From positions 1-55,866 of the forward strand of contig CAIRNJ010000050.1 in NCBI GenBank assembly GCA_903879915.1: DNA of 55,866 nt, read 5' to 3'. The translations under genes and the position numbers were made by a program. The stretch comes from an uncultured Elusimicrobia bacterium. GTDB taxonomy: Bacteria; Elusimicrobiota; Elusimicrobia; Elusimicrobiales; UBA9959. Positions 1 to 55,866 of the stretch are shown here, piece after piece (position 1 is the stretch's first letter; every line of letters begins with the position of its first letter). Below the pieces are notes generated by a model. The model made no database searches and was not told the origin of the DNA. It was given only the letters and a program-made list of their open reading frames with translations.

Positions 1-2
1 AA

Positions 3-209
3 AAGCTGCCGGAAGCGGCCCAATATTTAAAAGATGGGGTGACTTTCGAGCAGCTCGATAAGATCGCCATGTCGGAGAGCGACAATGAATGCGCGAAGCT
101 GATGCAAAAAGAGAAGATAGAACTGTTCCGAAAGGTGCAGCTTGCAGGGCTAAATCTGTTCCTGAAAGGAGGACAGGCTACAAACACACGACGGAATCAC
201 GACGAGTGA
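3..209 (+). CDS. C-terminal fragment of an unrecognised protein, cut by the window edge
   Basis: An open frame runs in from the left edge (frame beginning at base 3) and stops with TGA at 207-209, giving 68 residues of a C-terminus. The segment is charged and helix-like (ends LNLFLKGGQATNTRRNHDE) with one cysteine. No domain is recognisable and the start lies outside the window. The base composition is less GC-rich than the genes that follow. It could be the tail of a real gene or a chance open frame; I cannot decide. Confidence 0.35.
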   Translation, partial: KLPEAAQYLKDGVTFEQLDKIAMSESDNECAKLMQKEKIELFRKVQLAGLNLFLKGGQATNTRRNHDE

Positions 210-280
210 TTTCAGGCTCATTCTTAGATTGGAAAATGCTCTGCTGCCGCTTGGCCATTCTTGAGGCGCCTGAACGGACA

Positions 281-310
281 AAACAAAAACCGCCGGGTTT
301 CCCCGGCGGC
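281..310 (-). terminator. Rho-independent terminator of the serine hydrolase gene
   Basis: Bases 290-297 (CCGCCGGG) pair with 302-309 (CCCGGCGG), an 8-bp perfect GC stem with a 4-nt loop. Read leftward, the stem is followed by a T-rich tract (complement of 281-289). It lies about 25 nt past the stop codon of the hydrolase gene. Confidence 0.85.
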
Positions 311-335
311 CGTAAAACCTGCCTGTTTCCTTATA

Positions 336-1235
336 TTAGCTGCCGCCGCTGAAATACTCGTCCACCGCTCTGGCTATGGCCTTTATCAGCGGCTTGGCCT
401 GCCCGCCCGGGAGCTGGGTGTAGATAACCAGCACGTACTCGCGGCCCGGCGCCCTTATGATGGCCGCGTCGTTCCTGGCGGCCGAAAGCTCGCCGGTCTT
501 GCCGGCATAGACGGCGTCCTCCGGCAGCGCCGCGGCTATCAGCTCGCGGTCCAGCTGGCCGGAGAGCGTGGCGTACATCCGTTCCGAAGCCTCCCGGCTG
601 ACCAGCCTGCCCTGCGCCACCAGCATCAGCAGCGTGGCGGCGTCGTAAGGCGGCATCTGGTTATAGCCGGTGGCGTCCGGGTCGTCCACGTCGGTGCCGC
701 TGGAAAGCTTATGGCGCACGTACGTAAGGGAAAGGCCGGCGCTCCGCACGAAAGCGGTAACGGCCTTCCTGTCCAGGAAATCCATCAAAGTGTTGGTGGC
801 CACGTTGTCGCTGCGGCGTATCATCACCTCGGTCAGCTTCCCCAGCGTCCAGGTCTCGCCGAGCTTGATCGGCGGGTTCGGGTCGTGTATGCCGTCCTCT
901 TCCGGGTTCCAGGTGCCGGTCCAGTTGTTCCTGGTTATTTTTATTTTCGCGTCGAAAGTAAGCCCGTTGTACACGGCATTGTAAGCGCCGGCCAGCAGGT
1001 TCAGCTTTATAACGCTGGCGGCCGGGCGTATCTCGGTGTCCTGCCAGCCGCCGCGCAGCGGCGCGGCCGGGTCGCGGAGGTCCACGATGGAAACGCCGGC
1101 CCTGGAAAGGTCCAGCTTGCCGGAGAGCTCCTTCAGGAAGGCGTCCAGCCGCCCGCCGTCGGAGGCGGATGCGCCGGAGGCAAAAAAGAAAAGGGCCGCC
1201 GCCACGGAAGCCGGGATATTGGCCGATGTTCGCAT
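336..1235 (-). CDS. Exported class A beta-lactamase-like serine hydrolase
   Basis: A 299-residue protein with an N-terminal signal peptide (hydrophobic residues about 8-24). The three penicillin-recognising motifs are in order and well spaced: S74-V-I-K77 (nucleophile and lysine), S142-D-N144, and K246-T-G248. This places it in the class A beta-lactamase / beta-lactamase2 superfamily acting in the periplasm. The omega-loop region (about 170-195) shows no ExxLN motif, so the glutamate that activates the deacylating water in true class A enzymes seems absent. It may therefore be a slow hydrolase, a DD-peptidase-like enzyme or a penicillin-binding protein rather than a resistance enzyme. It is transcribed alone, with its own terminator. 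Confidence 0.85.
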   Translation of the reverse strand: MRTSANIPASVAAALFFFASGASASDGGRLDAFLKELSGKLDLSRAGVSIVDLRDPAAPLRGGWQDTEIRPAASVIKLNLLAGAYNAVYNGLTFDAKIKITRNNWTGTWNPEEDGIHDPNPPIKLGETWTLGKLTEVMIRRSDNVATNTLMDFLDRKAVTAFVRSAGLSLTYVRHKLSSGTDVDDPDATGYNQMPPYDAATLLMLVAQGRLVSREASERMYATLSGQLDRELIAAALPEDAVYAGKTGELSAARNDAAIIRAPGREYVLVIYTQLPGGQAKPLIKAIARAVDEYFSGGS

Positions 1236-1358
1236 AAACCGTTCCCTCCGCAGATATTCTAACCGCCCGCCGGCGGCTGCGCATGGGCAATAAGGCCTAT
1301 GTTCGCGGCGCGGGGGACGGCCGACTTTTTGTATTATTACCTTGAAGCGGGAAGAACG

Positions 1359-2597
1359 ATGAGAACATATCAGCCGCCACCGGACAAATCCATTACGCTG
1401 CGCGCGCTGCTGCTGGGCGCCATAGCCCGCGGCCGCACCGTGATACAGAACCCGCTGTTCTGCGCCGACACCGCGGCCGCCCTCGCCTGCCTCCGCGCCC
1501 TGGGCGTGGAACTGCGGGTTTCAAAGCGCAGCATCGCCGTGCAGGGCCGCGGCCTGAACGGGCTCACGCGGCCGCGCCGCGCCCTCAATGCCGGAGAGGC
1601 CGCAGCGGTGGCCCGCCTGCTGGCCGGGGTACTGGCCGGCCAGAGCTTCCCCTCGGAAATAACCGGCGCGGCTTCCCTGCGGCGGCGGCCCATGGCCCGC
1701 GTGGCCGCCCCCCTCGCCCTGATGGGCGCTGACATTAAGACACGGAGCGGGAAACTGCCGCTGAAATTCAGGCCCGCCGCGCTCAAAGGCATCGTTTATC
1801 CGCTGCCGGTGGCCAGCGCGCAGGTAAAATCAGCCGTCCTGCTGGCCGGGCTTTACGCCGCCGGGCGGACGGTAGTAAAAGAGCGCGCCCCCTCCCGCGA
1901 CCATACGGAACGCCTGCTGGCGCATTTCGGCGCGCGGCTGTCCCGGCGCGGCCGCGCCATAACGCTCACCCCCGGGCCGCTGGCCGGAGCGCGGCTTTCC
2001 GTTCCCGGCGATATTTCCGCCGCGGCCCCGTTCATAGCCGCCGCGCTGCTCTCGGGCAGGGCGCTGCTGGTGAAGAACGCCGGCCTGAACCCTTCCCGGC
2101 TGGGGCTCCTTAAAGCCCTGAGAAAAATGGGCGCGGCTTTCCGCCTGACGCCGCGCCGCGGCGGGCCTGAACCCTCAGGCGACCTCCTTGTCCGCCCGGG
2201 CAGGCTTAAAGGCGCGGTCATAACCGCGACGGAAGTTCCCGCCATGATAGACGAGCTTCCCCTGCTGGCCGTACTGGCCGCGGCGGCGGAAGGCAGGACG
2301 GTCATTCGCGGGGCGGGAGAGCTGCGCCACAAAGAATCTGACCGGATAAAGGCCACGCTGGCCCTGCTCAAAGTGCTGGGCGCGCCGGCGCGGTATCGCG
2401 GCGGGACGCTGGAAATAACGGGCCCGGCCCCGTTCCGCGGCGGCACGGCCGCGGCTTTCGGCGACCACCGCATAGCCATGGCGGCGGCCGCGGCCGGCGT
2501 GCGGACGGCGGCCCCTCTTAAAATAAACGGCCGGCGCTGCGTAAAAAAATCATACCCGGCTTTCTTCGCCGATCTCAAAAAGGTCTTCCCATGCTGA
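1359..2597 (+). CDS. aroA: 3-phosphoshikimate 1-carboxyvinyltransferase (EPSP synthase)
   Basis: Transfers the enolpyruvyl group of PEP to shikimate-3-phosphate in the chorismate pathway. About 412 residues, close to the family length. Visible signatures: an N-terminal PPDKSITLRALLLG block matching the family's P-x-x-K-S substrate site, NAGEAAAVARLLAG for the NAGTxxR region (altered), ELRHKESDRI for the RxKExDR motif, and FGDHRIAMA near the C-terminus. The frame is open upstream to 1299, but the conserved start of the fold is reached at ATG 1359, so this start was chosen. Its last 7 nt overlap mtgA, so the two are probably co-translated. No other shikimate gene is nearby. The first glycine of the usual GSKS motif is replaced (PDKS). 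Confidence 0.9.
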   Translation: MRTYQPPPDKSITLRALLLGAIARGRTVIQNPLFCADTAAALACLRALGVELRVSKRSIAVQGRGLNGLTRPRRALNAGEAAAVARLLAGVLAGQSFPSEITGAASLRRRPMARVAAPLALMGADIKTRSGKLPLKFRPAALKGIVYPLPVASAQVKSAVLLAGLYAAGRTVVKERAPSRDHTERLLAHFGARLSRRGRAITLTPGPLAGARLSVPGDISAAAPFIAAALLSGRALLVKNAGLNPSRLGLLKALRKMGAAFRLTPRRGGPEPSGDLLVRPGRLKGAVITATEVPAMIDELPLLAVLAAAAEGRTVIRGAGELRHKESDRIKATLALLKVLGAPARYRGGTLEITGPAPFRGGTAAAFGDHRIAMAAAAAGVRTAAPLKINGRRCVKKSYPAFFADLKKVFPC

Positions 2598-3406
2598 ACG
2601 CGGCTGTCCTTTCGAAGCGGAGCGCCCGCCGGGCGGCGGCGGCCGCGGCCGGCGTTTTCGCGCTGGCCTGCGCGGTCTACCTGCTCTGGCTGCCTGACGT
2701 TGCGGCGCTGAAGAAAAAAAACCCGGCGCAGACCTCCTATATGCTGATAAAGGAGCGCCAGGCGGCGGCCAGGGGAAAAAAGCTGGGGCGCAATATGGTC
2801 TGGACCGGCTGGGACGGCATCTCGCCGAATTTAAAGCACGCCGTGCTGGTGGCCGAGGACGGCGCTTTTTACCGGCACCACGGCGTGGAGTGGAACAGTA
2901 CCTGGGAAGCCGTCAAAACCGACTTCAAAACCCTGCGGCTGGCGCGCGGCGGCAGCACCATAACCCAGCAGGTGGCCCGCAACCTTTACCTGTCGCCGTC
3001 GAAGAACCCGCTGCGCAAGATAAAGGAAATATTGATAGCGTACAGGCTGGAAAGAACGCTGGGCAAGCGCCGCATCTTCGAGATCTATCTGAACATCGCG
3101 GAATGGGGCAAGGGGATCTACGGCGCGCAGGCGGCCGCGCGGGTATATTTCGGGAAAAGCGCGGCCGATCTTACGCCGGAGGAAGCGGCGGCGCTGGCCG
3201 CAGTGCTGCCCAGCCCCAGGCGTTACAACCCGGTGAAAGGCACCCGCTTCATGCAAAGAAGGAAGAACCAGATAGTGGGCCGGATGCGGGCCTCCGGCTA
3301 CCTGCCGGAAGAGGCGGAGGAAGAAGATCTCGACGCCTCGGTGGACGAAGTGATAGCCAGCACGGCGCCGGCGGTTCCCGCCGCCGAGGCCGCCGCTTCC
3401 GACTAG
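2591..3406 (+). CDS. mtgA: Monofunctional biosynthetic peptidoglycan transglycosylase
   Basis: Polymerises lipid II into glycan strands at the inner membrane. The 271-residue protein has one N-terminal membrane anchor (about residues 15-35) followed by a GT51 domain. Diagnostic motifs: AEDGAFYRHHG with catalytic Glu89, then GGSTITQQVARNLYL, KEILIAYRLE, and EIYLNIAEWGKGIYG. There is no transpeptidase domain, so it is the monofunctional form, not a class A PBP. The C-terminal 35 residues are acidic and Ala-rich and look disordered. It overlaps aroA by 7 nt and converges on the next gene. Confidence 0.9.
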   Translation: MLNAAVLSKRSARRAAAAAAGVFALACAVYLLWLPDVAALKKKNPAQTSYMLIKERQAAARGKKLGRNMVWTGWDGISPNLKHAVLVAEDGAFYRHHGVEWNSTWEAVKTDFKTLRLARGGSTITQQVARNLYLSPSKNPLRKIKEILIAYRLERTLGKRRIFEIYLNIAEWGKGIYGAQAAARVYFGKSAADLTPEEAAALAAVLPSPRRYNPVKGTRFMQRRKNQIVGRMRASGYLPEEAEEEDLDASVDEVIASTAPAVPAAEAAASD

Positions 3407-3422
3407 AACCGGATTCTCCCGG

Positions 3423-4079
3423 CTAGGCTTTTTTCTTAAAAAGGTTCTTGGCTTTTTCCAGGGCGCCGGTATATTTTTCCGGCTCTTTGGTGAATTTCTC
3501 CACCAGCGGAACGGAAGAGAAGTAATAGGTCTTGCCTTTATACTCCACGGCCGGGGTAGCTTCCGTCACTTTCAGCGTTTTCCGCGTCACGGCGCAGCGC
3601 TCCTCTTTACCCAATTCCTCTTTGGTTATCCTGTGCAGCGTCACCCCCGCAACAGCGGGCGCGGCGGCGGGCTTATCCGCCGGCACGGCGGCGGGTTTTT
3701 CAGCGGTCGCCGGCGCGTCCTTCACCAGCACCCCTACTTTCGGCATTTTTTCAAGTATCTTACCGTTCTTGTGTATCATCTTCGGAGCCTGGTCGTGGAG
3801 GGCGGAGCTGAGGTCGGCGCCGGCGGCGTGCATTTTCATGTGCTCGCCGGTCTTCCAGTACTTTGATCTCGACAGATCGTAGACGATGCCGTCCACCGCG
3901 ACGTAAACCGGCATGCCGCCGAGGCCGTTATATTTTTTCAGTTCCTCCGCGGTGAAGGTCCTGCTCTTCCAGGCTTCTGTCGAAACCGCGGCTGCCGCCG
4001 CGGGTTTAGCTTCCTCCGCGCGGCACGGCCCCGCGGCCGCCGCTAAAATACTCAGAGCTAAGAACGCTGTTATTTTCAT
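3423..4079 (-). CDS. Exported cytochrome b5-like / YHS double-domain protein
   Basis: 218 residues. A signal peptide (about 1-21) is followed by a cytochrome b5-like heme/steroid-binding domain (about 38-115): it begins FTAEELKKYNG, continues with VYVAVDGIVYDLSRSKYWKTGEH, and has HMKMHAAGADLSSALHDQAP further on. A Pro/Ala linker (about 120-145) leads to a C-terminal YHS-like domain with one cysteine (ERCAVTRKTL, YKGKTYYFSS, FTKEPEKYTG). b5-like domains bind heme or a steroid-like ligand, and YHS domains are usually metal-associated, so a periplasmic redox or metal-handling role is plausible but not shown. It lies just before a DJ-1 family gene on the same strand (11 nt gap). Confidence 0.75.
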   Translation of the reverse strand: MKITAFLALSILAAAAGPCRAEEAKPAAAAAVSTEAWKSRTFTAEELKKYNGLGGMPVYVAVDGIVYDLSRSKYWKTGEHMKMHAAGADLSSALHDQAPKMIHKNGKILEKMPKVGVLVKDAPATAEKPAAVPADKPAAAPAVAGVTLHRITKEELGKEERCAVTRKTLKVTEATPAVEYKGKTYYFSSVPLVEKFTKEPEKYTGALEKAKNLFKKKA

Positions 4080-4090
4080 TTCCTTCTCCT

Positions 4091-4600
4091 TTACCGCTTC
4101 AAAGCTTCCAGCAGGGCGCGCCCGTATTCTTTCGCCGGCAGCGGGCCGTTGGCGGTTATAAGACCGCCGTCAATTTCCAGGTCGGCCCCCGTGTACGCCG
4201 CTCCGCCTTTTTCCACTTCCGCCGCGCCGTCCGGCCAGCAGGTCACCTTTTTGCCGCGCAGCAGCCCCGCGTGCGCCAGCACCACCGGGGAGATGCAGAT
4301 GGCGCCGATAAGTTTGCCCAGCCCGGCGGCGGCCCTGAAAACGGCGTGCACCTGCGGGGTGTCCAGGTGCTCCAGCGCGCCGGGCCCGCCCACCAGCGTC
4401 AGCGCGTCGTAATCGGCCGGGGCTATCTCGTCGACGGTCCTGTCCACCTCGGCCACGGCGCGGAATTTGCCGCGCGCCAGGCCTTTGGCGGTGGAGACCG
4501 TGACCACCTTGTGGCCGCCGGCCTCGAGGATCCTTTTCGGCTCGGTGTATTCCTCGTCGCGGAACCCCTGGAAAGCTATGAACATGGCGATCTTTTTCAT
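4091..4600 (-). CDS. DJ-1/PfpI family protein
   Basis: 169 residues from ATG 4600, chosen because a strong ribosome-binding site (GGGAGGG) lies 5-6 nt upstream; an in-frame start at 4615 would bury it. The Rossmann-like fold of the DJ-1/PfpI family is recognisable: FQGFRDEEYTEP with the conserved acidic residue, LVGGPGALEHL, and the nucleophile elbow GAICISPVVLAHAGLL with its cysteine, followed by KKVTCWPDG. Family members act as deglycases, chaperones or proteases, and the exact activity cannot be read from sequence. No signal peptide, so probably cytoplasmic. It is likely co-transcribed with the b5/YHS gene downstream. Confidence 0.85.
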   Translation of the reverse strand: MKKIAMFIAFQGFRDEEYTEPKRILEAGGHKVVTVSTAKGLARGKFRAVAEVDRTVDEIAPADYDALTLVGGPGALEHLDTPQVHAVFRAAAGLGKLIGAICISPVVLAHAGLLRGKKVTCWPDGAAEVEKGGAAYTGADLEIDGGLITANGPLPAKEYGRALLEALKR

Positions 4601-4643
4601 TTTCCCTCCCGGCAACTATTCCATAAGATCAGCGGCACGACCG

Positions 4644-6047
4644 TCAAGCGCGGCCGCGCAGAAAGAACGCCCGCAGCAGCAGCTTCAGGAGGTACAACTT
4701 GTCAGGCACGCTTATCAGCGCTTTCAGCAGCTGGTACGGGCGGCCATAGGTCCCCGCCTCGGCCCGGCGCATCATCTCTTTGAGCTCCTCGTCGGAAACC
4801 GCGGACAGGTTCACGGAGAACCTGAAATAATTGGAGCGCTCCGCTTTCTCCAGCCCGGCGGTCTTTTTCGCGGCCATCTCGTACAGGGCCGTCCCGGGCC
4901 TGGGGGTTACGTAAAAGAAATTGGCCTGGTGGAACGGCAGCTCCCCGGCGAAGTTCACGGTGGCCAGCATCTGCTCCTTCGTCTCGTCCGGGAAACCGAG
5001 CATGAAGAAGCCGCCGATAAGTATACCCTGCGCCGCGGTCAGTTTTATGATCTCCCGGGCCTTTTCCAGGTCCAGGTTCTTGCCCATCGTTCTCTGCACC
5101 GCCGGCGAGCCGGATTCTATCGCGTACGCCAGCAGATGCGTGCCGGCCGCCCTGAGCTTGCGCACCAGTTCCGCGTCCATCCTGTCCACGCGCAGGCCGT
5201 TGGGGAAGGAGAGCTTCACCTTGATCCCGCGGCGGATCAGCTCGTCGCAGATCTTCTTGGCGCGCGGCAGGTCGATGTTGAAGATATCGTCGATTATCTC
5301 TATCTCGCCGGCCTTGTATTTCCCTACGAGCAGCTCTATCTCGCGCAGCACGCTGTCTACGCTGCGCAGCCTGGCCTTTTTCCCGAAGATATTGTGGCAG
5401 TAGACGCAGCCGTAGGGGCAGCCGCGGGAAGTGAACAGCGGCATTATCCGCTGGTCGGCGGGGAAAGGATTCTGCGAATGCCTGACCCAGAGCCGGAAGT
5501 ATTTCTCCATGTCCAGCAGGTCCCAGGCGGGCAGCGGCAGGCCGTCGATATCCTCTATGGCTTCCCGCCGCGGGTTCACTACGGGCAGGCCGTCTTTTTT
5601 ATAAGCCAGCCCGGCCAGCCCGGAGATCCCGCCGCCGCGCTCCAGGGCCGCTGCCAGCTCGCAGATCGTACTTTCCCCTTCGCCCGTCACGGCGAAGTCT
5701 ATGTCCGGGTCCGCCACCGCGGCCTCCGGGCTGGTGGTGGCGTAAGGGCCGCCCACCACGACCCTGCACCGGGCGTCCGCTGCCCGGGCCAGGCGCGCCA
5801 GCGCGTGGATCTCACCCGCTTCGGTGCTCATGCCGGTAATGCCCACGAGATCGGGAGAGAATTCTTTGATGCGCCTGGAAATTTCGCCGTGCCCGAGGCG
5901 CAGCATCCTGGCGTCCAGCACGGCTGCGTCCCCGAAGCCCGCCTTCCTTAACGCGGCGGCCACGTACAGCAGGCCCAGCGGGATGCTCGCGCAGACGGGC
6001 CAGGCATAACAGGCGCGCGGGTTCGGCTGTATAAGCAGTATCTTCAT
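4644..6047 (-). CDS. B12-binding-domain radical SAM protein
   Basis: 467 residues. The N-terminal 130 residues have the Rossmann-like B12-binding fold found in this radical SAM class (LLIQPNP, LVGITGMS, VVVGGPYATTSPE, DFAVTGEGE). The radical SAM core follows, with C210-x3-C214-x2-C217 in the context FTSRGCPYGCVYCHN. The C-terminus (about 400-467) is basic and helical. Such proteins often act in hopanoid, lipid, cofactor or natural-product methylation and rearrangement, but the substrate cannot be inferred here. It lies 27 nt past the hybrid kinase gene on the same strand and may be the last gene of that operon. Confidence 0.85.
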   Translation of the reverse strand: MKILLIQPNPRACYAWPVCASIPLGLLYVAAALRKAGFGDAAVLDARMLRLGHGEISRRIKEFSPDLVGITGMSTEAGEIHALARLARAADARCRVVVGGPYATTSPEAAVADPDIDFAVTGEGESTICELAAALERGGGISGLAGLAYKKDGLPVVNPRREAIEDIDGLPLPAWDLLDMEKYFRLWVRHSQNPFPADQRIMPLFTSRGCPYGCVYCHNIFGKKARLRSVDSVLREIELLVGKYKAGEIEIIDDIFNIDLPRAKKICDELIRRGIKVKLSFPNGLRVDRMDAELVRKLRAAGTHLLAYAIESGSPAVQRTMGKNLDLEKAREIIKLTAAQGILIGGFFMLGFPDETKEQMLATVNFAGELPFHQANFFYVTPRPGTALYEMAAKKTAGLEKAERSNYFRFSVNLSAVSDEELKEMMRRAEAGTYGRPYQLLKALISVPDKLYLLKLLLRAFFLRGRA

Positions 6048-6074
6048 TGTTATGCGCCGGCCACGCCCGGGCGG

Positions 6075-8603
6075 TCAGGCAGTTCCCGCGCCAAGTTCTT
6101 CCGCCATTGCCCGCTTCAGCCGGCCGAACTGCTCTTCCAGTTCGGCCGCGCGGAGGCCGGCGCCGGCCAGGTCGCCGGCTTCGGCGGCCTTCTCCAGTTC
6201 CAATGCCGCCGCGCGCAGCAGTTCGCCGCCCACGTTAGCCGCCGCGTCATTGACAAAATGCGCCTGGCGCGCGGCGCCGGGAGCGTCGCCCGCCCCCAGG
6301 CAGGCGCGCAGCGCCGCCAGCCGCAGCGGGATATCCTGCAGGAACACTTCCGCCACCGTGCGGGCAAGGGCCCCGTCGTCCATCAGGCGGGCCATCATGC
6401 CCGCCTTATTAAAGACCGGCGCCTTCGGCGCGAATTCCGCTGTTTCCCTTATCAGCCATTTGCCCAGCGTTTCCGCCAGCGCCCGGGGAGAGACCGGCTT
6501 GGAGATATAGTCGTCCATGCCCGCCGCCAGGCAGCGCTCCCGGTCGCCCTCTATGGTGTGGGCGGTCATGGCCACTATGGGAAGCCGGCGGCCGGCGGCC
6601 GTGGCCCCTGCCTCGCGGATCCGGCGGGCGGCCTCCAGGCCGTCCATTTCAGGCATCTGCACGTCCATGAGCACCAGGCCGTACGGGACGGCTTCGATGG
6701 CTTTAAGCGCCTCGGCGCCGTTGGCCACCGCGTCCGCGCGCAGCCCGAGTTTTTTCAGTATCCCCAGGGCCACCTGCTGGTTGATGATGTTGTCTTCGGC
6801 CAGCAGGATGCGCGCGGTGCAGCCGGCGAACAGGTCCAGCTTTTCGTGGGCCGAATGACGCGCCATCAGGAGCTGCTCTCTGAAGGCGCTGTTCCCCACC
6901 GTCAGCACGGGCGCGCCGCCCGGGCCGGCGGCAGGCCTGCCCAGGCGCGCGGTGAACCAGAATTTAGAGCCTTTGCCCTCCTCGCTGTCCACGCCGATGG
7001 TGCCGCCCATCATTCCTACCAATTGCCTGGCGATGGGCAGCCCGAGGCCGGAGCCGCCGTACTGCCGCGTGATGGAGGAATCCACCTGCATGAACTTATC
7101 GAAGATCACTCCGAGCTTGTCCTTCGGGATGCCGATGCCCGTATCGCTTACCTCGAAGCGCAGTAGAACGCCGCTTTCATCCTGTTCCGCCAGCGAGACG
7201 CCGATGGACACTCGCCCGGCGCCGGTGAATTTCACGGCGTTGCCGGCCAGGTTGGACAGGATCTGGCGCAGGCGGCCGGGATCGCCCCGCAGCAGCACCG
7301 GCACCTCGCACCCGGTGGCGCAGTTCAGCTCCAGGCCTTTGTCCTGGGCATGCAGGGCCAGCATGGCGGAGAAATCCTCCAGCAGGCCCGACAGGTCGAA
7401 ATTCACCGTTTCCAGTTCCAGTTTCCCGGCCTCTATCTTGGAGAAGTCGAGGATATCGTTTATAAGGCCCAGCAGGGTTTCGCCGCTGGCGCCTATGATC
7501 CTGGCGTAGCGCTGCTGGTCCGCGTCAAGTTCGGTGTCCAGCAGCAGCCCGGTCATGCCGATTATCCCGTTCATGGGCGTGCGTATCTCGTGGCTCATGT
7601 TAGCGAGGAACTGGCTCTTGGCCACGCTGGCCGCCGCGGCCCTGGCGGCCATGTCGTTGGCGCGGCGGGTGGCCTCCGCGAGCCGGAGGTTGGTCTCCAG
7701 AAGTTCCGCCGCCGCCTTTTTGCGCCTGGTGATGTCCCGGGCGATGCCCTGCAGGCTGGTCACCGTTCCGGCGTCGTCCCGTAAAGGAACGGCGCTCGAA
7801 GTGTGCCAGCGCCACGTGCCGTCGGCGTGCCGTACCCGGTATTCCACGCCCTCCTGCCGCTGCCCCTCCCGGAGCACTTTTTCGAGGAACCCCATGCACC
7901 CCGCGTGATCCTCCGGATCGACGAATTCCTTGAAGGAGCGCCCAAGTACCTCCGCCACCGGCTGGCCCAGCAGCGTGGTCCAGGCGGGAGAGACGAAGGT
8001 GAATATTCCTTCCGCGGTGAGCGTATAGATGATGTCGTGGCTGTTCTCTATCAGGAGCCGGTATTTCTCCTCGCTCTTCTGCAGCGCCTGGCCGGCCCGT
8101 TCCGCATGGTCCCTGGCCGCCACGGCGTCCTCCATCAGGTTGAGGGAGGCCAGGTTGGCCTGGCGGACGTTCTCGTTGCCCTTCCTTAATTCCTCGGCCT
8201 GAAGGCGCAGCGAGCGGCTCAGGCGTATCATGCGGGCGTAAGATTCTACCCGGGCCAGCAGTTCGCGGCTGGCGATGGGCCGGGCGATGTAGCCGTCGGC
8301 CCCGGATTCCAGCCCTTCGGCCTGCTCTTCGCTCTCCGTGCACGTGGCCGAGAGGATGACCACGAGGATGTGCTTAAGGGCGGGGTCCCGCCTTATCCGG
8401 CGGCAGACTTCGGTGCCGTCTATCCCCGGCAGGTAGCGGTCCAGCAGCAGCAGATCGGGCTGGCGGACCCGCATGGCGCGCAGCGCCGCCTCGCCGTCCC
8501 CCGCCGTCTCCACCGCGTAGCCCGCTTTTTCCAGCAGCCGCGCGGTGACGTTGCGCACGTCGGGCGTGTCGTCCACCACGAGAACGCGGATGAGGTCGTT
8601 CAT
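6075..8603 (-). CDS. Hybrid sensor histidine kinase: receiver-PAS-HisKA-HATPase-receiver-HPt
   Basis: 842 residues from ATG 8603, the start that forms an ATGA overlap with the preceding gene; upstream in-frame sequence is low-complexity. Domains: receiver 1 (1-120, D55, with Arg108 where the conserved Lys is expected), coiled linker, PAS (about 178-295), HisKA with H338 (MSHEIRTP), HATPase with DTGIGI and GGSGLGL (about 435-555), receiver 2 (598-715, D647), and an HPt-like domain (about 730-842). The HPt histidine H782 is present, but its usual HxLKG context reads [10 protein letters not shown], so the conserved Lys and Gly are lost. No membrane segment or signal peptide is seen, so it is a cytoplasmic sensor. 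It is the only complete kinase in the cluster. Confidence 0.93.
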
Positions 8604-9934
8604 AGCAGCCCCCCCGGCCCGGGGCCCGGCTCCGGCGGCGCCCCGTCCCCGGCGATCCGGTGGCGGGGCGGCTCCCCCAGCTTCCCGCACAGCCCGTTCA
8701 CTTCGCGCTTCAGCTCTATCATGCGCAGTTCGCGCCCGATAGCGGCCTGGTTAAAGCGGGTCAGCTCGCGGTTGCGGGCCAGCAGCTCCTCGGCCTGCCG
8801 GAGCAGCTTTTCTTCGGCCAGTTTGTGTTCGGTAACGTCGGTCATGACGGTAAGGAAGTAGCTGAGTCCCTGGCTGACCACGCTCTCGCCGGAAAACAAT
8901 CCGTCCAGGACCACCCCGTTCCTGCAGCGCACTTTCAATTCGCAATTGATAACGCGGCCATGCTCTCTTAAATGTTCCCCGATCTCCCGCTGCTTTTCAG
9001 GCTGGATGAAGAGGTTCAGTTCGGCGGCGGTCCTTCCGATCACCTCCTCGCGGGCATAGCCGAGCAGTTTCAGGAAAGCCTCGTTGACCTCGGTAAATCT
9101 ATGTTCCGGCATGCTGCTCACGGCCATCGGCGCCGGATTGCTGTTGAAAAGCCGGTTGAATTTCTGCAGAGCCTCCTGCTCGCGGGTCAGGTCCTTGGAA
9201 ATACCGAAGATGCAGTCCTCGCCGTCCCATTTCCCGAACCAGACGCGGGTCTCTACCGGAACGAGTCCGCCGGCTTTGCTCTGTACCGGCAGGGGGCAGC
9301 TGTCGCGTTCGCCCTTGAACATGGCGCCCACTATCGCTTCGGCCTCCCGGCGCAGCCCGGCGGGATGCAGTTCGAGCAGGGTCATTTTTTTCAGCTCGGC
9401 GGCGCCGTAGCCCAGCTTCCGCGTCGTGGCGGGATTGGAATAGATTATCCGGCCGTCCAGGCCGCCCACCAGGATGATGTCGTCCATGGTGTCGAAGAAA
9501 GCGCGGAAATTGGCCTCGCTGGACCTGAGCCGCCGCTTGAGCTCGGCGGTAGCCAGCGCCCTTTTTACGCGGTCGAGCAGGTTATCCAGCAGGACGGAGT
9601 CTTTTACCAGGTAGTCCTCGGCGCCGGATTTCATCACCTCCACCGCCATTTTTTCGTCGCCCTGCCCGGTAATAACTATGAACGGGGGCATCTGTATGCT
9701 GCTTTTTTCAAGTTCCGCCAGCAGCTCAAGGGCGCTCATGCCGGGCAGAGAATAATCCAGCAGCATCAGCCCGGGCTGGCCGCTTTTAAGGACGTCAATG
9801 GCTTCTTTGGCGCTGTAGGCGCAGCGTATTTCCAGGCCGAGCGGAGCCAGCCGCCTGGCCTCCAGGCTGCTGGCGCCGCGGTCATCCTCCACGATAAGGA
9901 TGAAGCCGCCCGCCCGCTTATTTTTATCCGCCAT
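8600..9934 (-). CDS. Receiver-PAS-PAS protein without a kinase or output domain
   Basis: 444 residues. A receiver domain (about 10-130, D60 in LMLLDYSLPG, conserved Lys in EDYLVKDS) is followed by two PAS domains (about 140-255 and 258-375) and a coiled coil (about 375-425). The coil resembles the linker that normally leads into a HisKA domain, but the protein ends after a Pro/Gly-rich tail without any HisKA or HATPase. It may be a scaffold or connector for the hybrid kinase, whose start overlaps its stop by 4 nt (ATGA). A truncated kinase is the alternative, since a kinase tail remnant lies just upstream. Confidence 0.88.
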   Translation of the reverse strand: MADKNKRAGGFILIVEDDRGASSLEARRLAPLGLEIRCAYSAKEAIDVLKSGQPGLMLLDYSLPGMSALELLAELEKSSIQMPPFIVITGQGDEKMAVEVMKSGAEDYLVKDSVLLDNLLDRVKRALATAELKRRLRSSEANFRAFFDTMDDIILVGGLDGRIIYSNPATTRKLGYGAAELKKMTLLELHPAGLRREAEAIVGAMFKGERDSCPLPVQSKAGGLVPVETRVWFGKWDGEDCIFGISKDLTREQEALQKFNRLFNSNPAPMAVSSMPEHRFTEVNEAFLKLLGYAREEVIGRTAAELNLFIQPEKQREIGEHLREHGRVINCELKVRCRNGVVLDGLFSGESVVSQGLSYFLTVMTDVTEHKLAEEKLLRQAEELLARNRELTRFNQAAIGRELRMIELKREVNGLCGKLGEPPRHRIAGDGAPPEPGPGPGGLL

Positions 9935-9988
9935 ACCGTTCCCCTTGTCCCGCTTTCCGCGCTTCTTCGCGGCCGCTTCCTTTCGGGC

Positions 9989-10074
9989 TCAGGCCGCGGG
10001 CAGTTCGATAAAGAACCGCGCGCCCTTTCCCTATTCGCTCCCGCCCAGATCTTCCCGCCGCTCCGTTCCACCAC
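9989..10074 (-). pseudogene. Decayed C-terminal end of a histidine kinase (HATPase) gene
   Basis: Read leftward, bases 10074-10039 encode VVERSGGKIWAG, and bases 10030-9989 encode GKGARFFIELPAA then stop, in a different frame. Together these match the last 30 residues of a typical HATPase domain (VERHGGxIWxxSxxGKGxxFxxxLP). The eight bases between them break the frame and include the TAG stop of the upstream response regulator. No other part of a kinase precedes it, so it is a deletion remnant. The last 15 or so residues of the neighbouring regulator are read out of frame from this same DNA. Confidence 0.7.
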
Positions 10075-10591
10075 CTAATTCCGCCCGGCCGTCCGTATCT
10101 GCTTCCTGGCGGACATATTTTTCCACTACGGCCAGCAGCCCGGCCATGGAGAACGGCTTGGTCAGGCACTCGTCGCAGCCTGCGTCCAGGCATTTTTGCA
10201 CGGCGGCGGCGCCTTGGTGGGCGGTCAGCGCCACTATGGGCACTTCGGCGCCGCCCGGCGCCTTACGCATCAGCCCGGCCGCCGTGTAGCCGTCCATCTC
10301 GGGCATTTCCATGTCGGTCAGCACCAGCGCGAACGCGAAGCGGTTGAACTTTTCCAGCGCTTCTTTGCCGCTGCGCGCGAAAATAAGCCGCAGGTCCTGC
10401 CGCTTGCGCAGACAGAGCTCCATCAGCACGAGGCTGTCCGGGGAATCGTCAGCCAGCAGCACCTTTCGGCGCGGGTCGGCCGCTTCCGCGGCCGCGAAAG
10501 CCGGGGACGAATGCGGCAGCGCCGCCGCGGGACCGCGGCGGACATGTCGGGAAGGACCGCTCCCCTGCCCTGACATTTCATTGAATTTCAT
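10031..10591 (-). CDS. Single-domain response regulator
   Basis: 186 residues. A 40-residue low-complexity leader precedes a full receiver domain (about 42-160) with acidic pair D48-D49, phosphoacceptor D93 (LVLTDMEMPEMDG), Thr in ALTAH, and K145 (LTKPFS). No DNA-binding or enzymatic output follows. The C-terminal tail overlaps the kinase remnant in another frame, so the present stop codon is probably acquired. It resembles the receiver modules of hybrid kinases and may once have been attached to one. The start is uncertain because no clear ribosome-binding site precedes ATG 10591 and further starts exist inside the leader. Confidence 0.85.
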   Translation of the reverse strand: MKFNEMSGQGSGPSRHVRRGPAAALPHSSPAFAAAEAADPRRKVLLADDSPDSLVLMELCLRKRQDLRLIFARSGKEALEKFNRFAFALVLTDMEMPEMDGYTAAGLMRKAPGGAEVPIVALTAHQGAAAVQKCLDAGCDECLTKPFSMAGLLAVVEKYVRQEADTDGRAELGGGTERREDLGGSE

Positions 10592-10625
10592 CGTTGCGCT
10601 TTCGCTCGCCGGCCGCCGCGCTCCC

Positions 10626-11228
10626 TCACTCCGGATAATATTTTTTTTCGCACTCCGGGCAGACGCCGTGGCTGAACTTAACTTCGGCGTGGGCGGAAAT
10701 ATAGCTTTCTATCCGCTCCCAGATCTTTTTGTCCGTCCGGATCTTGTGGCAGTGCATGCAGATAGGCAGCAGGCCCTGCAGTTTTTTAACGTGCCCGAGC
10801 GCCGCGCTGAGCTCGGTGATCTTCGCCTCCAGCGCCTTGTGCAGCTCTATGAACCGCGCCCCCACCTCCACGCGCGCCAGCAATTCGGCGCCGTCGAACG
10901 GTTTCGTGATATAGTCGTTGGCGCCCGCGGCCAGCCCGTCCACGATGTCCTGTTTGGAGCCTTTTACCGTGAGCAGGATGATGTATTTCATTTCCGCGCC
11001 CGCCAGCGCCCGGTATTTCCTGCACGCCTCCAGCCCGTCGCCGTCCGGCAGGTTCCGGTCTAGGATGACGATGCCGGGGGCCCCGGGCAGCCGCATGGCC
11101 GCCAGCGCCGAGTCCACGCTGTCATACTCTACGGTCTCATAGCCGCGCTTGGACAGCACGCCGTTGAGCATGCGCCGGGAAACGGCGTCGTCGTCGGTCA
11201 CCAGTATCCTTTTCTTTTCTTTAGTCAT
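10626..11228 (-). CDS. Response regulator with C-terminal Cys4 zinc-binding-like module
   Basis: 200 residues. The receiver domain (1-125) has D12-D13, phosphoacceptor D57 (VILDRNLPDGDG) and K109 (DYITKPF). A helical linker (about 125-150) leads to a C-terminal module with C157-x2-C160 (LLPICMHCHKIR) and C190-x2-C193 (HGVCPECEKKYYPE), separated by a WERIESYISAH helix. This tail is a recurrent ending of receiver and PAS proteins and probably binds a metal, but its function is not established to my knowledge. The start overlaps the stop of the upstream gene by 8 nt. Confidence 0.88.
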   Translation of the reverse strand: MTKEKKRILVTDDDAVSRRMLNGVLSKRGYETVEYDSVDSALAAMRLPGAPGIVILDRNLPDGDGLEACRKYRALAGAEMKYIILLTVKGSKQDIVDGLAAGANDYITKPFDGAELLARVEVGARFIELHKALEAKITELSAALGHVKKLQGLLPICMHCHKIRTDKKIWERIESYISAHAEVKFSHGVCPECEKKYYPE

Positions 11229-12027
11229 GCCCCCCGTCCCCCCCGTGAAGATCGCCGGCTTCGGCCGTTCTTGCGCGTATCTGTTCCAGCACCTGCTCCG
11301 CCGCCGCGGCCAGGCGCGGCAGCAGGGCCGCCGCAGCCGCGAGCTCGCCGGCGGCGCTTTTCCTTTCTATTTCGACGCTGAGCCTGCGCAAAGCTTCGGC
11401 GCCTATGTTGGCGGCAGCGCCTTTCAGCTTGTGTCCGCCTTTAAAGACGGCATCGGCGTCGCCCTTTTCAAAATTCCTCTTCAGCTCGGCCAGCTGCAGC
11501 GGCAGATCGCCGGCGAAAACCTGCAGCACCTTGTCCGCCATTTCCGCGTCGCCCATCATCCTGTCGCGCAGCGAAGACAGATCGAAAGCGGGGACGGCGG
11601 GCCGGCCCGCCGCCGGCCCGGGCGCCAGCCAGGCGGCCAGTTTGCCGGCTATGACCCGCGGGGCCAGCGGCTTTAAAATATAGTCATCCATGCCGGCCGC
11701 CAGGCAGCGTTCCCGGTCCCCGCTCCGGACGCGGGAGGCCACGGCTATTACCGGCAGGCGCGCCCCGCCCGCAGCCTCTCCGGCGCGGATGGCCGCTGCG
11801 GCTTTCAGGCCGGCCGGCTCCGGCAGCCTCACGGCCAGCAGTACCAGGGCGTAAGGCGTTCGTTCAAGCCGCTTTACGGCCTCGGGGCCGCTGGCAACGC
11901 CGTCGGCCCGGCAGCCCAGCTTGCGCAGTATGCCCAGCGCCACTTTCCGGCTGGTAGGATTTTCCTCCACCACCAGCACCCGGAGCTTGCCCGGCGCGGA
12001 CGGCAGGGGATCAAGATCTATGCCCAT
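11221..12027 (-). CDS. Receiver-like (phosphoacceptor lost) plus intact HPt protein
   Basis: 268 residues and first gene of the leftward cluster. The N-terminal domain (14-132) aligns with receiver 2 of the hybrid kinase (shared [23 protein letters not shown] and KP), so the two are paralogous. At the phosphoacceptor site it reads LVLLAVRLPEPAG where the kinase reads [13 protein letters not shown], so Asp is Ala65 and phosphorylation there is not possible. The C-terminal HPt domain (about 148-250) keeps a canonical site, H199 in GGHKLKGAAANIG. It probably serves as a phosphotransfer carrier whose receiver acts only as a docking surface. Confidence 0.88.
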   Translation of the reverse strand: MGIDLDPLPSAPGKLRVLVVEENPTSRKVALGILRKLGCRADGVASGPEAVKRLERTPYALVLLAVRLPEPAGLKAAAAIRAGEAAGGARLPVIAVASRVRSGDRERCLAAGMDDYILKPLAPRVIAGKLAAWLAPGPAAGRPAVPAFDLSSLRDRMMGDAEMADKVLQVFAGDLPLQLAELKRNFEKGDADAVFKGGHKLKGAAANIGAEALRRLSVEIERKSAAGELAAAAALLPRLAAAAEQVLEQIRARTAEAGDLHGGDGGHD

Positions 12028-12157
12028 GGATTTAACTTTATATTCCCGCCTTTATTTTTATATTGAAAATTTTAGCATATCGTTATCACGCGCGGCGGTC
12101 CTCGCGAACGGCGCTTCAAAACGGAAGCGGGCCACAAGCCCCTTTTAAAATTATAAA
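12028..12157. promoter_or_regulatory. Divergent intergenic region between the two-component cluster and pcrA
   Basis: 130 nt separate two outward-reading genes. Both flanks are AT-rich (about 12028-12085 and 12143-12157) in an otherwise GC-rich region, as expected for two promoters. No confident -35/-10 pair or operator can be named. pcrA has no visible Shine-Dalgarno sequence before ATG 12158. Confidence 0.45.
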
Positions 12158-14359
12158 ATGAACACTGTGAGCCTCGAACTCAACTTAAACCCGGAACTTC
12201 TGCCGAAGCTCGGCCTGAACCCCAAGCAGGCCGAGGCCGTCCAGTATTTCGCCGGGCCGCTGCTGATACTGGCGGGCGCCGGCACCGGCAAGACCAAGAC
12301 GCTCACTTCCAAGATCGCCCTGCTTATAGCCTCGGGCATTTCCCCCGCGCGGATACTCGCCATAACTTTCACCAACAAAGCCGCGCAGGAAATGCAGCAC
12401 CGCGTGGGGAAGCTCGTGCCCTATTCCGGCGGCATGTGGATACACACTTTCCACGCGCTGGGCGCCCGCATGCTGCGCCAGCACGGCCGCCTGCTGGGGA
12501 TAAAACCGGATTTCGTCATTTACGACGCGGACGACCAGAAAAAGCTCATCGGGCTGGCCATGGAGGAACTGGGCCTGGAGAGCGAGAAGAACAAGGCGCC
12601 GCTGTATCTAAGCATCATCTCCCGCGCCAAGGACGACCTGCTCGACGCCGAGTCCTACCTGATCAACGCCGAAGCCTCCAACGAGCCGTCCCGGATAAAG
12701 GCGGCGCAGATCTACCACCGCTACCAGAAAAAACTGACCGAGGCCGGCGCGCTGGATTTCGGCGACCTGATCGTGAAGCCCGTCGAGCTGCTCAAGGAAA
12801 AAGACGAGATCCGGGAGTATTTCCAGGAGCTTTTCCAGTACATCCTGGTGGACGAGTACCAGGACACCAACCACTCCCAGTACGTGCTGATAAAAACTCT
12901 CAGCGCCAAGCACCGCAACCTCTGCGTGGTAGGGGACCCCGACCAGAGCGTGTACGGGTGGCGCGGCGCGGACATCCGCAACATCATGGAGTTCGAAAAA
13001 GATTTCAACGACGCGTTCACCGTGGTGCTGGAGGAGAACTACCGCTCCACGGCCCGCATCCTGCACGCCGCCAACGAGGTCATCAAGCACAACCGCAACC
13101 GCCGCCCCAAGAACCTCTGGACCAAGGCCGACCACGGGGATGCTCCGCAGGTGCTGGAATTCGCCAACGAGACCGAGGAGGCGCGCGGCATCATCCACGA
13201 GGTGAAGCAGCTCACGGGCCGCGGCGGCTACACCTACAACGACATCGCCGTTTTCTACCGCACCAACGCGCAGAGCCGCTCCTTCGAAGAGGCCGCCCGC
13301 AGGGACAGGATACCGTACCGGCTTATCGGCTCGGTGCGGTTCTACGAGCGCAAAGAGATAAAGGACGTGCTGGCCTACCTGAAGATCCTGGTCAATCCCT
13401 CCGACACCATCAGCCTGCTGCGCGTGATAAACACCCCGGCCCGCGGCATAGGCAAGACCGCCATGGACCATGTAATGGCGTATTCGCGCCAGAAAGATAT
13501 GCCGCTTTACGACGCGCTGCTCAGCGCCGAGCAGGTGCCGGACATCACCAACACCGCGCGGCGCGGCATAAAAGAATTCCTGGACCTTTTCGAAGGCGTA
13601 AAATCCGACCTCTTCTCCGCCACGCCCACGCTGATGCTGGAGAAGCTCCTGACCAACTCGGGCTACTGGAAGATGACCGAGGACCTGGCGGAGAAGGAGC
13701 CGCAGGAATCGCTGGCGCGCCTGGGCAATCTGCAGGAACTGGTGAACGCCGTAAAAGAATTCGAGGAGCGCTGCGTTAAAGAAGGGACCGCCCCGAACCT
13801 GCCGAAATACCTGGAAGAAGTGATGCTGGCCTCGCAGGTAGACGCCATGAACACGGAAACGCACGCCGTCACGCTGATGACGGTGCACCTGGCCAAGGGC
13901 CTGGAATTCCCGGCGGTGTTCCTGACCGGCCTGGAAGAAAATCTTTTCCCCATAAACGCGGGCAATTCCTCGGAAGAGGACATGGAGGAGGAGCGCCGGC
14001 TGGCCTACGTGGGCATGACGCGGGCGGAAAAGCGCCTTTACCTGACCTGGGCCGGCACGCGCAGGGTCTACGGCACCACCTATCCGAACCTGGCCTCGCG
14101 TTTTATTTTTGAAAGCAAAGTGGCGCCGGAAACCGCGCAGCGCCCCGGCGAGGAGGACGTGCAGGTGCTGGCCTCCTACCAGCCGCCGCCCTCCATCCCG
14201 CGCGTGGGCAAGGGCCGGCGCGTAATGCACCCCGTGCACGGCCCCGGCCGGGTGGTGGACCAGATAGGCTCGGGCGAATTCGCCAAGGCCACCGTAGTTT
14301 TCGACAGCGGCGTACGGCAGACCTTCATGCTGAAGTACGCTCCGCTGCAGCCGATCTAG
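12158..14359 (+). CDS. pcrA: UvrD/PcrA-type ATP-dependent 3'-5' DNA helicase
   Basis: 733 residues, full length for superfamily 1A helicases that act in excision repair and removal of RecA filaments or stalled replication. Motifs in order: Q-motif region LNPKQAEAV, Walker A GAGTGKT (40-46), Ia ITFTNKAAQEM, motif II VDEYQDTN (about 230), motif III VVGDPDQSVYGWRGAD, motif IV ENYRST, motif V TVHLAKGLEF, motif VI YVGMTRAEKRLYL. The C-terminal region (about 680-733, VGKGRRVMHPVHGPGRV) looks like the Tudor-like tail that contacts RNA polymerase in PcrA/UvrD. The Nudix gene begins 14 nt downstream. Confidence 0.95.
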   Translation: MNTVSLELNLNPELLPKLGLNPKQAEAVQYFAGPLLILAGAGTGKTKTLTSKIALLIASGISPARILAITFTNKAAQEMQHRVGKLVPYSGGMWIHTFHALGARMLRQHGRLLGIKPDFVIYDADDQKKLIGLAMEELGLESEKNKAPLYLSIISRAKDDLLDAESYLINAEASNEPSRIKAAQIYHRYQKKLTEAGALDFGDLIVKPVELLKEKDEIREYFQELFQYILVDEYQDTNHSQYVLIKTLSAKHRNLCVVGDPDQSVYGWRGADIRNIMEFEKDFNDAFTVVLEENYRSTARILHAANEVIKHNRNRRPKNLWTKADHGDAPQVLEFANETEEARGIIHEVKQLTGRGGYTYNDIAVFYRTNAQSRSFEEAARRDRIPYRLIGSVRFYERKEIKDVLAYLKILVNPSDTISLLRVINTPARGIGKTAMDHVMAYSRQKDMPLYDALLSAEQVPDITNTARRGIKEFLDLFEGVKSDLFSATPTLMLEKLLTNSGYWKMTEDLAEKEPQESLARLGNLQELVNAVKEFEERCVKEGTAPNLPKYLEEVMLASQVDAMNTETHAVTLMTVHLAKGLEFPAVFLTGLEENLFPINAGNSSEEDMEEERRLAYVGMTRAEKRLYLTWAGTRRVYGTTYPNLASRFIFESKVAPETAQRPGEEDVQVLASYQPPPSIPRVGKGRRVMHPVHGPGRVVDQIGSGEFAKATVVFDSGVRQTFMLKYAPLQPI

Positions 14360-14373
14360 GAAGAGGAGCTGAC

Positions 14374-14796
14374 GTGGCGCCTGGAACAAAAAAAGAATTT
14401 TCCGCCGGCGGGGTCGTTATCGAGAACGGCAGGACCCTGCTCATCCGGATGCGCACGCTCGCCGGCAGGCTGGTCTGGACCTTCCCCAAGGGCCATCTCG
14501 AGCCGGGCGAGACCGCCGAGGCCGCGGCCCTGCGCGAGGTGCTGGAAGAAACCGGCTGCGCCTGCCGCATCACCGGCGCGCTGATGACCGCGCATTACGG
14601 TTTTACCCGCGCGGGCGGCCATGTGGACAAAGAAGTGAGCTGGTACCTGATGGAGCGCTCCGGCGGCGACCGCGAGCCCAGCACTCCGGACGAAATTTTC
14701 GGGATAAAATGGTGCGGCGGGGCGGAAACCGCCGCCAGCCTGACGTACCCGAGCGACCTCGAGCTCTTCGAACTTATCAAAAGCCGCCTGGTCTGA
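14374..14796 (+). CDS. Nudix hydrolase
   Basis: 140 residues starting at GTG 14374, chosen because an AGGAAGAGGAG ribosome-binding site lies just upstream. The Nudix box spans residues 40-62 and fits G-x5-E-x7-R-E-U-x-E-E-x-G (Gly40, Glu46, Arg54-Glu55, Glu58-Glu59, Gly61). The overall layout (GGVVIENGR, WTFPKGHLEPGE) resembles Ap4A hydrolases and MutT-like enzymes that clear nucleoside diphosphate derivatives; the substrate is not determinable. It is co-transcribed with pcrA and followed by a strong terminator. Confidence 0.9.
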   Translation: MAPGTKKEFSAGGVVIENGRTLLIRMRTLAGRLVWTFPKGHLEPGETAEAAALREVLEETGCACRITGALMTAHYGFTRAGGHVDKEVSWYLMERSGGDREPSTPDEIFGIKWCGGAETAASLTYPSDLELFELIKSRLV

Positions 14797-14852
14797 GGGA
14801 AAAGGCCGGTTCAAGTATTGACGGGCCTTGAACGCCGCCCTCCGTGACGAAA

Positions 14853-14876
14853 GGGCCGCCGGGCGGCGGCCCTTTT
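14853..14876 (+). terminator. Rho-independent terminator after pcrA-nudix
   Basis: Bases 14853-14860 (GGGCCGCC) pair with 14865-14872 (GGCGGCCC), a perfect 8-bp GC stem with a 4-nt loop, followed by TTTT. It lies 56 nt past the Nudix stop codon. Confidence 0.85.
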
Positions 14877-14917
14877 CCCGTCTTTGCGCGCGCCTGTTTT
14901 TTCTCGCGCCCCGCATT

Positions 14918-14936
14918 TTTAAACCAATGGTTTAAA
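14918..14936. promoter_or_regulatory. Perfect 19-bp palindrome, operator-like
   Basis: TTTAAACCAATGGTTTAAA is perfectly symmetric about base 14927. It sits in the 301-nt gap (14797-15097) before the C11 peptidase gene, downstream of a terminator, where the peptidase promoter should lie. Long perfect palindromes with AACCA/TGGTT half-sites are typical of dimeric repressors such as TetR-family proteins. No regulator gene is adjacent. The rest of the gap (14937-15085) shows no other feature except a GGGAGG ribosome-binding site just before 15098. Confidence 0.5.
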
Positions 14937-15097
14937 TAAACGCTATTCATTAAGCCGCCGCTCCTGGGCCGGAAAACTGCGCGGGGCCGGCCCTTCCTTC
15001 TCATGAAATCCCTCCCTGGAAGGGCTAAACTTAAACTAAGAGGTTATGAGATTTACCGGCCAGCGGCTTACGGAAACAGGCAGGGAGGGATAAACAC

Positions 15098-16552
15098 ATG
15101 AAAAACACGGACCAGGTTCCCGGACAGGTCTCTAAAGGAGACATTAAGACCACGCTGCTCTGCGCGGCCGTCTTCACCGCGCTGCTCTCGCCTGGGCTTT
15201 CCCGCGCGGACGACTGGGCCGCCGCGGTCAACGCCCTGTCCCTGCGGGCCGTACGCGCCGATCTCCCGGCGCCGGCCCCCTCCCGGCCGCCCAAAGCCCC
15301 GGCCGCCATACTGTTCTACCTGGACAACCAGAACGGCGACTACGTGGACTCCTACATCGCCAGGCAGCTGCCGGCCATAGCGGAGCTGAGCCGCGCCAAC
15401 CGGGCCGTGCGGTGGGTCACTCTCTACGAAAAGAACGCGCTGGCGAACCCCGCGCAGCACTCGCTCGAGCTTAAGGACCAGGTTCTGGTGGTCAGCGAAT
15501 GGGTGAACGGCGAGCAGGTGCCGCTGGGCAACCCCGCCGCCGAACTGAAAGGCGCGAAGCCGTCCATCTCCAACCCAGAAGTTCTTGCTTATTTCCTGGG
15601 CAAAGGCCTTTCGCTGGGCGCGCAGCACAATATCCTGGTAATGGCCGACCACGGCGTGGGCAGCAGCGGCCTGATGACCAACAGCCTTAAGGAGAACGGC
15701 AAGCCGCTGCCGCCGGTAATGACAAACACGGATACCGCCAAAGCCATTATGGACTCCTGGCGCCGGACCGGTTCCAAGGTTGACCTGCTGGTGATGGACG
15801 CCTGCCTGATGAGCAGCATTGAAGCCCTGACGGATCTGCGCAAGGGCGGTCTGGACGTCCCCGTGGTCGCTTCGGAGAACACAACAACTCCCACGGACAA
15901 TTCCCTGAATTACGGTAAAACCCTGGGCGCCGTGGCGCAGGCTATCGGGAAAGGGCAGGCCTTCGACGCGCTCGGTTTCGGGGCCACGATAGTCAAGCTG
16001 AGCCGGAACAACAACGCCATCAACCTTTCGCTGGTGAACCTGAAGCTGCTCGACGACGCCCTGCTCGGGAAGATGAAAACCCTTTTCGCCGCGCTGGCCG
16101 AAGACCTGAAAGACCCGAAAAAGAACAAAGCCTACGGCGCCGCGTTCACAGCGAAGATAGTGGCAAATAAGACCATCTCGGTAGGCACGTCCGAAATTGA
16201 CCTGCTGACCTACCTGGAAATGCTGCAGAAGATAAAAGCGCTGTCCGACGGCGTCAAAGCCGGCGCGCAGGAACTGGGCAGCGCGGCCTTCCCGCAGACG
16301 GCCGCCGGGGACCCGGGCAAACTGCTCGCGGCCTGGGAGAACGACCAGCCGGCCTACGTCAGCCAGAAAGGCCTCTCCATTGTGCACCCCTTGTACACCG
16401 ACGACCCCGCCTCGGATCCGGAAGCGGTGCAGAGTTACGTCGCCACCTGCAGGCAGGAGGAAAGCCTCACGTTCTCCGCCCTGACCGGCTGGGACAAGGT
16501 CCTGAAAGCGTACGCCAACCTGACCACCTGCGCCCTCCCCGCCGCCAGGTAA
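15098..16552 (+). CDS. Exported clostripain-family (C11) cysteine peptidase
   Basis: 484 residues. A signal peptide (hydrophobic about 18-33, then SRA-DD) is followed by a caspase-hemoglobinase fold of the C11 type. The catalytic dyad is H185 in NILVMADHGVGSSG and C236 in LLVMDACLMSSIEAL, each after a hydrophobic beta strand as in clostripain. The ASENTTTPTDN stretch after the Cys is the expected substrate-pocket region. Clostripain-like enzymes cut after Arg or Lys and mature by self-cleavage. The target here is unknown; it would act in the periplasm or outside the cell. The gene is monocistronic, with a GGGAGG ribosome-binding site and an upstream palindrome. Confidence 0.88.
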   Translation: MKNTDQVPGQVSKGDIKTTLLCAAVFTALLSPGLSRADDWAAAVNALSLRAVRADLPAPAPSRPPKAPAAILFYLDNQNGDYVDSYIARQLPAIAELSRANRAVRWVTLYEKNALANPAQHSLELKDQVLVVSEWVNGEQVPLGNPAAELKGAKPSISNPEVLAYFLGKGLSLGAQHNILVMADHGVGSSGLMTNSLKENGKPLPPVMTNTDTAKAIMDSWRRTGSKVDLLVMDACLMSSIEALTDLRKGGLDVPVVASENTTTPTDNSLNYGKTLGAVAQAIGKGQAFDALGFGATIVKLSRNNNAINLSLVNLKLLDDALLGKMKTLFAALAEDLKDPKKNKAYGAAFTAKIVANKTISVGTSEIDLLTYLEMLQKIKALSDGVKAGAQELGSAAFPQTAAGDPGKLLAAWENDQPAYVSQKGLSIVHPLYTDDPASDPEAVQSYVATCRQEESLTFSALTGWDKVLKAYANLTTCALPAAR

Positions 16553-16553
16553 T

Positions 16554-16591
16554 AAAAAAGGGACAGGCTGCTTTAAACTGCAGCCTGTCCC
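16554..16591 (-). terminator. Strong hairpin terminator between convergent genes
   Basis: A 12-bp perfect stem (16560-16571 with 16580-16591, GGGACAGGCTGC arm) and 8-nt loop. Read leftward it is followed by six T (complement of 16554-16559), so it terminates the small zinc-ribbon gene. Rightward there is no T run, but the hairpin begins 8 nt past the peptidase stop codon and may serve both genes. Confidence 0.85.
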
Positions 16592-16608
16592 CGGCTCCGC
16601 CGTTCCGC

Positions 16609-16953
16609 TTATGCTTTTTTTTCGTGTTCGCCGCACCAGTCAAGGGCGGTCACCGCGGGGTAGCGGGAAAAAACTTCGGCTTTCGGCGGATAGCGATGAC
16701 AGTACCCCTCGTCATCGCCGGAATCCTTGAAATACCTGCAGGTCGGACAATTATCCGGAGCGGCGTCTTTTTTTTCTTCCTGGAACAAGGACGTCTTAAT
16801 TTCAATATCGGCCTGCTCGTTGGGGATTTCGCGGGCATCGCCGGGCACGGCGCTCTCGGCCCCGCACTTCCTGCATTTGGCGGTTTCCCCCGGGTGGAGG
16901 TATTTAACCAGCATGTCCGCGCCGCATTTAGAACATTGGAACTTAAGCGCCAT
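16609..16953 (-). CDS. Small cysteine-rich protein with zinc-ribbon and second Cys cluster
   Basis: 114 residues. The N-terminus has a zinc ribbon (C7-x2-C10 in FQCSKCGADM and a second pair in AKCRKCGAES). A linker with a charged stretch follows, then a second Cys cluster of the form CPTCRYF...GYCHRYPP...WCGEH, which recurs in small bacterial proteins and may bind a metal or an Fe-S cluster. There is no signal peptide. The function is unknown. It is followed by a strong terminator and preceded by tex 43 nt away on the opposite side. Confidence 0.75.
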   Translation of the reverse strand: MALKFQCSKCGADMLVKYLHPGETAKCRKCGAESAVPGDAREIPNEQADIEIKTSLFQEEKKDAAPDNCPTCRYFKDSGDDEGYCHRYPPKAEVFSRYPAVTALDWCGEHEKKA

Positions 16954-16996
16954 TTTCCCTCCTGTCCAGCATGCGATCCGGTGACATAATATTTCT

Positions 16997-19279
16997 TCAG
17001 CAGCGGCGCTTGTCCATGAAGGCTTTCAGCGCCTCGGCCATGGAGCCGGCGGGCTTCGCCTCTTCACGGCGTTGCGGGCGGCTGTCCTGGCGGCGCGGCT
17101 GGGGGCCGGCGGGTTCCGGCCGGGGGCCGCGGCTTTCGCGCGGGCCCACCACCGGGTTGGACTTCATCGAAAGGGCTATGCGGTTGCGCGGCAGGTCGAT
17201 GTCGGTCACGGTAACGTTCACGCGCTGGCCCACTTTAACGATGGCGGCGGCGTCGCGCACAAAAGTATCCGCCAGCTCGCTGATATGCACCAGGCCGTCC
17301 TGGTGCACGCCGATGTCCACGAAAGCGCCGAAAGCGGCCACATTGGTGACTATGCCCGGCAGTTTTTGGCCCGGCTTCAGGTCGCCTATCTTCTGCGCCG
17401 AACCGAACACGAAAGCCTCGAACTGCTTGCGGGGGTCGCGGCCGGGCTTGGCCAGCTCCGCGATTATGTCCTTCAGCGTGGGCTCGCCCACCCCATCGGC
17501 CACGTATTTAGAAATATCTATCTTCGCGCGCAGGTCGCCGTCGCTCATCAGGTCGCTCACCGAGGTTCCCAGGTCGGCGGCCATCTTTTCCACTAACTCG
17601 TAGCGCTCGGGGTGCACGGCGCTCGCGTCCAGCGGGTTCTTGCCGGCGCCGAGGCGCAGGAAGCCGGCCGACTGCTCGAAGGCCTTGGGCCCGAGGCGCG
17701 GCACTTTCTTAAGCGCGGCGCGCGACGGGAAAGCCCCGTTTGCGTTGCGGTACTCGACGATATTCTTCGCCAGCGTCGGGCCCAGGCCGGACACGTAGGA
17801 CAGCAGCGCGGAGCTCGCGGTGTTCAGTTCCACGCCCACGCTGTTGACGCAGCTCATCACGGTGGCGTCCAGGCTTTTCTTCAGGTCGCCCTGCTCCACG
17901 TCGTGCTGGTACTGGCCCACGCCTATGGACTTGGGATCGATCTTGACCAGCTCCGCCAGCGGGTCCATCAGCCGGCGGCCGATGGAGACGGAGCCGCGCA
18001 CGGTCACGTCCTTGTCGGGGAACTCCTCGCGCGCCGCCGGGGACGCGGAATAGACGGAAGCGCCGCTTTCATTGACCATCACGATGATCACGCCTTCGAG
18101 CTTCAGCGCGCGGGCGAACTCCTCGGTCTCGCGGCCGGCGGTGCCGTTGCCGATGGCGATGACCTCGGTCTTGTATTCGGCCGCCAGCTTTTTCACCTTG
18201 TCCGCCGCGGAAGCGGCGGCGCCGTCGCCGTTGTGCGGGTAGATCACGTCGTCGTGCAGCAGCTTGCCGTTGGAGTCCAGGCAGACCAGCTTGCAGCCGG
18301 TGCGGAAACCGGGGTCCAGCGCCAGTATGTTCTTATGCCCGAGCGGGGAAGCCATAAGGATCTCGCGCAGGTTGCGGGCGAAAACGCCTATGGCCTCGGC
18401 GTCGGCGCGCTTTTTCGTCTCCAGCCGCGCCTCGCCTTCCATCGACAACGCGAGCAGCCGGTTGTAAGAATCGGTCACGGCCTCTTTTACCTGTCGGCCG
18501 CAGGCGCTCCCGTTCTTCACGAACAAAGGCTCCAGCAGCGCTATGGCCTCGTCGGCCTCCACCTCTATGCGCATTATAAGGAACCCCTCGGCCTCGCCGC
18601 GGCGCATGGCCAGCACCCGGTGCGACGGCGCTTTGGCGGCGGGCTCTTTCCAGTCGAAATAGTCCTTGAACTTAGCCCCCGCCTCCTGTTTGCCTTCCAT
18701 CACGCGGGAATGGAACATGCCCTTCGTCGAGAACAGCTGGCGCAGGCGGGCGCGGGCGCCCTCGTCCTCGCTGACGCGCTCGGCTATGATGTCGCGCGCG
18801 CCGGCCAGCGCCTCCGCGGCGGTCTTCACTTCTTTTTCTTCATTTATGAAAGCGGCGGCGAGCGCGGCGGGATCTTCCGGGCCCTGCGCGTAGATCAGAT
18901 CGGCCAGCGGCTCGAGGCCTTTTTCCTTGGCGATGGTGGCGCGGGTGCGGCGCTTGGGGCGGAAGGGCAGGTAGATGTCCTCCAGCTTCGCCAGCGTCTC
19001 GGCGCCCTCCACTTTGGCTTTGAGCTCGTCGGTGAGCAGGCTGCGCTCGGTCAGCGATTTGATTATGGCGGCGCGGCGGGCGTCCAGTTCCTTGAGCTGC
19101 TCCAGCCGCTCCTGTATCCTGCCCAGGGCCACCTCGTCAAGGTTGCCGGTGGCCTCCTTGCGGTAGCGCGAGATAAAAGGGATGGTGGCGTCTTCCTTGA
19201 ACAGGCCTATGGCGGCGCCCACGCCGGTCCTGGGCAGGCCCAGCTCGGCCGCTATCTTATTGATGTACGTCTCTTCCAT
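16997..19279 (-). CDS. tex: Tex-family RNA-binding transcription accessory protein
   Basis: 760 residues, the expected length. An N-terminal helical Tex domain (IPFISRYRKEATGNLDE is characteristic) is followed by a YqgF-like RNase H fold (ILALDPGFRTGCKL, about 310-440), helix-hairpin-helix segments (SYVSGLGPTLAKNIVEYR, about 490-560), and a C-terminal S1 RNA-binding domain (about 635-710: GQKLPGIVTNVAAFGAFVDIGVHQDGLVHISE). A short basic tail follows. Tex proteins bind nucleic acid and affect transcription and stress survival; the precise role is not settled. The preceding gene ends 15 nt upstream of its start region, so it may be co-transcribed. Confidence 0.95.
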   Translation of the reverse strand: MEETYINKIAAELGLPRTGVGAAIGLFKEDATIPFISRYRKEATGNLDEVALGRIQERLEQLKELDARRAAIIKSLTERSLLTDELKAKVEGAETLAKLEDIYLPFRPKRRTRATIAKEKGLEPLADLIYAQGPEDPAALAAAFINEEKEVKTAAEALAGARDIIAERVSEDEGARARLRQLFSTKGMFHSRVMEGKQEAGAKFKDYFDWKEPAAKAPSHRVLAMRRGEAEGFLIMRIEVEADEAIALLEPLFVKNGSACGRQVKEAVTDSYNRLLALSMEGEARLETKKRADAEAIGVFARNLREILMASPLGHKNILALDPGFRTGCKLVCLDSNGKLLHDDVIYPHNGDGAAASAADKVKKLAAEYKTEVIAIGNGTAGRETEEFARALKLEGVIIVMVNESGASVYSASPAAREEFPDKDVTVRGSVSIGRRLMDPLAELVKIDPKSIGVGQYQHDVEQGDLKKSLDATVMSCVNSVGVELNTASSALLSYVSGLGPTLAKNIVEYRNANGAFPSRAALKKVPRLGPKAFEQSAGFLRLGAGKNPLDASAVHPERYELVEKMAADLGTSVSDLMSDGDLRAKIDISKYVADGVGEPTLKDIIAELAKPGRDPRKQFEAFVFGSAQKIGDLKPGQKLPGIVTNVAAFGAFVDIGVHQDGLVHISELADTFVRDAAAIVKVGQRVNVTVTDIDLPRNRIALSMKSNPVVGPRESRGPRPEPAGPQPRRQDSRPQRREEAKPAGSMAEALKAFMDKRRC

Positions 19280-19294
19280 GTGATCCTCCTGAAC

Positions 19295-20749
19295 TTATTC
19301 GCGAGCCCGGCCGCCGCGCGGCCCGGTAACGCTGTAAAACGTGAACGCCGGCTGATAATAGGGCCGCCCGGCGCGCGCGTAAACCTCTATTTCCAGCGGC
19401 CTGAAAATTATGCCCCACAGGAAGAACTGCGCCGCGCGGTTGGCGGCGGAGGCCTCGCGCGCCAGGGCCAGCGCCGCCCCTATCTCGCCCGCGCGCCCGC
19501 CGGCGCCCGCCAGCGCGGCTTCCACATCTCCCTCGCCGGTCTTTTCCATGGCGTCGTCGAGCCCGGCCGCGGCGGCCGCAGAAGCGGCCCTGGCTTTCAC
19601 ATAAGGCGCGTCCGGCGTAAAATGCGCCAGCCACCGCCAGAGCAGATAATCGTAAACGCAGGAGAACCCCAGTCCTTCGGACCTTTTCTTAAGCCCCAGC
19701 AGCCCGCTGTAAACGGAGTATTTTATATAGAACGCGGAAAAGTCAGCCTCGGAACTCCGCGCCAGCGCGCTTATCTCCCTGAACGGCAGGTCCCCCTTCT
19801 CAAGGCGGGCGGCGGCGGCCTCGCAGCCGGCGGCGGCTTCGCCTGCGGCCGCCATCAGGGCGCGGCAGCCGGGCCGCGCCCGGTCGCGGGCCAGCTCAAG
19901 GTAAATTGAGCGCAGGTCGGCCACCCGCCGGCGCATGGCAAGCGCGGCCAGCGAGCAGCGCAGGCCGGCCCTGCGTTTTTCGAGCGCCTCCGACTCTGCC
20001 CCGGTTATCACGCTGCGCCCCTTCAGGGCGGAAGCGGACACCACGAAATCCCCGTAGCGGGCCAGGGCGCCGGAATAAGCCCTCTCGGCGCCCTCCGGCC
20101 CCTTGCCGCCCGGGCCGCGCATGGAGTCGAGCAGCCCCCCGGCGCCGGCAAGCTCGCGCGCCAGACCGGCCTGGTTCAATTTATAATCGGCGTAGCTTCC
20201 GGAAAAAAAATCGGTGCCGCCGCTTTGCCGCCCTCCGCCCAGCACGGCCGTGCTCCCGTCGCCGTCGGGCGACCCCTCGTAGACGCGCTTGGCCGCCAGC
20301 TCCAGCATTTCCGGCGAGACGCGGCCGTCCTTCGCCGCGGCGCCGAGCGCTTTCACTTTCTCCAGGAAGCCGGCGTTAATTTCCCAGGTAGAGATATTGT
20401 ACTGTACCGGAGTGCGGTCCACCTTCACGCCGTTGCGGAGGTTCAGCGCCAGCCGCGCCGCCTTATCCGGATTTCTCCTTATCCAGTCCAGCAGCGCCAG
20501 CCGCGCGGCGGAATACGTGCTGTCGCCTTCCAGCACTATCAGGTCGCCGGTCATGCCGGCCTCTATTATTTTATCGGCCAGCTCGCCGCGGAACATCAGG
20601 CTGGTGGCCAGGCGGTCGCGCATGGATTCAAAGTCGCCCTGATGCACGTCCTGCGGGTTTATCTCCGGCCGCGGGCCCAGGTCCGCGCTGGCGCCGGCCG
20701 CGCCCAGAGAGAGGAGCAGGAATATTATTTTCAGCCTTTTTACGTTCAT
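19295..20749 (-). CDS. Unrecognised exported alpha-helical protein
   Basis: 484 residues. A clear signal peptide (MNVKRLKIIFLLLSLGAAGASA) is followed by a mostly alpha-helical, Ala- and Arg-rich protein with no membrane segment. Four cysteines are scattered in the second half. A segment near residue 70 (GDLIVLEGDSTYSAARLALLDWI) and one near the end (FRPLEIEVYARAGRPYYQPAFTF) are the most patterned parts. I recognise no family. It sits between tex and the cardiolipin-synthase-like gene on the same strand, suggesting an envelope role, but this is weak evidence. Confidence 0.7.
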   Translation of the reverse strand: MNVKRLKIIFLLLSLGAAGASADLGPRPEINPQDVHQGDFESMRDRLATSLMFRGELADKIIEAGMTGDLIVLEGDSTYSAARLALLDWIRRNPDKAARLALNLRNGVKVDRTPVQYNISTWEINAGFLEKVKALGAAAKDGRVSPEMLELAAKRVYEGSPDGDGSTAVLGGGRQSGGTDFFSGSYADYKLNQAGLARELAGAGGLLDSMRGPGGKGPEGAERAYSGALARYGDFVVSASALKGRSVITGAESEALEKRRAGLRCSLAALAMRRRVADLRSIYLELARDRARPGCRALMAAAGEAAAGCEAAAARLEKGDLPFREISALARSSEADFSAFYIKYSVYSGLLGLKKRSEGLGFSCVYDYLLWRWLAHFTPDAPYVKARAASAAAAAGLDDAMEKTGEGDVEAALAGAGGRAGEIGAALALAREASAANRAAQFFLWGIIFRPLEIEVYARAGRPYYQPAFTFYSVTGPRGGRARE

Positions 20750-20780
20750 TTATATGCCCGCATGGAACAGCCCGCCTGTC

Positions 20781-21938
20781 TTACAGCCAGGAACGGAAAA
20801 GATACAGCAGCTTGGACGCCGCTTTCGACACGAGCGGGCGGCCTTTTACCTCCGCCAGCGTTATCTGCGCGGAATTTTTCATGTCATCTTTGAAAGCGCG
20901 CGCCACGGCGCCGCAGAATTCCCGGTCGTGCACGTTCAGGTTCATTTCCAGGTTATAGTGCAGGCTGCGGTGGTCCAGGTTATGGCTGCCCACGGAGGAC
21001 CAGACCCCGTCTATGACCGCCGCCTTGGTGTGCAGCATCGGGCCGCGCCATTCATAGAGCCTGATGCCGTTCTTTATCATGTGCCCGTAGCGCGACCAGG
21101 ACGCCCAGCGCACGTACGGGTGGTCCGTCTCGCCCGGGCCTATTATGCGCACGTCCACGCCGCGGCGCGCCGCCGCTATCAGCTTGCGGTAGACGCTGCG
21201 GTCGGGCAGGAAATAAGCGTTCGTGATATAGATCCGCTCCCGGGCCCGCTCTATGGCGTGGGCGTAGGAGCAGCGGATGGAATGCGACTTGCGGATGCCG
21301 GAGGCCGACAGCACGGAAACATATTTATCTCCGGCGCAGGCCGGCCCGGCGGCGGGCGGCGGCGGCGGCTCCCGGCGCGGGCCCGCGTGGGCCGACTCCG
21401 CCCAGGTTTCCCAGAAATGTTTTTCCACGGCCGCCACCGCCGGCCCTTTCACCACGGCCATCATATCTTTCCAGCCGCGCCCGCCGAGGCTTTCCGGCGC
21501 GTCGTTGGCGGTTATATTGAAGCCGCCCACGAAAGCTGTTTCCCCGTCCACGCAGACCAGCTTGCGGTGGTCGCGCTTCACCCAGTTGCGGTAAGGCTTC
21601 CACAGGATGACCGGCCGGAATTCGGCCACCCGCACCCCGGCGGCGGCCAGCCCGTCGAAAAAGTCGCGGCCGGTCAGCACCGACCCCACGCCGTCGTAAA
21701 GCAGGTAGACCGCCACGCCCTGCGCGGCTTTCTCGCGCAGCAGCGCGGCGAACAAACGTCCCACCGAGTCGTCGGCGAAAGCGTAGAATTCGAGCAGCGC
21801 GAACCTGCGCGCGCTCCGCAGGGCGGCCAGCAGTTCGCCGAACGAGTCCTCGCCGCTCGTCAGAAGGGCCGCGGAATTTCCGCCCAGCGCGCCCTCAGGA
21901 TCGGCGCAGTAGTCGCGCCAGTCGGCGTTCAGCGGCAT
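20781..21938 (-). CDS. Phospholipase D-superfamily enzyme, cardiolipin-synthase-like
   Basis: 385 residues with two HKD motifs: H124-x-K126-x4-D131 (DHRKLVCVDG) and H303-x-K305-x4-D310 (LHTKAAVIDG), each followed by the usual GG/GS-x-N segment (VGGFN and VGSHN). This pairing defines bacterial cardiolipin synthases of the ClsB type, which lack the N-terminal membrane helices of ClsA; none are seen here. The predicted reaction is phosphatidyl transfer between phosphatidylglycerol or ethanolamine molecules. Its start overlaps the end of the upstream Wzy-like gene by 10 nt, so the two are coupled. Confidence 0.88.
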   Translation of the reverse strand: MPLNADWRDYCADPEGALGGNSAALLTSGEDSFGELLAALRSARRFALLEFYAFADDSVGRLFAALLREKAAQGVAVYLLYDGVGSVLTGRDFFDGLAAAGVRVAEFRPVILWKPYRNWVKRDHRKLVCVDGETAFVGGFNITANDAPESLGGRGWKDMMAVVKGPAVAAVEKHFWETWAESAHAGPRREPPPPPAAGPACAGDKYVSVLSASGIRKSHSIRCSYAHAIERARERIYITNAYFLPDRSVYRKLIAAARRGVDVRIIGPGETDHPYVRWASWSRYGHMIKNGIRLYEWRGPMLHTKAAVIDGVWSSVGSHNLDHRSLHYNLEMNLNVHDREFCGAVARAFKDDMKNSAQITLAEVKGRPLVSKAASKLLYLFRSWL

Positions 21939-23521
21939 AGGTCCTTTTTCAGTTTCACGAATTCCATCCGGTCAAAACCTGTCAGCTCCCGCTGGTATTC
22001 GTTGCCCGCGCGGGCGGCCAAGGGCCGGGCCAGCGGCCCGAGTTCGGCGCAGCCCTCCGCCCGGCGGCCGCGGGCCGCGTGAACTTTCGCCAGGTCCAGC
22101 CGCGCCCCGGCATAAAGCGGCTCCAGCGCCAGCGCGGCCTTAAGGCCGCTCTCCGCGCGCTCAAGGTCGCCGGCGGCCGCCGCGGCGGCAGCGGCCGCGC
22201 GCGCGGCGAACGGGTCCTTGGGGCCGTCCAGCGCGGCCCGCCGCAGCAGCGCCAGGTTAAGCACGGGCTCGCGCGCGGCCGCGGCCTGGGCGCTGACCGC
22301 GTACCGCCCGGCCGCGCCTCCGGAGAAAGCGCCGGGGAACAAAGCGGACAAAATGCCGGCAAGACAAAGGGCCGCCAGCGCCGCCCTGGCCGGCCGGCCG
22401 TCACCGCCGGCGGCCGGGCCGCGGGGAACTAAAAAGCCCAGCGTTCCCCAGAAAAGCAGGGCTACCGCCCCCGAATAGAACACTACGTCCACGGTGCCCT
22501 GTATAAAAAGCGCCAGCGCGCAGGCGGCCAGCGGCAGACTGCGTCTCACCCCGGCGCGCAGACCGCCCAGCGCCGCGGCCGCGAAAAACACCGCGGCCGG
22601 GAACCCGGCCTCCGCCGCCAGGTTAAAGAGCTCGCCGTGCCCGTGCAGGGTGGAATGGCCGTAAAATGAAATGCCGTCAAAATACCGGAATTTGAACAGC
22701 TCGAAAGCTTGCCCGAACAGGCCCGGGCCGGCCCCGAAGAACGGGCTGTCCGCGGCTATTTTCAGCGCCGCGCCCCAAAGGCGGGGCCGCTCGAAAGCGT
22801 GCGCGTAGTGCAGTTTCAGCAGCTCTTCCCAGAAACAGCCGGGCAGCAGAACGAACGCGGCCAGGACCGCGGCGCACAGCAGCGCCAAAGTTCTTTTCCG
22901 GCCGGCCAGCGCCAGCGCGGCCGCCGAGGCAAGCCCCGCGGCCAGCATGCCGCCCCTGGACCCCGAAGCCGCCAGACCGCCGGCCAGCAGCACCGCCAGC
23001 CCGGCGGACGGCAGCTTCGCTCTGCCTTTTTCGCCTGCGGCCGCCAGCAGCGCGGCCGGGAAGGCGGCCGCCGCGAACGCCGCGGTATAATTCGGATTCA
23101 GCCCGATGAGCCCGACAACGGCGCGGCCGGAAATCTTCTGGCCTATCAGCGCCGCCGCGGAGACAGCGCCCAGCGCCGCCAGGGCGCCCAGCCAGTTCTT
23201 CTCCCCCTCCCCGGCCGCCGCGGCGCAGAAGAAAGCCAGCCCCGGCAGCAGGTACCTGGGCAGGGCGGCCAGCGATGCCGAAGGCGCGGGAGAGAACAGC
23301 GCGGCTATGGCCACCCAGGCGAAGAACAGCGCTGCCGCCGGGAGCGCGGCCGCGTTTAACGGCTCCCGGCCGGCCGCCGCCCACGGCAGGAAAAGGACAG
23401 AGAAGGCCAGCCACTCGGCGGGAGTGCGCAGCCCGCCGCAGAAAAAAGCCAGCGCCAGGGAAAAAGCCGGCAGGTTCGGCTTTACCCGGAAGCCGGAAAG
23501 GCCCGCGGCGGCGGTATTCAT
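21929..23521 (-). CDS. O-antigen ligase/polymerase-like membrane protein with TPR-like tail
   Basis: 530 residues from ATG 23521, chosen because it forms an ATGA overlap with the preceding gene; the upstream open frame is Arg/Gly-rich and not conserved-looking. About ten to twelve hydrophobic segments fill residues 15-430, with a large loop (AHAFERPRLWGAALKIAADSP, FGQAFELF, YGHSTLHGHGE) of the Wzy/WaaL O-antigen ligase type. The C-terminal 110 residues are soluble and helical, with TPR-like repeats (AAGDLERAESGLKAALALEP). Such proteins join or polymerise lipid-linked glycans, or glycosylate pilins, in the periplasm. The closeness of pil genes makes the pilin option possible. Confidence 0.8.
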   Translation of the reverse strand: MNTAAAGLSGFRVKPNLPAFSLALAFFCGGLRTPAEWLAFSVLFLPWAAAGREPLNAAALPAAALFFAWVAIAALFSPAPSASLAALPRYLLPGLAFFCAAAAGEGEKNWLGALAALGAVSAAALIGQKISGRAVVGLIGLNPNYTAAFAAAAFPAALLAAAGEKGRAKLPSAGLAVLLAGGLAASGSRGGMLAAGLASAAALALAGRKRTLALLCAAVLAAFVLLPGCFWEELLKLHYAHAFERPRLWGAALKIAADSPFFGAGPGLFGQAFELFKFRYFDGISFYGHSTLHGHGELFNLAAEAGFPAAVFFAAAALGGLRAGVRRSLPLAACALALFIQGTVDVVFYSGAVALLFWGTLGFLVPRGPAAGGDGRPARAALAALCLAGILSALFPGAFSGGAAGRYAVSAQAAAAREPVLNLALLRRAALDGPKDPFAARAAAAAAAAAGDLERAESGLKAALALEPLYAGARLDLAKVHAARGRRAEGCAELGPLARPLAARAGNEYQRELTGFDRMEFVKLKKDLCR

Positions 23522-24978
23522 TTGTATACCTCCGCCTTGCGCGCCGCCAGGCCGGCGGCCTCGCGCTCGCGGCCGGCAACGCCGTAAAGGCGCTCCAGCG
23601 AGCGCCACGCCTGTGAGCTGTAGGGGTTTTCGAGCAGGGCCATCTCGTAATATACCGCGGAAGAGAAGCCTTTATCCCCGGCGGCGGGCCCCGAGAAAGT
23701 AAGACGGCCCAGGAACTCCAGCGCCGGCGCCCGGAAAAGGCCCCGGACCAGGTAAGGGCCCAGCTGCGCCTCGGCCGCCGCGCGGCTCCCGCCCAGCGCG
23801 GCGGCCAGCGCCCGCCCGCGCGCCCGCTCGAAAGCGAGGCTTTTGAAATTCAGCGTCAGCAGGGCCGCCTCGAGCAGCAGGGCCAGACCGAACGCCGCCT
23901 TGAAGGTAAAAAGGCCGCCCGGCGCCGGCCGTTCCTTGACCGGCGCGGCCTCTTGCGCGGGCTCCGCCGCCAGGTAGCAGAACAGCCAGAAATTCGCCGG
24001 CACCGACAGTCCGAAATCCACGAACGAATGCAGCAGCGCCCCTATAACGGAATACTTTATCAGCCCCGCGCGCGAGCGCGCCGCGCCGAACAGGAAGCAG
24101 AACCAGACAGCGGCGGCGGGCAGGCCGTTCTCGGCCAGGAATTCAAGATAATAGTTATGCGCGTAAACGGCGTGTTCACGGAAAGCGCCCGGCTGCTGGA
24201 AGCCGGCCTGCGCCCAGGTAAAAGCCGCGTGGCCGAAACCGGTCAGCGGCCGCGCCAGGAACATATCCCAGGCGCTGCGCCACCAGGCCAGGCGGCCGGC
24301 CAGGGAATCCGCCTGCAGGAAATAAATTACCGTGACCGCGCCGGCGAGCAGGGCGGCGAACAGCCACTTGTTGCCTGACCCCTCGCGGCTGCTGAACCTG
24401 GCGGCCGCGTAAACGGCCGCGGCGCCGAAGGCGGCCAGCGCCGCTCCCAGCGACTGGCTCAGGATAAGGAAGGAAGCCATGGCGGCCGCGAGCAGCCAGG
24501 ACCGCCGCGCCAGGGCCAGCGGGGCCACCATTACGCCGTACAGGGCCAGCGCGTTAAGGTTCGTGAGCGGCGGGCGCTCTGCCAGGTCTTTAAGGAAGAA
24601 GATCTGAACGAGGACCAGCGCGAACACCAGCCAGGCGCCGGCTTCCACCGCGCGGTCGGTTTTCGCGCGTTCCTGGCCGCTCAGGAAAGAGGAAAAAACG
24701 AAAATAAGCAGCCCGGCGGCGTAATTCCCCCACTCGTTGAAAATATAGCCCTTGAACGGGCTGACTACCAGCGCCAGCAGCGAGAGCGCGGCCGCGGCCC
24801 AGAGTCCCCGGAACTTTTTGGCGAGAACGCCCCGCCGCTTTTCGTCAGGAGCCAGCCAGTACCAGGCCAGGAAAGCCAGCAGCACGGCCTGCTGGCAGGC
24901 CAGCTGCAGCGGCAGATCGAAAACGGCCTGTAGCGCGGGGGCGAGCAGCAGGAGACAGGCGAATACGTAGATGAACAT
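23518..24978 (-). CDS. O-antigen ligase/polymerase-like membrane protein (second copy type)
   Basis: 486 residues with about ten membrane segments (residues 5-320), a periplasmic loop with the Wzy/WaaL pattern (RPLTGFGHAAFTWAQAGF, EHAVYAHNYYLEFLAENGLPAA), two further segments, and a soluble TPR-like C-terminus (about 385-486). It has the same architecture as the next gene but low sequence similarity, so the pair is an old duplication or two different activities. The start at ATG 24978 follows a 105-nt gap after pilQ with no strong terminator. Confidence 0.8.
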   Translation of the reverse strand: MFIYVFACLLLLAPALQAVFDLPLQLACQQAVLLAFLAWYWLAPDEKRRGVLAKKFRGLWAAAALSLLALVVSPFKGYIFNEWGNYAAGLLIFVFSSFLSGQERAKTDRAVEAGAWLVFALVLVQIFFLKDLAERPPLTNLNALALYGVMVAPLALARRSWLLAAAMASFLILSQSLGAALAAFGAAAVYAAARFSSREGSGNKWLFAALLAGAVTVIYFLQADSLAGRLAWWRSAWDMFLARPLTGFGHAAFTWAQAGFQQPGAFREHAVYAHNYYLEFLAENGLPAAAVWFCFLFGAARSRAGLIKYSVIGALLHSFVDFGLSVPANFWLFCYLAAEPAQEAAPVKERPAPGGLFTFKAAFGLALLLEAALLTLNFKSLAFERARGRALAAALGGSRAAAEAQLGPYLVRGLFRAPALEFLGRLTFSGPAAGDKGFSSAVYYEMALLENPYSSQAWRSLERLYGVAGREREAAGLAARKAEVYK

Positions 24979-25083
24979 CTAATTGGGGATACGCGGGGCC
25001 GAAGACCGGAGAACGGAGCAGGGGGACATGGTTATGCGCGGGGTTTTTCCGCCTGCGTCCTCCGGCGTTACGACAGGCGGCAC

Positions 25084-26853
25084 TTAGTCTTCTATGGTTT
25101 TCGGGGTCACGAAGATCAGCAGTTCTTTCCGGCTCCTGACCACGGACTTCTTCCGGAACACGACTCCGAGCAGCGGGATATCCCCCAGCACGGGAACTTT
25201 GTATATCTCCTCCGACTGCGTGTCCTGTATCAGGCCGCCGATAACTATGGTCTCGCCGTTGCGCACTATCACGTTGGTATCGGTGTTCCTGGTGGCGGTA
25301 GGGGGCGGCGCGATGCCGTTCGGGATGCCGGAGAGCTGGATCACCGAAGGGACGAGATGCATCGAGATGCGGCCGTCCTGGTTTATCGTCGGAGTGACCT
25401 TGAGCGTTATGCCGGTGATCACGTTGGAATACTGGTGCGTGACGGTCTGCACGCCGTTGGCTATGTTCACCGTCTGCTGGTCGTAGGGCGTCTGGTCAGT
25501 GATATTTATATTGGCTTCCTTATTATTAACGGTAGCCACTTTCGGGTCGGAGAGCACCTTGGCCTTGCCTTTGTGCACCGCGGCGGCTATGACCGCGTCC
25601 ACCCGGGTATTGCCCACTATTTTCCCGAACGTGAAAGAGGCGGCGTTGAACAGGCCCGGAGTCGGCCCGGGGAAATGGGCGGTGCCGGCGGTGCCGTTGG
25701 AGGCATTGCTGAAGCTCCAGTCCACGCCCAGCTCGAAAGAGTCGTCCAGCTTCACTTCCACCAGCTTGACCTCTATCATGACCTGCTTGGGCATCCGGTC
25801 CAGGCTGCGTATCAGCCGGCCGGTGGCTTCCAGCCCGAAAGGCGTATCGGTTACTATCAGGGCGTTGTTGGCGTCGTCGGAGTTGGTCCGGCTCGTAGAG
25901 CGCGCCTCGGCCGCCACCACCGCATCCACCTGGTTCTTCATGTCGGACGCTTTGCTGTAGTTCAAAAAGAAGACCCGCGTCTGCAGCATGGCCGTCTTCT
26001 GCTCGTTCAAGAGGGTTTTGGGCGAGGCGATACGGAGGATATTGTCGCCCACCTGCTGCGCGGCCAGGCTTTTAACGCTCAGGAGGGTCTTGAACGCCTC
26101 GCTGAACGGCACCTTGGCCAGCGACAGCGTGACGGTGCCGGAGACGTCGTCGCTGTAGATGATGTTCACGCCGGCCTTGGCGGCCATCATATCCAGCACC
26201 TCGCGGATGTCCGCCTCGTTGTAGTCGAAGCTTATCGGTTCGTCCGACAGCGCTTCGAGTATGCTCCGGCCGCCGGAGGCCGGGGCGCGCCGCCTGGGAA
26301 CGATCACGGGGGGCGCGGTCTCGCGCGTCAGATCGGCCGGCTTTACGGAGTCGGGCTCTATCGACAGTTCCACCGGCTTATCCGCGGCCTGCGCCGCGCG
26401 CGCCGGGGGTATAACCTTTATGCCGGCGGCGGGGACGGCGGCGGGCGCGTCCTTGACCGGGGCCGAGTACGGCGCGGGGCGCGCGCCGAACATCACTATA
26501 AGTTCCGTGCCCTTGCGGGTTATCTCGTAGACGGTCTTTTCCGTCAGTTCCATTACCACGCGCGACACGCTGGGCTCTTTCTTGAACTGGCCGGTGCGCA
26601 CTTTGCGCAGCACGGCGCCATTGACCGGGATATCCTGCAGCGTCTTCATCTTGGAGTCCTGCAACTCCAGCACCAGCCGCGGCGGCGCGTCCAGGCTGAT
26701 AGTTTTATATTCTACCGGCCGGTCCGTGGCGATATAAACGCTTTCCGCCGACACTTCCACCGAATTGACGGTGGCGGCTTCCAGGGCGAAAAGCAGCGGG
26801 GAATTCTGCAGCAGCAGCAGCGCCGCCAGGGAAAAAGCCGTTATTTGTTTCAT
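25084..26853 (-). CDS. pilQ: Type IV pilus secretin PilQ
   Basis: 589 residues forming the outer-membrane gate for the pilus. Order: signal peptide (1-23), an AMIN domain (about 30-125, peptidoglycan binding), a Pro/Ala linker, STN/N0 domain (about 205-275, ISFDYNEADIREVLDMMAAKAGVNIIYSDD), an N1/NolW-like domain (about 290-365), and the secretin beta-barrel domain to the C-terminus with VPVLGDIPLLGVVFRKK followed by ELLIFVTPKTI. It is the last gene of the leftward pilMNOPQ set. Confidence 0.95.
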   Translation of the reverse strand: MKQITAFSLAALLLLQNSPLLFALEAATVNSVEVSAESVYIATDRPVEYKTISLDAPPRLVLELQDSKMKTLQDIPVNGAVLRKVRTGQFKKEPSVSRVVMELTEKTVYEITRKGTELIVMFGARPAPYSAPVKDAPAAVPAAGIKVIPPARAAQAADKPVELSIEPDSVKPADLTRETAPPVIVPRRRAPASGGRSILEALSDEPISFDYNEADIREVLDMMAAKAGVNIIYSDDVSGTVTLSLAKVPFSEAFKTLLSVKSLAAQQVGDNILRIASPKTLLNEQKTAMLQTRVFFLNYSKASDMKNQVDAVVAAEARSTSRTNSDDANNALIVTDTPFGLEATGRLIRSLDRMPKQVMIEVKLVEVKLDDSFELGVDWSFSNASNGTAGTAHFPGPTPGLFNAASFTFGKIVGNTRVDAVIAAAVHKGKAKVLSDPKVATVNNKEANINITDQTPYDQQTVNIANGVQTVTHQYSNVITGITLKVTPTINQDGRISMHLVPSVIQLSGIPNGIAPPPTATRNTDTNVIVRNGETIVIGGLIQDTQSEEIYKVPVLGDIPLLGVVFRKKSVVRSRKELLIFVTPKTIED

Positions 26854-26881
26854 GGTTATCTCTCCTGACCTAATGGGACCG

Positions 26882-27328
26882 TCACTCTTTTTCGCGCAGG
26901 GTCAGCTGATGTATTTTTTTATCTTCGGTCATCAGCACTACCTGCCTGCCCTTGACCACCCCGGACACGCCGGGCACGGCCTTTTTCTTTGAATCGAGCA
27001 GCCGGCCGCCTTTAAGCGTATAAAGGCCGCCGGTAGCGGTATCCCGGAGCAGCGCCTGGCGGCCGCGGGAATCCTCCATAATGCCGGTCAGCGCCAGGCC
27101 GTAGACCGTAAAGGTGGCGGAGACCACAGCGGGCTGCGCGCCGGAGGGCCTGGCCTTCCCCTTGGAATCGCCGTAGACCGAAGAAGGGAGAAGGGGGTCG
27201 CGCAGGTTTACCGGCTTATAGATCTCGTCGACGGTGACCGCGGCCGTGGCCACCGCCACCTGGGCGGCCGCGGGCTGCGCCGCCGCGGCGAGGAGGACCG
27301 TGAGAAGGAAGAATATAGTTTTAGCCAT
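26882..27328 (-). CDS. pilP: PilP-like type IV pilus assembly protein
   Basis: 148 residues with an N-terminal signal peptide (MAKTIFFLLTVLLAAAAQPAAA). The body has the RDPLLPSS-type segment near residue 45 followed by a small beta-rich domain (FTVYGLALTGIM, QALLRDTATGGLYTLKGGRLL, VVKGRQVVLMTEDK), as in PilP homology domains that bridge PilQ and PilNO. No lipobox cysteine is present, so it is not a canonical lipoprotein. The assignment rests on gene order and this pattern. It overlaps pilO by 8 nt. Confidence 0.75.
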   Translation of the reverse strand: MAKTIFFLLTVLLAAAAQPAAAQVAVATAAVTVDEIYKPVNLRDPLLPSSVYGDSKGKARPSGAQPAVVSATFTVYGLALTGIMEDSRGRQALLRDTATGGLYTLKGGRLLDSKKKAVPGVSGVVKGRQVVLMTEDKKIHQLTLREKE

Positions 27329-27872
27329 TATATTGATACGCGACCAGCGTGAAGGTCGCGTCCACCGAAGCTTCCATGCTCCCGGTAGCCTGGATAGAAA
27401 GGTTTTCGGAGGTGAGTATGCGTTCCTCCACGCCGAGGGCGGTAAGGAAACGGCCCACGTCGTGATAGTTGCCCGTTATGCTCAGGGTGTAAGACACTTT
27501 CATGAAGTACTCCACCTGCGCGGAGCCCATCGGATTGATGGACTTCACCTTCACGTTGTATTTCTTGCTCAGGTCCGTTATGGTGCGTATCAGGTCCGGG
27601 AATTTCCGCTCGCGCGGCAGCTTCTTCTGCGCGGCGTCCTTCTCCAGCTGCAGCGAGGCGAGCTTGGCCTCCAGGTTCTTGTACTTCGCTTTCTGCGCCC
27701 TGGCGTTGCGGATATCGGCCTCTATCTCGGCCACCCGCTTGTTCTTCGCGTCTATCTTCTTGCCCAGCGGCAGCCAGAAATAGGAGAGGTAGCCGTACAG
27801 GAAAAGCCCGGTAAAGAATACAGCGGCCGCGAGCTGCGTTGTCTGTTCCTTGGTCAGCTGGATCTTTTTCAT
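27321..27872 (-). CDS. pilO: Type IV pilus inner-membrane alignment protein PilO
   Basis: 183 residues: a short cytoplasmic N-terminus, one membrane helix (about 12-34), a coiled coil (about 37-80), and a ferredoxin-like periplasmic domain (about 85-183). This is the PilO architecture, pairing with PilN. Its start is 2 nt past the pilN stop and its end overlaps pilP. Confidence 0.88.
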   Translation of the reverse strand: MKKIQLTKEQTTQLAAAVFFTGLFLYGYLSYFWLPLGKKIDAKNKRVAEIEADIRNARAQKAKYKNLEAKLASLQLEKDAAQKKLPRERKFPDLIRTITDLSKKYNVKVKSINPMGSAQVEYFMKVSYTLSITGNYHDVGRFLTALGVEERILTSENLSIQATGSMEASVDATFTLVAYQYNG

Positions 27873-27874
27873 GG

Positions 27875-28426
27875 TTATTTGGCGGTATAGCTGAAAGTGA
27901 CCGGCGCCGTCAGGGTCCTGCCTTCCTCGGTCTCGGCGATCGAAATTCCGCCCACCTCCACTCCCGAACAGATGCCGGAAGTTTCCAGGTAATTTATCCA
28001 GTAGGCCAGGTCGTAGGCGGAGCGGGAATTCAAAGAAATATTGACGGCCAGCGTGTCGCCCCGCACGGTAGTGTTGACATTGGAGAACCAGATGGTCTGG
28101 GGCAGGTCGCCGGTAAGGTCCTGCAGGAAATGGGAGTACAGCAGCCGCCCTTTGTTCACGCTGGCGATGGCGTTAAGGTAACGCTGCACCTCGGCTATCT
28201 GCGCCTCTATGGCCTTCACCTGGTCCACGTCCTTCTGCAGCACGGACAGCTCGGCCTCGCGCTTCTGCAGTATGAAGCCGATGGTTTTTTCGCGGGTGAA
28301 CTGCCAGAGGGACGCCAGCGTTATGACCGCCGCTATCAGCACCCCGGCCAGCACGGCCTTGGCCACGACCGTCTTGCGGTTGATGCGCTCGATGTATTCG
28401 GGCGGAATGAGGTTTATCTTTATCAT
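27875..28426 (-). CDS. pilN: Type IV pilus inner-membrane protein PilN
   Basis: 183 residues from ATG 28426, chosen because it begins the conserved MIKINLIPPEYIERINRK motif and makes an ATGA overlap with pilM. The INLIP segment is the cytoplasmic tail that binds PilM. A membrane helix (about 22-43), coiled coil and periplasmic ferredoxin-like domain follow. Confidence 0.92.
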   Translation of the reverse strand: MIKINLIPPEYIERINRKTVVAKAVLAGVLIAAVITLASLWQFTREKTIGFILQKREAELSVLQKDVDQVKAIEAQIAEVQRYLNAIASVNKGRLLYSHFLQDLTGDLPQTIWFSNVNTTVRGDTLAVNISLNSRSAYDLAYWINYLETSGICSGVEVGGISIAETEEGRTLTAPVTFSYTAK

Positions 28427-29532
28427 TCTTCCCAGTCCTCGAACCTGCGCAGCGCCAGCCCCGCGGCCACCGCCAGCGAGGGCAGCACGTCCCTGGGGAT
28501 GTTCTTCGGCGGCTCGGCCAGGAAAGCCATGGGGTTGGCTATCTCGCACGGCACTTTGAACTCGGCGGTAAGGAACTTGGAAATATTGCCGAGGTTGGCC
28601 ATCCCGCCGGAAACCATTATTTTCGCTATCGAGTGCTCCACGCCCTGCGACAGGTAGAAATCTATAGAGCGGGAGACTTCGGTATAAAGGTCCTTCAGCA
28701 CGCCGGAGGCGGCTTTGGAGACGGCTATCCCCTCTTTATCGAAAGCCGCTATCGCCGCCTCTTTGTCCTCGTCAGCGACCAGCAGCGGATGCAGTTTTTT
28801 CGCCGCGGCGGCGTCCGCGGCGTCCGTCTTAAGGGCCTTGGCGATAGCTTTGTCGAAAGTGGTGCCGGCGATGAAGATATCGCGCACCACGCGCGTCACG
28901 CCCTGCGTAATGATGGAGAGATTGGTGACCTTCTGGCCAATGTTCAGGAAAAGCACGGAGCCGCTGTCCGACGCGGGAGCCAGCTTGGCGTAAAGATTTT
29001 CCAGCGCGAAAGAATCCACGTCCACGATCACCGGGTCCAGCCCCGCGCCCTCGAGAATGTCTATCTTGTCCTGCACCGCCTCTTTCTTGGCCGCCACCAG
29101 TACGGTCTCCATCTTCGCCTCGCCGTCCTCCGTCAAGTCGTTGAGGATGGCGTAGGTAAGCCGCACGTCGTTGATGTCGAACGGGATGAACGGCTCGGCC
29201 TCCACGTTTATGGTCAGCGCCAGTTCCTTATGGGAAAGCTTGGGCAGCTTGACGTAGCGGACTATCACGGAGTTGCCGGAAACGGAGGCCGCCGCGCGGC
29301 GCGCCTCTATGCCCTTTTTTTTAAGGTAATTCTTGATCTCCTCGGAAATTATGGCTTTTTTCTCGTCCGGCGGGGTATCGGGCTTGACAGCCAGCTGGAT
29401 GATCCCCCAGTCCTTAAGGGTGATGGTTTTCTTATCTTCCGTGAAGCAGACCAGTTTGACGGAATAACTGCCGATATCTATGCCGATGATCTCCTTCGGC
29501 GGGAACAGCATTTTAGTGAATTTTGGCAGCAT
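28423..29532 (-). CDS. pilM: Type IV pilus assembly ATPase-fold protein PilM
   Basis: 369 residues, actin/FtsA-like. Motifs: EIIGIDIGSYSVKLV (phosphate 1), SVLFLNIGQKVTNLSII (phosphate 2), and KIMVSGGMANL (adenosine). PilM forms a cytoplasmic ring that binds the PilN tail. It is the first gene of the operon; the divergent AT-rich region 29533-29685 should hold the promoter. Confidence 0.93.
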   Translation of the reverse strand: MLPKFTKMLFPPKEIIGIDIGSYSVKLVCFTEDKKTITLKDWGIIQLAVKPDTPPDEKKAIISEEIKNYLKKKGIEARRAAASVSGNSVIVRYVKLPKLSHKELALTINVEAEPFIPFDINDVRLTYAILNDLTEDGEAKMETVLVAAKKEAVQDKIDILEGAGLDPVIVDVDSFALENLYAKLAPASDSGSVLFLNIGQKVTNLSIITQGVTRVVRDIFIAGTTFDKAIAKALKTDAADAAAAKKLHPLLVADEDKEAAIAAFDKEGIAVSKAASGVLKDLYTEVSRSIDFYLSQGVEHSIAKIMVSGGMANLGNISKFLTAEFKVPCEIANPMAFLAEPPKNIPRDVLPSLAVAAGLALRRFEDWEE

Positions 29533-29685
29533 CAGTTATTTTCCGTACGCAGCGCCGCGTTAACCCCGAACGCCCCTTAAATTCCGTAAAACATTTGTAG
29601 CATAATTATATTACATAATTATTGAAAAATAAACCGCGCATTCGCGATGTTCCAAAGCGGGAGCGCTATTTGCTTAAATATCTTT
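29533..29685. promoter_or_regulatory. AT-rich divergent intergenic region before pilM
   Basis: 153 nt between outward-reading genes. Bases about 29590-29632 are strongly AT-rich in a GC-rich background and contain two copies of the self-complementary octamer ATAATTAT about 13 nt apart. This is the likely promoter area for pilM and perhaps for the rightward gene, but no -35/-10 pair can be assigned with confidence. Confidence 0.45.
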
Positions 29686-30669
29686 ATGTTAAAAGGCGCC
29701 CTGCTCGGCTTCGGGCCCGAAGCCTCCGGAATTTACGCGCCCGCGCTGCGCAGCGCGGACTGCCCGCTGGAGATACAGGCCGTGGCCTGCAGCGGCGACC
29801 CCGGGCTGCAGGCCGCGGCCCTGGAATTCCCCGGCGCCCGCCGGTACCGCTCCGCGGAGGAGCTGTTGGACAAAGAGCGCGCGCTGAACTTCGCCGCCGT
29901 CGCGCTGCCGCCGGCCGAACGCGCCGCGTGCGCCCTTAGAGCGCTCGAGCGCCGGCTGCACGTGCTCTGCCACCCGCCTTTTTGTTTTTCCCCGGTCGAA
30001 TTCGACGGCCTGCGGCAGGCGGCCGACGCCGCCGGCACAACGCTGTTCTCGGCGCAGCCCTGGGAGCGCAGCTCGCCGTACGCCGCCCTGTCCGGCGCGG
30101 TGAGCCGGGAAGTGCCGGGAGAGATACTCCGCGCCGAGGTGAGCATACTCACCCCCCGCCCTGCCGGCCAGGGCCGCGAGGAGGGCGTGACGGCCGCGCT
30201 GGGCTGGCAGGCGTTCTCCATCCTGCTCGGCATCGTCCGCCGCCCGCCGCTGGCGCTGGCCGCCAGGCTGGGCATGGAATTTCCCTATAACGCCGGAGCC
30301 GTCGAGAGCGCGGCCTCTTTCCAGGTCTATTTCGGCGGGGCCACCGGCAGCGTGCACCTGGCGGCCGGCGCCCACGCCTCGCGCCTGCGCGCCGCGGCCA
30401 TCGGCCCGAAAGGCGCCATGGAGCTGCGCGGCGCAGCGCTGCGGCTGGACCTCCGGGGGCAGAAAGAAGAAATTATCGGCCTGCAGGAGAACCTGGACGA
30501 CGGGTTGGCCCGCCCGCACTGGATGCTGCGCGAGTTCCACGCCTTCCGGGAAGAAATAGAGAACCCGGCGCTGCGCGGCGCCGGGCTGAAGAACTCCAGG
30601 TATTGCGTCAAGCTGCTCAGGAACGCCTATTACTCCGCCGGGGTCAATTCGGCGGCTGTACCTCTTTAA
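29686..30669 (+). CDS. Gfo/Idh/MocA-like oxidoreductase-fold protein
   Basis: About 327 residues from ATG 29686, where the Rossmann start MLKGALLGFGPEASGIYAPAL begins; an in-frame ATG at 29647 would add 13 residues with no better ribosome-binding site. Features of the family: the G-x-G-x2-A-like loop, AVACSGDPGLQ, YRSAEELL, VALPPAERAACALRALE, and HVLCHPP where family members have HVLCEKP. The usual Lys of EKP is therefore His-Pro-Pro, so catalysis may be lost or altered. Genes of this family act on sugars and inositols. It converges with and overlaps the next gene by 26 nt. Confidence 0.75.
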   Translation: MLKGALLGFGPEASGIYAPALRSADCPLEIQAVACSGDPGLQAAALEFPGARRYRSAEELLDKERALNFAAVALPPAERAACALRALERRLHVLCHPPFCFSPVEFDGLRQAADAAGTTLFSAQPWERSSPYAALSGAVSREVPGEILRAEVSILTPRPAGQGREEGVTAALGWQAFSILLGIVRRPPLALAARLGMEFPYNAGAVESAASFQVYFGGATGSVHLAAGAHASRLRAAAIGPKGAMELRGAALRLDLRGQKEEIIGLQENLDDGLARPHWMLREFHAFREEIENPALRGAGLKNSRYCVKLLRNAYYSAGVNSAAVPL

Positions 30670-31183
30670 TTTCCGCTTTAACTTCCTTTCCGGCTTCCTT
30701 GGCCGGGCCGTAAGGGTTAAGGAACCCCAGCAGGAACCGGCTGATATCCTCGCTGGCGGCGTATACCAGCAGCCCCGCGCGGGCCAGGAAAAAAAGTATC
30801 AGGCCCAGGAACGCCGACTGGTAGGCCCACACGAAATCCGGGATGAACGGGAATACCGCCGGCTGAAAAGAATAATAAGCGAACAGGGCGGCGCCGATCT
30901 TGACCAGGTTCCCGAAAAGTTTGCCGGCCCCTGGAATAAAATCCAGCAGGCCGTCCACCGCCGGGGACGCCTCGGCCCCGAACGCCGCCAGCACTACCAG
31001 CATCAGCAGCGAAAGCACCGCTCCGAGAAAGACCCCTATCGGGAGCTTGGCGCTCAGGAAAGGCAGCGACTGGGCGAAGGGCAGGACGTTCACGAACCAG
31101 CCCATACCGTAAAGGGTAGAAAGCACGACCAGCGTCTTTATGGTCTTCAGCAGGAAATTGCGGAAACTTTCTGTTTTTTGCAT
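30644..31183 (-). CDS. Small integral membrane protein of unknown function
   Basis: 179 residues with four hydrophobic segments (about 12-32, 47-69, 88-107 and 120-143) and a charged, Lys/Glu-rich C-terminal tail of 25 residues ending EIKEVQPPN. I recognise no family. The coding end overlaps the 3' end of the opposing Gfo/Idh-like gene by 26 nt. Confidence 0.7.
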   Translation of the reverse strand: MQKTESFRNFLLKTIKTLVVLSTLYGMGWFVNVLPFAQSLPFLSAKLPIGVFLGAVLSLLMLVVLAAFGAEASPAVDGLLDFIPGAGKLFGNLVKIGAALFAYYSFQPAVFPFIPDFVWAYQSAFLGLILFFLARAGLLVYAASEDISRFLLGFLNPYGPAKEAGKEVKAEIKEVQPPN

Positions 31184-31326
31184 ACACAGATTTAACTAAA
31201 TAACTCCGGGCCGCGCAACCGCAAAACCGCGTTAATAATGATATTAGTTGAATAATATACTATCTTTGTGCTAATATTTAACTGAATAAGCCCCCGTCAG
31301 GGGCTAAGCGCGGGGAGGAAGATAAT
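31184..31326. promoter_or_regulatory. Divergent promoter region with repeated AT-rich motif
   Basis: 143 nt between outward-reading genes, AT-rich at both ends. ATTTAACTRAATAA occurs at 31190-31203 and 31276-31289 (one mismatch). A short hairpin (31289-31294 with 31300-31305) lies between the second copy and the GGGGAGGA ribosome-binding site of the small downstream gene. The repeats may be paired promoter or regulator sites. Confidence 0.4.
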
Positions 31327-31500
31327 ATGCTCGTAGAAAGAACAGAATACAAAGGCCAGCCGGTTCTCATACTCAAAAGGAACGAGAACGATAAATACCC
31401 GTTCTCCTTCGGCCTCTCGAAGGCCCGCCTCATCATAGAGGGCTTTGAAGAGATAAAGAAATTCGTGGCCGAGAACGACACCAAAGAAGAGAAAAAATAG
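31327..31500 (+). CDS. 57-residue conserved-looking small protein
   Basis: ATG 31327 to TAG 31500 encodes 57 residues preceded by an excellent ribosome-binding site (GGGGAGGAAG, 5-6 nt spacing). The middle reads NDKYPFSFGLSKARLIIEGF followed by EEIKKFVAEN. The pattern of a short beta hairpin, then FSFGLSKA and a helix, resembles small cytoplasmic proteins I recall from several bacterial phyla, but I cannot name a function. No cysteines and no signal peptide. It lies 26 nt before the UbiE-like gene and may share its transcript. Confidence 0.8.
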   Translation: MLVERTEYKGQPVLILKRNENDKYPFSFGLSKARLIIEGFEEIKKFVAENDTKEEKK

Positions 31501-31526
31501 TTTTTCCCTTTTTTCGGGCCGTGTAA

Positions 31527-32231
31527 ATGCCGTCGAAAGCCGAGTTAGAGATAGCCGGGTTTTATGACGGCATTTATCTTTTTTACGGCGCGGCCAATTC
31601 TTTCCTGACCCTCGGCCTGGACCGCTGGTGGCGGGCCCGGGCGGCCGCGGCCGCCAGAAGGGCCCTCCCCGAAGCGCGTTCCGCGCTGGACGTCTGCTGC
31701 GGCACAGGCGACTTCCTGCTGGCGCTCGGCAAGGAGTTCGGGCCGGGCCTGCGGCTGACCGGCGCCGACCTCAGCGCGGCCATGCTCTCGGTGGCCGGGA
31801 CCAGGCTGCCGGGGGTACCGCTCATACGGACGGCCGCCGGGGAACTGCCTTTCCCGGACGGCAGCTTCGATCTGGTCACCATCTCCTTCGCGACACGCAA
31901 CCTTTTCCTGGACAAAGAGAACCTGCTGGCGGCCCTGCGCGAATTCAGGCGCGTGCTCAGGCCGGGCGGCGTCTTTCTGAACTTGGAAACCACCCGTCCC
32001 GCCGGCCCCGCCGTCTGGTTTTTTATGCGCGCCTACGTAAAGACCGTCATCGGCCTGCTGAACCTGCTGTTCCCGAAAAGCAGCCCGTCGTATTCTTTCC
32101 TTAAGAGCACGATCCTGGATTTTTATACCGCCGGAGAATTTTCGGCGCTGCTGGCGGAGGCCGGGTTCGCGCGTCCTTCGCACGCGGCGCTGTTCCCCGG
32201 CGCCGTCGCCGTGCATACGGCGCGCAAGTAG
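31527..32231 (+). CDS. UbiE/MenG-like quinone C-methyltransferase
   Basis: 234 residues with a class I SAM-dependent methyltransferase fold. The SAM loop is LDVCCGTGDFLLALG (about 51-65). The UbiE-type motif appears as TISFATRNLFLDKENLLAALRE (about 113-135), followed by LREFRRVLRPGGVFLNLE. An N-terminal AGFYDGIYLFYGAANSFLTLGLDRWWR matches the family's YD-x-MN-x-LSxGxHRxWR region. This is the demethylmenaquinone/ubiquinone methylase family. No other quinone gene is adjacent, so the menaquinone step is the likely but unproven role. The stop codon abuts the convergent V-ATPase D gene. Confidence 0.85.
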   Translation: MPSKAELEIAGFYDGIYLFYGAANSFLTLGLDRWWRARAAAAARRALPEARSALDVCCGTGDFLLALGKEFGPGLRLTGADLSAAMLSVAGTRLPGVPLIRTAAGELPFPDGSFDLVTISFATRNLFLDKENLLAALREFRRVLRPGGVFLNLETTRPAGPAVWFFMRAYVKTVIGLLNLLFPKSSPSYSFLKSTILDFYTAGEFSALLAEAGFARPSHAALFPGAVAVHTARK

Positions 32232-32858
32232 CTACCCGCGCCCGGCCCGCAGCCTGTTGCGTATCATCTTAAGCACCACGAAGGATTCCCTTTCCCGCTC
32301 TTCCAGCGCGCCCGCCAGGAACAGGATAGTCTCGCGGCAGTCGGGAATAAGTTTTTTCGACAGCGCGTTGCAGCGCCGCTGCGTCTTTACCAGTTCTTTT
32401 CCCAGGCGGGCGGCGGATGAATCCAGCCCGGCCAGCGCCGCCAGCACGGGCAGCGCCGCCGTGAAATACCGCCTGGCCGCCGCTGCGGCGGCGGGCACCG
32501 AAGGCCCGAAAGCCGCGCCGGCCGGCGCGGCGGGGCAGGAGGCCTCCGGCAGGCTCACGCCCATAAGCCGGCGTTCTTTTATTACCGCCCCGGCGGCGGC
32601 CGGCGCGCCCAGGGCCGCCCGGTCCAGCGCCGGGCTCCCGGCGGCCAGCTCGGCCTCGCGCAGCGCGGCGAAGGCCGGCGCCAGTATCCCGGCGGCCTTC
32701 GCCCGGGCCTGTGCCGCCCGCGCGCGCACCGCGGCCAGCTCGAGCAGCAGCAGCTCTCTTTTGCGGTCCAGCAGGCCGTACCCTTCTTCCGCGAAGGAAA
32801 GCTGCCGCCGCAGCGCCAGCAGCGCCGATTTAGTGGCCGGCACATCCAGCAAGGCCAT
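32232..32858 (-). CDS. ntpD: V/A-type ATPase subunit D (central stalk)
   Basis: 208 residues of long helical coiled coil with the family's ends: N-terminal PATKSALLALRRQLSFAEEGYGLLDRKRELLLLEL and C-terminal KTQRRCNALSKKLIPDCRETILFLAGALEERERESFVVLKMIR. Subunit D is the rotating central shaft. It is the last gene of the leftward V/A-type operon, 21 nt after subunit B. Confidence 0.93.
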   Translation of the reverse strand: MALLDVPATKSALLALRRQLSFAEEGYGLLDRKRELLLLELAAVRARAAQARAKAAGILAPAFAALREAELAAGSPALDRAALGAPAAAGAVIKERRLMGVSLPEASCPAAPAGAAFGPSVPAAAAAARRYFTAALPVLAALAGLDSSAARLGKELVKTQRRCNALSKKLIPDCRETILFLAGALEERERESFVVLKMIRNRLRAGRG

Positions 32859-32879
32859 AGTTCTCCCGGTCCTTAACTT

Positions 32880-34271
32880 TTACTTCTTTTCTTTATAATG
32901 CTTTTTCAGCAGCTCGTCGCTGACGCGGTGCAGCTCGCTCTTCGGCAGCATGCCCAGCATCTCCCAGCCCAGGTCCAGCGTGGCCTCTATGGGCCGGTCC
33001 TCCCGCTCTCCCTGGGTAAGGAACCGGCGCTCGAAGGCTTCTCCGAATTCCAGGTAAAGCTTGTCCCCGGCCCCCAGCTCCTCCTCGCCGATGATATCCG
33101 CCAGCGCGCGCGCGCGCTTGACGTAGGCGTAGCAGGCGAACAGCTGGCTGGCCAGCGCCGGGTGGTCGGCGCGCGTATACCCCTCGCCCACGCCGTCCTT
33201 CATCAGCCGCGACAGGCTGGGCAGCCCCGCGATGGGCGGGTAAACGCCGCGCTGGAAAAGTTCCCGGTCCAGCACTATCTGCCCCTCGGTAATATAGCCG
33301 GTCAGGTCGGGCACCGGGTGGCTGATATCGTCGGAAGGCATGGTGAGTATGGGCACCTGCGTTATGGAGCCCGCCGAGCCCTCCACCCGGCCCGCCCGCT
33401 CGTACAGCGACGCCAGGTCCGAGTACAGGTAGCCGGGGTAGCCCTTGCGCCCCGGTATCTCGCCGCGGGCCGTGCCCACCTCGCGCAGGCTCTCGCAGTA
33501 ATTGGTCATATCCGTCATCACCACCAGCACGTGCCGCCCCAGGTCGAAGGCCAGGTGCTCGGCCAGCGTCAGCGCGGCGCGCGGCGTGAGCAGCCGCTCC
33601 ACGCCGGGCGCGTCGGCCAGCGAAAGGAACATGGCCGTGCGCCCCAGCGCGCCCGAGGCCTCGAAGTCGCGCCGGAAATATTCCGCCACGTCGCGTTTCA
33701 CGCCCATCGCGGCGAACACTATGCAGAACTCTTCGCTGCCGCCCGGCAGCTTCGCCTGCCGCACCAGCTGCGCGCACACTTTATCGTGCGGCAGGCCGTT
33801 GCCGGAGAACACCGGCAGCTTCTGCCCGCGCACCAGCGCGTTCATGCCGTCTATGGCCGAAATGCCCGTCTGTATGAATTCGCGCGGGTAGCGCCGCGCC
33901 ACAGGGTTGATCGGCGCGCCGTTCACGTCGCGCCGGTCGCCCGACAGCGGCGGCGGGCCGCCGTCGGCGGGGCGCCCGAGCCCGTCGAAGATCCGCCCCA
34001 GCATGTCTTTGGAGACCGGCAGCCGCAGGCTTTCGCCGAGGAAGCGGGCGCGCAGCGTGGCGCCCGACAGCCCGTCCGTCCCCTCCAGCACCTGCACCAC
34101 CGCCTGTTCCCGCGAAACGTCCAGCACGCGCCCGAGCCGGACGCGGCCCGCGGCGTCCTTTATCTCCACCAGCTCGTCGTAACCGGCGTCGCGCACGCGG
34201 TCAACCACCACGATGGGCCCCTCTATGCGCGAAGCGCCCAGGTATTCCAGCCCGCGGTCGGCGCCGGTCAT
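32880..34271 (-). CDS. ntpB: V/A-type ATPase subunit B (non-catalytic)
   Basis: 463 residues. It lacks a Walker A motif, as expected, and carries family blocks: [30 protein letters not shown]-like [32 protein letters not shown], and [22 protein letters not shown]. It forms the head hexamer with subunit A. Its start and the stop of ntpA share an ATGA overlap. Confidence 0.96.
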
Positions 34272-36046
34272 ACGGCGGCCTCCGTCGCGCCGGCCCGGGC
34301 CAGCGCGGCCAGCTCGCCGCGCACCCTGCTCTCGAAGGCGGCCAGTTCGCCCGCCCCCGCGTACGCGGTCTTCGCCCGCATCATTTCAGCGGCGCAGGGC
34401 AGCGCCGCCACCGCGGCCAGCGACGCGCCGGCCTTGATAAGCTCGCGCCCGCCGCGGTACAGCGCCATTATAGCCCGCAGCAGCGCTACCTGCTGCCCGG
34501 GCGGGTAGTAGGCGTCCGCGGCGTCGAAGGCGCTCTGCGCGAGGAACCCGTCGCGCATGATAGCACCGATGAACAGATATAGCCGCTGGCTGTCGGGCAG
34601 CGCGTCGGGCCCCACCAGCCGGGCCACCTGCCGGTAATGCTCCTCGCGCTGCAGCACCAGCATGGCCTCGTCGCGCAGCTCGCGCCAGCCGATAGCTGCG
34701 CGCTCCCAGCTTTCGGCCACGTCGTCGAGGTAATCCGAATAGGAGCGCAGCCAGTTGATGGACGGGTAATGCCTGGCGTTGGCCAGTTCCGTGTCCAGCG
34801 ACCAGAACACGCGCGTGAACCGGCGCGTATGCTGGGTGACGGGCTCGGAAAAATCCCCGCCGGGCGGGCTGACCGCCCCCACAATGCTGACCGAGCCGGC
34901 CTCCCCTCCCAGCGTGGTCACCGCGCCGCCGCGCTCGTAGAACTGCGCCAGGCGCGAAGGGAGGCTGGCCGGAAACCCCTCCTCCGCCGGCATCTCCTCC
35001 AGGCGCGCGGCCATTTCGCGCAGCGCCTCGGCCCACCTGCTGGTGGAATCGGCGAACACCGCCACGTCGAAGCCCATGTCGCGGTAATACTCCGCCATGG
35101 CTATGCCGGTGTAAATGGAAACTTCGCGCGCGGCCACCGGCATGTTGGAGGTGTTGGCTATCAGGATGGTGCGCTCCATCAGCGGGCGGCCGGTGCGCGG
35201 ATCTTTCAGCTCCGGGAATTCGCGCAGCACTTCCGTCATCTCGTTGCCGCGCTCGCCGCAGCCGATGAAGATTATTATCCCGGCGTCGGACCACTTGGCC
35301 AACTGGTGCTGTGTTATGGTCTTGCCGGTGCCGAAGCCGCCGGGGATGCAGGCGCAGCCGCCCTTCGCCAGCGGGAAGAAAGTGTCTATTATCCGCTGGC
35401 CGGTAACCAGCAGCTCGGTGACGCGGCGGCGTTCGCGCGCCGGCCGCGGCACCCGCACCGGCCAGCGCTGCAGCATTTTGAGCTCCACCAGGCCCGACGG
35501 CGCGTCCACCACGGCCAGCGCGTCGGTGATATTATAGGCCCCGGCCGGCGCGGCCGAGCGCACCGTACCGCTCACGCCGGGCGGCACCATTATTTTATGC
35601 GTCACCAGCGGCGTTTCCCGCACCAGCCCGACGGCCTGCCCCGGCGCCACCGCCTGCCCGGGATGCAGCAGGGGCTCGAACTCCCAGCGCCGGGCGGTAT
35701 CCAGCGCGCCGGCCTTGGCGCCGCGCGGCAGCCAGGTGCCGCTCACGGCCTGCAGCGCCGGCAGCGGGCGCTGCACGCCGTCGTAGATATTGCCGATCAG
35801 CCCCGGGCCCAGCCACAAAGATAGCGGCTCCCCGGTGCGCGTTACCGGCGCGCCGGGCTTCAGCATGGAGGTATCCTCGTACACCTGCACGGTGGCGAGG
35901 TCGCCGGACTGCCGCACCACCTCGCCGACCAGGCCCAGCTCGCCCACGTGCACCACCTCGTACATGCCGGCTTTGGCCATGCCCTGCACCGTCACCACCG
36001 GCCCGCTGACGCGGGTCACGAAAGCTTTTTCTTCGGCCGCGCTCAT
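34268..36046 (-). CDS. ntpA: V/A-type ATPase catalytic subunit A
   Basis: 592 residues. The Walker A motif is GGFGTGKT (about residue 235), preceded by the bulge domain unique to V/A-type A subunits (about 115-190). Other family blocks are [43 protein letters not shown], and [29 protein letters not shown]. Overlaps of ATGA type with genes on both sides show translational coupling. Confidence 0.97.
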
Positions 36047-36663
36047 TTTTCCTCCCCGGCCAGGTTCCCGGCGACCTCACCGCGCAGCTCCGGCCAGAAC
36101 CTGCCCAGCCGGGCTTTAAAACTGTTGTCCCAGAACTGCCGGCCCGCCGGATCGCGGGCCAGCACCCCGCCGGCCACGGCAGGGTCCTCTTCAAAGGCGA
36201 GCTCCAGCTTCCCTTTGCCGGCCAGCCGCTCTATTTCCCCGGCGCGGCCCCGCAGCACGGCCGCGTCCGCCGGCGCGAGGGTGAAAATAAAAGAGCTGCC
36301 TTCCATGGCGCCGGCGGCCTGCGCCGCCAGCGCGGTCAGCGCCTCCGCCGCCGGAGCGCCGCTGCAGGCGGCGAGCCGCCGCGCGGCTTCCGCTTTTACC
36401 CGGTCCAGCGCGGCCTCCAGGCGGGCCCCGCGGTACCGCGCGGCCTCGGCTGACACGGAGGCCAGCAGCATGGCCCCGCGGCGGCCGGCTTCGGCCTGCG
36501 CCGCCTCCATGCGGGCGCGGCCCGCGGCCCGCGCGGCCTCCCCGGCCTGCGCCAGCAGTTTCTCCGCCTCGTCTTCCGCCGCGGAAATTATTTTAACGCT
36601 TTCACGCCGGGCAAGTTCCAGCACCTCGCGCGCCAGCGCCTCCGGATCGCCTGTTATTTCCAT
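36043..36663 (-). CDS. ntpE: V/A-type ATPase subunit E (peripheral stalk)
   Basis: 206 residues: a long helical N-terminus (about 15-110, ARRESVKIISAAEDEAEKLL) and a compact alpha/beta C-terminus with EEDPAVAGGVLARDPAGR and FDNSF-like FWDNSFKARLGR, both hallmarks of the E subunit. It pairs with the small G/H-type coiled-coil subunit to form the outer stalk. It lies 6 nt after subunit F. Confidence 0.85.
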   Translation of the reverse strand: MEITGDPEALAREVLELARRESVKIISAAEDEAEKLLAQAGEAARAAGRARMEAAQAEAGRRGAMLLASVSAEAARYRGARLEAALDRVKAEAARRLAACSGAPAAEALTALAAQAAGAMEGSSFIFTLAPADAAVLRGRAGEIERLAGKGKLELAFEEDPAVAGGVLARDPAGRQFWDNSFKARLGRFWPELRGEVAGNLAGEEK

Positions 36664-36669
36664 AGTTTT

Positions 36670-36906
36670 CTAGATCTCCGCTATCAGCGGCCTCGCGCCG
36701 CGCAGCCTCAGTTCCGTCACTTTCGCCCGCGCCAGGGCTGCCGCCGCCGCGCTTATTATTATCACGCCGCAATCCGGCCGCGCCGCCGCCTCGTCCAGCG
36801 CCGCCGCGGTGTCGGCCGCGCCGGCCGCCGCCCGCCCTTCCACGCCGGCCAGCCGGAAGCCGCGCACGGTATCCTCGTCGCCGATGCAATAGAACTTGGA
36901 TTCCAC
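36670..36906 (-). CDS. V/A-type ATPase subunit F (central stalk)
   Basis: 78 residues, shorter than the usual 100 or so. The start is typical (FYCIGDEDTVRGFRLAGVEG) and the centre has DCGVIIISAAAAALARAKV, the family's hydrophobic strand and helix. The C-terminal helix that contacts the head is missing or very short. Its stop and the start of the next gene are close, and it shares one base with the end of ntpK. Confidence 0.85.
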   Translation of the reverse strand: MESKFYCIGDEDTVRGFRLAGVEGRAAAGAADTAAALDEAAARPDCGVIIISAAAAALARAKVTELRLRGARPLIAEI

Positions 36907-37238
36907 TAGATCTTTCCGAGCAGCATGATGGAGATAACGAAGCCCAGGACGGCGAGGCCTTCGGCCAGCGCCACGAACAGCAGGCTGCGTATAAGCAGCT
37001 CCGGCTTTTCAGCGGCGGCCCCCATGGCGGCCGCGCCTACCCGGCCCACCGCGTAGCCGGAGCCCAGCACGCACAGGCCCATGGACAGCGCGGCGGCGAA
37101 GCCTATCCCCACCGCCCTGTAATCGCCGCCGGCGGCGCCGGCAGTTTCCGCCGCGCCCGGCATGGCCGCCGCGGCCTGCTGGCACAGACACAGCCCCGCC
37201 GCCGACGCCGCCGCTAACCGCGAGTATTTTTTAGTCAT
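36906..37238 (-). CDS. ntpK: V/A-type ATPase proteolipid (c/K) subunit, single-hairpin form
   Basis: 110 residues. An N-terminal signal-like hydrophobic stretch (about 8-25) is followed by one helical hairpin (about 44-70 and 83-108). The second helix has the ion-binding carboxylate in LFVALAEGLAVLGFVISIML, and the loop has AEKPELL. The single hairpin makes it about half the length of the doubled V-type K subunits of Enterococcus. The Gln and the LPGTQGLY motif of sodium-specific K subunits are absent, so proton coupling is more likely. Confidence 0.88.
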   Translation of the reverse strand: MTKKYSRLAAASAAGLCLCQQAAAAMPGAAETAGAAGGDYRAVGIGFAAALSMGLCVLGSGYAVGRVGAAAMGAAAEKPELLIRSLLFVALAEGLAVLGFVISIMLLGKI

Positions 37239-37249
37239 ACGTCCTCTCC

Positions 37250-39148
37250 TTATATCCCCAGCTTGAACGGCCTGAAAGCCCGGCCGCCCGGTTCGAAGAA
37301 TTTCCCGAAAAATTCGTAATATTCAAGACGCAGCGCCTGCACGGCCGCCACCAGCCCCTCCAGCCCGAGGGCCACGGCGTTGCCGGCTATGACCGTCAGC
37401 AGCCCGGCGGCGCTGCCGTGCCCCCAGACCTTGTCGGCGGCCTCCCGCATAGTCCAGGCGGCCGCCAGCAGCGCGGCGTGGCTCATGGCGTAAGCGGCCA
37501 GACGCACGAAACTGATAGTGTTGGCCAGGTAAAGCAGCGCCCCTTCGAAAGCGCCCACCAGGGACTCGGCGGCCACGGCGGCAAAACCTTCCCCTTCCTC
37601 CTCCGCGCCGCCCCGGCGCAGGAAGAACAGCGCCGGCTCCCTGAACAGCCAGGCCGCGACGGCCAGCCCCATTACCGGCAGCATAAGGCGCGGGCGCGCG
37701 AAGCCCGCGGCCAGGGCCAGGCCGGCCCAGTAGAACGCCAGGCCCGCCGCGCCGAACTTGCCCAGCGCCGCGCCGTAAATATCGCCGGCGCGCAGGCGGT
37801 TGACGATATTCAGTATCAGCCCCAGGCTTAAGACAACCGCGCCGCCGGCCAGCGCCGCCCTGAGCAGCAGCATCGGGTCGCCCTCCAGCGGGTCGCGCCA
37901 CAGCGCGTACGCCCGGAATTTCTCCATGCCGAAACAGCTGCCGTACAAAAACCCGAAAAACACGGAAGAGACCCCGCAGGCCGCCACCGCCGGCCCCGCC
38001 TCGCGCGCCGCGCCGCGGCCTTTCAGCGCCAGCAGCAGCCCGCCCAGGCCTACCAGCGCGCCGTGCCCGACGTCGCCGAACATCATGCCGAACATCGCCA
38101 GGAAACTGAGCGCGGCGAACACGGTGGGCTCCACCTCGCCGTAGCGTGGCAGCCCGTAAGTGGTGACCAGGGTCACGAAAGGCCGGAACAGGCGGGGCGG
38201 CCGCAGCAGCACCGGCGCGTCCCCGCCGGGGCCGGGCGGCCCGGTCCGCACCGCGCAGCGTCCGCCCGAAGCTTCCCCGATGGCAGCGGCGGCGGCCGGC
38301 GCGGCGTCGGAGGGGACCCAGCCCGAGAGCAGCACCGCGGCGCCGGTACTTCCCAGCCCGGCCTCGGCCTCCAGCAGGCTTTTTTCGGTATTCAGCGCGC
38401 GTTCGGCCGCCGCCAGCGGCGCGGCGGCCTCCGCCGCCAGCGCTTTTATAGCGGCTTCCGTTTTCTCCAGCTCCGCGCCGCAGGCGCGCAGGCGCTCCGC
38501 GTGCTCCCCGGCCAGTTCGGCCAGCGTAAGGCCGGGGCGCCCCGGCAGCGCCTCCGGCTGGAAACCGGCGAGTTTCAGCGCGGCGGCCAGCGCCGGAGCC
38601 TCTGAACGCAGGCCCAGCGCCACGGCGTGCAGCCGGCCGGCTTTTTCAGCCAGCGGCAGCAGCGCGGCCCCGGCGGGGAACCTGCCGGCCAGCCCGGCGT
38701 AATTCTGCGCCGGCAGGGTCCCGGCCGAACAGTAAAGCGAGCGTAATTCCTCCCCCCCGGAGGGCAGCGGCAGGTCCGCGTAGGGACGCAGCTTTTCGGC
38801 CGCCGCCGCCAGCCCCGCCAGCTCGGCCGTCAGTACAGCGCGCCGCTTAAGCGGCCCTTCGGCCCGGCGCTCCAGTTCCTCCAGGGCCGCGCGCGCCTCC
38901 GCCAGGGAAAGACAGCTCTCCTGGGCCGCGGCGCCGGCGGTTCCCGTGGCGCGGCGAAATTCGGCCAGCCTCTCGAGCAGGGCGGCGCAGTCCTTTGCCG
39001 GGGCGGCCGTCTCCCCCGGGGCGGCGGACAGTTCCCGGCTTTCGGCCAGCTCCAGCGTGCCGGCGGCGCCAAGGCTGCGCAGCGCCGCCCGCGCGTCGCT
39101 TTTCAGCAGCACGGCGCCGAGCCGCGTCATTTTTGCGGGGCTAAACAT
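37250..39148 (-). CDS. ntpI: V/A-type ATPase subunit I (stator, a-like)
   Basis: 632 residues. The N-terminal half (1-310) is soluble coiled coil that meets the peripheral stalks. The C-terminal half has about seven membrane segments with FGMMFGDVGHGALVGLGGLLLAL, SCFGMEKF, and ISFVRLAAYAMSHAALLAA carrying the essential Arg of the ion channel. It overlaps subunit C by 8 nt. Confidence 0.93.
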   Translation of the reverse strand: MFSPAKMTRLGAVLLKSDARAALRSLGAAGTLELAESRELSAAPGETAAPAKDCAALLERLAEFRRATGTAGAAAQESCLSLAEARAALEELERRAEGPLKRRAVLTAELAGLAAAAEKLRPYADLPLPSGGEELRSLYCSAGTLPAQNYAGLAGRFPAGAALLPLAEKAGRLHAVALGLRSEAPALAAALKLAGFQPEALPGRPGLTLAELAGEHAERLRACGAELEKTEAAIKALAAEAAAPLAAAERALNTEKSLLEAEAGLGSTGAAVLLSGWVPSDAAPAAAAAIGEASGGRCAVRTGPPGPGGDAPVLLRPPRLFRPFVTLVTTYGLPRYGEVEPTVFAALSFLAMFGMMFGDVGHGALVGLGGLLLALKGRGAAREAGPAVAACGVSSVFFGFLYGSCFGMEKFRAYALWRDPLEGDPMLLLRAALAGGAVVLSLGLILNIVNRLRAGDIYGAALGKFGAAGLAFYWAGLALAAGFARPRLMLPVMGLAVAAWLFREPALFFLRRGGAEEEGEGFAAVAAESLVGAFEGALLYLANTISFVRLAAYAMSHAALLAAAWTMREAADKVWGHGSAAGLLTVIAGNAVALGLEGLVAAVQALRLEYYEFFGKFFEPGGRAFRPFKLGI

Positions 39149-40118
39149 GGCCCTCCAGCGAGAGCGGGACCAGCCGGCGCAATATTTCTTCAGCCGCCAG
39201 CCCCAGCCGCAGCCCTTCCGCGACCGTTATCAGATTGGAGGTCTCCGCCCGGCGCAGCGCCACATACCCTGCCGCGGCGCCGAACTCCATATGGCCGCGC
39301 CGGAAGCTCCGGGCCGCCAGCCGGGCGCAGCGCCGCCAGGCCGCCGCCAGGCCGTCCTGCTCCGGCCCGGCTCCTTCGCTTTCCGCGCCGGAACCCGGGA
39401 GCTCCGGGAACCGTTTCGGGCCCAGCCCCGGCCCCGAAGCCAGCAGCTCCAGCAGCGCCCCTTTTTCGAAACCATGGAAATTTATTCCGCGCGCGGCCAG
39501 CTCCAGGTTAAAGACCGCGGCCTCCTGAGCGCAAAGCAGGCCGGCCAGTTCGCCGTCCTCTCCGCCCAGCGCGGCCGCGCGGGCCGCCATTTCACGCAGG
39601 TAATCCCTGTCCAGCCTGGCCTCGTAGAAGAACGGCGCGCCGGCCGGCGGCGGCGCCGCGTAAGCCGCCTGCAGGCTGCCGCGCAGCACGCCCCGGGGCA
39701 GCGCCGCCAGCAGCTCCTCGAAGTTTTTAGCTTTCCCCAGTTCGGCGCCGTACCCCGGGCAGGCGGGCAGGCGGATAAGCAGCCGCGCGGCGGCCGCAGG
39801 GTCCCTGCCGGCGGCGAGAGCGCGCACGATCAGCTTCAGGTTCTCCAATTGGAAGCGCGCCGCCTGCCATTCTATGAACGCGGCCCGCGCTCCGGACAGG
39901 CAGGCGCGTATCTCAAGCGTTTCTTTTATGAATTCTTCCGCCAGCCGGGCCTGTATATCGGCGGCGGCGGTAAGGCCGGCGCCGGGGAACAGCGCCTCCC
40001 CCAGCGCGGCGGGCGAGCCCAGTGCGCAAAGAGCGCGCAGGCGCGGCCCTTCGGCCAGGCGCGCGCGGCGGCCGTGCAGCCTGGCCGCAAGATAGTCCAT
40101 ATCCTTCAGTCCCGGCAT
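39141..40118 (-). CDS. ntpC: V/A-type ATPase subunit C
   Basis: 325 residues, helical, of the AC39 type: MDYLAARLHGRRARL at the N-terminus, ARFQLENLKLIVRALAAG in the middle, YLREMAARAAAL, and ETSNLITVAEGLRLGL near the C-terminus. Subunit C links the central stalk to the membrane ring. An insertion around residue 240-265 (acidic, Gly-rich) is not typical. It lies between the G/H-like subunit and subunit I. Confidence 0.88.
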   Translation of the reverse strand: MPGLKDMDYLAARLHGRRARLAEGPRLRALCALGSPAALGEALFPGAGLTAAADIQARLAEEFIKETLEIRACLSGARAAFIEWQAARFQLENLKLIVRALAAGRDPAAAARLLIRLPACPGYGAELGKAKNFEELLAALPRGVLRGSLQAAYAAPPPAGAPFFYEARLDRDYLREMAARAAALGGEDGELAGLLCAQEAAVFNLELAARGINFHGFEKGALLELLASGPGLGPKRFPELPGSGAESEGAGPEQDGLAAAWRRCARLAARSFRRGHMEFGAAAGYVALRRAETSNLITVAEGLRLGLAAEEILRRLVPLSLEGHV

Positions 40119-40139
40119 TTTCTCTCCACCCGGCCCCGC

Positions 40140-40451
40140 CTAGGCGCCCAGCACCCGGCGCACGACTTCCCCGGCGGCGCGCCGCAGCGCGGCCTCCCCG
40201 AAGCCCGTCTCTTTTTCTATCTCCGAGCGCGCCGCGTTCAACTGCGCCTCCTTTTCCAGCGCGGCCTCGGCCAATATCCCGTCCGCGCTCCTCCCGGCCT
40301 CGCGCCTGGCCTCACGGTCGGCGGCCGCGGAAAGACCGGCCGCGCGCGCGCGGGCGTCCGCAAGAATGGCCGCGGCACGGCTGCGCGCCTCCGTCACCAG
40401 GCGCGTCCCTTCCGTTTCGGCCGCTATCACCTTAGCTATAATCTCATGCAT
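40140..40451 (-). CDS. V/A-type ATPase G/H-like peripheral stalk subunit
   Basis: 103 residues, almost entirely one Ala/Arg/Glu-rich coiled-coil helix. It starts MHEIIAKVIAAETEGTRLV, similar to ATPase G/H subunits that pair with E. It is the first gene of the V/A-type operon. The small size, coiled coil and position support the call; sequence alone is not diagnostic. The region 40452-40560 upstream should hold its promoter. Confidence 0.78.
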   Translation of the reverse strand: MHEIIAKVIAAETEGTRLVTEARSRAAAILADARARAAGLSAAADREARREAGRSADGILAEAALEKEAQLNAARSEIEKETGFGEAALRRAAGEVVRRVLGA

Positions 40452-40560
40452 ATCTTACAGGCCCGGCAAAGCGGCCGTGTCCGGGCGACCGCTAAATTTA
40501 ATAGTGTATCTTCCCCAAGGTCAGGTTAGCAAAACAGCGGAGAAAAAACAACAGCAAAAC

Positions 40561-40592
40561 AGAAAAAAATACCCCGCGCGGGGCGGGGTATT
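40561..40592 (-). terminator. Strong terminator ending the F-type ATPase operon
   Basis: Bases 40568-40577 (AATACCCCGC) pair with 40583-40592 (GCGGGGTATT), a 10-bp stem with a 5-nt loop. Read leftward it runs into a T tract (complement of 40561-40569). It lies 22 nt past the atpC stop codon and separates the F-type from the V/A-type operon. Confidence 0.88.
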
Positions 40593-40613
40593 TTAAGCGG
40601 CTGCGGCTGGCCT

Positions 40614-41042
40614 TTACTGCAGCTTGTGCCTGCGCCGGAACTCGGCCACTTTCAGGCGGACGGCGGCGCGCCGCAGGGCGGCCCCGGCCTCGTCCAGGTC
40701 CAGGTCGGCGCCGCGTATGGCCAGCGTTTCCTTGGCTTTCTGGTAAGCCTGGCGGGCGCGTTCCTCGTCCACTTCCCTGGCTAACTCGGCAGCCTCGGCC
40801 AGCACCATCACCTTGTCCTTATGCACCTCGGCGAAGCCGTTGAGCACGGCGAACACTTCCTTGTGGCGGGCCTCGGTATAATGCATCAGGCCCTCTTTAA
40901 GCTGCACCACGAACGAAGCGTGGCCCGGCAGCACGCCCATCTCGCCGCCGAAGGCCGGGATGGTGACGAAATCCACCGGCTTGTCCGAGAGGACGGTCTT
41001 TTCCGGCGTAACTATGGTAAGGCGCAGTTGTTTTTTTGCCAT
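40614..41042 (-). CDS. atpC: F-type ATP synthase epsilon subunit
   Basis: 142 residues: a beta-sandwich N-terminus (LTIVTPEKTVLSDKPVDFVTIPAFGGEMGVLPGHASFVVQLKEG) and a helical C-terminus (about 90-142) that can inhibit rotation. Last gene of the F-type operon, 25 nt after atpD. Confidence 0.95.
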   Translation of the reverse strand: MAKKQLRLTIVTPEKTVLSDKPVDFVTIPAFGGEMGVLPGHASFVVQLKEGLMHYTEARHKEVFAVLNGFAEVHKDKVMVLAEAAELAREVDEERARQAYQKAKETLAIRGADLDLDEAGAALRRAAVRLKVAEFRRRHKLQ

Positions 41043-41067
41043 ATTGCTGCCGTAAGCGGCTTGCCCG

Positions 41068-43417
<2,350 letters not shown>

Positions 43418-43435
43418 AAAATTTATCCGCGGACC

Positions 43436-44359
43436 TTATATCTTCGTCTTCTCCATGATCTTCACGTAGTCGGCCACGCCTTCGGCCACTTTCCACTCCG
43501 GCCGGTAGTTCAGCAGCGCCTTCGCCTGGCGCAGGTCGGCCTGCGTCCTGTTCTGGTAGAAGGAATACGGGTTGTCGAAATACTCCGGCGCCAGGTCCAG
43601 CTTCATGGCCTTGTTCAGCGCCTCCACCACCTCGTTGAAATTGCCGGGGTGGCCGCTGCCCAGGTTGCAGACGCAGGTTTTTTTGGCGTCCAGCGCGTTC
43701 AGGTTGCCGCGCACGATGTCCTTCACGTAGACAAAATCGCGCACCTGCTCGCCGAACTTGAAGATGCGGGGCCTTTTACCCGCCTTCATCTGGTTATAAA
43801 GATGGAACATCATGCTGGCGGGATTGCCCTTGTAATATTCGCGCGGACCGTAGACGTTGAAATAGCGCAGCCCCACCAGCGTCATATCCTTGTACTCCGC
43901 GGCGAACTCGCGCGCGGTGTTGTCCATTATGGCCTTGGAGAAGCCGTAGATGTTCTCGGGGGCGGGGGCCTGCTGCTCCCGCATGGGGGTGGCGCCGTTG
44001 CCGTAGACCGCCGCCGACGAGGCGTAGATCACGCGCTTGACGCCGGTCTCCAGCGCGAACTGCAGGACGCTGCGGAAACCGTCGACGTTGACCTCCATCA
44101 TCCTGCGCTGGTCCATTACCGTGGTGTCGGTGATGGCCGCCTCGTGGAAGATCGCGTCCACTTTCCCTATCTTGCCGAACCAGCCGCGGTCCTGGATGTC
44201 GCCGGTCACTATATCCCCGGTGAAGCCCAGCAGGTTCTTATAGTTGCCGGTGGAGAAATTATCCAGCACCGTCACCTTGGCCTTGTGTTCCACTTCAAGC
44301 GTGTGGGCGATATTGGAACCGACGAACCCGGCGCCGCCGGTCACGAGATATTTTTTCAT
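43436..44359 (-). CDS. hldD: ADP-L-glycero-D-manno-heptose 6-epimerase-like SDR enzyme
   Basis: 307 residues of extended short-chain dehydrogenase type. The NAD(P) loop is TGGAGFVGSNIA (7-18). The catalytic set is Ser in YASSAAVYGNG and Y-x3-K in NIYGFSKAIMDNTA. HldD features: FHEAAITDTTVMDQRRMMEVN, LRYFNVYGPREYYKGNPASMMFHL, and QVRDFVYVKDIVRGNLNAL. It converts ADP-D-glycero- to ADP-L-glycero-manno-heptose for lipopolysaccharide cores. It lies inside the F-ATPase operon with short gaps (9 and 18 nt) and the same strand, so it is almost certainly co-transcribed. A related UDP-sugar epimerase is the less likely alternative. Confidence 0.88.
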   Translation of the reverse strand: MKKYLVTGGAGFVGSNIAHTLEVEHKAKVTVLDNFSTGNYKNLLGFTGDIVTGDIQDRGWFGKIGKVDAIFHEAAITDTTVMDQRRMMEVNVDGFRSVLQFALETGVKRVIYASSAAVYGNGATPMREQQAPAPENIYGFSKAIMDNTAREFAAEYKDMTLVGLRYFNVYGPREYYKGNPASMMFHLYNQMKAGKRPRIFKFGEQVRDFVYVKDIVRGNLNALDAKKTCVCNLGSGHPGNFNEVVEALNKAMKLDLAPEYFDNPYSFYQNRTQADLRQAKALLNYRPEWKVAEGVADYVKIMEKTKI

Positions 44360-44368
44360 AACTGTCTC

Positions 44369-45883
<1,515 letters not shown>

Positions 45884-45901
45884 AGTAGTCCTTAAATGTG
45901 C

Positions 45902-46456
45902 CTAGCCTTCAAGCAATCCGGCCCGCATGGCTTCCAGCCGGCCGCGCACGGTGGCGTCTATCAGCGCGTCGCCCACCTTTATCTCGAATCCGCCGATAAC
46001 CCGCTCCGAAAGCACCTGCCGCAGGCTTATCTTCTTGCCCGTCATGCAGACGAGCATCTTCTCTATCCGTTTAACTTCGCCGTCGGAAAGCGGGAAGCGG
46101 CTGTAAACCTCGGCCAGCACCATGCCGCTGAAATCGTGGCTGAGGCGCAGGCAGTCCTGCATTATCAGTTCGAACAGGCCGAACCTGTTCTGGCGCACCA
46201 GCATGGCGGTGAAAGCCGCCGCCGGGCCGGTGAACCCGGCGCCGAGTATCTTGCCCAGCACCTCCAGCTTTACCTCGCTGTTGACCGCGGGATGGGTAAG
46301 CACCTTCCGGTGCGGCCCGGCCGCCACGAAGACCTTGCGCAGGCCTTCCAGCTTCTCCTGCGCGGCGGCCTCCAGGGCCTGGCTGTGGACCTTGCGGTCC
46401 AGGTCCATGTAGGCCCTGGCGTAGCGTTTCGCGATTATCTTCGACGCCGAATCCAT
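45902..46456 (-). CDS. atpH: F-type ATP synthase delta subunit
   Basis: About 184 residues from ATG 46456, chosen because its start forms a TGATG overlap with the atpF stop and has GGAG 5 nt upstream; a GTG at 46462 is the alternative. Features: KIIAKRYARAYMDL at the N-terminus and SERVIGGFEIKVGDALIDATVRGRLEAM at the C-terminus, typical of the stator cap. Confidence 0.93.
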   Translation of the reverse strand: MDSASKIIAKRYARAYMDLDRKVHSQALEAAAQEKLEGLRKVFVAAGPHRKVLTHPAVNSEVKLEVLGKILGAGFTGPAAAFTAMLVRQNRFGLFELIMQDCLRLSHDFSGMVLAEVYSRFPLSDGEVKRIEKMLVCMTGKKISLRQVLSERVIGGFEIKVGDALIDATVRGRLEAMRAGLLEG

Positions 46457-46974
46457 CAGCACTCCATTTTAAGATCGGGCCTTTCTTTCTCGAGCTCGGC
46501 CAGGTACTTGGACGCCAGGTCGGTGTTGGCCCGGTGGTCCAGCTGCTTGATCATTATCCGCTCGGCGGCCAGCACGGACAGCTCGGCCACCTTGTTGCGC
46601 AGATCGCGGGCGGCCTCCAGCTTCTGCGCCTCTATCTCGCGCCGGGACGACTCCACGATGATAGCGGCGCTTTTGCGGGCTTCCTCTATAAGGATATCCT
46701 TCTCTTTTTCGGCCGAGACCCGGGCCTCGTCCAGGCGGCTGCGTATCTCGGCCTTCAGCTCGGCCAGCCTGGTCTCAAGTTCCGACTTGATCTTCTCGGC
46801 TTCCGCGCGGGCGGTCTCGGCGGTGTGGCGGTCGTGCTTGATGGCGCGCTCGCGCTCGTTGACCGCCTGCATCAGCGGCCCCCAGGCGGTCTTCGACAGC
46901 ATCAGCACCAGCAGCACGAAGCAGGTTATGGTCCAGAACATCAGGCCGAATTCCGGCCTTATCAAAGCTTCCAT
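46456..46974 (-). CDS. atpF: F-type ATP synthase b subunit
   Basis: 172 residues: one membrane helix (about 10-28, FGLMFWTITCFVLLVLMLS) with WGPLMQAVNERERAI, followed by a long charged coiled coil to the end. It forms the peripheral stalk. The 117-nt gap before it contains the heptad-repeat hairpin. Confidence 0.95.
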   Translation of the reverse strand: MEALIRPEFGLMFWTITCFVLLVLMLSKTAWGPLMQAVNERERAIKHDRHTAETARAEAEKIKSELETRLAELKAEIRSRLDEARVSAEKEKDILIEEARKSAAIIVESSRREIEAQKLEAARDLRNKVAELSVLAAERIMIKQLDHRANTDLASKYLAELEKERPDLKMEC

Positions 46975-46999
46975 GGTAAACTCCAGTCAGAAACTATCG

Positions 47000-47088
47000 A
47001 GAATCTGGAATCAAGGATCCGGGACCGGGAACCGGGAGCGGAATATCTCTTTCCGTGATCCCCGATCCCCGACTCTCGATCCCCGATC
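47000..47088. repeat. Heptad-repeat inverted-repeat element between atpE and atpF
   Basis: The left arm (about 47000-47043) is a run of degenerate 7-nt units such as GGATCCG, GGACCGG and GAACCGG. The right arm (about 47051-47088) is a run of GATCCCC-like 7-nt units. The arms are roughly complementary, with CGGAA (47039-47043) pairing TTCCG (47051-47055) at the tip, so a long imperfect hairpin can form in DNA or mRNA. Confidence 0.7.
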
Positions 47089-47091
47089 TCT

Positions 47092-47385
47092 TTACTTATG
47101 CGCTTCGGTCTGGGTGGCGGCGGCGGCTTCCGGCGCTTTGGGCGCGGAGAAGTTCATCACGGCCAGCAGCGAGATGACCAGCGCGAAGAAGGCGAGACCT
47201 TCTATCAGGGCGGCGGCGATGATCATGTTCGTGCGCAGCGCGGGCCCGGCTTCGGGCTGGCGGGCCAGGCCTTCGAGGGCGCTGGCGCCTATCTTGCCGA
47301 TGCCGATGCCGGCGCCGATGAGCGTAAGCCCCGCGCCGATGCCGGCGCCGATGTAGCCGAGTCCGATGAATGTCAATTCGTTCAT
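47092..47385 (-). CDS. atpE: F-type ATP synthase c subunit
   Basis: 97 residues: helical hairpin with ARQPE in the polar loop and the ion-binding carboxylate in IIAAALIEGLAFFALVISLL. An unusual Ala/Pro-rich C-terminal tail of 20 residues follows the second helix. No Gln in helix 1 and no Ser-Thr after the Glu, so the sodium-binding set is not seen and proton coupling is likely. Confidence 0.96.
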   Translation of the reverse strand: MNELTFIGLGYIGAGIGAGLTLIGAGIGIGKIGASALEGLARQPEAGPALRTNMIIAAALIEGLAFFALVISLLAVMNFSAPKAPEAAAATQTEAHK

Positions 47386-47439
47386 TGTACTACCTCCGTG
47401 TAATATCGAACAGTAAACGCAAAACGTAACCGCCGCGCT

Positions 47440-48201
47440 TTAGTGCGGATGCATGGCCGCGCCGGTGAAGATCGCCGTCAGGAAAACGAAAACGTAAGCC
47501 TGCAGAAAAGCCACGAACAGCTCCAGCAGCAGCGTGAACAGCACCAGCCCCACCGAAATGGGCGCCACCGCGAACCCGACGGCCACGCTCAGCGAGCCGA
47601 AGATGAAGATGAAGCTGATAAAGGAAAGGATCACGATGTGGCCGGCTATCATGTTGGCGAACAACCGGATGCACAGCGCGAACGCCTTGGTTACCAGGCC
47701 GATCAGCTCGATGGGGAAAAGCAGCGGGTACAGCCACACCGGCACGCCCTTCGGCACCAGGTGCGCGAAATAGCCCATCAGGCCCTGCTCCTTGATGCCG
47801 GCGAAATTTATCAGCACGAACGTGGTGAGCGCCAGGCCCGTGGTGACGGCCAGGTTGCCGGTGGCGCTGGCGCCGTAGGGCACCAGGCCCAGCAGGTTCA
47901 GGATGAGGATCAGGAAGAACAGCGTGGAAAAATAGCCTATGTAGGCCGCGCCCTTGTGCCCGAGGTTCGGCACCACCACCTCGTCGCGGATGAACAGCAC
48001 GATGATCTCGATGACGGAGCGGAACGGGGCCAGCGCGGCGCTGCGGCTGCGGATGATGAGCGGGAAGACCACCAGCAGGATGAGCGAGGCTATGCCCAGC
48101 ATCAGCAGGTGCTTGGAGACCGGAAAAACGTGCGTGCCCAGGGTGAACCGCGCCCAGACATGGTCGACTATATGGTGTTCAAGAATTTCTTTTAATCCCA
48201 T
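47440..48201 (-). CDS. atpB: F-type ATP synthase a subunit
   Basis: About 253 residues from ATG 48201 (start MGLKEILEHHIVDHVW); the frame extends upstream only through a TTG codon, and GGA lies at a reasonable distance before this ATG. Five or six membrane helices, with the essential Arg in FALCIRLFANMIAGHIV and the final helix LLELFVAFLQAYVFVFLTAIF. It overlaps the end of the atpI-like gene. Confidence 0.95.
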   Translation of the reverse strand: MGLKEILEHHIVDHVWARFTLGTHVFPVSKHLLMLGIASLILLVVFPLIIRSRSAALAPFRSVIEIIVLFIRDEVVVPNLGHKGAAYIGYFSTLFFLILILNLLGLVPYGASATGNLAVTTGLALTTFVLINFAGIKEQGLMGYFAHLVPKGVPVWLYPLLFPIELIGLVTKAFALCIRLFANMIAGHIVILSFISFIFIFGSLSVAVGFAVAPISVGLVLFTLLLELFVAFLQAYVFVFLTAIFTGAAMHPH

Positions 48202-48469
48202 TTTTATCCAGCGGAACAAGCTCGAAAGCCATCTGAACCAGTATCAGGGCCGCCGCGAACGCGATGATAATTATATATTTTTCATGGCGAAGTAGACAAA
48301 CCGCCGCCGCCAGCGCGGCCAGGCGCGCGAGTATCCCGCCAACGAAGACCGAAAAGAACACCGCGTCCGGCGACCGCAGCGCCTTTTTAAGGGCCAGCCT
48401 GGAGGCCCAGCCGAGCGCCGCGCCCAGCCCGGCGCCGTAAACAACGCCGGCCGCCGCGGAACGGATCAT
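48179..48469 (-). CDS. AtpI/UncI-like membrane protein
   Basis: 96 residues with three to four hydrophobic segments, at the usual place between atpZ and atpB. AtpI-like proteins assist c-ring assembly. Sequence signatures are weak, so the call rests on topology and order. It overlaps atpB by 23 nt and atpZ by 4 nt (ATGA). Confidence 0.7.
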   Translation of the reverse strand: MIRSAAAGVVYGAGLGAALGWASRLALKKALRSPDAVFFSVFVGGILARLAALAAAVCLLRHEKYIIIIAFAAALILVQMAFELVPLDKNGIKRNS

Positions 48470-48681
48470 TTGCCGCCTTCTTTGGGGAAAAGCTCGCGCA
48501 TCACGGAATAGAACCCGCCGGCCAGGCCGGCCGCCGCGCCGCCCAGCATCAGCCAGGGGGCGGAGCCCAGTTTTTTATCCAGCCAGTAGCCGCCGGAAAA
48601 ACCCAGCAGCACCGCTCCGGCCAGCTCCAGCCCTATCTGCGCGTATTTCCAGTTATCCTCTTCCGGCGCCGGGGTTTTCAT
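48466..48681 (-). CDS. atpZ: AtpZ/AtpI-family small membrane protein
   Basis: 71 residues with two membrane helices: YAQIGLELAGAVLLGFSGGYWLDKKLGSAPWLMLGGAAAGLAGGFYSVMR. The Gly-rich helices joined by a WLDKKLG loop are characteristic. First gene of the F-type operon. The promoter should lie in 48682-48770, shared with the divergent GGDEF gene. Confidence 0.85.
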   Translation of the reverse strand: MKTPAPEEDNWKYAQIGLELAGAVLLGFSGGYWLDKKLGSAPWLMLGGAAAGLAGGFYSVMRELFPKEGGK

Positions 48682-48770
48682 AGAGTTATTTTACCTTTTT
48701 TTACTTCCGCCGCCGGCGCGGCCGCGAGCCCGGCCTTTTGGCGGCGCGAATATAATGTTAAAATCAAACT

Positions 48771-50492
48771 ATGCCCGGGCTGGAAAAAATAAAGATACTT
48801 CTGGTGGAGACCGACGGCGCCGCCGCGGCCGACCTTGACGTTTTCCTGTCCGGGCGCGGCTACATCGTACGGACCGCAGCCGACCTCCAACAGGCCCTGG
48901 CCGAAACGCGGGACTGGAAACCGGACCTGCTCATCCTTAACGTTCTTTTGCAGGGCTTCAACCCGCTGGAGCTGATAGCGGACATAAAGAAGAACCCCTT
49001 CACCGAGAACCAGAAGATCATAGTGGTCTCCCGGACGGCCAGGACCGGGCTGGTGGCCGGGGCGTCCCCCAAAGTGGACGGCTACCTTACGAAGCCCGTG
49101 GATTTCGAGCTGCTCAAAGCGCAGCTACAGGGCTCCGCCGGCAAACCGTCCCCCGAAAAGCCGCTCACCGTGATGGTGGCCGACGACGACGCCGAATTCT
49201 CCGACCTCCTCACGATGTTCCTGGAGGCCAACAACTACCGGGCCATCGCCGTCAACGATCCCGCGAAGATAATGGCCGGCCTGCGCGCGGAAAAGCCCGA
49301 CGTGCTGCTGCTGGACCTGATGATGCCGCTGCGGGACGGGTTCACCGTGCTGGAAGAAATACGCGGCTCGGCCGACACCGCCAACCTGCCCGTGATAGTG
49401 CTCAGCGCCCTGCGCCTGGAGAATTACCAGGAGCGCGGCGTGCTCACCGGCCTGCCCGAGATAGTGGCCAAAGATATCCCCCGCGACCTCCTGCTGAAGC
49501 TTATCGACGAGCAGACCGCAACCTATGCCGCGCCCGCGCCCGGCGGGGAGCCGCCGGCGGCGGCGCGCCCCCGAGTGCTGCTGGCCGACGACCAGACCGA
49601 CCTGCTGCTGCTGATGAAGGAAATGATCCAGAACTCCGGCTTCGACGTGGTGACCGCCAGCGACGGCGTGGAGGCCATGAGCGTGGTCTTCGAGACCCAC
49701 CCCGACATCATAGTGCTGGACTACAAGATGCCCAGGAAGGACGGGCTGGAAGTGGCGCAGGACCTGAAGAACAATCCCCTCTTCGCCCATATCCCCATAA
49801 TCATCTGCACGGCCTACAGCGAAAAGCCCATCAAGCTTAAAGGCCTGAGCATGGGCATAGACGATTACCTGATAAAGCCGGTGGACACCGACGAGCTGGT
49901 GGCGCGCATCCGCATGATACTGAAGCGCAACAAGCAGGTGCTGGACACCAACCCGCTGTCGAAACTGCCCGGCAACCCCTCCATCCAGGCCCGCGTGGAG
50001 CGCGAGATCCAGAAGGGCGGCAAGTTCTCGGTGCTGTACCTGGACCTTAACAATTTCAAGGCCTACAACGACACCTACGGCTTCGAGGCCGGCGACCGCG
50101 TGATCAAGGCCACCGCCAACCTCCTGGTGAAGCTCACCATCCAGAACGAGAACTCGCAGGATTTCATCGGCCACATCGGCGGGGACGACTTCATTGTGAT
50201 AACGGAATTCAAGAAAAGCGAGGACCTGGCCCGCAACATCCTAAACGCCTTCGACGAGATCTCCCCCTCTTTCTACAGCAGGACCGACCGTGAGCGCGGC
50301 CACATAATCTCCACCGACCGGCAGGGGAACATAAAGAAATTCCCGTTCCTTTCCATCTCCATCGGCATAGTGAACAACGTCTCGCGCCCGCTGACGTCCT
50401 TCGCCCAGGTGAGCAATATAGGAACGGAATTAAAGAAAGCCGCCAAAGCCCCTGAAAAAAGCCACTACGTAATGGACCGCCGCCACGACTGA
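48771..50492 (+). CDS. Triple-receiver GGDEF-domain protein
   Basis: 573 residues. Receiver 1 (5-120) has Asn57 at the phosphoacceptor position (LLILNVLLQG), so it is probably inactive. Receiver 2 (132-247) has D182 and receiver 3 (267-387) has D317, both with intact sites. The GGDEF domain (about 405-573) carries G470-G-D-D-F474 in place of GGDEF; the fourth position Asp is uncommon, so diguanylate cyclase activity is uncertain. No membrane segment. The last 58 codons are duplicated 5.3 kb downstream. It is convergent with the histidine kinase of the accessory operon. Confidence 0.93.
   Translation: MPGLEKIKILLVETDGAAAADLDVFLSGRGYIVRTAADLQQALAETRDWKPDLLILNVLLQGFNPLELIADIKKNPFTENQKIIVVSRTARTGLVAGASPKVDGYLTKPVDFELLKAQLQGSAGKPSPEKPLTVMVADDDAEFSDLLTMFLEANNYRAIAVNDPAKIMAGLRAEKPDVLLLDLMMPLRDGFTVLEEIRGSADTANLPVIVLSALRLENYQERGVLTGLPEIVAKDIPRDLLLKLIDEQTATYAAPAPGGEPPAAARPRVLLADDQTDLLLLMKEMIQNSGFDVVTASDGVEAMSVVFETHPDIIVLDYKMPRKDGLEVAQDLKNNPLFAHIPIIICTAYSEKPIKLKGLSMGIDDYLIKPVDTDELVARIRMILKRNKQVLDTNPLSKLPGNPSIQARVEREIQKGGKFSVLYLDLNNFKAYNDTYGFEAGDRVIKATANLLVKLTIQNENSQDFIGHIGGDDFIVITEFKKSEDLARNILNAFDEISPSFYSRTDRERGHIISTDRQGNIKKFPFLSISIGIVNNVSRPLTSFAQVSNIGTELKKAAKAPEKSHYVMDRRHD
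50314..50492 (+). repeat. 179-nt direct repeat, copy A (3' end of the GGDEF gene)
   Basis: Identical in length and frame to 55649-55827, with about 12 differences: one in the first 110 nt and the rest near the end. Copy A uses more AT-ending codons in the divergent part (around 50417-50434) than copy B. It ends exactly at the stop codon. Confidence 0.9.
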
Positions 50493-50559
50493 GGCGCGGG
50501 AACACCCCTAATAAGAGTTCACCGGCAGCATTAGAAGTAACTGAGGGAATATATACGGC

Positions 50560-52242
50560 TTATGCCCAGGGTGGCTCTTTGCCGGTCACTTTCAGCCAGG
50601 TGAGCTGGGCGAATTTTTCGGGGCCGTGGCCGGTGGCCATGGTCAGGTCGGTAAAACCTTTTTCGTGCAGGTCTTTGGCGATGTCTTCACCTTTAACCTC
50701 GTTGCCAAGTTCGGAATCGATATAGACCGGGATGTCTTTGGCTAAAGCGTCCACGCCGGCCGCGAGATCTTCCGGAGTTTTATAGGCTTTCAGCTCCACG
50801 CCGGCGGCCTTGGCGGCCATCTTCCAGTTCATGTGCACCAGCATATCGTCGTCCAGCAGGACGGCCACGCGGCCAATGGACCGGGAGACTGCGCGCGGCA
50901 ATTCTATAAGAACAGCAGTGCCCTTGCCCGGTTCTGAAGTTATCCTGAAATTTCCGCCCCACCCCTCTACTGTGGTGCGGGCGTGGTAAAGGCCGAGGCC
51001 GTTGCCGCCGGCTTTGCCGTGAGTCTCGCCTTTTTTGCCAAGCTTCGCTAATATCGCAGGCGGTATGCCTTTGCCGTTGTCTTTCACCTCTATCAGGACC
51101 TTACCGTCCGGCGCCGATAAGCCCACCGTGACCGTGCCGGGGCCGTCAAAAGCCTCTACCGAGTTGTTCACCAGGTTGGAGATAAGCCGCTGCAGTTCTT
51201 TCGGCTCCACCAGGGCTTTTATTTCACCCAGCTCTCCGTTAAATTCTATGCTCACGCCCGCCTTGTCTTTATGCTGCAGGCGTTTCTCGGCCAGCACCTG
51301 TTCTATGAGCCCGCCCAGCGCGAAGATCTCCGGTTTAGAGCCGGCAGACGCGGCCGAAGGCGCCCGGTAGCGCTGCAGCAGGTCGTCGGCTATGCCCTGC
51401 ATGCGGGCAACCGCGCCCTCTACCAGCGCGCGCTGCTCGGCCGGCAGCTCCAGACCCTTGGCCGCAGCCCCCAGCGCCGCCAGCGGCGACCGGATATCGT
51501 GCGCCACCTGCGCTGCCAGGTCGGAGGTGGCCTTTGAAACCGCCAGCTCGCTCTCCAGCCGCGAAGCTTTCTGCAGCACCTCGGCCAGCCGGCCTATCAG
51601 CACGGCGAAAGGCGCGGCCCGCAGGCTTTGCGGCAGCGACCGTATGCTGCGCTGGATGGAGTCCTGTATCTTGAAATGCTCGCCGGCGGCCACCAGCGCA
51701 TTGGTTTCGTCCACGCAGCGCTCTATGCTGAAAATAGTCTTGATAGCGCCCACATTGGACAAAGCCAGCAGGCCCATGAAAAAGATCACTACCGTTATGA
51801 ACAGCGCGTAGTTCTGCCCGAACACGGCCGCGTTCACGTCCACCAGGTCTATCACATATTCCAGCCGCCCCAACTCGGCGCCATTAGAAATGAACGGCAC
51901 GTTCCGGGTAAGCTGCGCCCGCGGCCGGTCGTAAAGATTGCCGACGATGGCCTCTTTAAAGATCCACTTGCTGCCCTCGAATTCCACCGGGTGGAAGGTG
52001 ATGCGCTTTATATTGTCGTTCTTAACGCGCCACATTATGCGCTGCGTCTCGAAAACGTCGCCTTCGAGAAAGGCCTTCTCGAAATAAGCCGCGTTCTGCC
52101 GCATGGCGGTAAGCAGTTTATCGTCCGCCACCCGCGTGGCAGAGAACACGGAGAAAATCTGCCAGAAAGCCACGAACACCGCCACCGCCGCGGCGTAGTA
52201 TTTCCAGTTATAAGAAAGCGCCCTGCTTAAAAGTTTTACCAT
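50560..52242 (-). CDS. Membrane sensor histidine kinase with C-terminal receiver-like domain
   Basis: 560 residues. Membrane helix 1 (about 14-34), periplasmic domain (about 35-144), membrane helix 2 (about 145-165), a HAMP-like linker, HisKA with H248 (AAQVAHDIRSPLAAL), and HATPase (about 335-450; N356, N359-N360, DNGKGI, GGNGLGLYHA, EPGKGTAVLIELP). The last 105 residues (455-560) form a receiver-like fold: VAVLLDDDMLVH, Asp509 in IPVYIDSELG, and a KEPPWA ending. No response regulator is adjacent. It is the last gene of the accessory operon, its start overlapping the binding-protein gene by 7 nt. Its GC content is between that of the operon and the core genome. Confidence 0.9.
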   Translation of the reverse strand: MVKLLSRALSYNWKYYAAAVAVFVAFWQIFSVFSATRVADDKLLTAMRQNAAYFEKAFLEGDVFETQRIMWRVKNDNIKRITFHPVEFEGSKWIFKEAIVGNLYDRPRAQLTRNVPFISNGAELGRLEYVIDLVDVNAAVFGQNYALFITVVIFFMGLLALSNVGAIKTIFSIERCVDETNALVAAGEHFKIQDSIQRSIRSLPQSLRAAPFAVLIGRLAEVLQKASRLESELAVSKATSDLAAQVAHDIRSPLAALGAAAKGLELPAEQRALVEGAVARMQGIADDLLQRYRAPSAASAGSKPEIFALGGLIEQVLAEKRLQHKDKAGVSIEFNGELGEIKALVEPKELQRLISNLVNNSVEAFDGPGTVTVGLSAPDGKVLIEVKDNGKGIPPAILAKLGKKGETHGKAGGNGLGLYHARTTVEGWGGNFRITSEPGKGTAVLIELPRAVSRSIGRVAVLLDDDMLVHMNWKMAAKAAGVELKAYKTPEDLAAGVDALAKDIPVYIDSELGNEVKGEDIAKDLHEKGFTDLTMATGHGPEKFAQLTWLKVTGKEPPWA

Positions 52243-53630
52243 CTAAAATCCGCCACCTCAGGGTATTCCAAAAAATCCCGCCCTATATCAATATTTTTAA
52301 TTTTCCTCGGATAATAAAAAACACGTTGATCCTGATACAGCGGGAGCACCAATGATCTATTCGCTATTTCATCCGCCAAAGCGGAGGCCAGTTTGGTTTG
52401 AAGAACTGCGTCGCTTTCATGCCGCATCTTTTCGTACTTTATAGTCAACGCCGGCATATCAAAATCAAAAAAACCATCTTTCGGGAGAACCCCGTCAAGA
52501 AACGCGCTGTACTCCGGGCGAGTCGCATCCAGCCCCATTATCGTTAAATTGTACGGATGCGGACGCTCCAAGGCGGTTTGCAGAAATTCGCTAGGTGCCA
52601 TAACCTTTACTTTTATGCCGACCCCGTATCTTTTTTTAAATTCCTTAAAATATTCCTGAAAAGTCTCTGCTGTATACGATCGCCACGCGACAAATATCAG
52701 ATCCGGAAACCCACTCAATTTTTCTCCGGTGCAGGTTTGAGGCGGTGCCCCTGCCTTGGCCCCAGTTACACCTACAGGAAAAACTGTTTGCACCTGCACA
52801 AAAGACTTCTTGTGTGGATAAAATACTTCACGCAATTTTTTTATATCGACACAGTTATAGACCAATTTACGCAACTTTTCATCGCGCACATTTAATATTA
52901 ACACTGCAACTTTAAGCACCATGTTGACGAAGGAGTATGACCGCTCAGGGACCCACTCCGGGCTATCCGTCTCAGGTATTCTGTTAACGTCCGATATATC
53001 ATGATCTTTCAGTTTCGGATCAGAAAGTCCGTTATATAGATGGCAGATTATAAAGTTGTATCCGTTCCGCACCTGATGCTTTCTTGTCAGTGATATTTCC
53101 TCATTAGTAAGCCTCGTCAGCCGGAACTCTCCCAGGCCAGCCTCATTCCCCCCCGGCAACTTCACCGTAGGGGCATTATCATACAGAGAGAGAAAAGCCA
53201 GGTATTTGGTCTGCTTGTCTGAGAACTTAACTTTTACGCAAGCGGATGTTTCTGTAACAGTGAAAGCCGCGCCGAACATCCGGGTCTTGGATCCAATAAA
53301 TTCACGCAGATACGCTACTGAAAACGGGTGATCGCTGTCAAAGTAGCGCGATGTGTCCGGACAGAAAGTATACTCGGTGGAATCAATGCTGCGGCTCCAG
53401 TCGGTAAGTATCTTAGAGCGGAAGTTCTGCCCATCGTCCTGGCGCAAAAGTGGTTCATGGGTTTGTTTTAGTATATACAACGGAATGTTAAGACTCGCCA
53501 ATTCCGTGGAAATCCTGGACGGCAGCATAGTAAACAGCACCTGCCACGTGTCCGCCCTTGCCGCTCTGGCGGATAAAGCAGAGAATGGCAGCAGCGCACA
53601 GACAGCGATTATTCTAAAAAATGTACGCAT
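52236..53630 (-). CDS. Periplasmic family-5-like (oligopeptide-type) solute-binding protein
   Basis: 464 residues. A signal peptide (about 1-26, ending SARAARA-DT) is followed by a binding-protein fold. The HEPLLRQDDGQNFRSKILTDWSRS segment is characteristic of SBP family 5 (OppA/DppA-like: EPL, then a WS segment), as is FLAYLS-like KYLAFLSLYDNAPTV and a C-terminal VLPLYQDQRVFYYPRKI. Such proteins bind peptides or other small solutes; no permease or ATPase genes are linked. In this operon it may deliver a ligand to the kinase rather than import it. The gene is much less GC-rich than surrounding chromosomal genes. It overlaps genes on both sides. Confidence 0.8.
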   Translation of the reverse strand: MRTFFRIIAVCALLPFSALSARAARADTWQVLFTMLPSRISTELASLNIPLYILKQTHEPLLRQDDGQNFRSKILTDWSRSIDSTEYTFCPDTSRYFDSDHPFSVAYLREFIGSKTRMFGAAFTVTETSACVKVKFSDKQTKYLAFLSLYDNAPTVKLPGGNEAGLGEFRLTRLTNEEISLTRKHQVRNGYNFIICHLYNGLSDPKLKDHDISDVNRIPETDSPEWVPERSYSFVNMVLKVAVLILNVRDEKLRKLVYNCVDIKKLREVFYPHKKSFVQVQTVFPVGVTGAKAGAPPQTCTGEKLSGFPDLIFVAWRSYTAETFQEYFKEFKKRYGVGIKVKVMAPSEFLQTALERPHPYNLTIMGLDATRPEYSAFLDGVLPKDGFFDFDMPALTIKYEKMRHESDAVLQTKLASALADEIANRSLVLPLYQDQRVFYYPRKIKNIDIGRDFLEYPEVADFRW

Positions 53631-54310
53631 TCAGGTAAAAAGCCCAGCTTGACGAAGAAACGACGCGAACGCATATTAAAAGAATCGGCTGTGGCCATTA
53701 TTCGCCCCTTGGCGTGTTCCTTCAGCCAATCTGTAAGCGCTGCATGTGCCTGCGCCCGCTGCGGCGGAAGCAGTTTGTCGGAAATCCACACCCAAGCTAC
53801 AAGAAGGGCCGGCCTTCCCGCCGTATCTTTCCAATCAATCGTGTTTACTACGCCTTGTATTAAACCGCGCTCTGTCAAAACGGCTGAGCCGCGCAGTGTG
53901 ATAGCTTTCCGCAAAAACCACACGTCTTCTTTGCGGTTCTTTTTTAAGTCCAACAATTCTTTGCATGGAGCATAAAAATATTTTTCCACTGACATTTTGT
54001 ACAGCCGCCGCAACTCTTTTAAAGAGGCCGGCTTACGCCAGCGCATACCTTTACCCGTCTGCGCGTGATTCTTCAATAACTGCACTTTTGATGCGTAATA
54101 TGCCACACGCAGCTTAAGTTTACCTTCGGTTTTCCTGCAGAGCTTATCTATTACCTTGTTGCCACCGGGAGGGAAGATGAAAGATACCCGCTGACAGGCA
54201 TTCCTATTCAGAAGGGATTTGGCGAGCGATACTGTGATTTTTTCAGGCCTGTCTACTCTGTATATCGCGGCTGTTTCCGTTCTTTTTATCAGGATGCATC
54301 TTTTTTTCAT
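53609..54310 (-). CDS. GNAT-like N-acetyltransferase
   Basis: 233 residues from ATG 54310; an in-frame TTG lies 9 nt upstream. The C-terminal part fits a GNAT fold: VLTERGLIQGVVNTIDW, RPALLVAWVWISDKLLPPQRAQAHAALTDWL in the acetyl-CoA region, and SFNMRSRRFFVKLGFLPE as the ending N-x-R-A-x-x-x-Y-x-x-x-GF motif. The N-terminal 70 residues are less patterned. It may acetylate a peptide or amine made in the same operon; that is inference. The start lies inside the radical SAM gene (overlap about 68 nt) and the end overlaps the binding-protein gene by 22 nt. Confidence 0.75.
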   Translation of the reverse strand: MKKRCILIKRTETAAIYRVDRPEKITVSLAKSLLNRNACQRVSFIFPPGGNKVIDKLCRKTEGKLKLRVAYYASKVQLLKNHAQTGKGMRWRKPASLKELRRLYKMSVEKYFYAPCKELLDLKKNRKEDVWFLRKAITLRGSAVLTERGLIQGVVNTIDWKDTAGRPALLVAWVWISDKLLPPQRAQAHAALTDWLKEHAKGRIMATADSFNMRSRRFFVKLGFLPECVHFLE

Positions 54311-55172
54311 ATCTTTCAATCAAGGATTCACACAGCGAACATTCCGCCGACTGCGCGGGAGTGTAGTCCGGTTTCGGGATATTCAACATCTTCGGCCAGC
54401 GCCTGAAAGGCACAGATGCCGCCAGTTTGTAAAAGTCGCTAGCCATCAGCCTTTCCGGGGTGGGATAGCAGAGCTTGGCCGCCGAGCCGTTGAACATAAG
54501 GGAAGAGCAGCAGGTCGTGAAACCTTTCCCAGCCACATACATCAGGCGCCCTTTACTCGGGCACCGTTTAGATAATACACGTTTGTCAAAAGAGAGATAA
54601 TCATATCCCAGGGCATTCTTTTTAGCACGCCCCATAGGAAGGATAGATTGCACCCCGATCTTGAAATCTCCCAGCTTGCGAAGCACCTGCACTAAATGCA
54701 GGTCCGCGGGATCTTGAACTGCGAAAAGAACGTCGAAGTCTATATCGCGCTTCAGACAAGCCTGGTAGAGGTTTTTCACTGCCCCAGTGTTCACGAACTC
54801 CCCGTGGAACTTATCATACGACATATGCACTTTGGTCAATTTATCAAAAGAATCCAACACTTCCAACGCAGCGGCCTCCGTTACGGCGAAATTGCCGTTC
54901 GTGGTAAGGATTACCTTAGTCCGGGCAAGCCTTTCTACCGAGGCCAACATTAAATTTATCTCTTTTATGTAAAGTGTGGGTTCACCGCCAACGAACGCCA
55001 GTTCAGAGAGGCGGAACTTGTTTATCGTTTGCGTTATAGCGCGAATCTCCCCGGCCGTCAGTTTGTAACCGGGGTCCATGTGTGCAGTACAACAATGCTT
55101 ACACTTTATGTTACAGGCAAATCCTACGAGAACCCCCAGATGGGAAGGCATCAGGGAGACGGCGGGGATCAT
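54243..55172 (-). CDS. Radical SAM protein with C-terminal cysteine cluster (SPASM/twitch-like)
   Basis: 309 residues. The SAM iron-sulfur motif is C20-x3-C24-x2-C27 (GFACNIKCKHCC, with a further C28), then VGGEP (61-65), LTTNGN, and VHMSYDKFH. The C-terminus contains C204, C221, C222, C235 and a C278-x2-C281 pair, enough for one or two auxiliary clusters of the SPASM/twitch kind common in peptide-modifying enzymes. The start ATG 55172 shares one base with the stop of the small exported protein gene, so they are translationally coupled. The obvious hypothesis is that it modifies that peptide. Confidence 0.88.
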   Translation of the reverse strand: MIPAVSLMPSHLGVLVGFACNIKCKHCCTAHMDPGYKLTAGEIRAITQTINKFRLSELAFVGGEPTLYIKEINLMLASVERLARTKVILTTNGNFAVTEAAALEVLDSFDKLTKVHMSYDKFHGEFVNTGAVKNLYQACLKRDIDFDVLFAVQDPADLHLVQVLRKLGDFKIGVQSILPMGRAKKNALGYDYLSFDKRVLSKRCPSKGRLMYVAGKGFTTCCSSLMFNGSAAKLCYPTPERLMASDFYKLAASVPFRRWPKMLNIPKPDYTPAQSAECSLCESLIERYEKKMHPDKKNGNSRDIQSRQA

Positions 55173-55375
55173 TATAAACGCTTGGCGGGATCCGTGTCAG
55201 TATCTATCTTTACGCCTTCGCAAACCATTATGGAACCTTCTGCCGCACTTATGGTGCTTGCGAATTTAGCCTTTTCAGGCGCTGACAGTTTGGAAACATA
55301 CTGTTCAACCTGGGCTGTTGAGAACAGTCCGGCAGTAACAAAAAAAGCGATTATCATCTTATCTTTGGTTTTCAT
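55172..55375 (-). CDS. 67-residue exported small protein, possible peptide precursor
   Basis: From ATG 55375, chosen because GGAGGGGAG lies at ideal spacing; the frame is open further upstream but without support. A basic start (MKTKDK) and a hydrophobic stretch (about 7-19) form a signal peptide ending near STAQ. The mature part (about 45 residues) begins VEQYVSKLSAPEKAKFAST, contains one cysteine (C52 in IMVCEG), then an acidic, Lys/Arg-ended tail (KIDTDTDPAKRL). No known RiPP leader motif was recognised. It is first in the operon, followed directly by radical SAM, GNAT, binding protein and kinase genes. Alternatives are a small lipoprotein-like or structural peptide. Confidence 0.75.
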   Translation of the reverse strand: MKTKDKMIIAFFVTAGLFSTAQVEQYVSKLSAPEKAKFASTISAAEGSIMVCEGVKIDTDTDPAKRL

Positions 55376-55437
55376 TTTTATTCTCCCCTCCACTCCTATA
55401 TTTTGCAATTTTTGAGTCTTTTGCGCAATTTGCCGAC
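55376..55437 (-). promoter_or_regulatory. Operon leader/promoter region with direct GCAATTT repeats
   Basis: AT-rich leader before the small-peptide gene. GCAATTT occurs at 55405-55411 and 55425-55431, exactly 20 nt apart (about two helical turns), a layout typical of a dimeric activator site. A strong ribosome-binding site (GGAGGGGAG) lies just before ATG 55375. No promoter hexamers can be assigned with confidence. Confidence 0.4.
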
Positions 55438-55472
55438 TAAAAAAGGGAAAGCAAAATACTTTTGCTTTCCCT
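55438..55472 (-). terminator. 13-bp hairpin plus T tract just upstream of the accessory operon
   Basis: Bases 55444-55456 pair with 55460-55472, a perfect 13-bp stem with a 3-nt loop; read leftward it is followed by T6-7 (complement of 55438-55443). It lies 63 nt before the start codon of the small peptide. It may end transcription from the right or act as an attenuator. The 176 nt between it and the repeat copy (55473-55648) contain no gene that I can support. Confidence 0.7.
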
Positions 55473-55648
55473 GGATACACCGGATTACGGTCCGGTCGTG
55501 GATACTCTGGGGCCGATCCCCCAAATTACAAGGAAGACTACTACTCTAGTTTTGCAGAGAACTTCGCTTTCTGAAAGGGCCTTTAGACCTACACACTGCC
55601 GGGACCTGCCAACATTCTTCTTACACGCGCTACGTAGCAATTTTTATG

Positions 55649-55827
55649 CCGACCGGCAGGGGACCATAAAGAAATTCCCGTTCCTTTCCATCTCCATCGG
55701 CATAGTGAACAACGTCTCGCGCCCGCTGACGTCCTTCGCCCAGGTGAGCAAGATCGGCACCGAGCTGAAGAAAGCCGCCAAAGCCGCGGAAAAAAGCCAC
55801 TACGTGCTGGACCGCCGCCACGACTGA
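55649..55827 (+). pseudogene. 179-nt direct repeat, copy B: detached 3' end of a GGDEF gene
   Basis: Same length and frame as the last 179 nt of the GGDEF gene (50314-50492), ending at TGA 55825-55827, but with no gene body before it: upstream frames are short and unrelated. It reads DRQGTIKKFPFLSISIGIVN onward to YVLDRRHD. The first 110 nt differ from copy A at one base; the last part differs more. Its codons there (AAG, ATC, GGC, ACC, GAG, CTG) look native, GC-ending, compared with copy A. It is a displaced original gene end or a duplicated fragment. Confidence 0.88.
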
Positions 55828-55866
55828 GCGCCTTTAGCGATTTAAGGGTAAACGCATATGGCAGAG

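Follow-up and report, generated by a model that had tools for sequence, protein, structure and literature searches.

A candidate modified-peptide signalling operon behind a 2'-deoxyguanosine-class riboswitch in Elusimicrobia

In a 55,866-nt stretch of DNA from an uncultured Elusimicrobia bacterium (the window), five genes packed on the minus strand between positions 50560 and 55375 encode a small peptide, a radical SAM enzyme, a GNAT-like acetyltransferase, a peptide-binding protein and a histidine kinase. What would a cell do with such a set of genes? The initial annotation proposed that a peptide is modified and exported, and that the kinase detects it by way of the binding protein. The gene order, the small gene and the pairing visible in divergence patterns fit this idea, while the weight it gave to a cysteine of the peptide and to the GNAT as a fixed part of the operon did not stand. 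In our view, the operon probably serves to produce a small peptide, to modify it chemically, to send it out of the cell and then to detect that same peptide. For and against are evenly balanced, in our judgement, for the fuller reading that this is a polymorphic, self-sensed signalling operon of the pheromone type, gated by a DNA breakdown product. The computed features behind this reading are the gene content and its conservation, the riboswitch and terminator, the EpeE-like fold and cysteines, the peptide-binding fold, the leader/core pattern, the co-divergence and its boundary.

Gene layout and recurrence of the module

The leftward genes overlap or share bases at every junction, and all reading frames, positions and overlaps given in the initial annotation were borne out. 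The first gene (55172..55375) encodes a 67-aa precursor peptide, and its stop codon has one base in common with the radical SAM gene (54243..55172; 309 aa, of the EpeE/YydG peptide epimerase type). The GNAT-like gene (53609..54310) overlaps the latter; its reading frame opens at a TTG at 54319, the ATG at 54310 being the likelier start. It is overlapped by 22 nt by the gene of an exported family-5-type peptide-binding protein, the proposed receptor (52236..53630), which in turn shares 7 nt with the membrane histidine kinase gene (50560..52242). The names first given to these genes were nearly right, except that the GNAT is weak in Pfam and the binding protein belongs to family 5 by fold only. 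No permease or ATPase gene lies within the operon, which speaks against a transporter operon. Mobility through a 180-nt flanking repeat was also considered and rejected: the second copy lies at the contig end and is closer to the gene of a sibling genome, and thus may be an assembly join.

About 27 more loci carry the module, within the same bacterial family of Elusimicrobia and in Bdellovibrionota, so the five-gene arrangement is not due to chance. The order of peptide, radical SAM enzyme, optional accessory enzyme, binding protein and kinase is kept at these loci. The check proposed in the initial annotation came out in its favour: the same gene order is present in many genomes, and a small peptide gene precedes the radical SAM gene in every homologue with intact upstream sequence (27/27); in the Bdellovibrionota loci it likewise accompanies the radical SAM gene. 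A profile of the peptide picks exactly one reading frame per module among 3751 (leave-one-out E <= 2e-8). Radical SAM and kinase genes without the small gene, which by the initial annotation would refute its model, occur at none of the loci with intact upstream sequence. Partial modules do exist, two with the binding protein and kinase and neither peptide nor radical SAM enzyme (L072, L074) and one with the peptide and no radical SAM enzyme (L073). No published description of this gene combination was found in a literature search that took in few subscription journals.

The precursor peptide and its modification

Across the aligned homologues, the precursor divides into a conserved signal-like leader (residues 1-36; 55375-55268) and a hypervariable C-terminal core (residues 37-67; 55267-55175). 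The signal sequence proposed for the peptide has a conserved counterpart in the homologues, while the single cysteine noted beside it is not conserved, and thioether or other cysteine-based chemistry on the peptide was discarded on that ground. Many cores are hydrophilic, with a high content of D, K, P and S, and their variability leaves no obvious modification site in common. Read from its leader, the modified precursor would leave the cell through its own signal sequence.

The radical SAM enzyme resembles EpeE in sequence from end to end (E 5.5e-26) and in fold (E 2e-16). It carries the CxxxCxxC triad (C20/24/27) together with the auxiliary-cluster cysteines and the Cys223 position that mark EpeE/YydG: the triad, C204, C221, C278 and C281 are invariant among the homologues, and C222 of the window enzyme corresponds to the catalytic Cys223 of EpeE. 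The extra C-terminal cysteines pointed out earlier are thus C204, C221, C222, C278 and C281. By this resemblance, the enzyme would modify the C-terminal part of the precursor, most likely by L-to-D epimerisation. Another modification, be it a crosslink, a thioether or something else, is somewhat unlikely; it would leave the signalling logic unchanged, so this alternative overlaps our best explanation and only the chemistry is in dispute. It draws on the score against the YydG family of NCBIfam (TIGR04078), which at 69.8 bits lies far below the curated cutoff of 300, on EpeE Asp210, which as we read the alignment has no clear counterpart in the window enzyme, and on several homologues (L047, L063-L065) in which Asp replaces the Cys223 equivalent, so the chemistry may differ between loci. 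Against it, EpeE and not the crosslinking enzymes is the best match in both sequence and fold, and thioether chemistry is disfavoured by the variable core cysteine.

An interchangeable accessory enzyme, here the GNAT, may also modify the precursor. The Pfam assignment is weak (E 0.015; 16.4 bits against a cutoff of 25.4) and confined to the C-terminal motif region, and at other loci the slot holds other enzymes or is empty, contrary to the earlier view of the GNAT as a fixed part of the operon. Sharing the same accessory enzyme is only borderline related to core similarity (r 0.17, p 0.051).

The closest studied enzyme belongs to the epipeptide operon EpeXEPAB (yydFGHIJ) of Bacillus subtilis, where the gene of a small precursor likewise stands ahead of that of an EpeE-type radical SAM enzyme bearing the auxiliary cysteines and Cys223, and where a two-component sensor is involved, as here. 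EpeE makes an antimicrobial epipeptide, which sets off a two-component response to envelope stress (PMC8326336; PMC7026026). The main rival is a self-sensed bacteriocin, in which an epipeptide-like antimicrobial, own or foreign, is sensed by the binding protein and kinase, and sensing autoinduces production or raises resistance. An arms race would also fit the hypervariability, and the module is carried by Bdellovibrionota, a lineage that includes predators. We nevertheless regard this as rather unlikely, since genes for immunity, a dedicated peptidase or an ABC exporter are absent from the operon and many cores are hydrophilic. In contrast to EpeXEPAB, the precursor here has its own signal-like leader in an operon that includes a peptide-binding protein and a kinase and stands under riboswitch control.

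The binding protein, the kinase and their divergence

The binding protein of the window matches neither PF00496 nor any other Pfam family and has weak profile matches to nickel/oligopeptide-binding chains. The top PDB matches of its AF2 model (pLDDT 88.7) are family-5 proteins (E 4e-24), and the predicted fold is of the OppA/DppA/PrgZ type. PrgZ, among these matches, is a pheromone receptor, and in both cases the binding protein would capture the signal; PrgZ serves peptide import, whereas here the operon has no transporter and a kinase gene adjoins. Capture of a signal by a periplasmic binding protein is also the basis of binding-protein-assisted sensing in LuxP-LuxQ and ChvE-VirA.

The kinase has two transmembrane segments, an extracytoplasmic sensor of ~110 aa, HisKA and HATPase_c domains (Pfam) and, at the C-terminus, a further domain that on inspection resembles a receiver, with conserved LDDD, YIDSELG, ATGH and K residues; the latter, placed where a hybrid histidine kinase would have its Response_reg domain, is without a Pfam or PDB match, and phmmer against the PDB returned nothing meaningful. 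The sensor domain is nearly invariant across loci. Silent third positions of the kinase differ by roughly 30-50%, so selection and not recent copying or conversion keeps the sensor as it is.

Beside this nearly invariant sensor, the peptide core, the radical SAM enzyme and the binding protein diverge together. Core distance correlates with binding-protein distance (r 0.46, p 0.0005) and with radical SAM distance (r 0.41, p 0.0015) and not with kinase distance (r -0.03), and the correlation between core and binding protein persists when the radical SAM enzyme is controlled for (r 0.30, p 0.0065). Part of this co-divergence may come from linkage within the cassette. The conservation boundary at the binding protein-kinase junction is sharp: nucleotide identity is about 45% through most of the binding-protein gene, reaches about 80% over the final 25 codons and climbs to as much as 92% where the kinase gene begins. 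A swappable pheromone cassette would be expected to show such a pattern, the binding protein serving as the specific receptor for the modified peptide, and the divergence patterns support such a pairing. ComQXPA and Agr loci show a similarly abrupt change from a hypervariable cassette to a conserved kinase, and the linkage of precursor, modifying enzyme and sensor kinase is that of these peptide-pheromone systems. Unlike them, the operon has no response regulator gene, a point against the pheromone-type reading, and what appears to confer specificity is a separate periplasmic binding protein, combined with a kinase whose sensor is conserved.

A core that tracks the binding protein beside a nearly invariant kinase sensor argues for a receptor-ligand relation rather than damage sensing, which further weakens the bacteriocin alternative. 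It also bears on another explanation, that the small protein is never released and instead belongs to the kinase-binding protein sensor as a subunit, bound to the membrane or located in the periplasm; the receptor would then detect nutrients from outside, for example peptides that lysis sets free. The hydrophobic stretch of the leader could be an uncleaved anchor, and nutrient peptides are the usual ligands of family-5 proteins. Still, a hypervariable C-terminus that follows the binding protein would be unusual for a structural subunit, and a dedicated epimerase-like radical SAM enzyme would have no evident role, making this quite improbable. If the pheromone-type reading is correct, it adds a peptide-sensing architecture with specificity in the binding protein and a generic kinase, and the loci offer many natural precursor-enzyme-receptor sets in which pairing is directly testable.

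The control region and related operons

The span first assigned to the operon holds the right genes and stops short of the control elements upstream, all on the minus strand, of which the riboswitch and the operator-like motif change its biological meaning. The motif, TAGGTCTAAAGGCCCTT (consensus TRGGNCYNNNGNCCCTT; 55575..55591, by motif matrix), is separated from the aptamer by 38 nt, its 5' base lying 55 nt before it. Of 39 riboswitches left out of matrix building, 25 have the motif in the 140 nt that precede them, in most cases with its first base 50-56 nt ahead of the aptamer, compared with 1 of 677 control pieces. A -10-like element, AAAACTAG (55546..55553), was placed from an alignment column and marks a putative promoter; many homologues have TATACTAT. 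The aptamer (55466..55536) is a full-length Rfam match to the 2dG-II class, RF03165 (84.2 bits against a gathering score of 60), including the three-way-junction core, and by this class the ligand would be 2'-deoxyguanosine. An intrinsic terminator, GGGAAAGCAAAA-GTA-TTTTGCTTTCCC-TTTTTT (55439..55471; -18 kcal/mol), is conserved in homologues, and its 5' arm overlaps the 3' strand of aptamer helix P1 (55473-55466), which predicts an ON switch. Of 26 loci with sufficient sequence upstream, 22 have the aptamer ahead of the peptide gene, with the same ON-type terminator. The module occurs without the riboswitch at L045, L054, L057 and the Bdellovibrionota loci, so gating by 2'-deoxyguanosine is not essential to it.

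In the circuit that we propose, an upstream regulator would bind the operator, transcription would begin and the nascent leader RNA would fold into the aptamer; where 2'-deoxyguanosine is abundant, P1 would block terminator formation and the operon would be read. The precursor, once modified and exported, would be captured by its dedicated binding protein, and the conserved kinase sensor would read the peptide-loaded form. The steps that we infer are the binding of the ligand, the chemistry of the modification, export, the pairing of peptide and receptor, and the activation and output of the kinase. Since the operon lies behind an RNA switch of a class that binds a DNA building block, cells may start peptide signalling when DNA breaks down nearby. 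For a bacteriocin, 2'-deoxyguanosine would instead be a sign of lysed competitors or prey, and for a nutrient sensor the riboswitch would indicate scavenging.

The riboswitch and the operator-like motif also precede other operons in the family, in which an exported peptide is combined with YcaO or a radical SAM enzyme, SBP_bac_5 and a kinase, the kinase output part being shared. It is tempting to speculate, at somewhat less than even confidence, that in Elusimicrobia the 2'-dG-II riboswitch and one operator jointly control swappable signal cassettes (EpeE-like radical SAM, YcaO or SPASM-like radical SAM, each with its own binding protein and most with a precursor peptide that is exported), which feed into kinases that have an output module in common, and so couple degradation of extracellular DNA to communication by modified peptides. 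We found no description of 2'-dG-II control of precursor peptide/modifying enzyme/peptide-binding protein/kinase operons in Elusimicrobia. If true, the riboswitch would have a biological role, that of permitting peptide signalling and DNA scavenging, and the study of signalling would open up in a phylum that is known largely through metagenomes. Genes reported downstream of 2'-dG-II riboswitches encode a signal receiver domain, ComEC and endonuclease I (PMC8872408), and the operator-like motif alone precedes a gene for secreted endonuclease I, a DNase.

The module and its precursor peptide

The five genes lie on the minus strand (50560-55375), and reading the open reading frames of the window confirmed that every junction overlaps, as the initial annotation had described. 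It had also proposed looking for the same arrangement in other genomes, and the order (precursor peptide, radical SAM enzyme [rSAM], optional accessory gene or genes, binding protein, histidine kinase) indeed recurs in the fetched neighbourhoods of the same family and in Bdellovibrionota-type records. Similarly, the expected co-occurrence of a small gene with the rSAM was borne out, as a peptide gene precedes all 27 module rSAM genes with the upstream region present (this count includes the window and leaves out L070, a locus truncated where its contig stops; locus L052 has, upstream of its riboswitch, another rSAM, divergent and assigned to no module). Searched against 3751 ORFs, a peptide profile picked out a single ORF in each module, with no other ORF better than E 0.47, and in leave-one-out searches each omitted sequence was recovered at E 2e-8 or better.

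Residues 1-36 of the peptide are conserved in the homologue alignment (MKNKDKIIAAFLVSVGLFSxxQAxQYVxxLSxxEK). Because this leader has a basic N-terminus, followed by a short run of hydrophobic residues and then an AxA-like site, it reads as signal-like. The C-terminal 25-35 residues (the core) are hypervariable among homologues, and the single cysteine that the initial annotation emphasized is not conserved. The few codon differences between the peptide gene and its nearest relative, 4 silent and 1 amino-acid-changing, are in line with coding.

The source genome is a metagenome assembly from Elusimicrobia, in which the window makes up one entire contig, and the binding-protein relatives that carry names are nearly all from Elusimicrobia too. 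Of 59 same-family genomes, 23 carry the rSAM and 26 carry the binding protein, their genes adjoining each other; across the phylum, the binding protein is present in 28 of 341 genomes. The module order, with a small leader-bearing ORF ahead of the rSAM, also occurs in L171 and L175, which represent two further lineages of Elusimicrobia, and in the Bdellovibrionota-type records L167, L168, L173 and L177, these last four having no detectable riboswitch.

At the contig end, beyond the opposite end of the operon, the 3' end of a GGDEF response-regulator gene (50314-50493) is repeated at 55649-55828 (93%). This copy is 97.8% identical to the gene of a sibling genome, and thus it may mark an assembly join.

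The putative modifying enzyme and its partners

The best curated model for the rSAM is the YydG peptide epimerase, at a score far under the cutoff. A profile of 26 rSAM homologues matches EpeE, the epimerase of the Bacillus subtilis epipeptide system, over its full length (E 5.5e-26), and EpeE is also the best match of the predicted structure. The window enzyme has the three cluster cysteines, the further invariant cysteines and the position of catalytic Cys223, the proposed hydrogen donor of EpeE (PMC8326336). For these reasons, epimerisation is inferred to be the likeliest chemistry. Since the Cys223 position is Asp in L047 (6066-6959), L063 (3468-4331), L064 (6727-7671), L065 (9072-9929) and one divergent copy in L052 (10837-11787), these homologues may perform a different chemistry. 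In the window, a GNAT fills the slot 3' of the rSAM. Other loci have a serine hydrolase of the beta-lactamase/D-peptidase family, an M3 peptidase or a transglutaminase-like protein there, or leave the slot empty, and a nitroreductase is additionally present at some.

The binding protein of the window has no Pfam match, but according to its confident structural model it folds like OppA, DppA and PrgZ. Many homologues appear, on reading their sequences, to carry a lipoprotein-type signal. No transporter gene accompanies the binding protein. The kinase contains HisKA and HATPase_c; by eye, its C-terminal domain looks receiver-like, a putative assignment for which a search returned no confirming match.

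In a comparison of 19 loci, the distances between cores correlate with those between binding proteins and those between rSAMs, while kinase distances correlate with neither core (not at all) nor binding-protein distances. The correlation between core and binding protein persists when controlling for the rSAM (r 0.30, p 0.0065), which supports peptide binding by this protein but does not prove it, as linkage alone can produce part of the correlation. The rSAM and the binding protein are each ~40% identical to their window counterparts, in contrast with the near-constant extracytoplasmic kinase sensor, 85-96% identical to that of the window in most homologues. Nucleotide identity is ~45% in the binding-protein gene, climbs to ~80% over the final 25 codons of that gene and reaches as high as 92% at the kinase gene start. 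Exchange of a cassette ahead of a conserved kinase gives such a pattern.

Predicted control by 2'-deoxyguanosine

A full-length 2dG-II riboswitch (2'-deoxyguanosine class) lies at 55536-55466 (Rfam, 84.2 bits), and the class precedes the peptide in 22 of the 26 modules with enough upstream sequence. A strong terminator stands directly 3' of the aptamer, and its 5' arm overlaps the P1 helix, so the ligand is predicted to switch the operon on. In the sibling genome G047, the operon is a naturally broken copy: the aptamer 5' half is replaced, adjoining an IS110-type transposase, and an in-frame deletion has removed ~59 residues from the rSAM.

The most economical account is a self-sensed, modified, exported peptide, with 2'-deoxyguanosine, as a sign of DNA breakdown, licensing its production; the main rival is that the self-sensed product is an antimicrobial. 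The parts are of known kinds. In literature of incomplete coverage, we found neither this gene combination nor 2'-deoxyguanosine gating of peptide signalling described, nor any EpeE-type product whose specificity is centred on a binding protein.

Upstream of the aptamer lies an operator-like motif, TRGGNCYNNNGNCCCTT (55575..55591, minus strand), present, mostly at the same distance, in 25 of 39 riboswitches not used in defining it (L076 and L118 being one and the same site) versus 1 of 677 control pieces. In its own genome, the strict motif is not enriched by count alone, as it occurs 4 times, against 4 for the reversed control pattern. Two of the 4 precede riboswitches, and one, standing alone, precedes a secreted endonuclease I (L178 1577-2482). 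A weaker operator-like site (1283-1299, minus strand) lies before an exported Beta-lactamase2-family gene (336-1235).

The riboswitch occurs in several copies per genome in the family, with at least one in 53 of 59 genomes. Other 2dG-II operons combine a SPASM-like rSAM, an SBP_bac_5 protein and a kinase, or a small exported peptide with a YcaO-like protein, an SBP_bac_5-type protein and a kinase (L108, L109, L123; L110, L111, L120); these two groups of peptides apparently represent a second and a third family of precursors that is controlled in this way. Several of these kinases share 68-73% identity with the output part of the window kinase. Further copies of the riboswitch stand ahead of genes for exported proteins that come with a CPBP/Rce1-type membrane protease, a metallo-beta-lactamase-fold protein or a phosphatase. 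These include ~200-aa exported proteins followed by a membrane protein (L112-L115, L117, L122, L128; CPBP/Rce1-type where tested, in L114) and, in the genome of the window, an exported metallo-beta-lactamase-fold protein behind both operator and riboswitch (L106 655-1665). The published gene contexts of this riboswitch class, which include endonuclease I, ComEC and a signal receiver domain (PMC8872408), agree with the regulon seen here.
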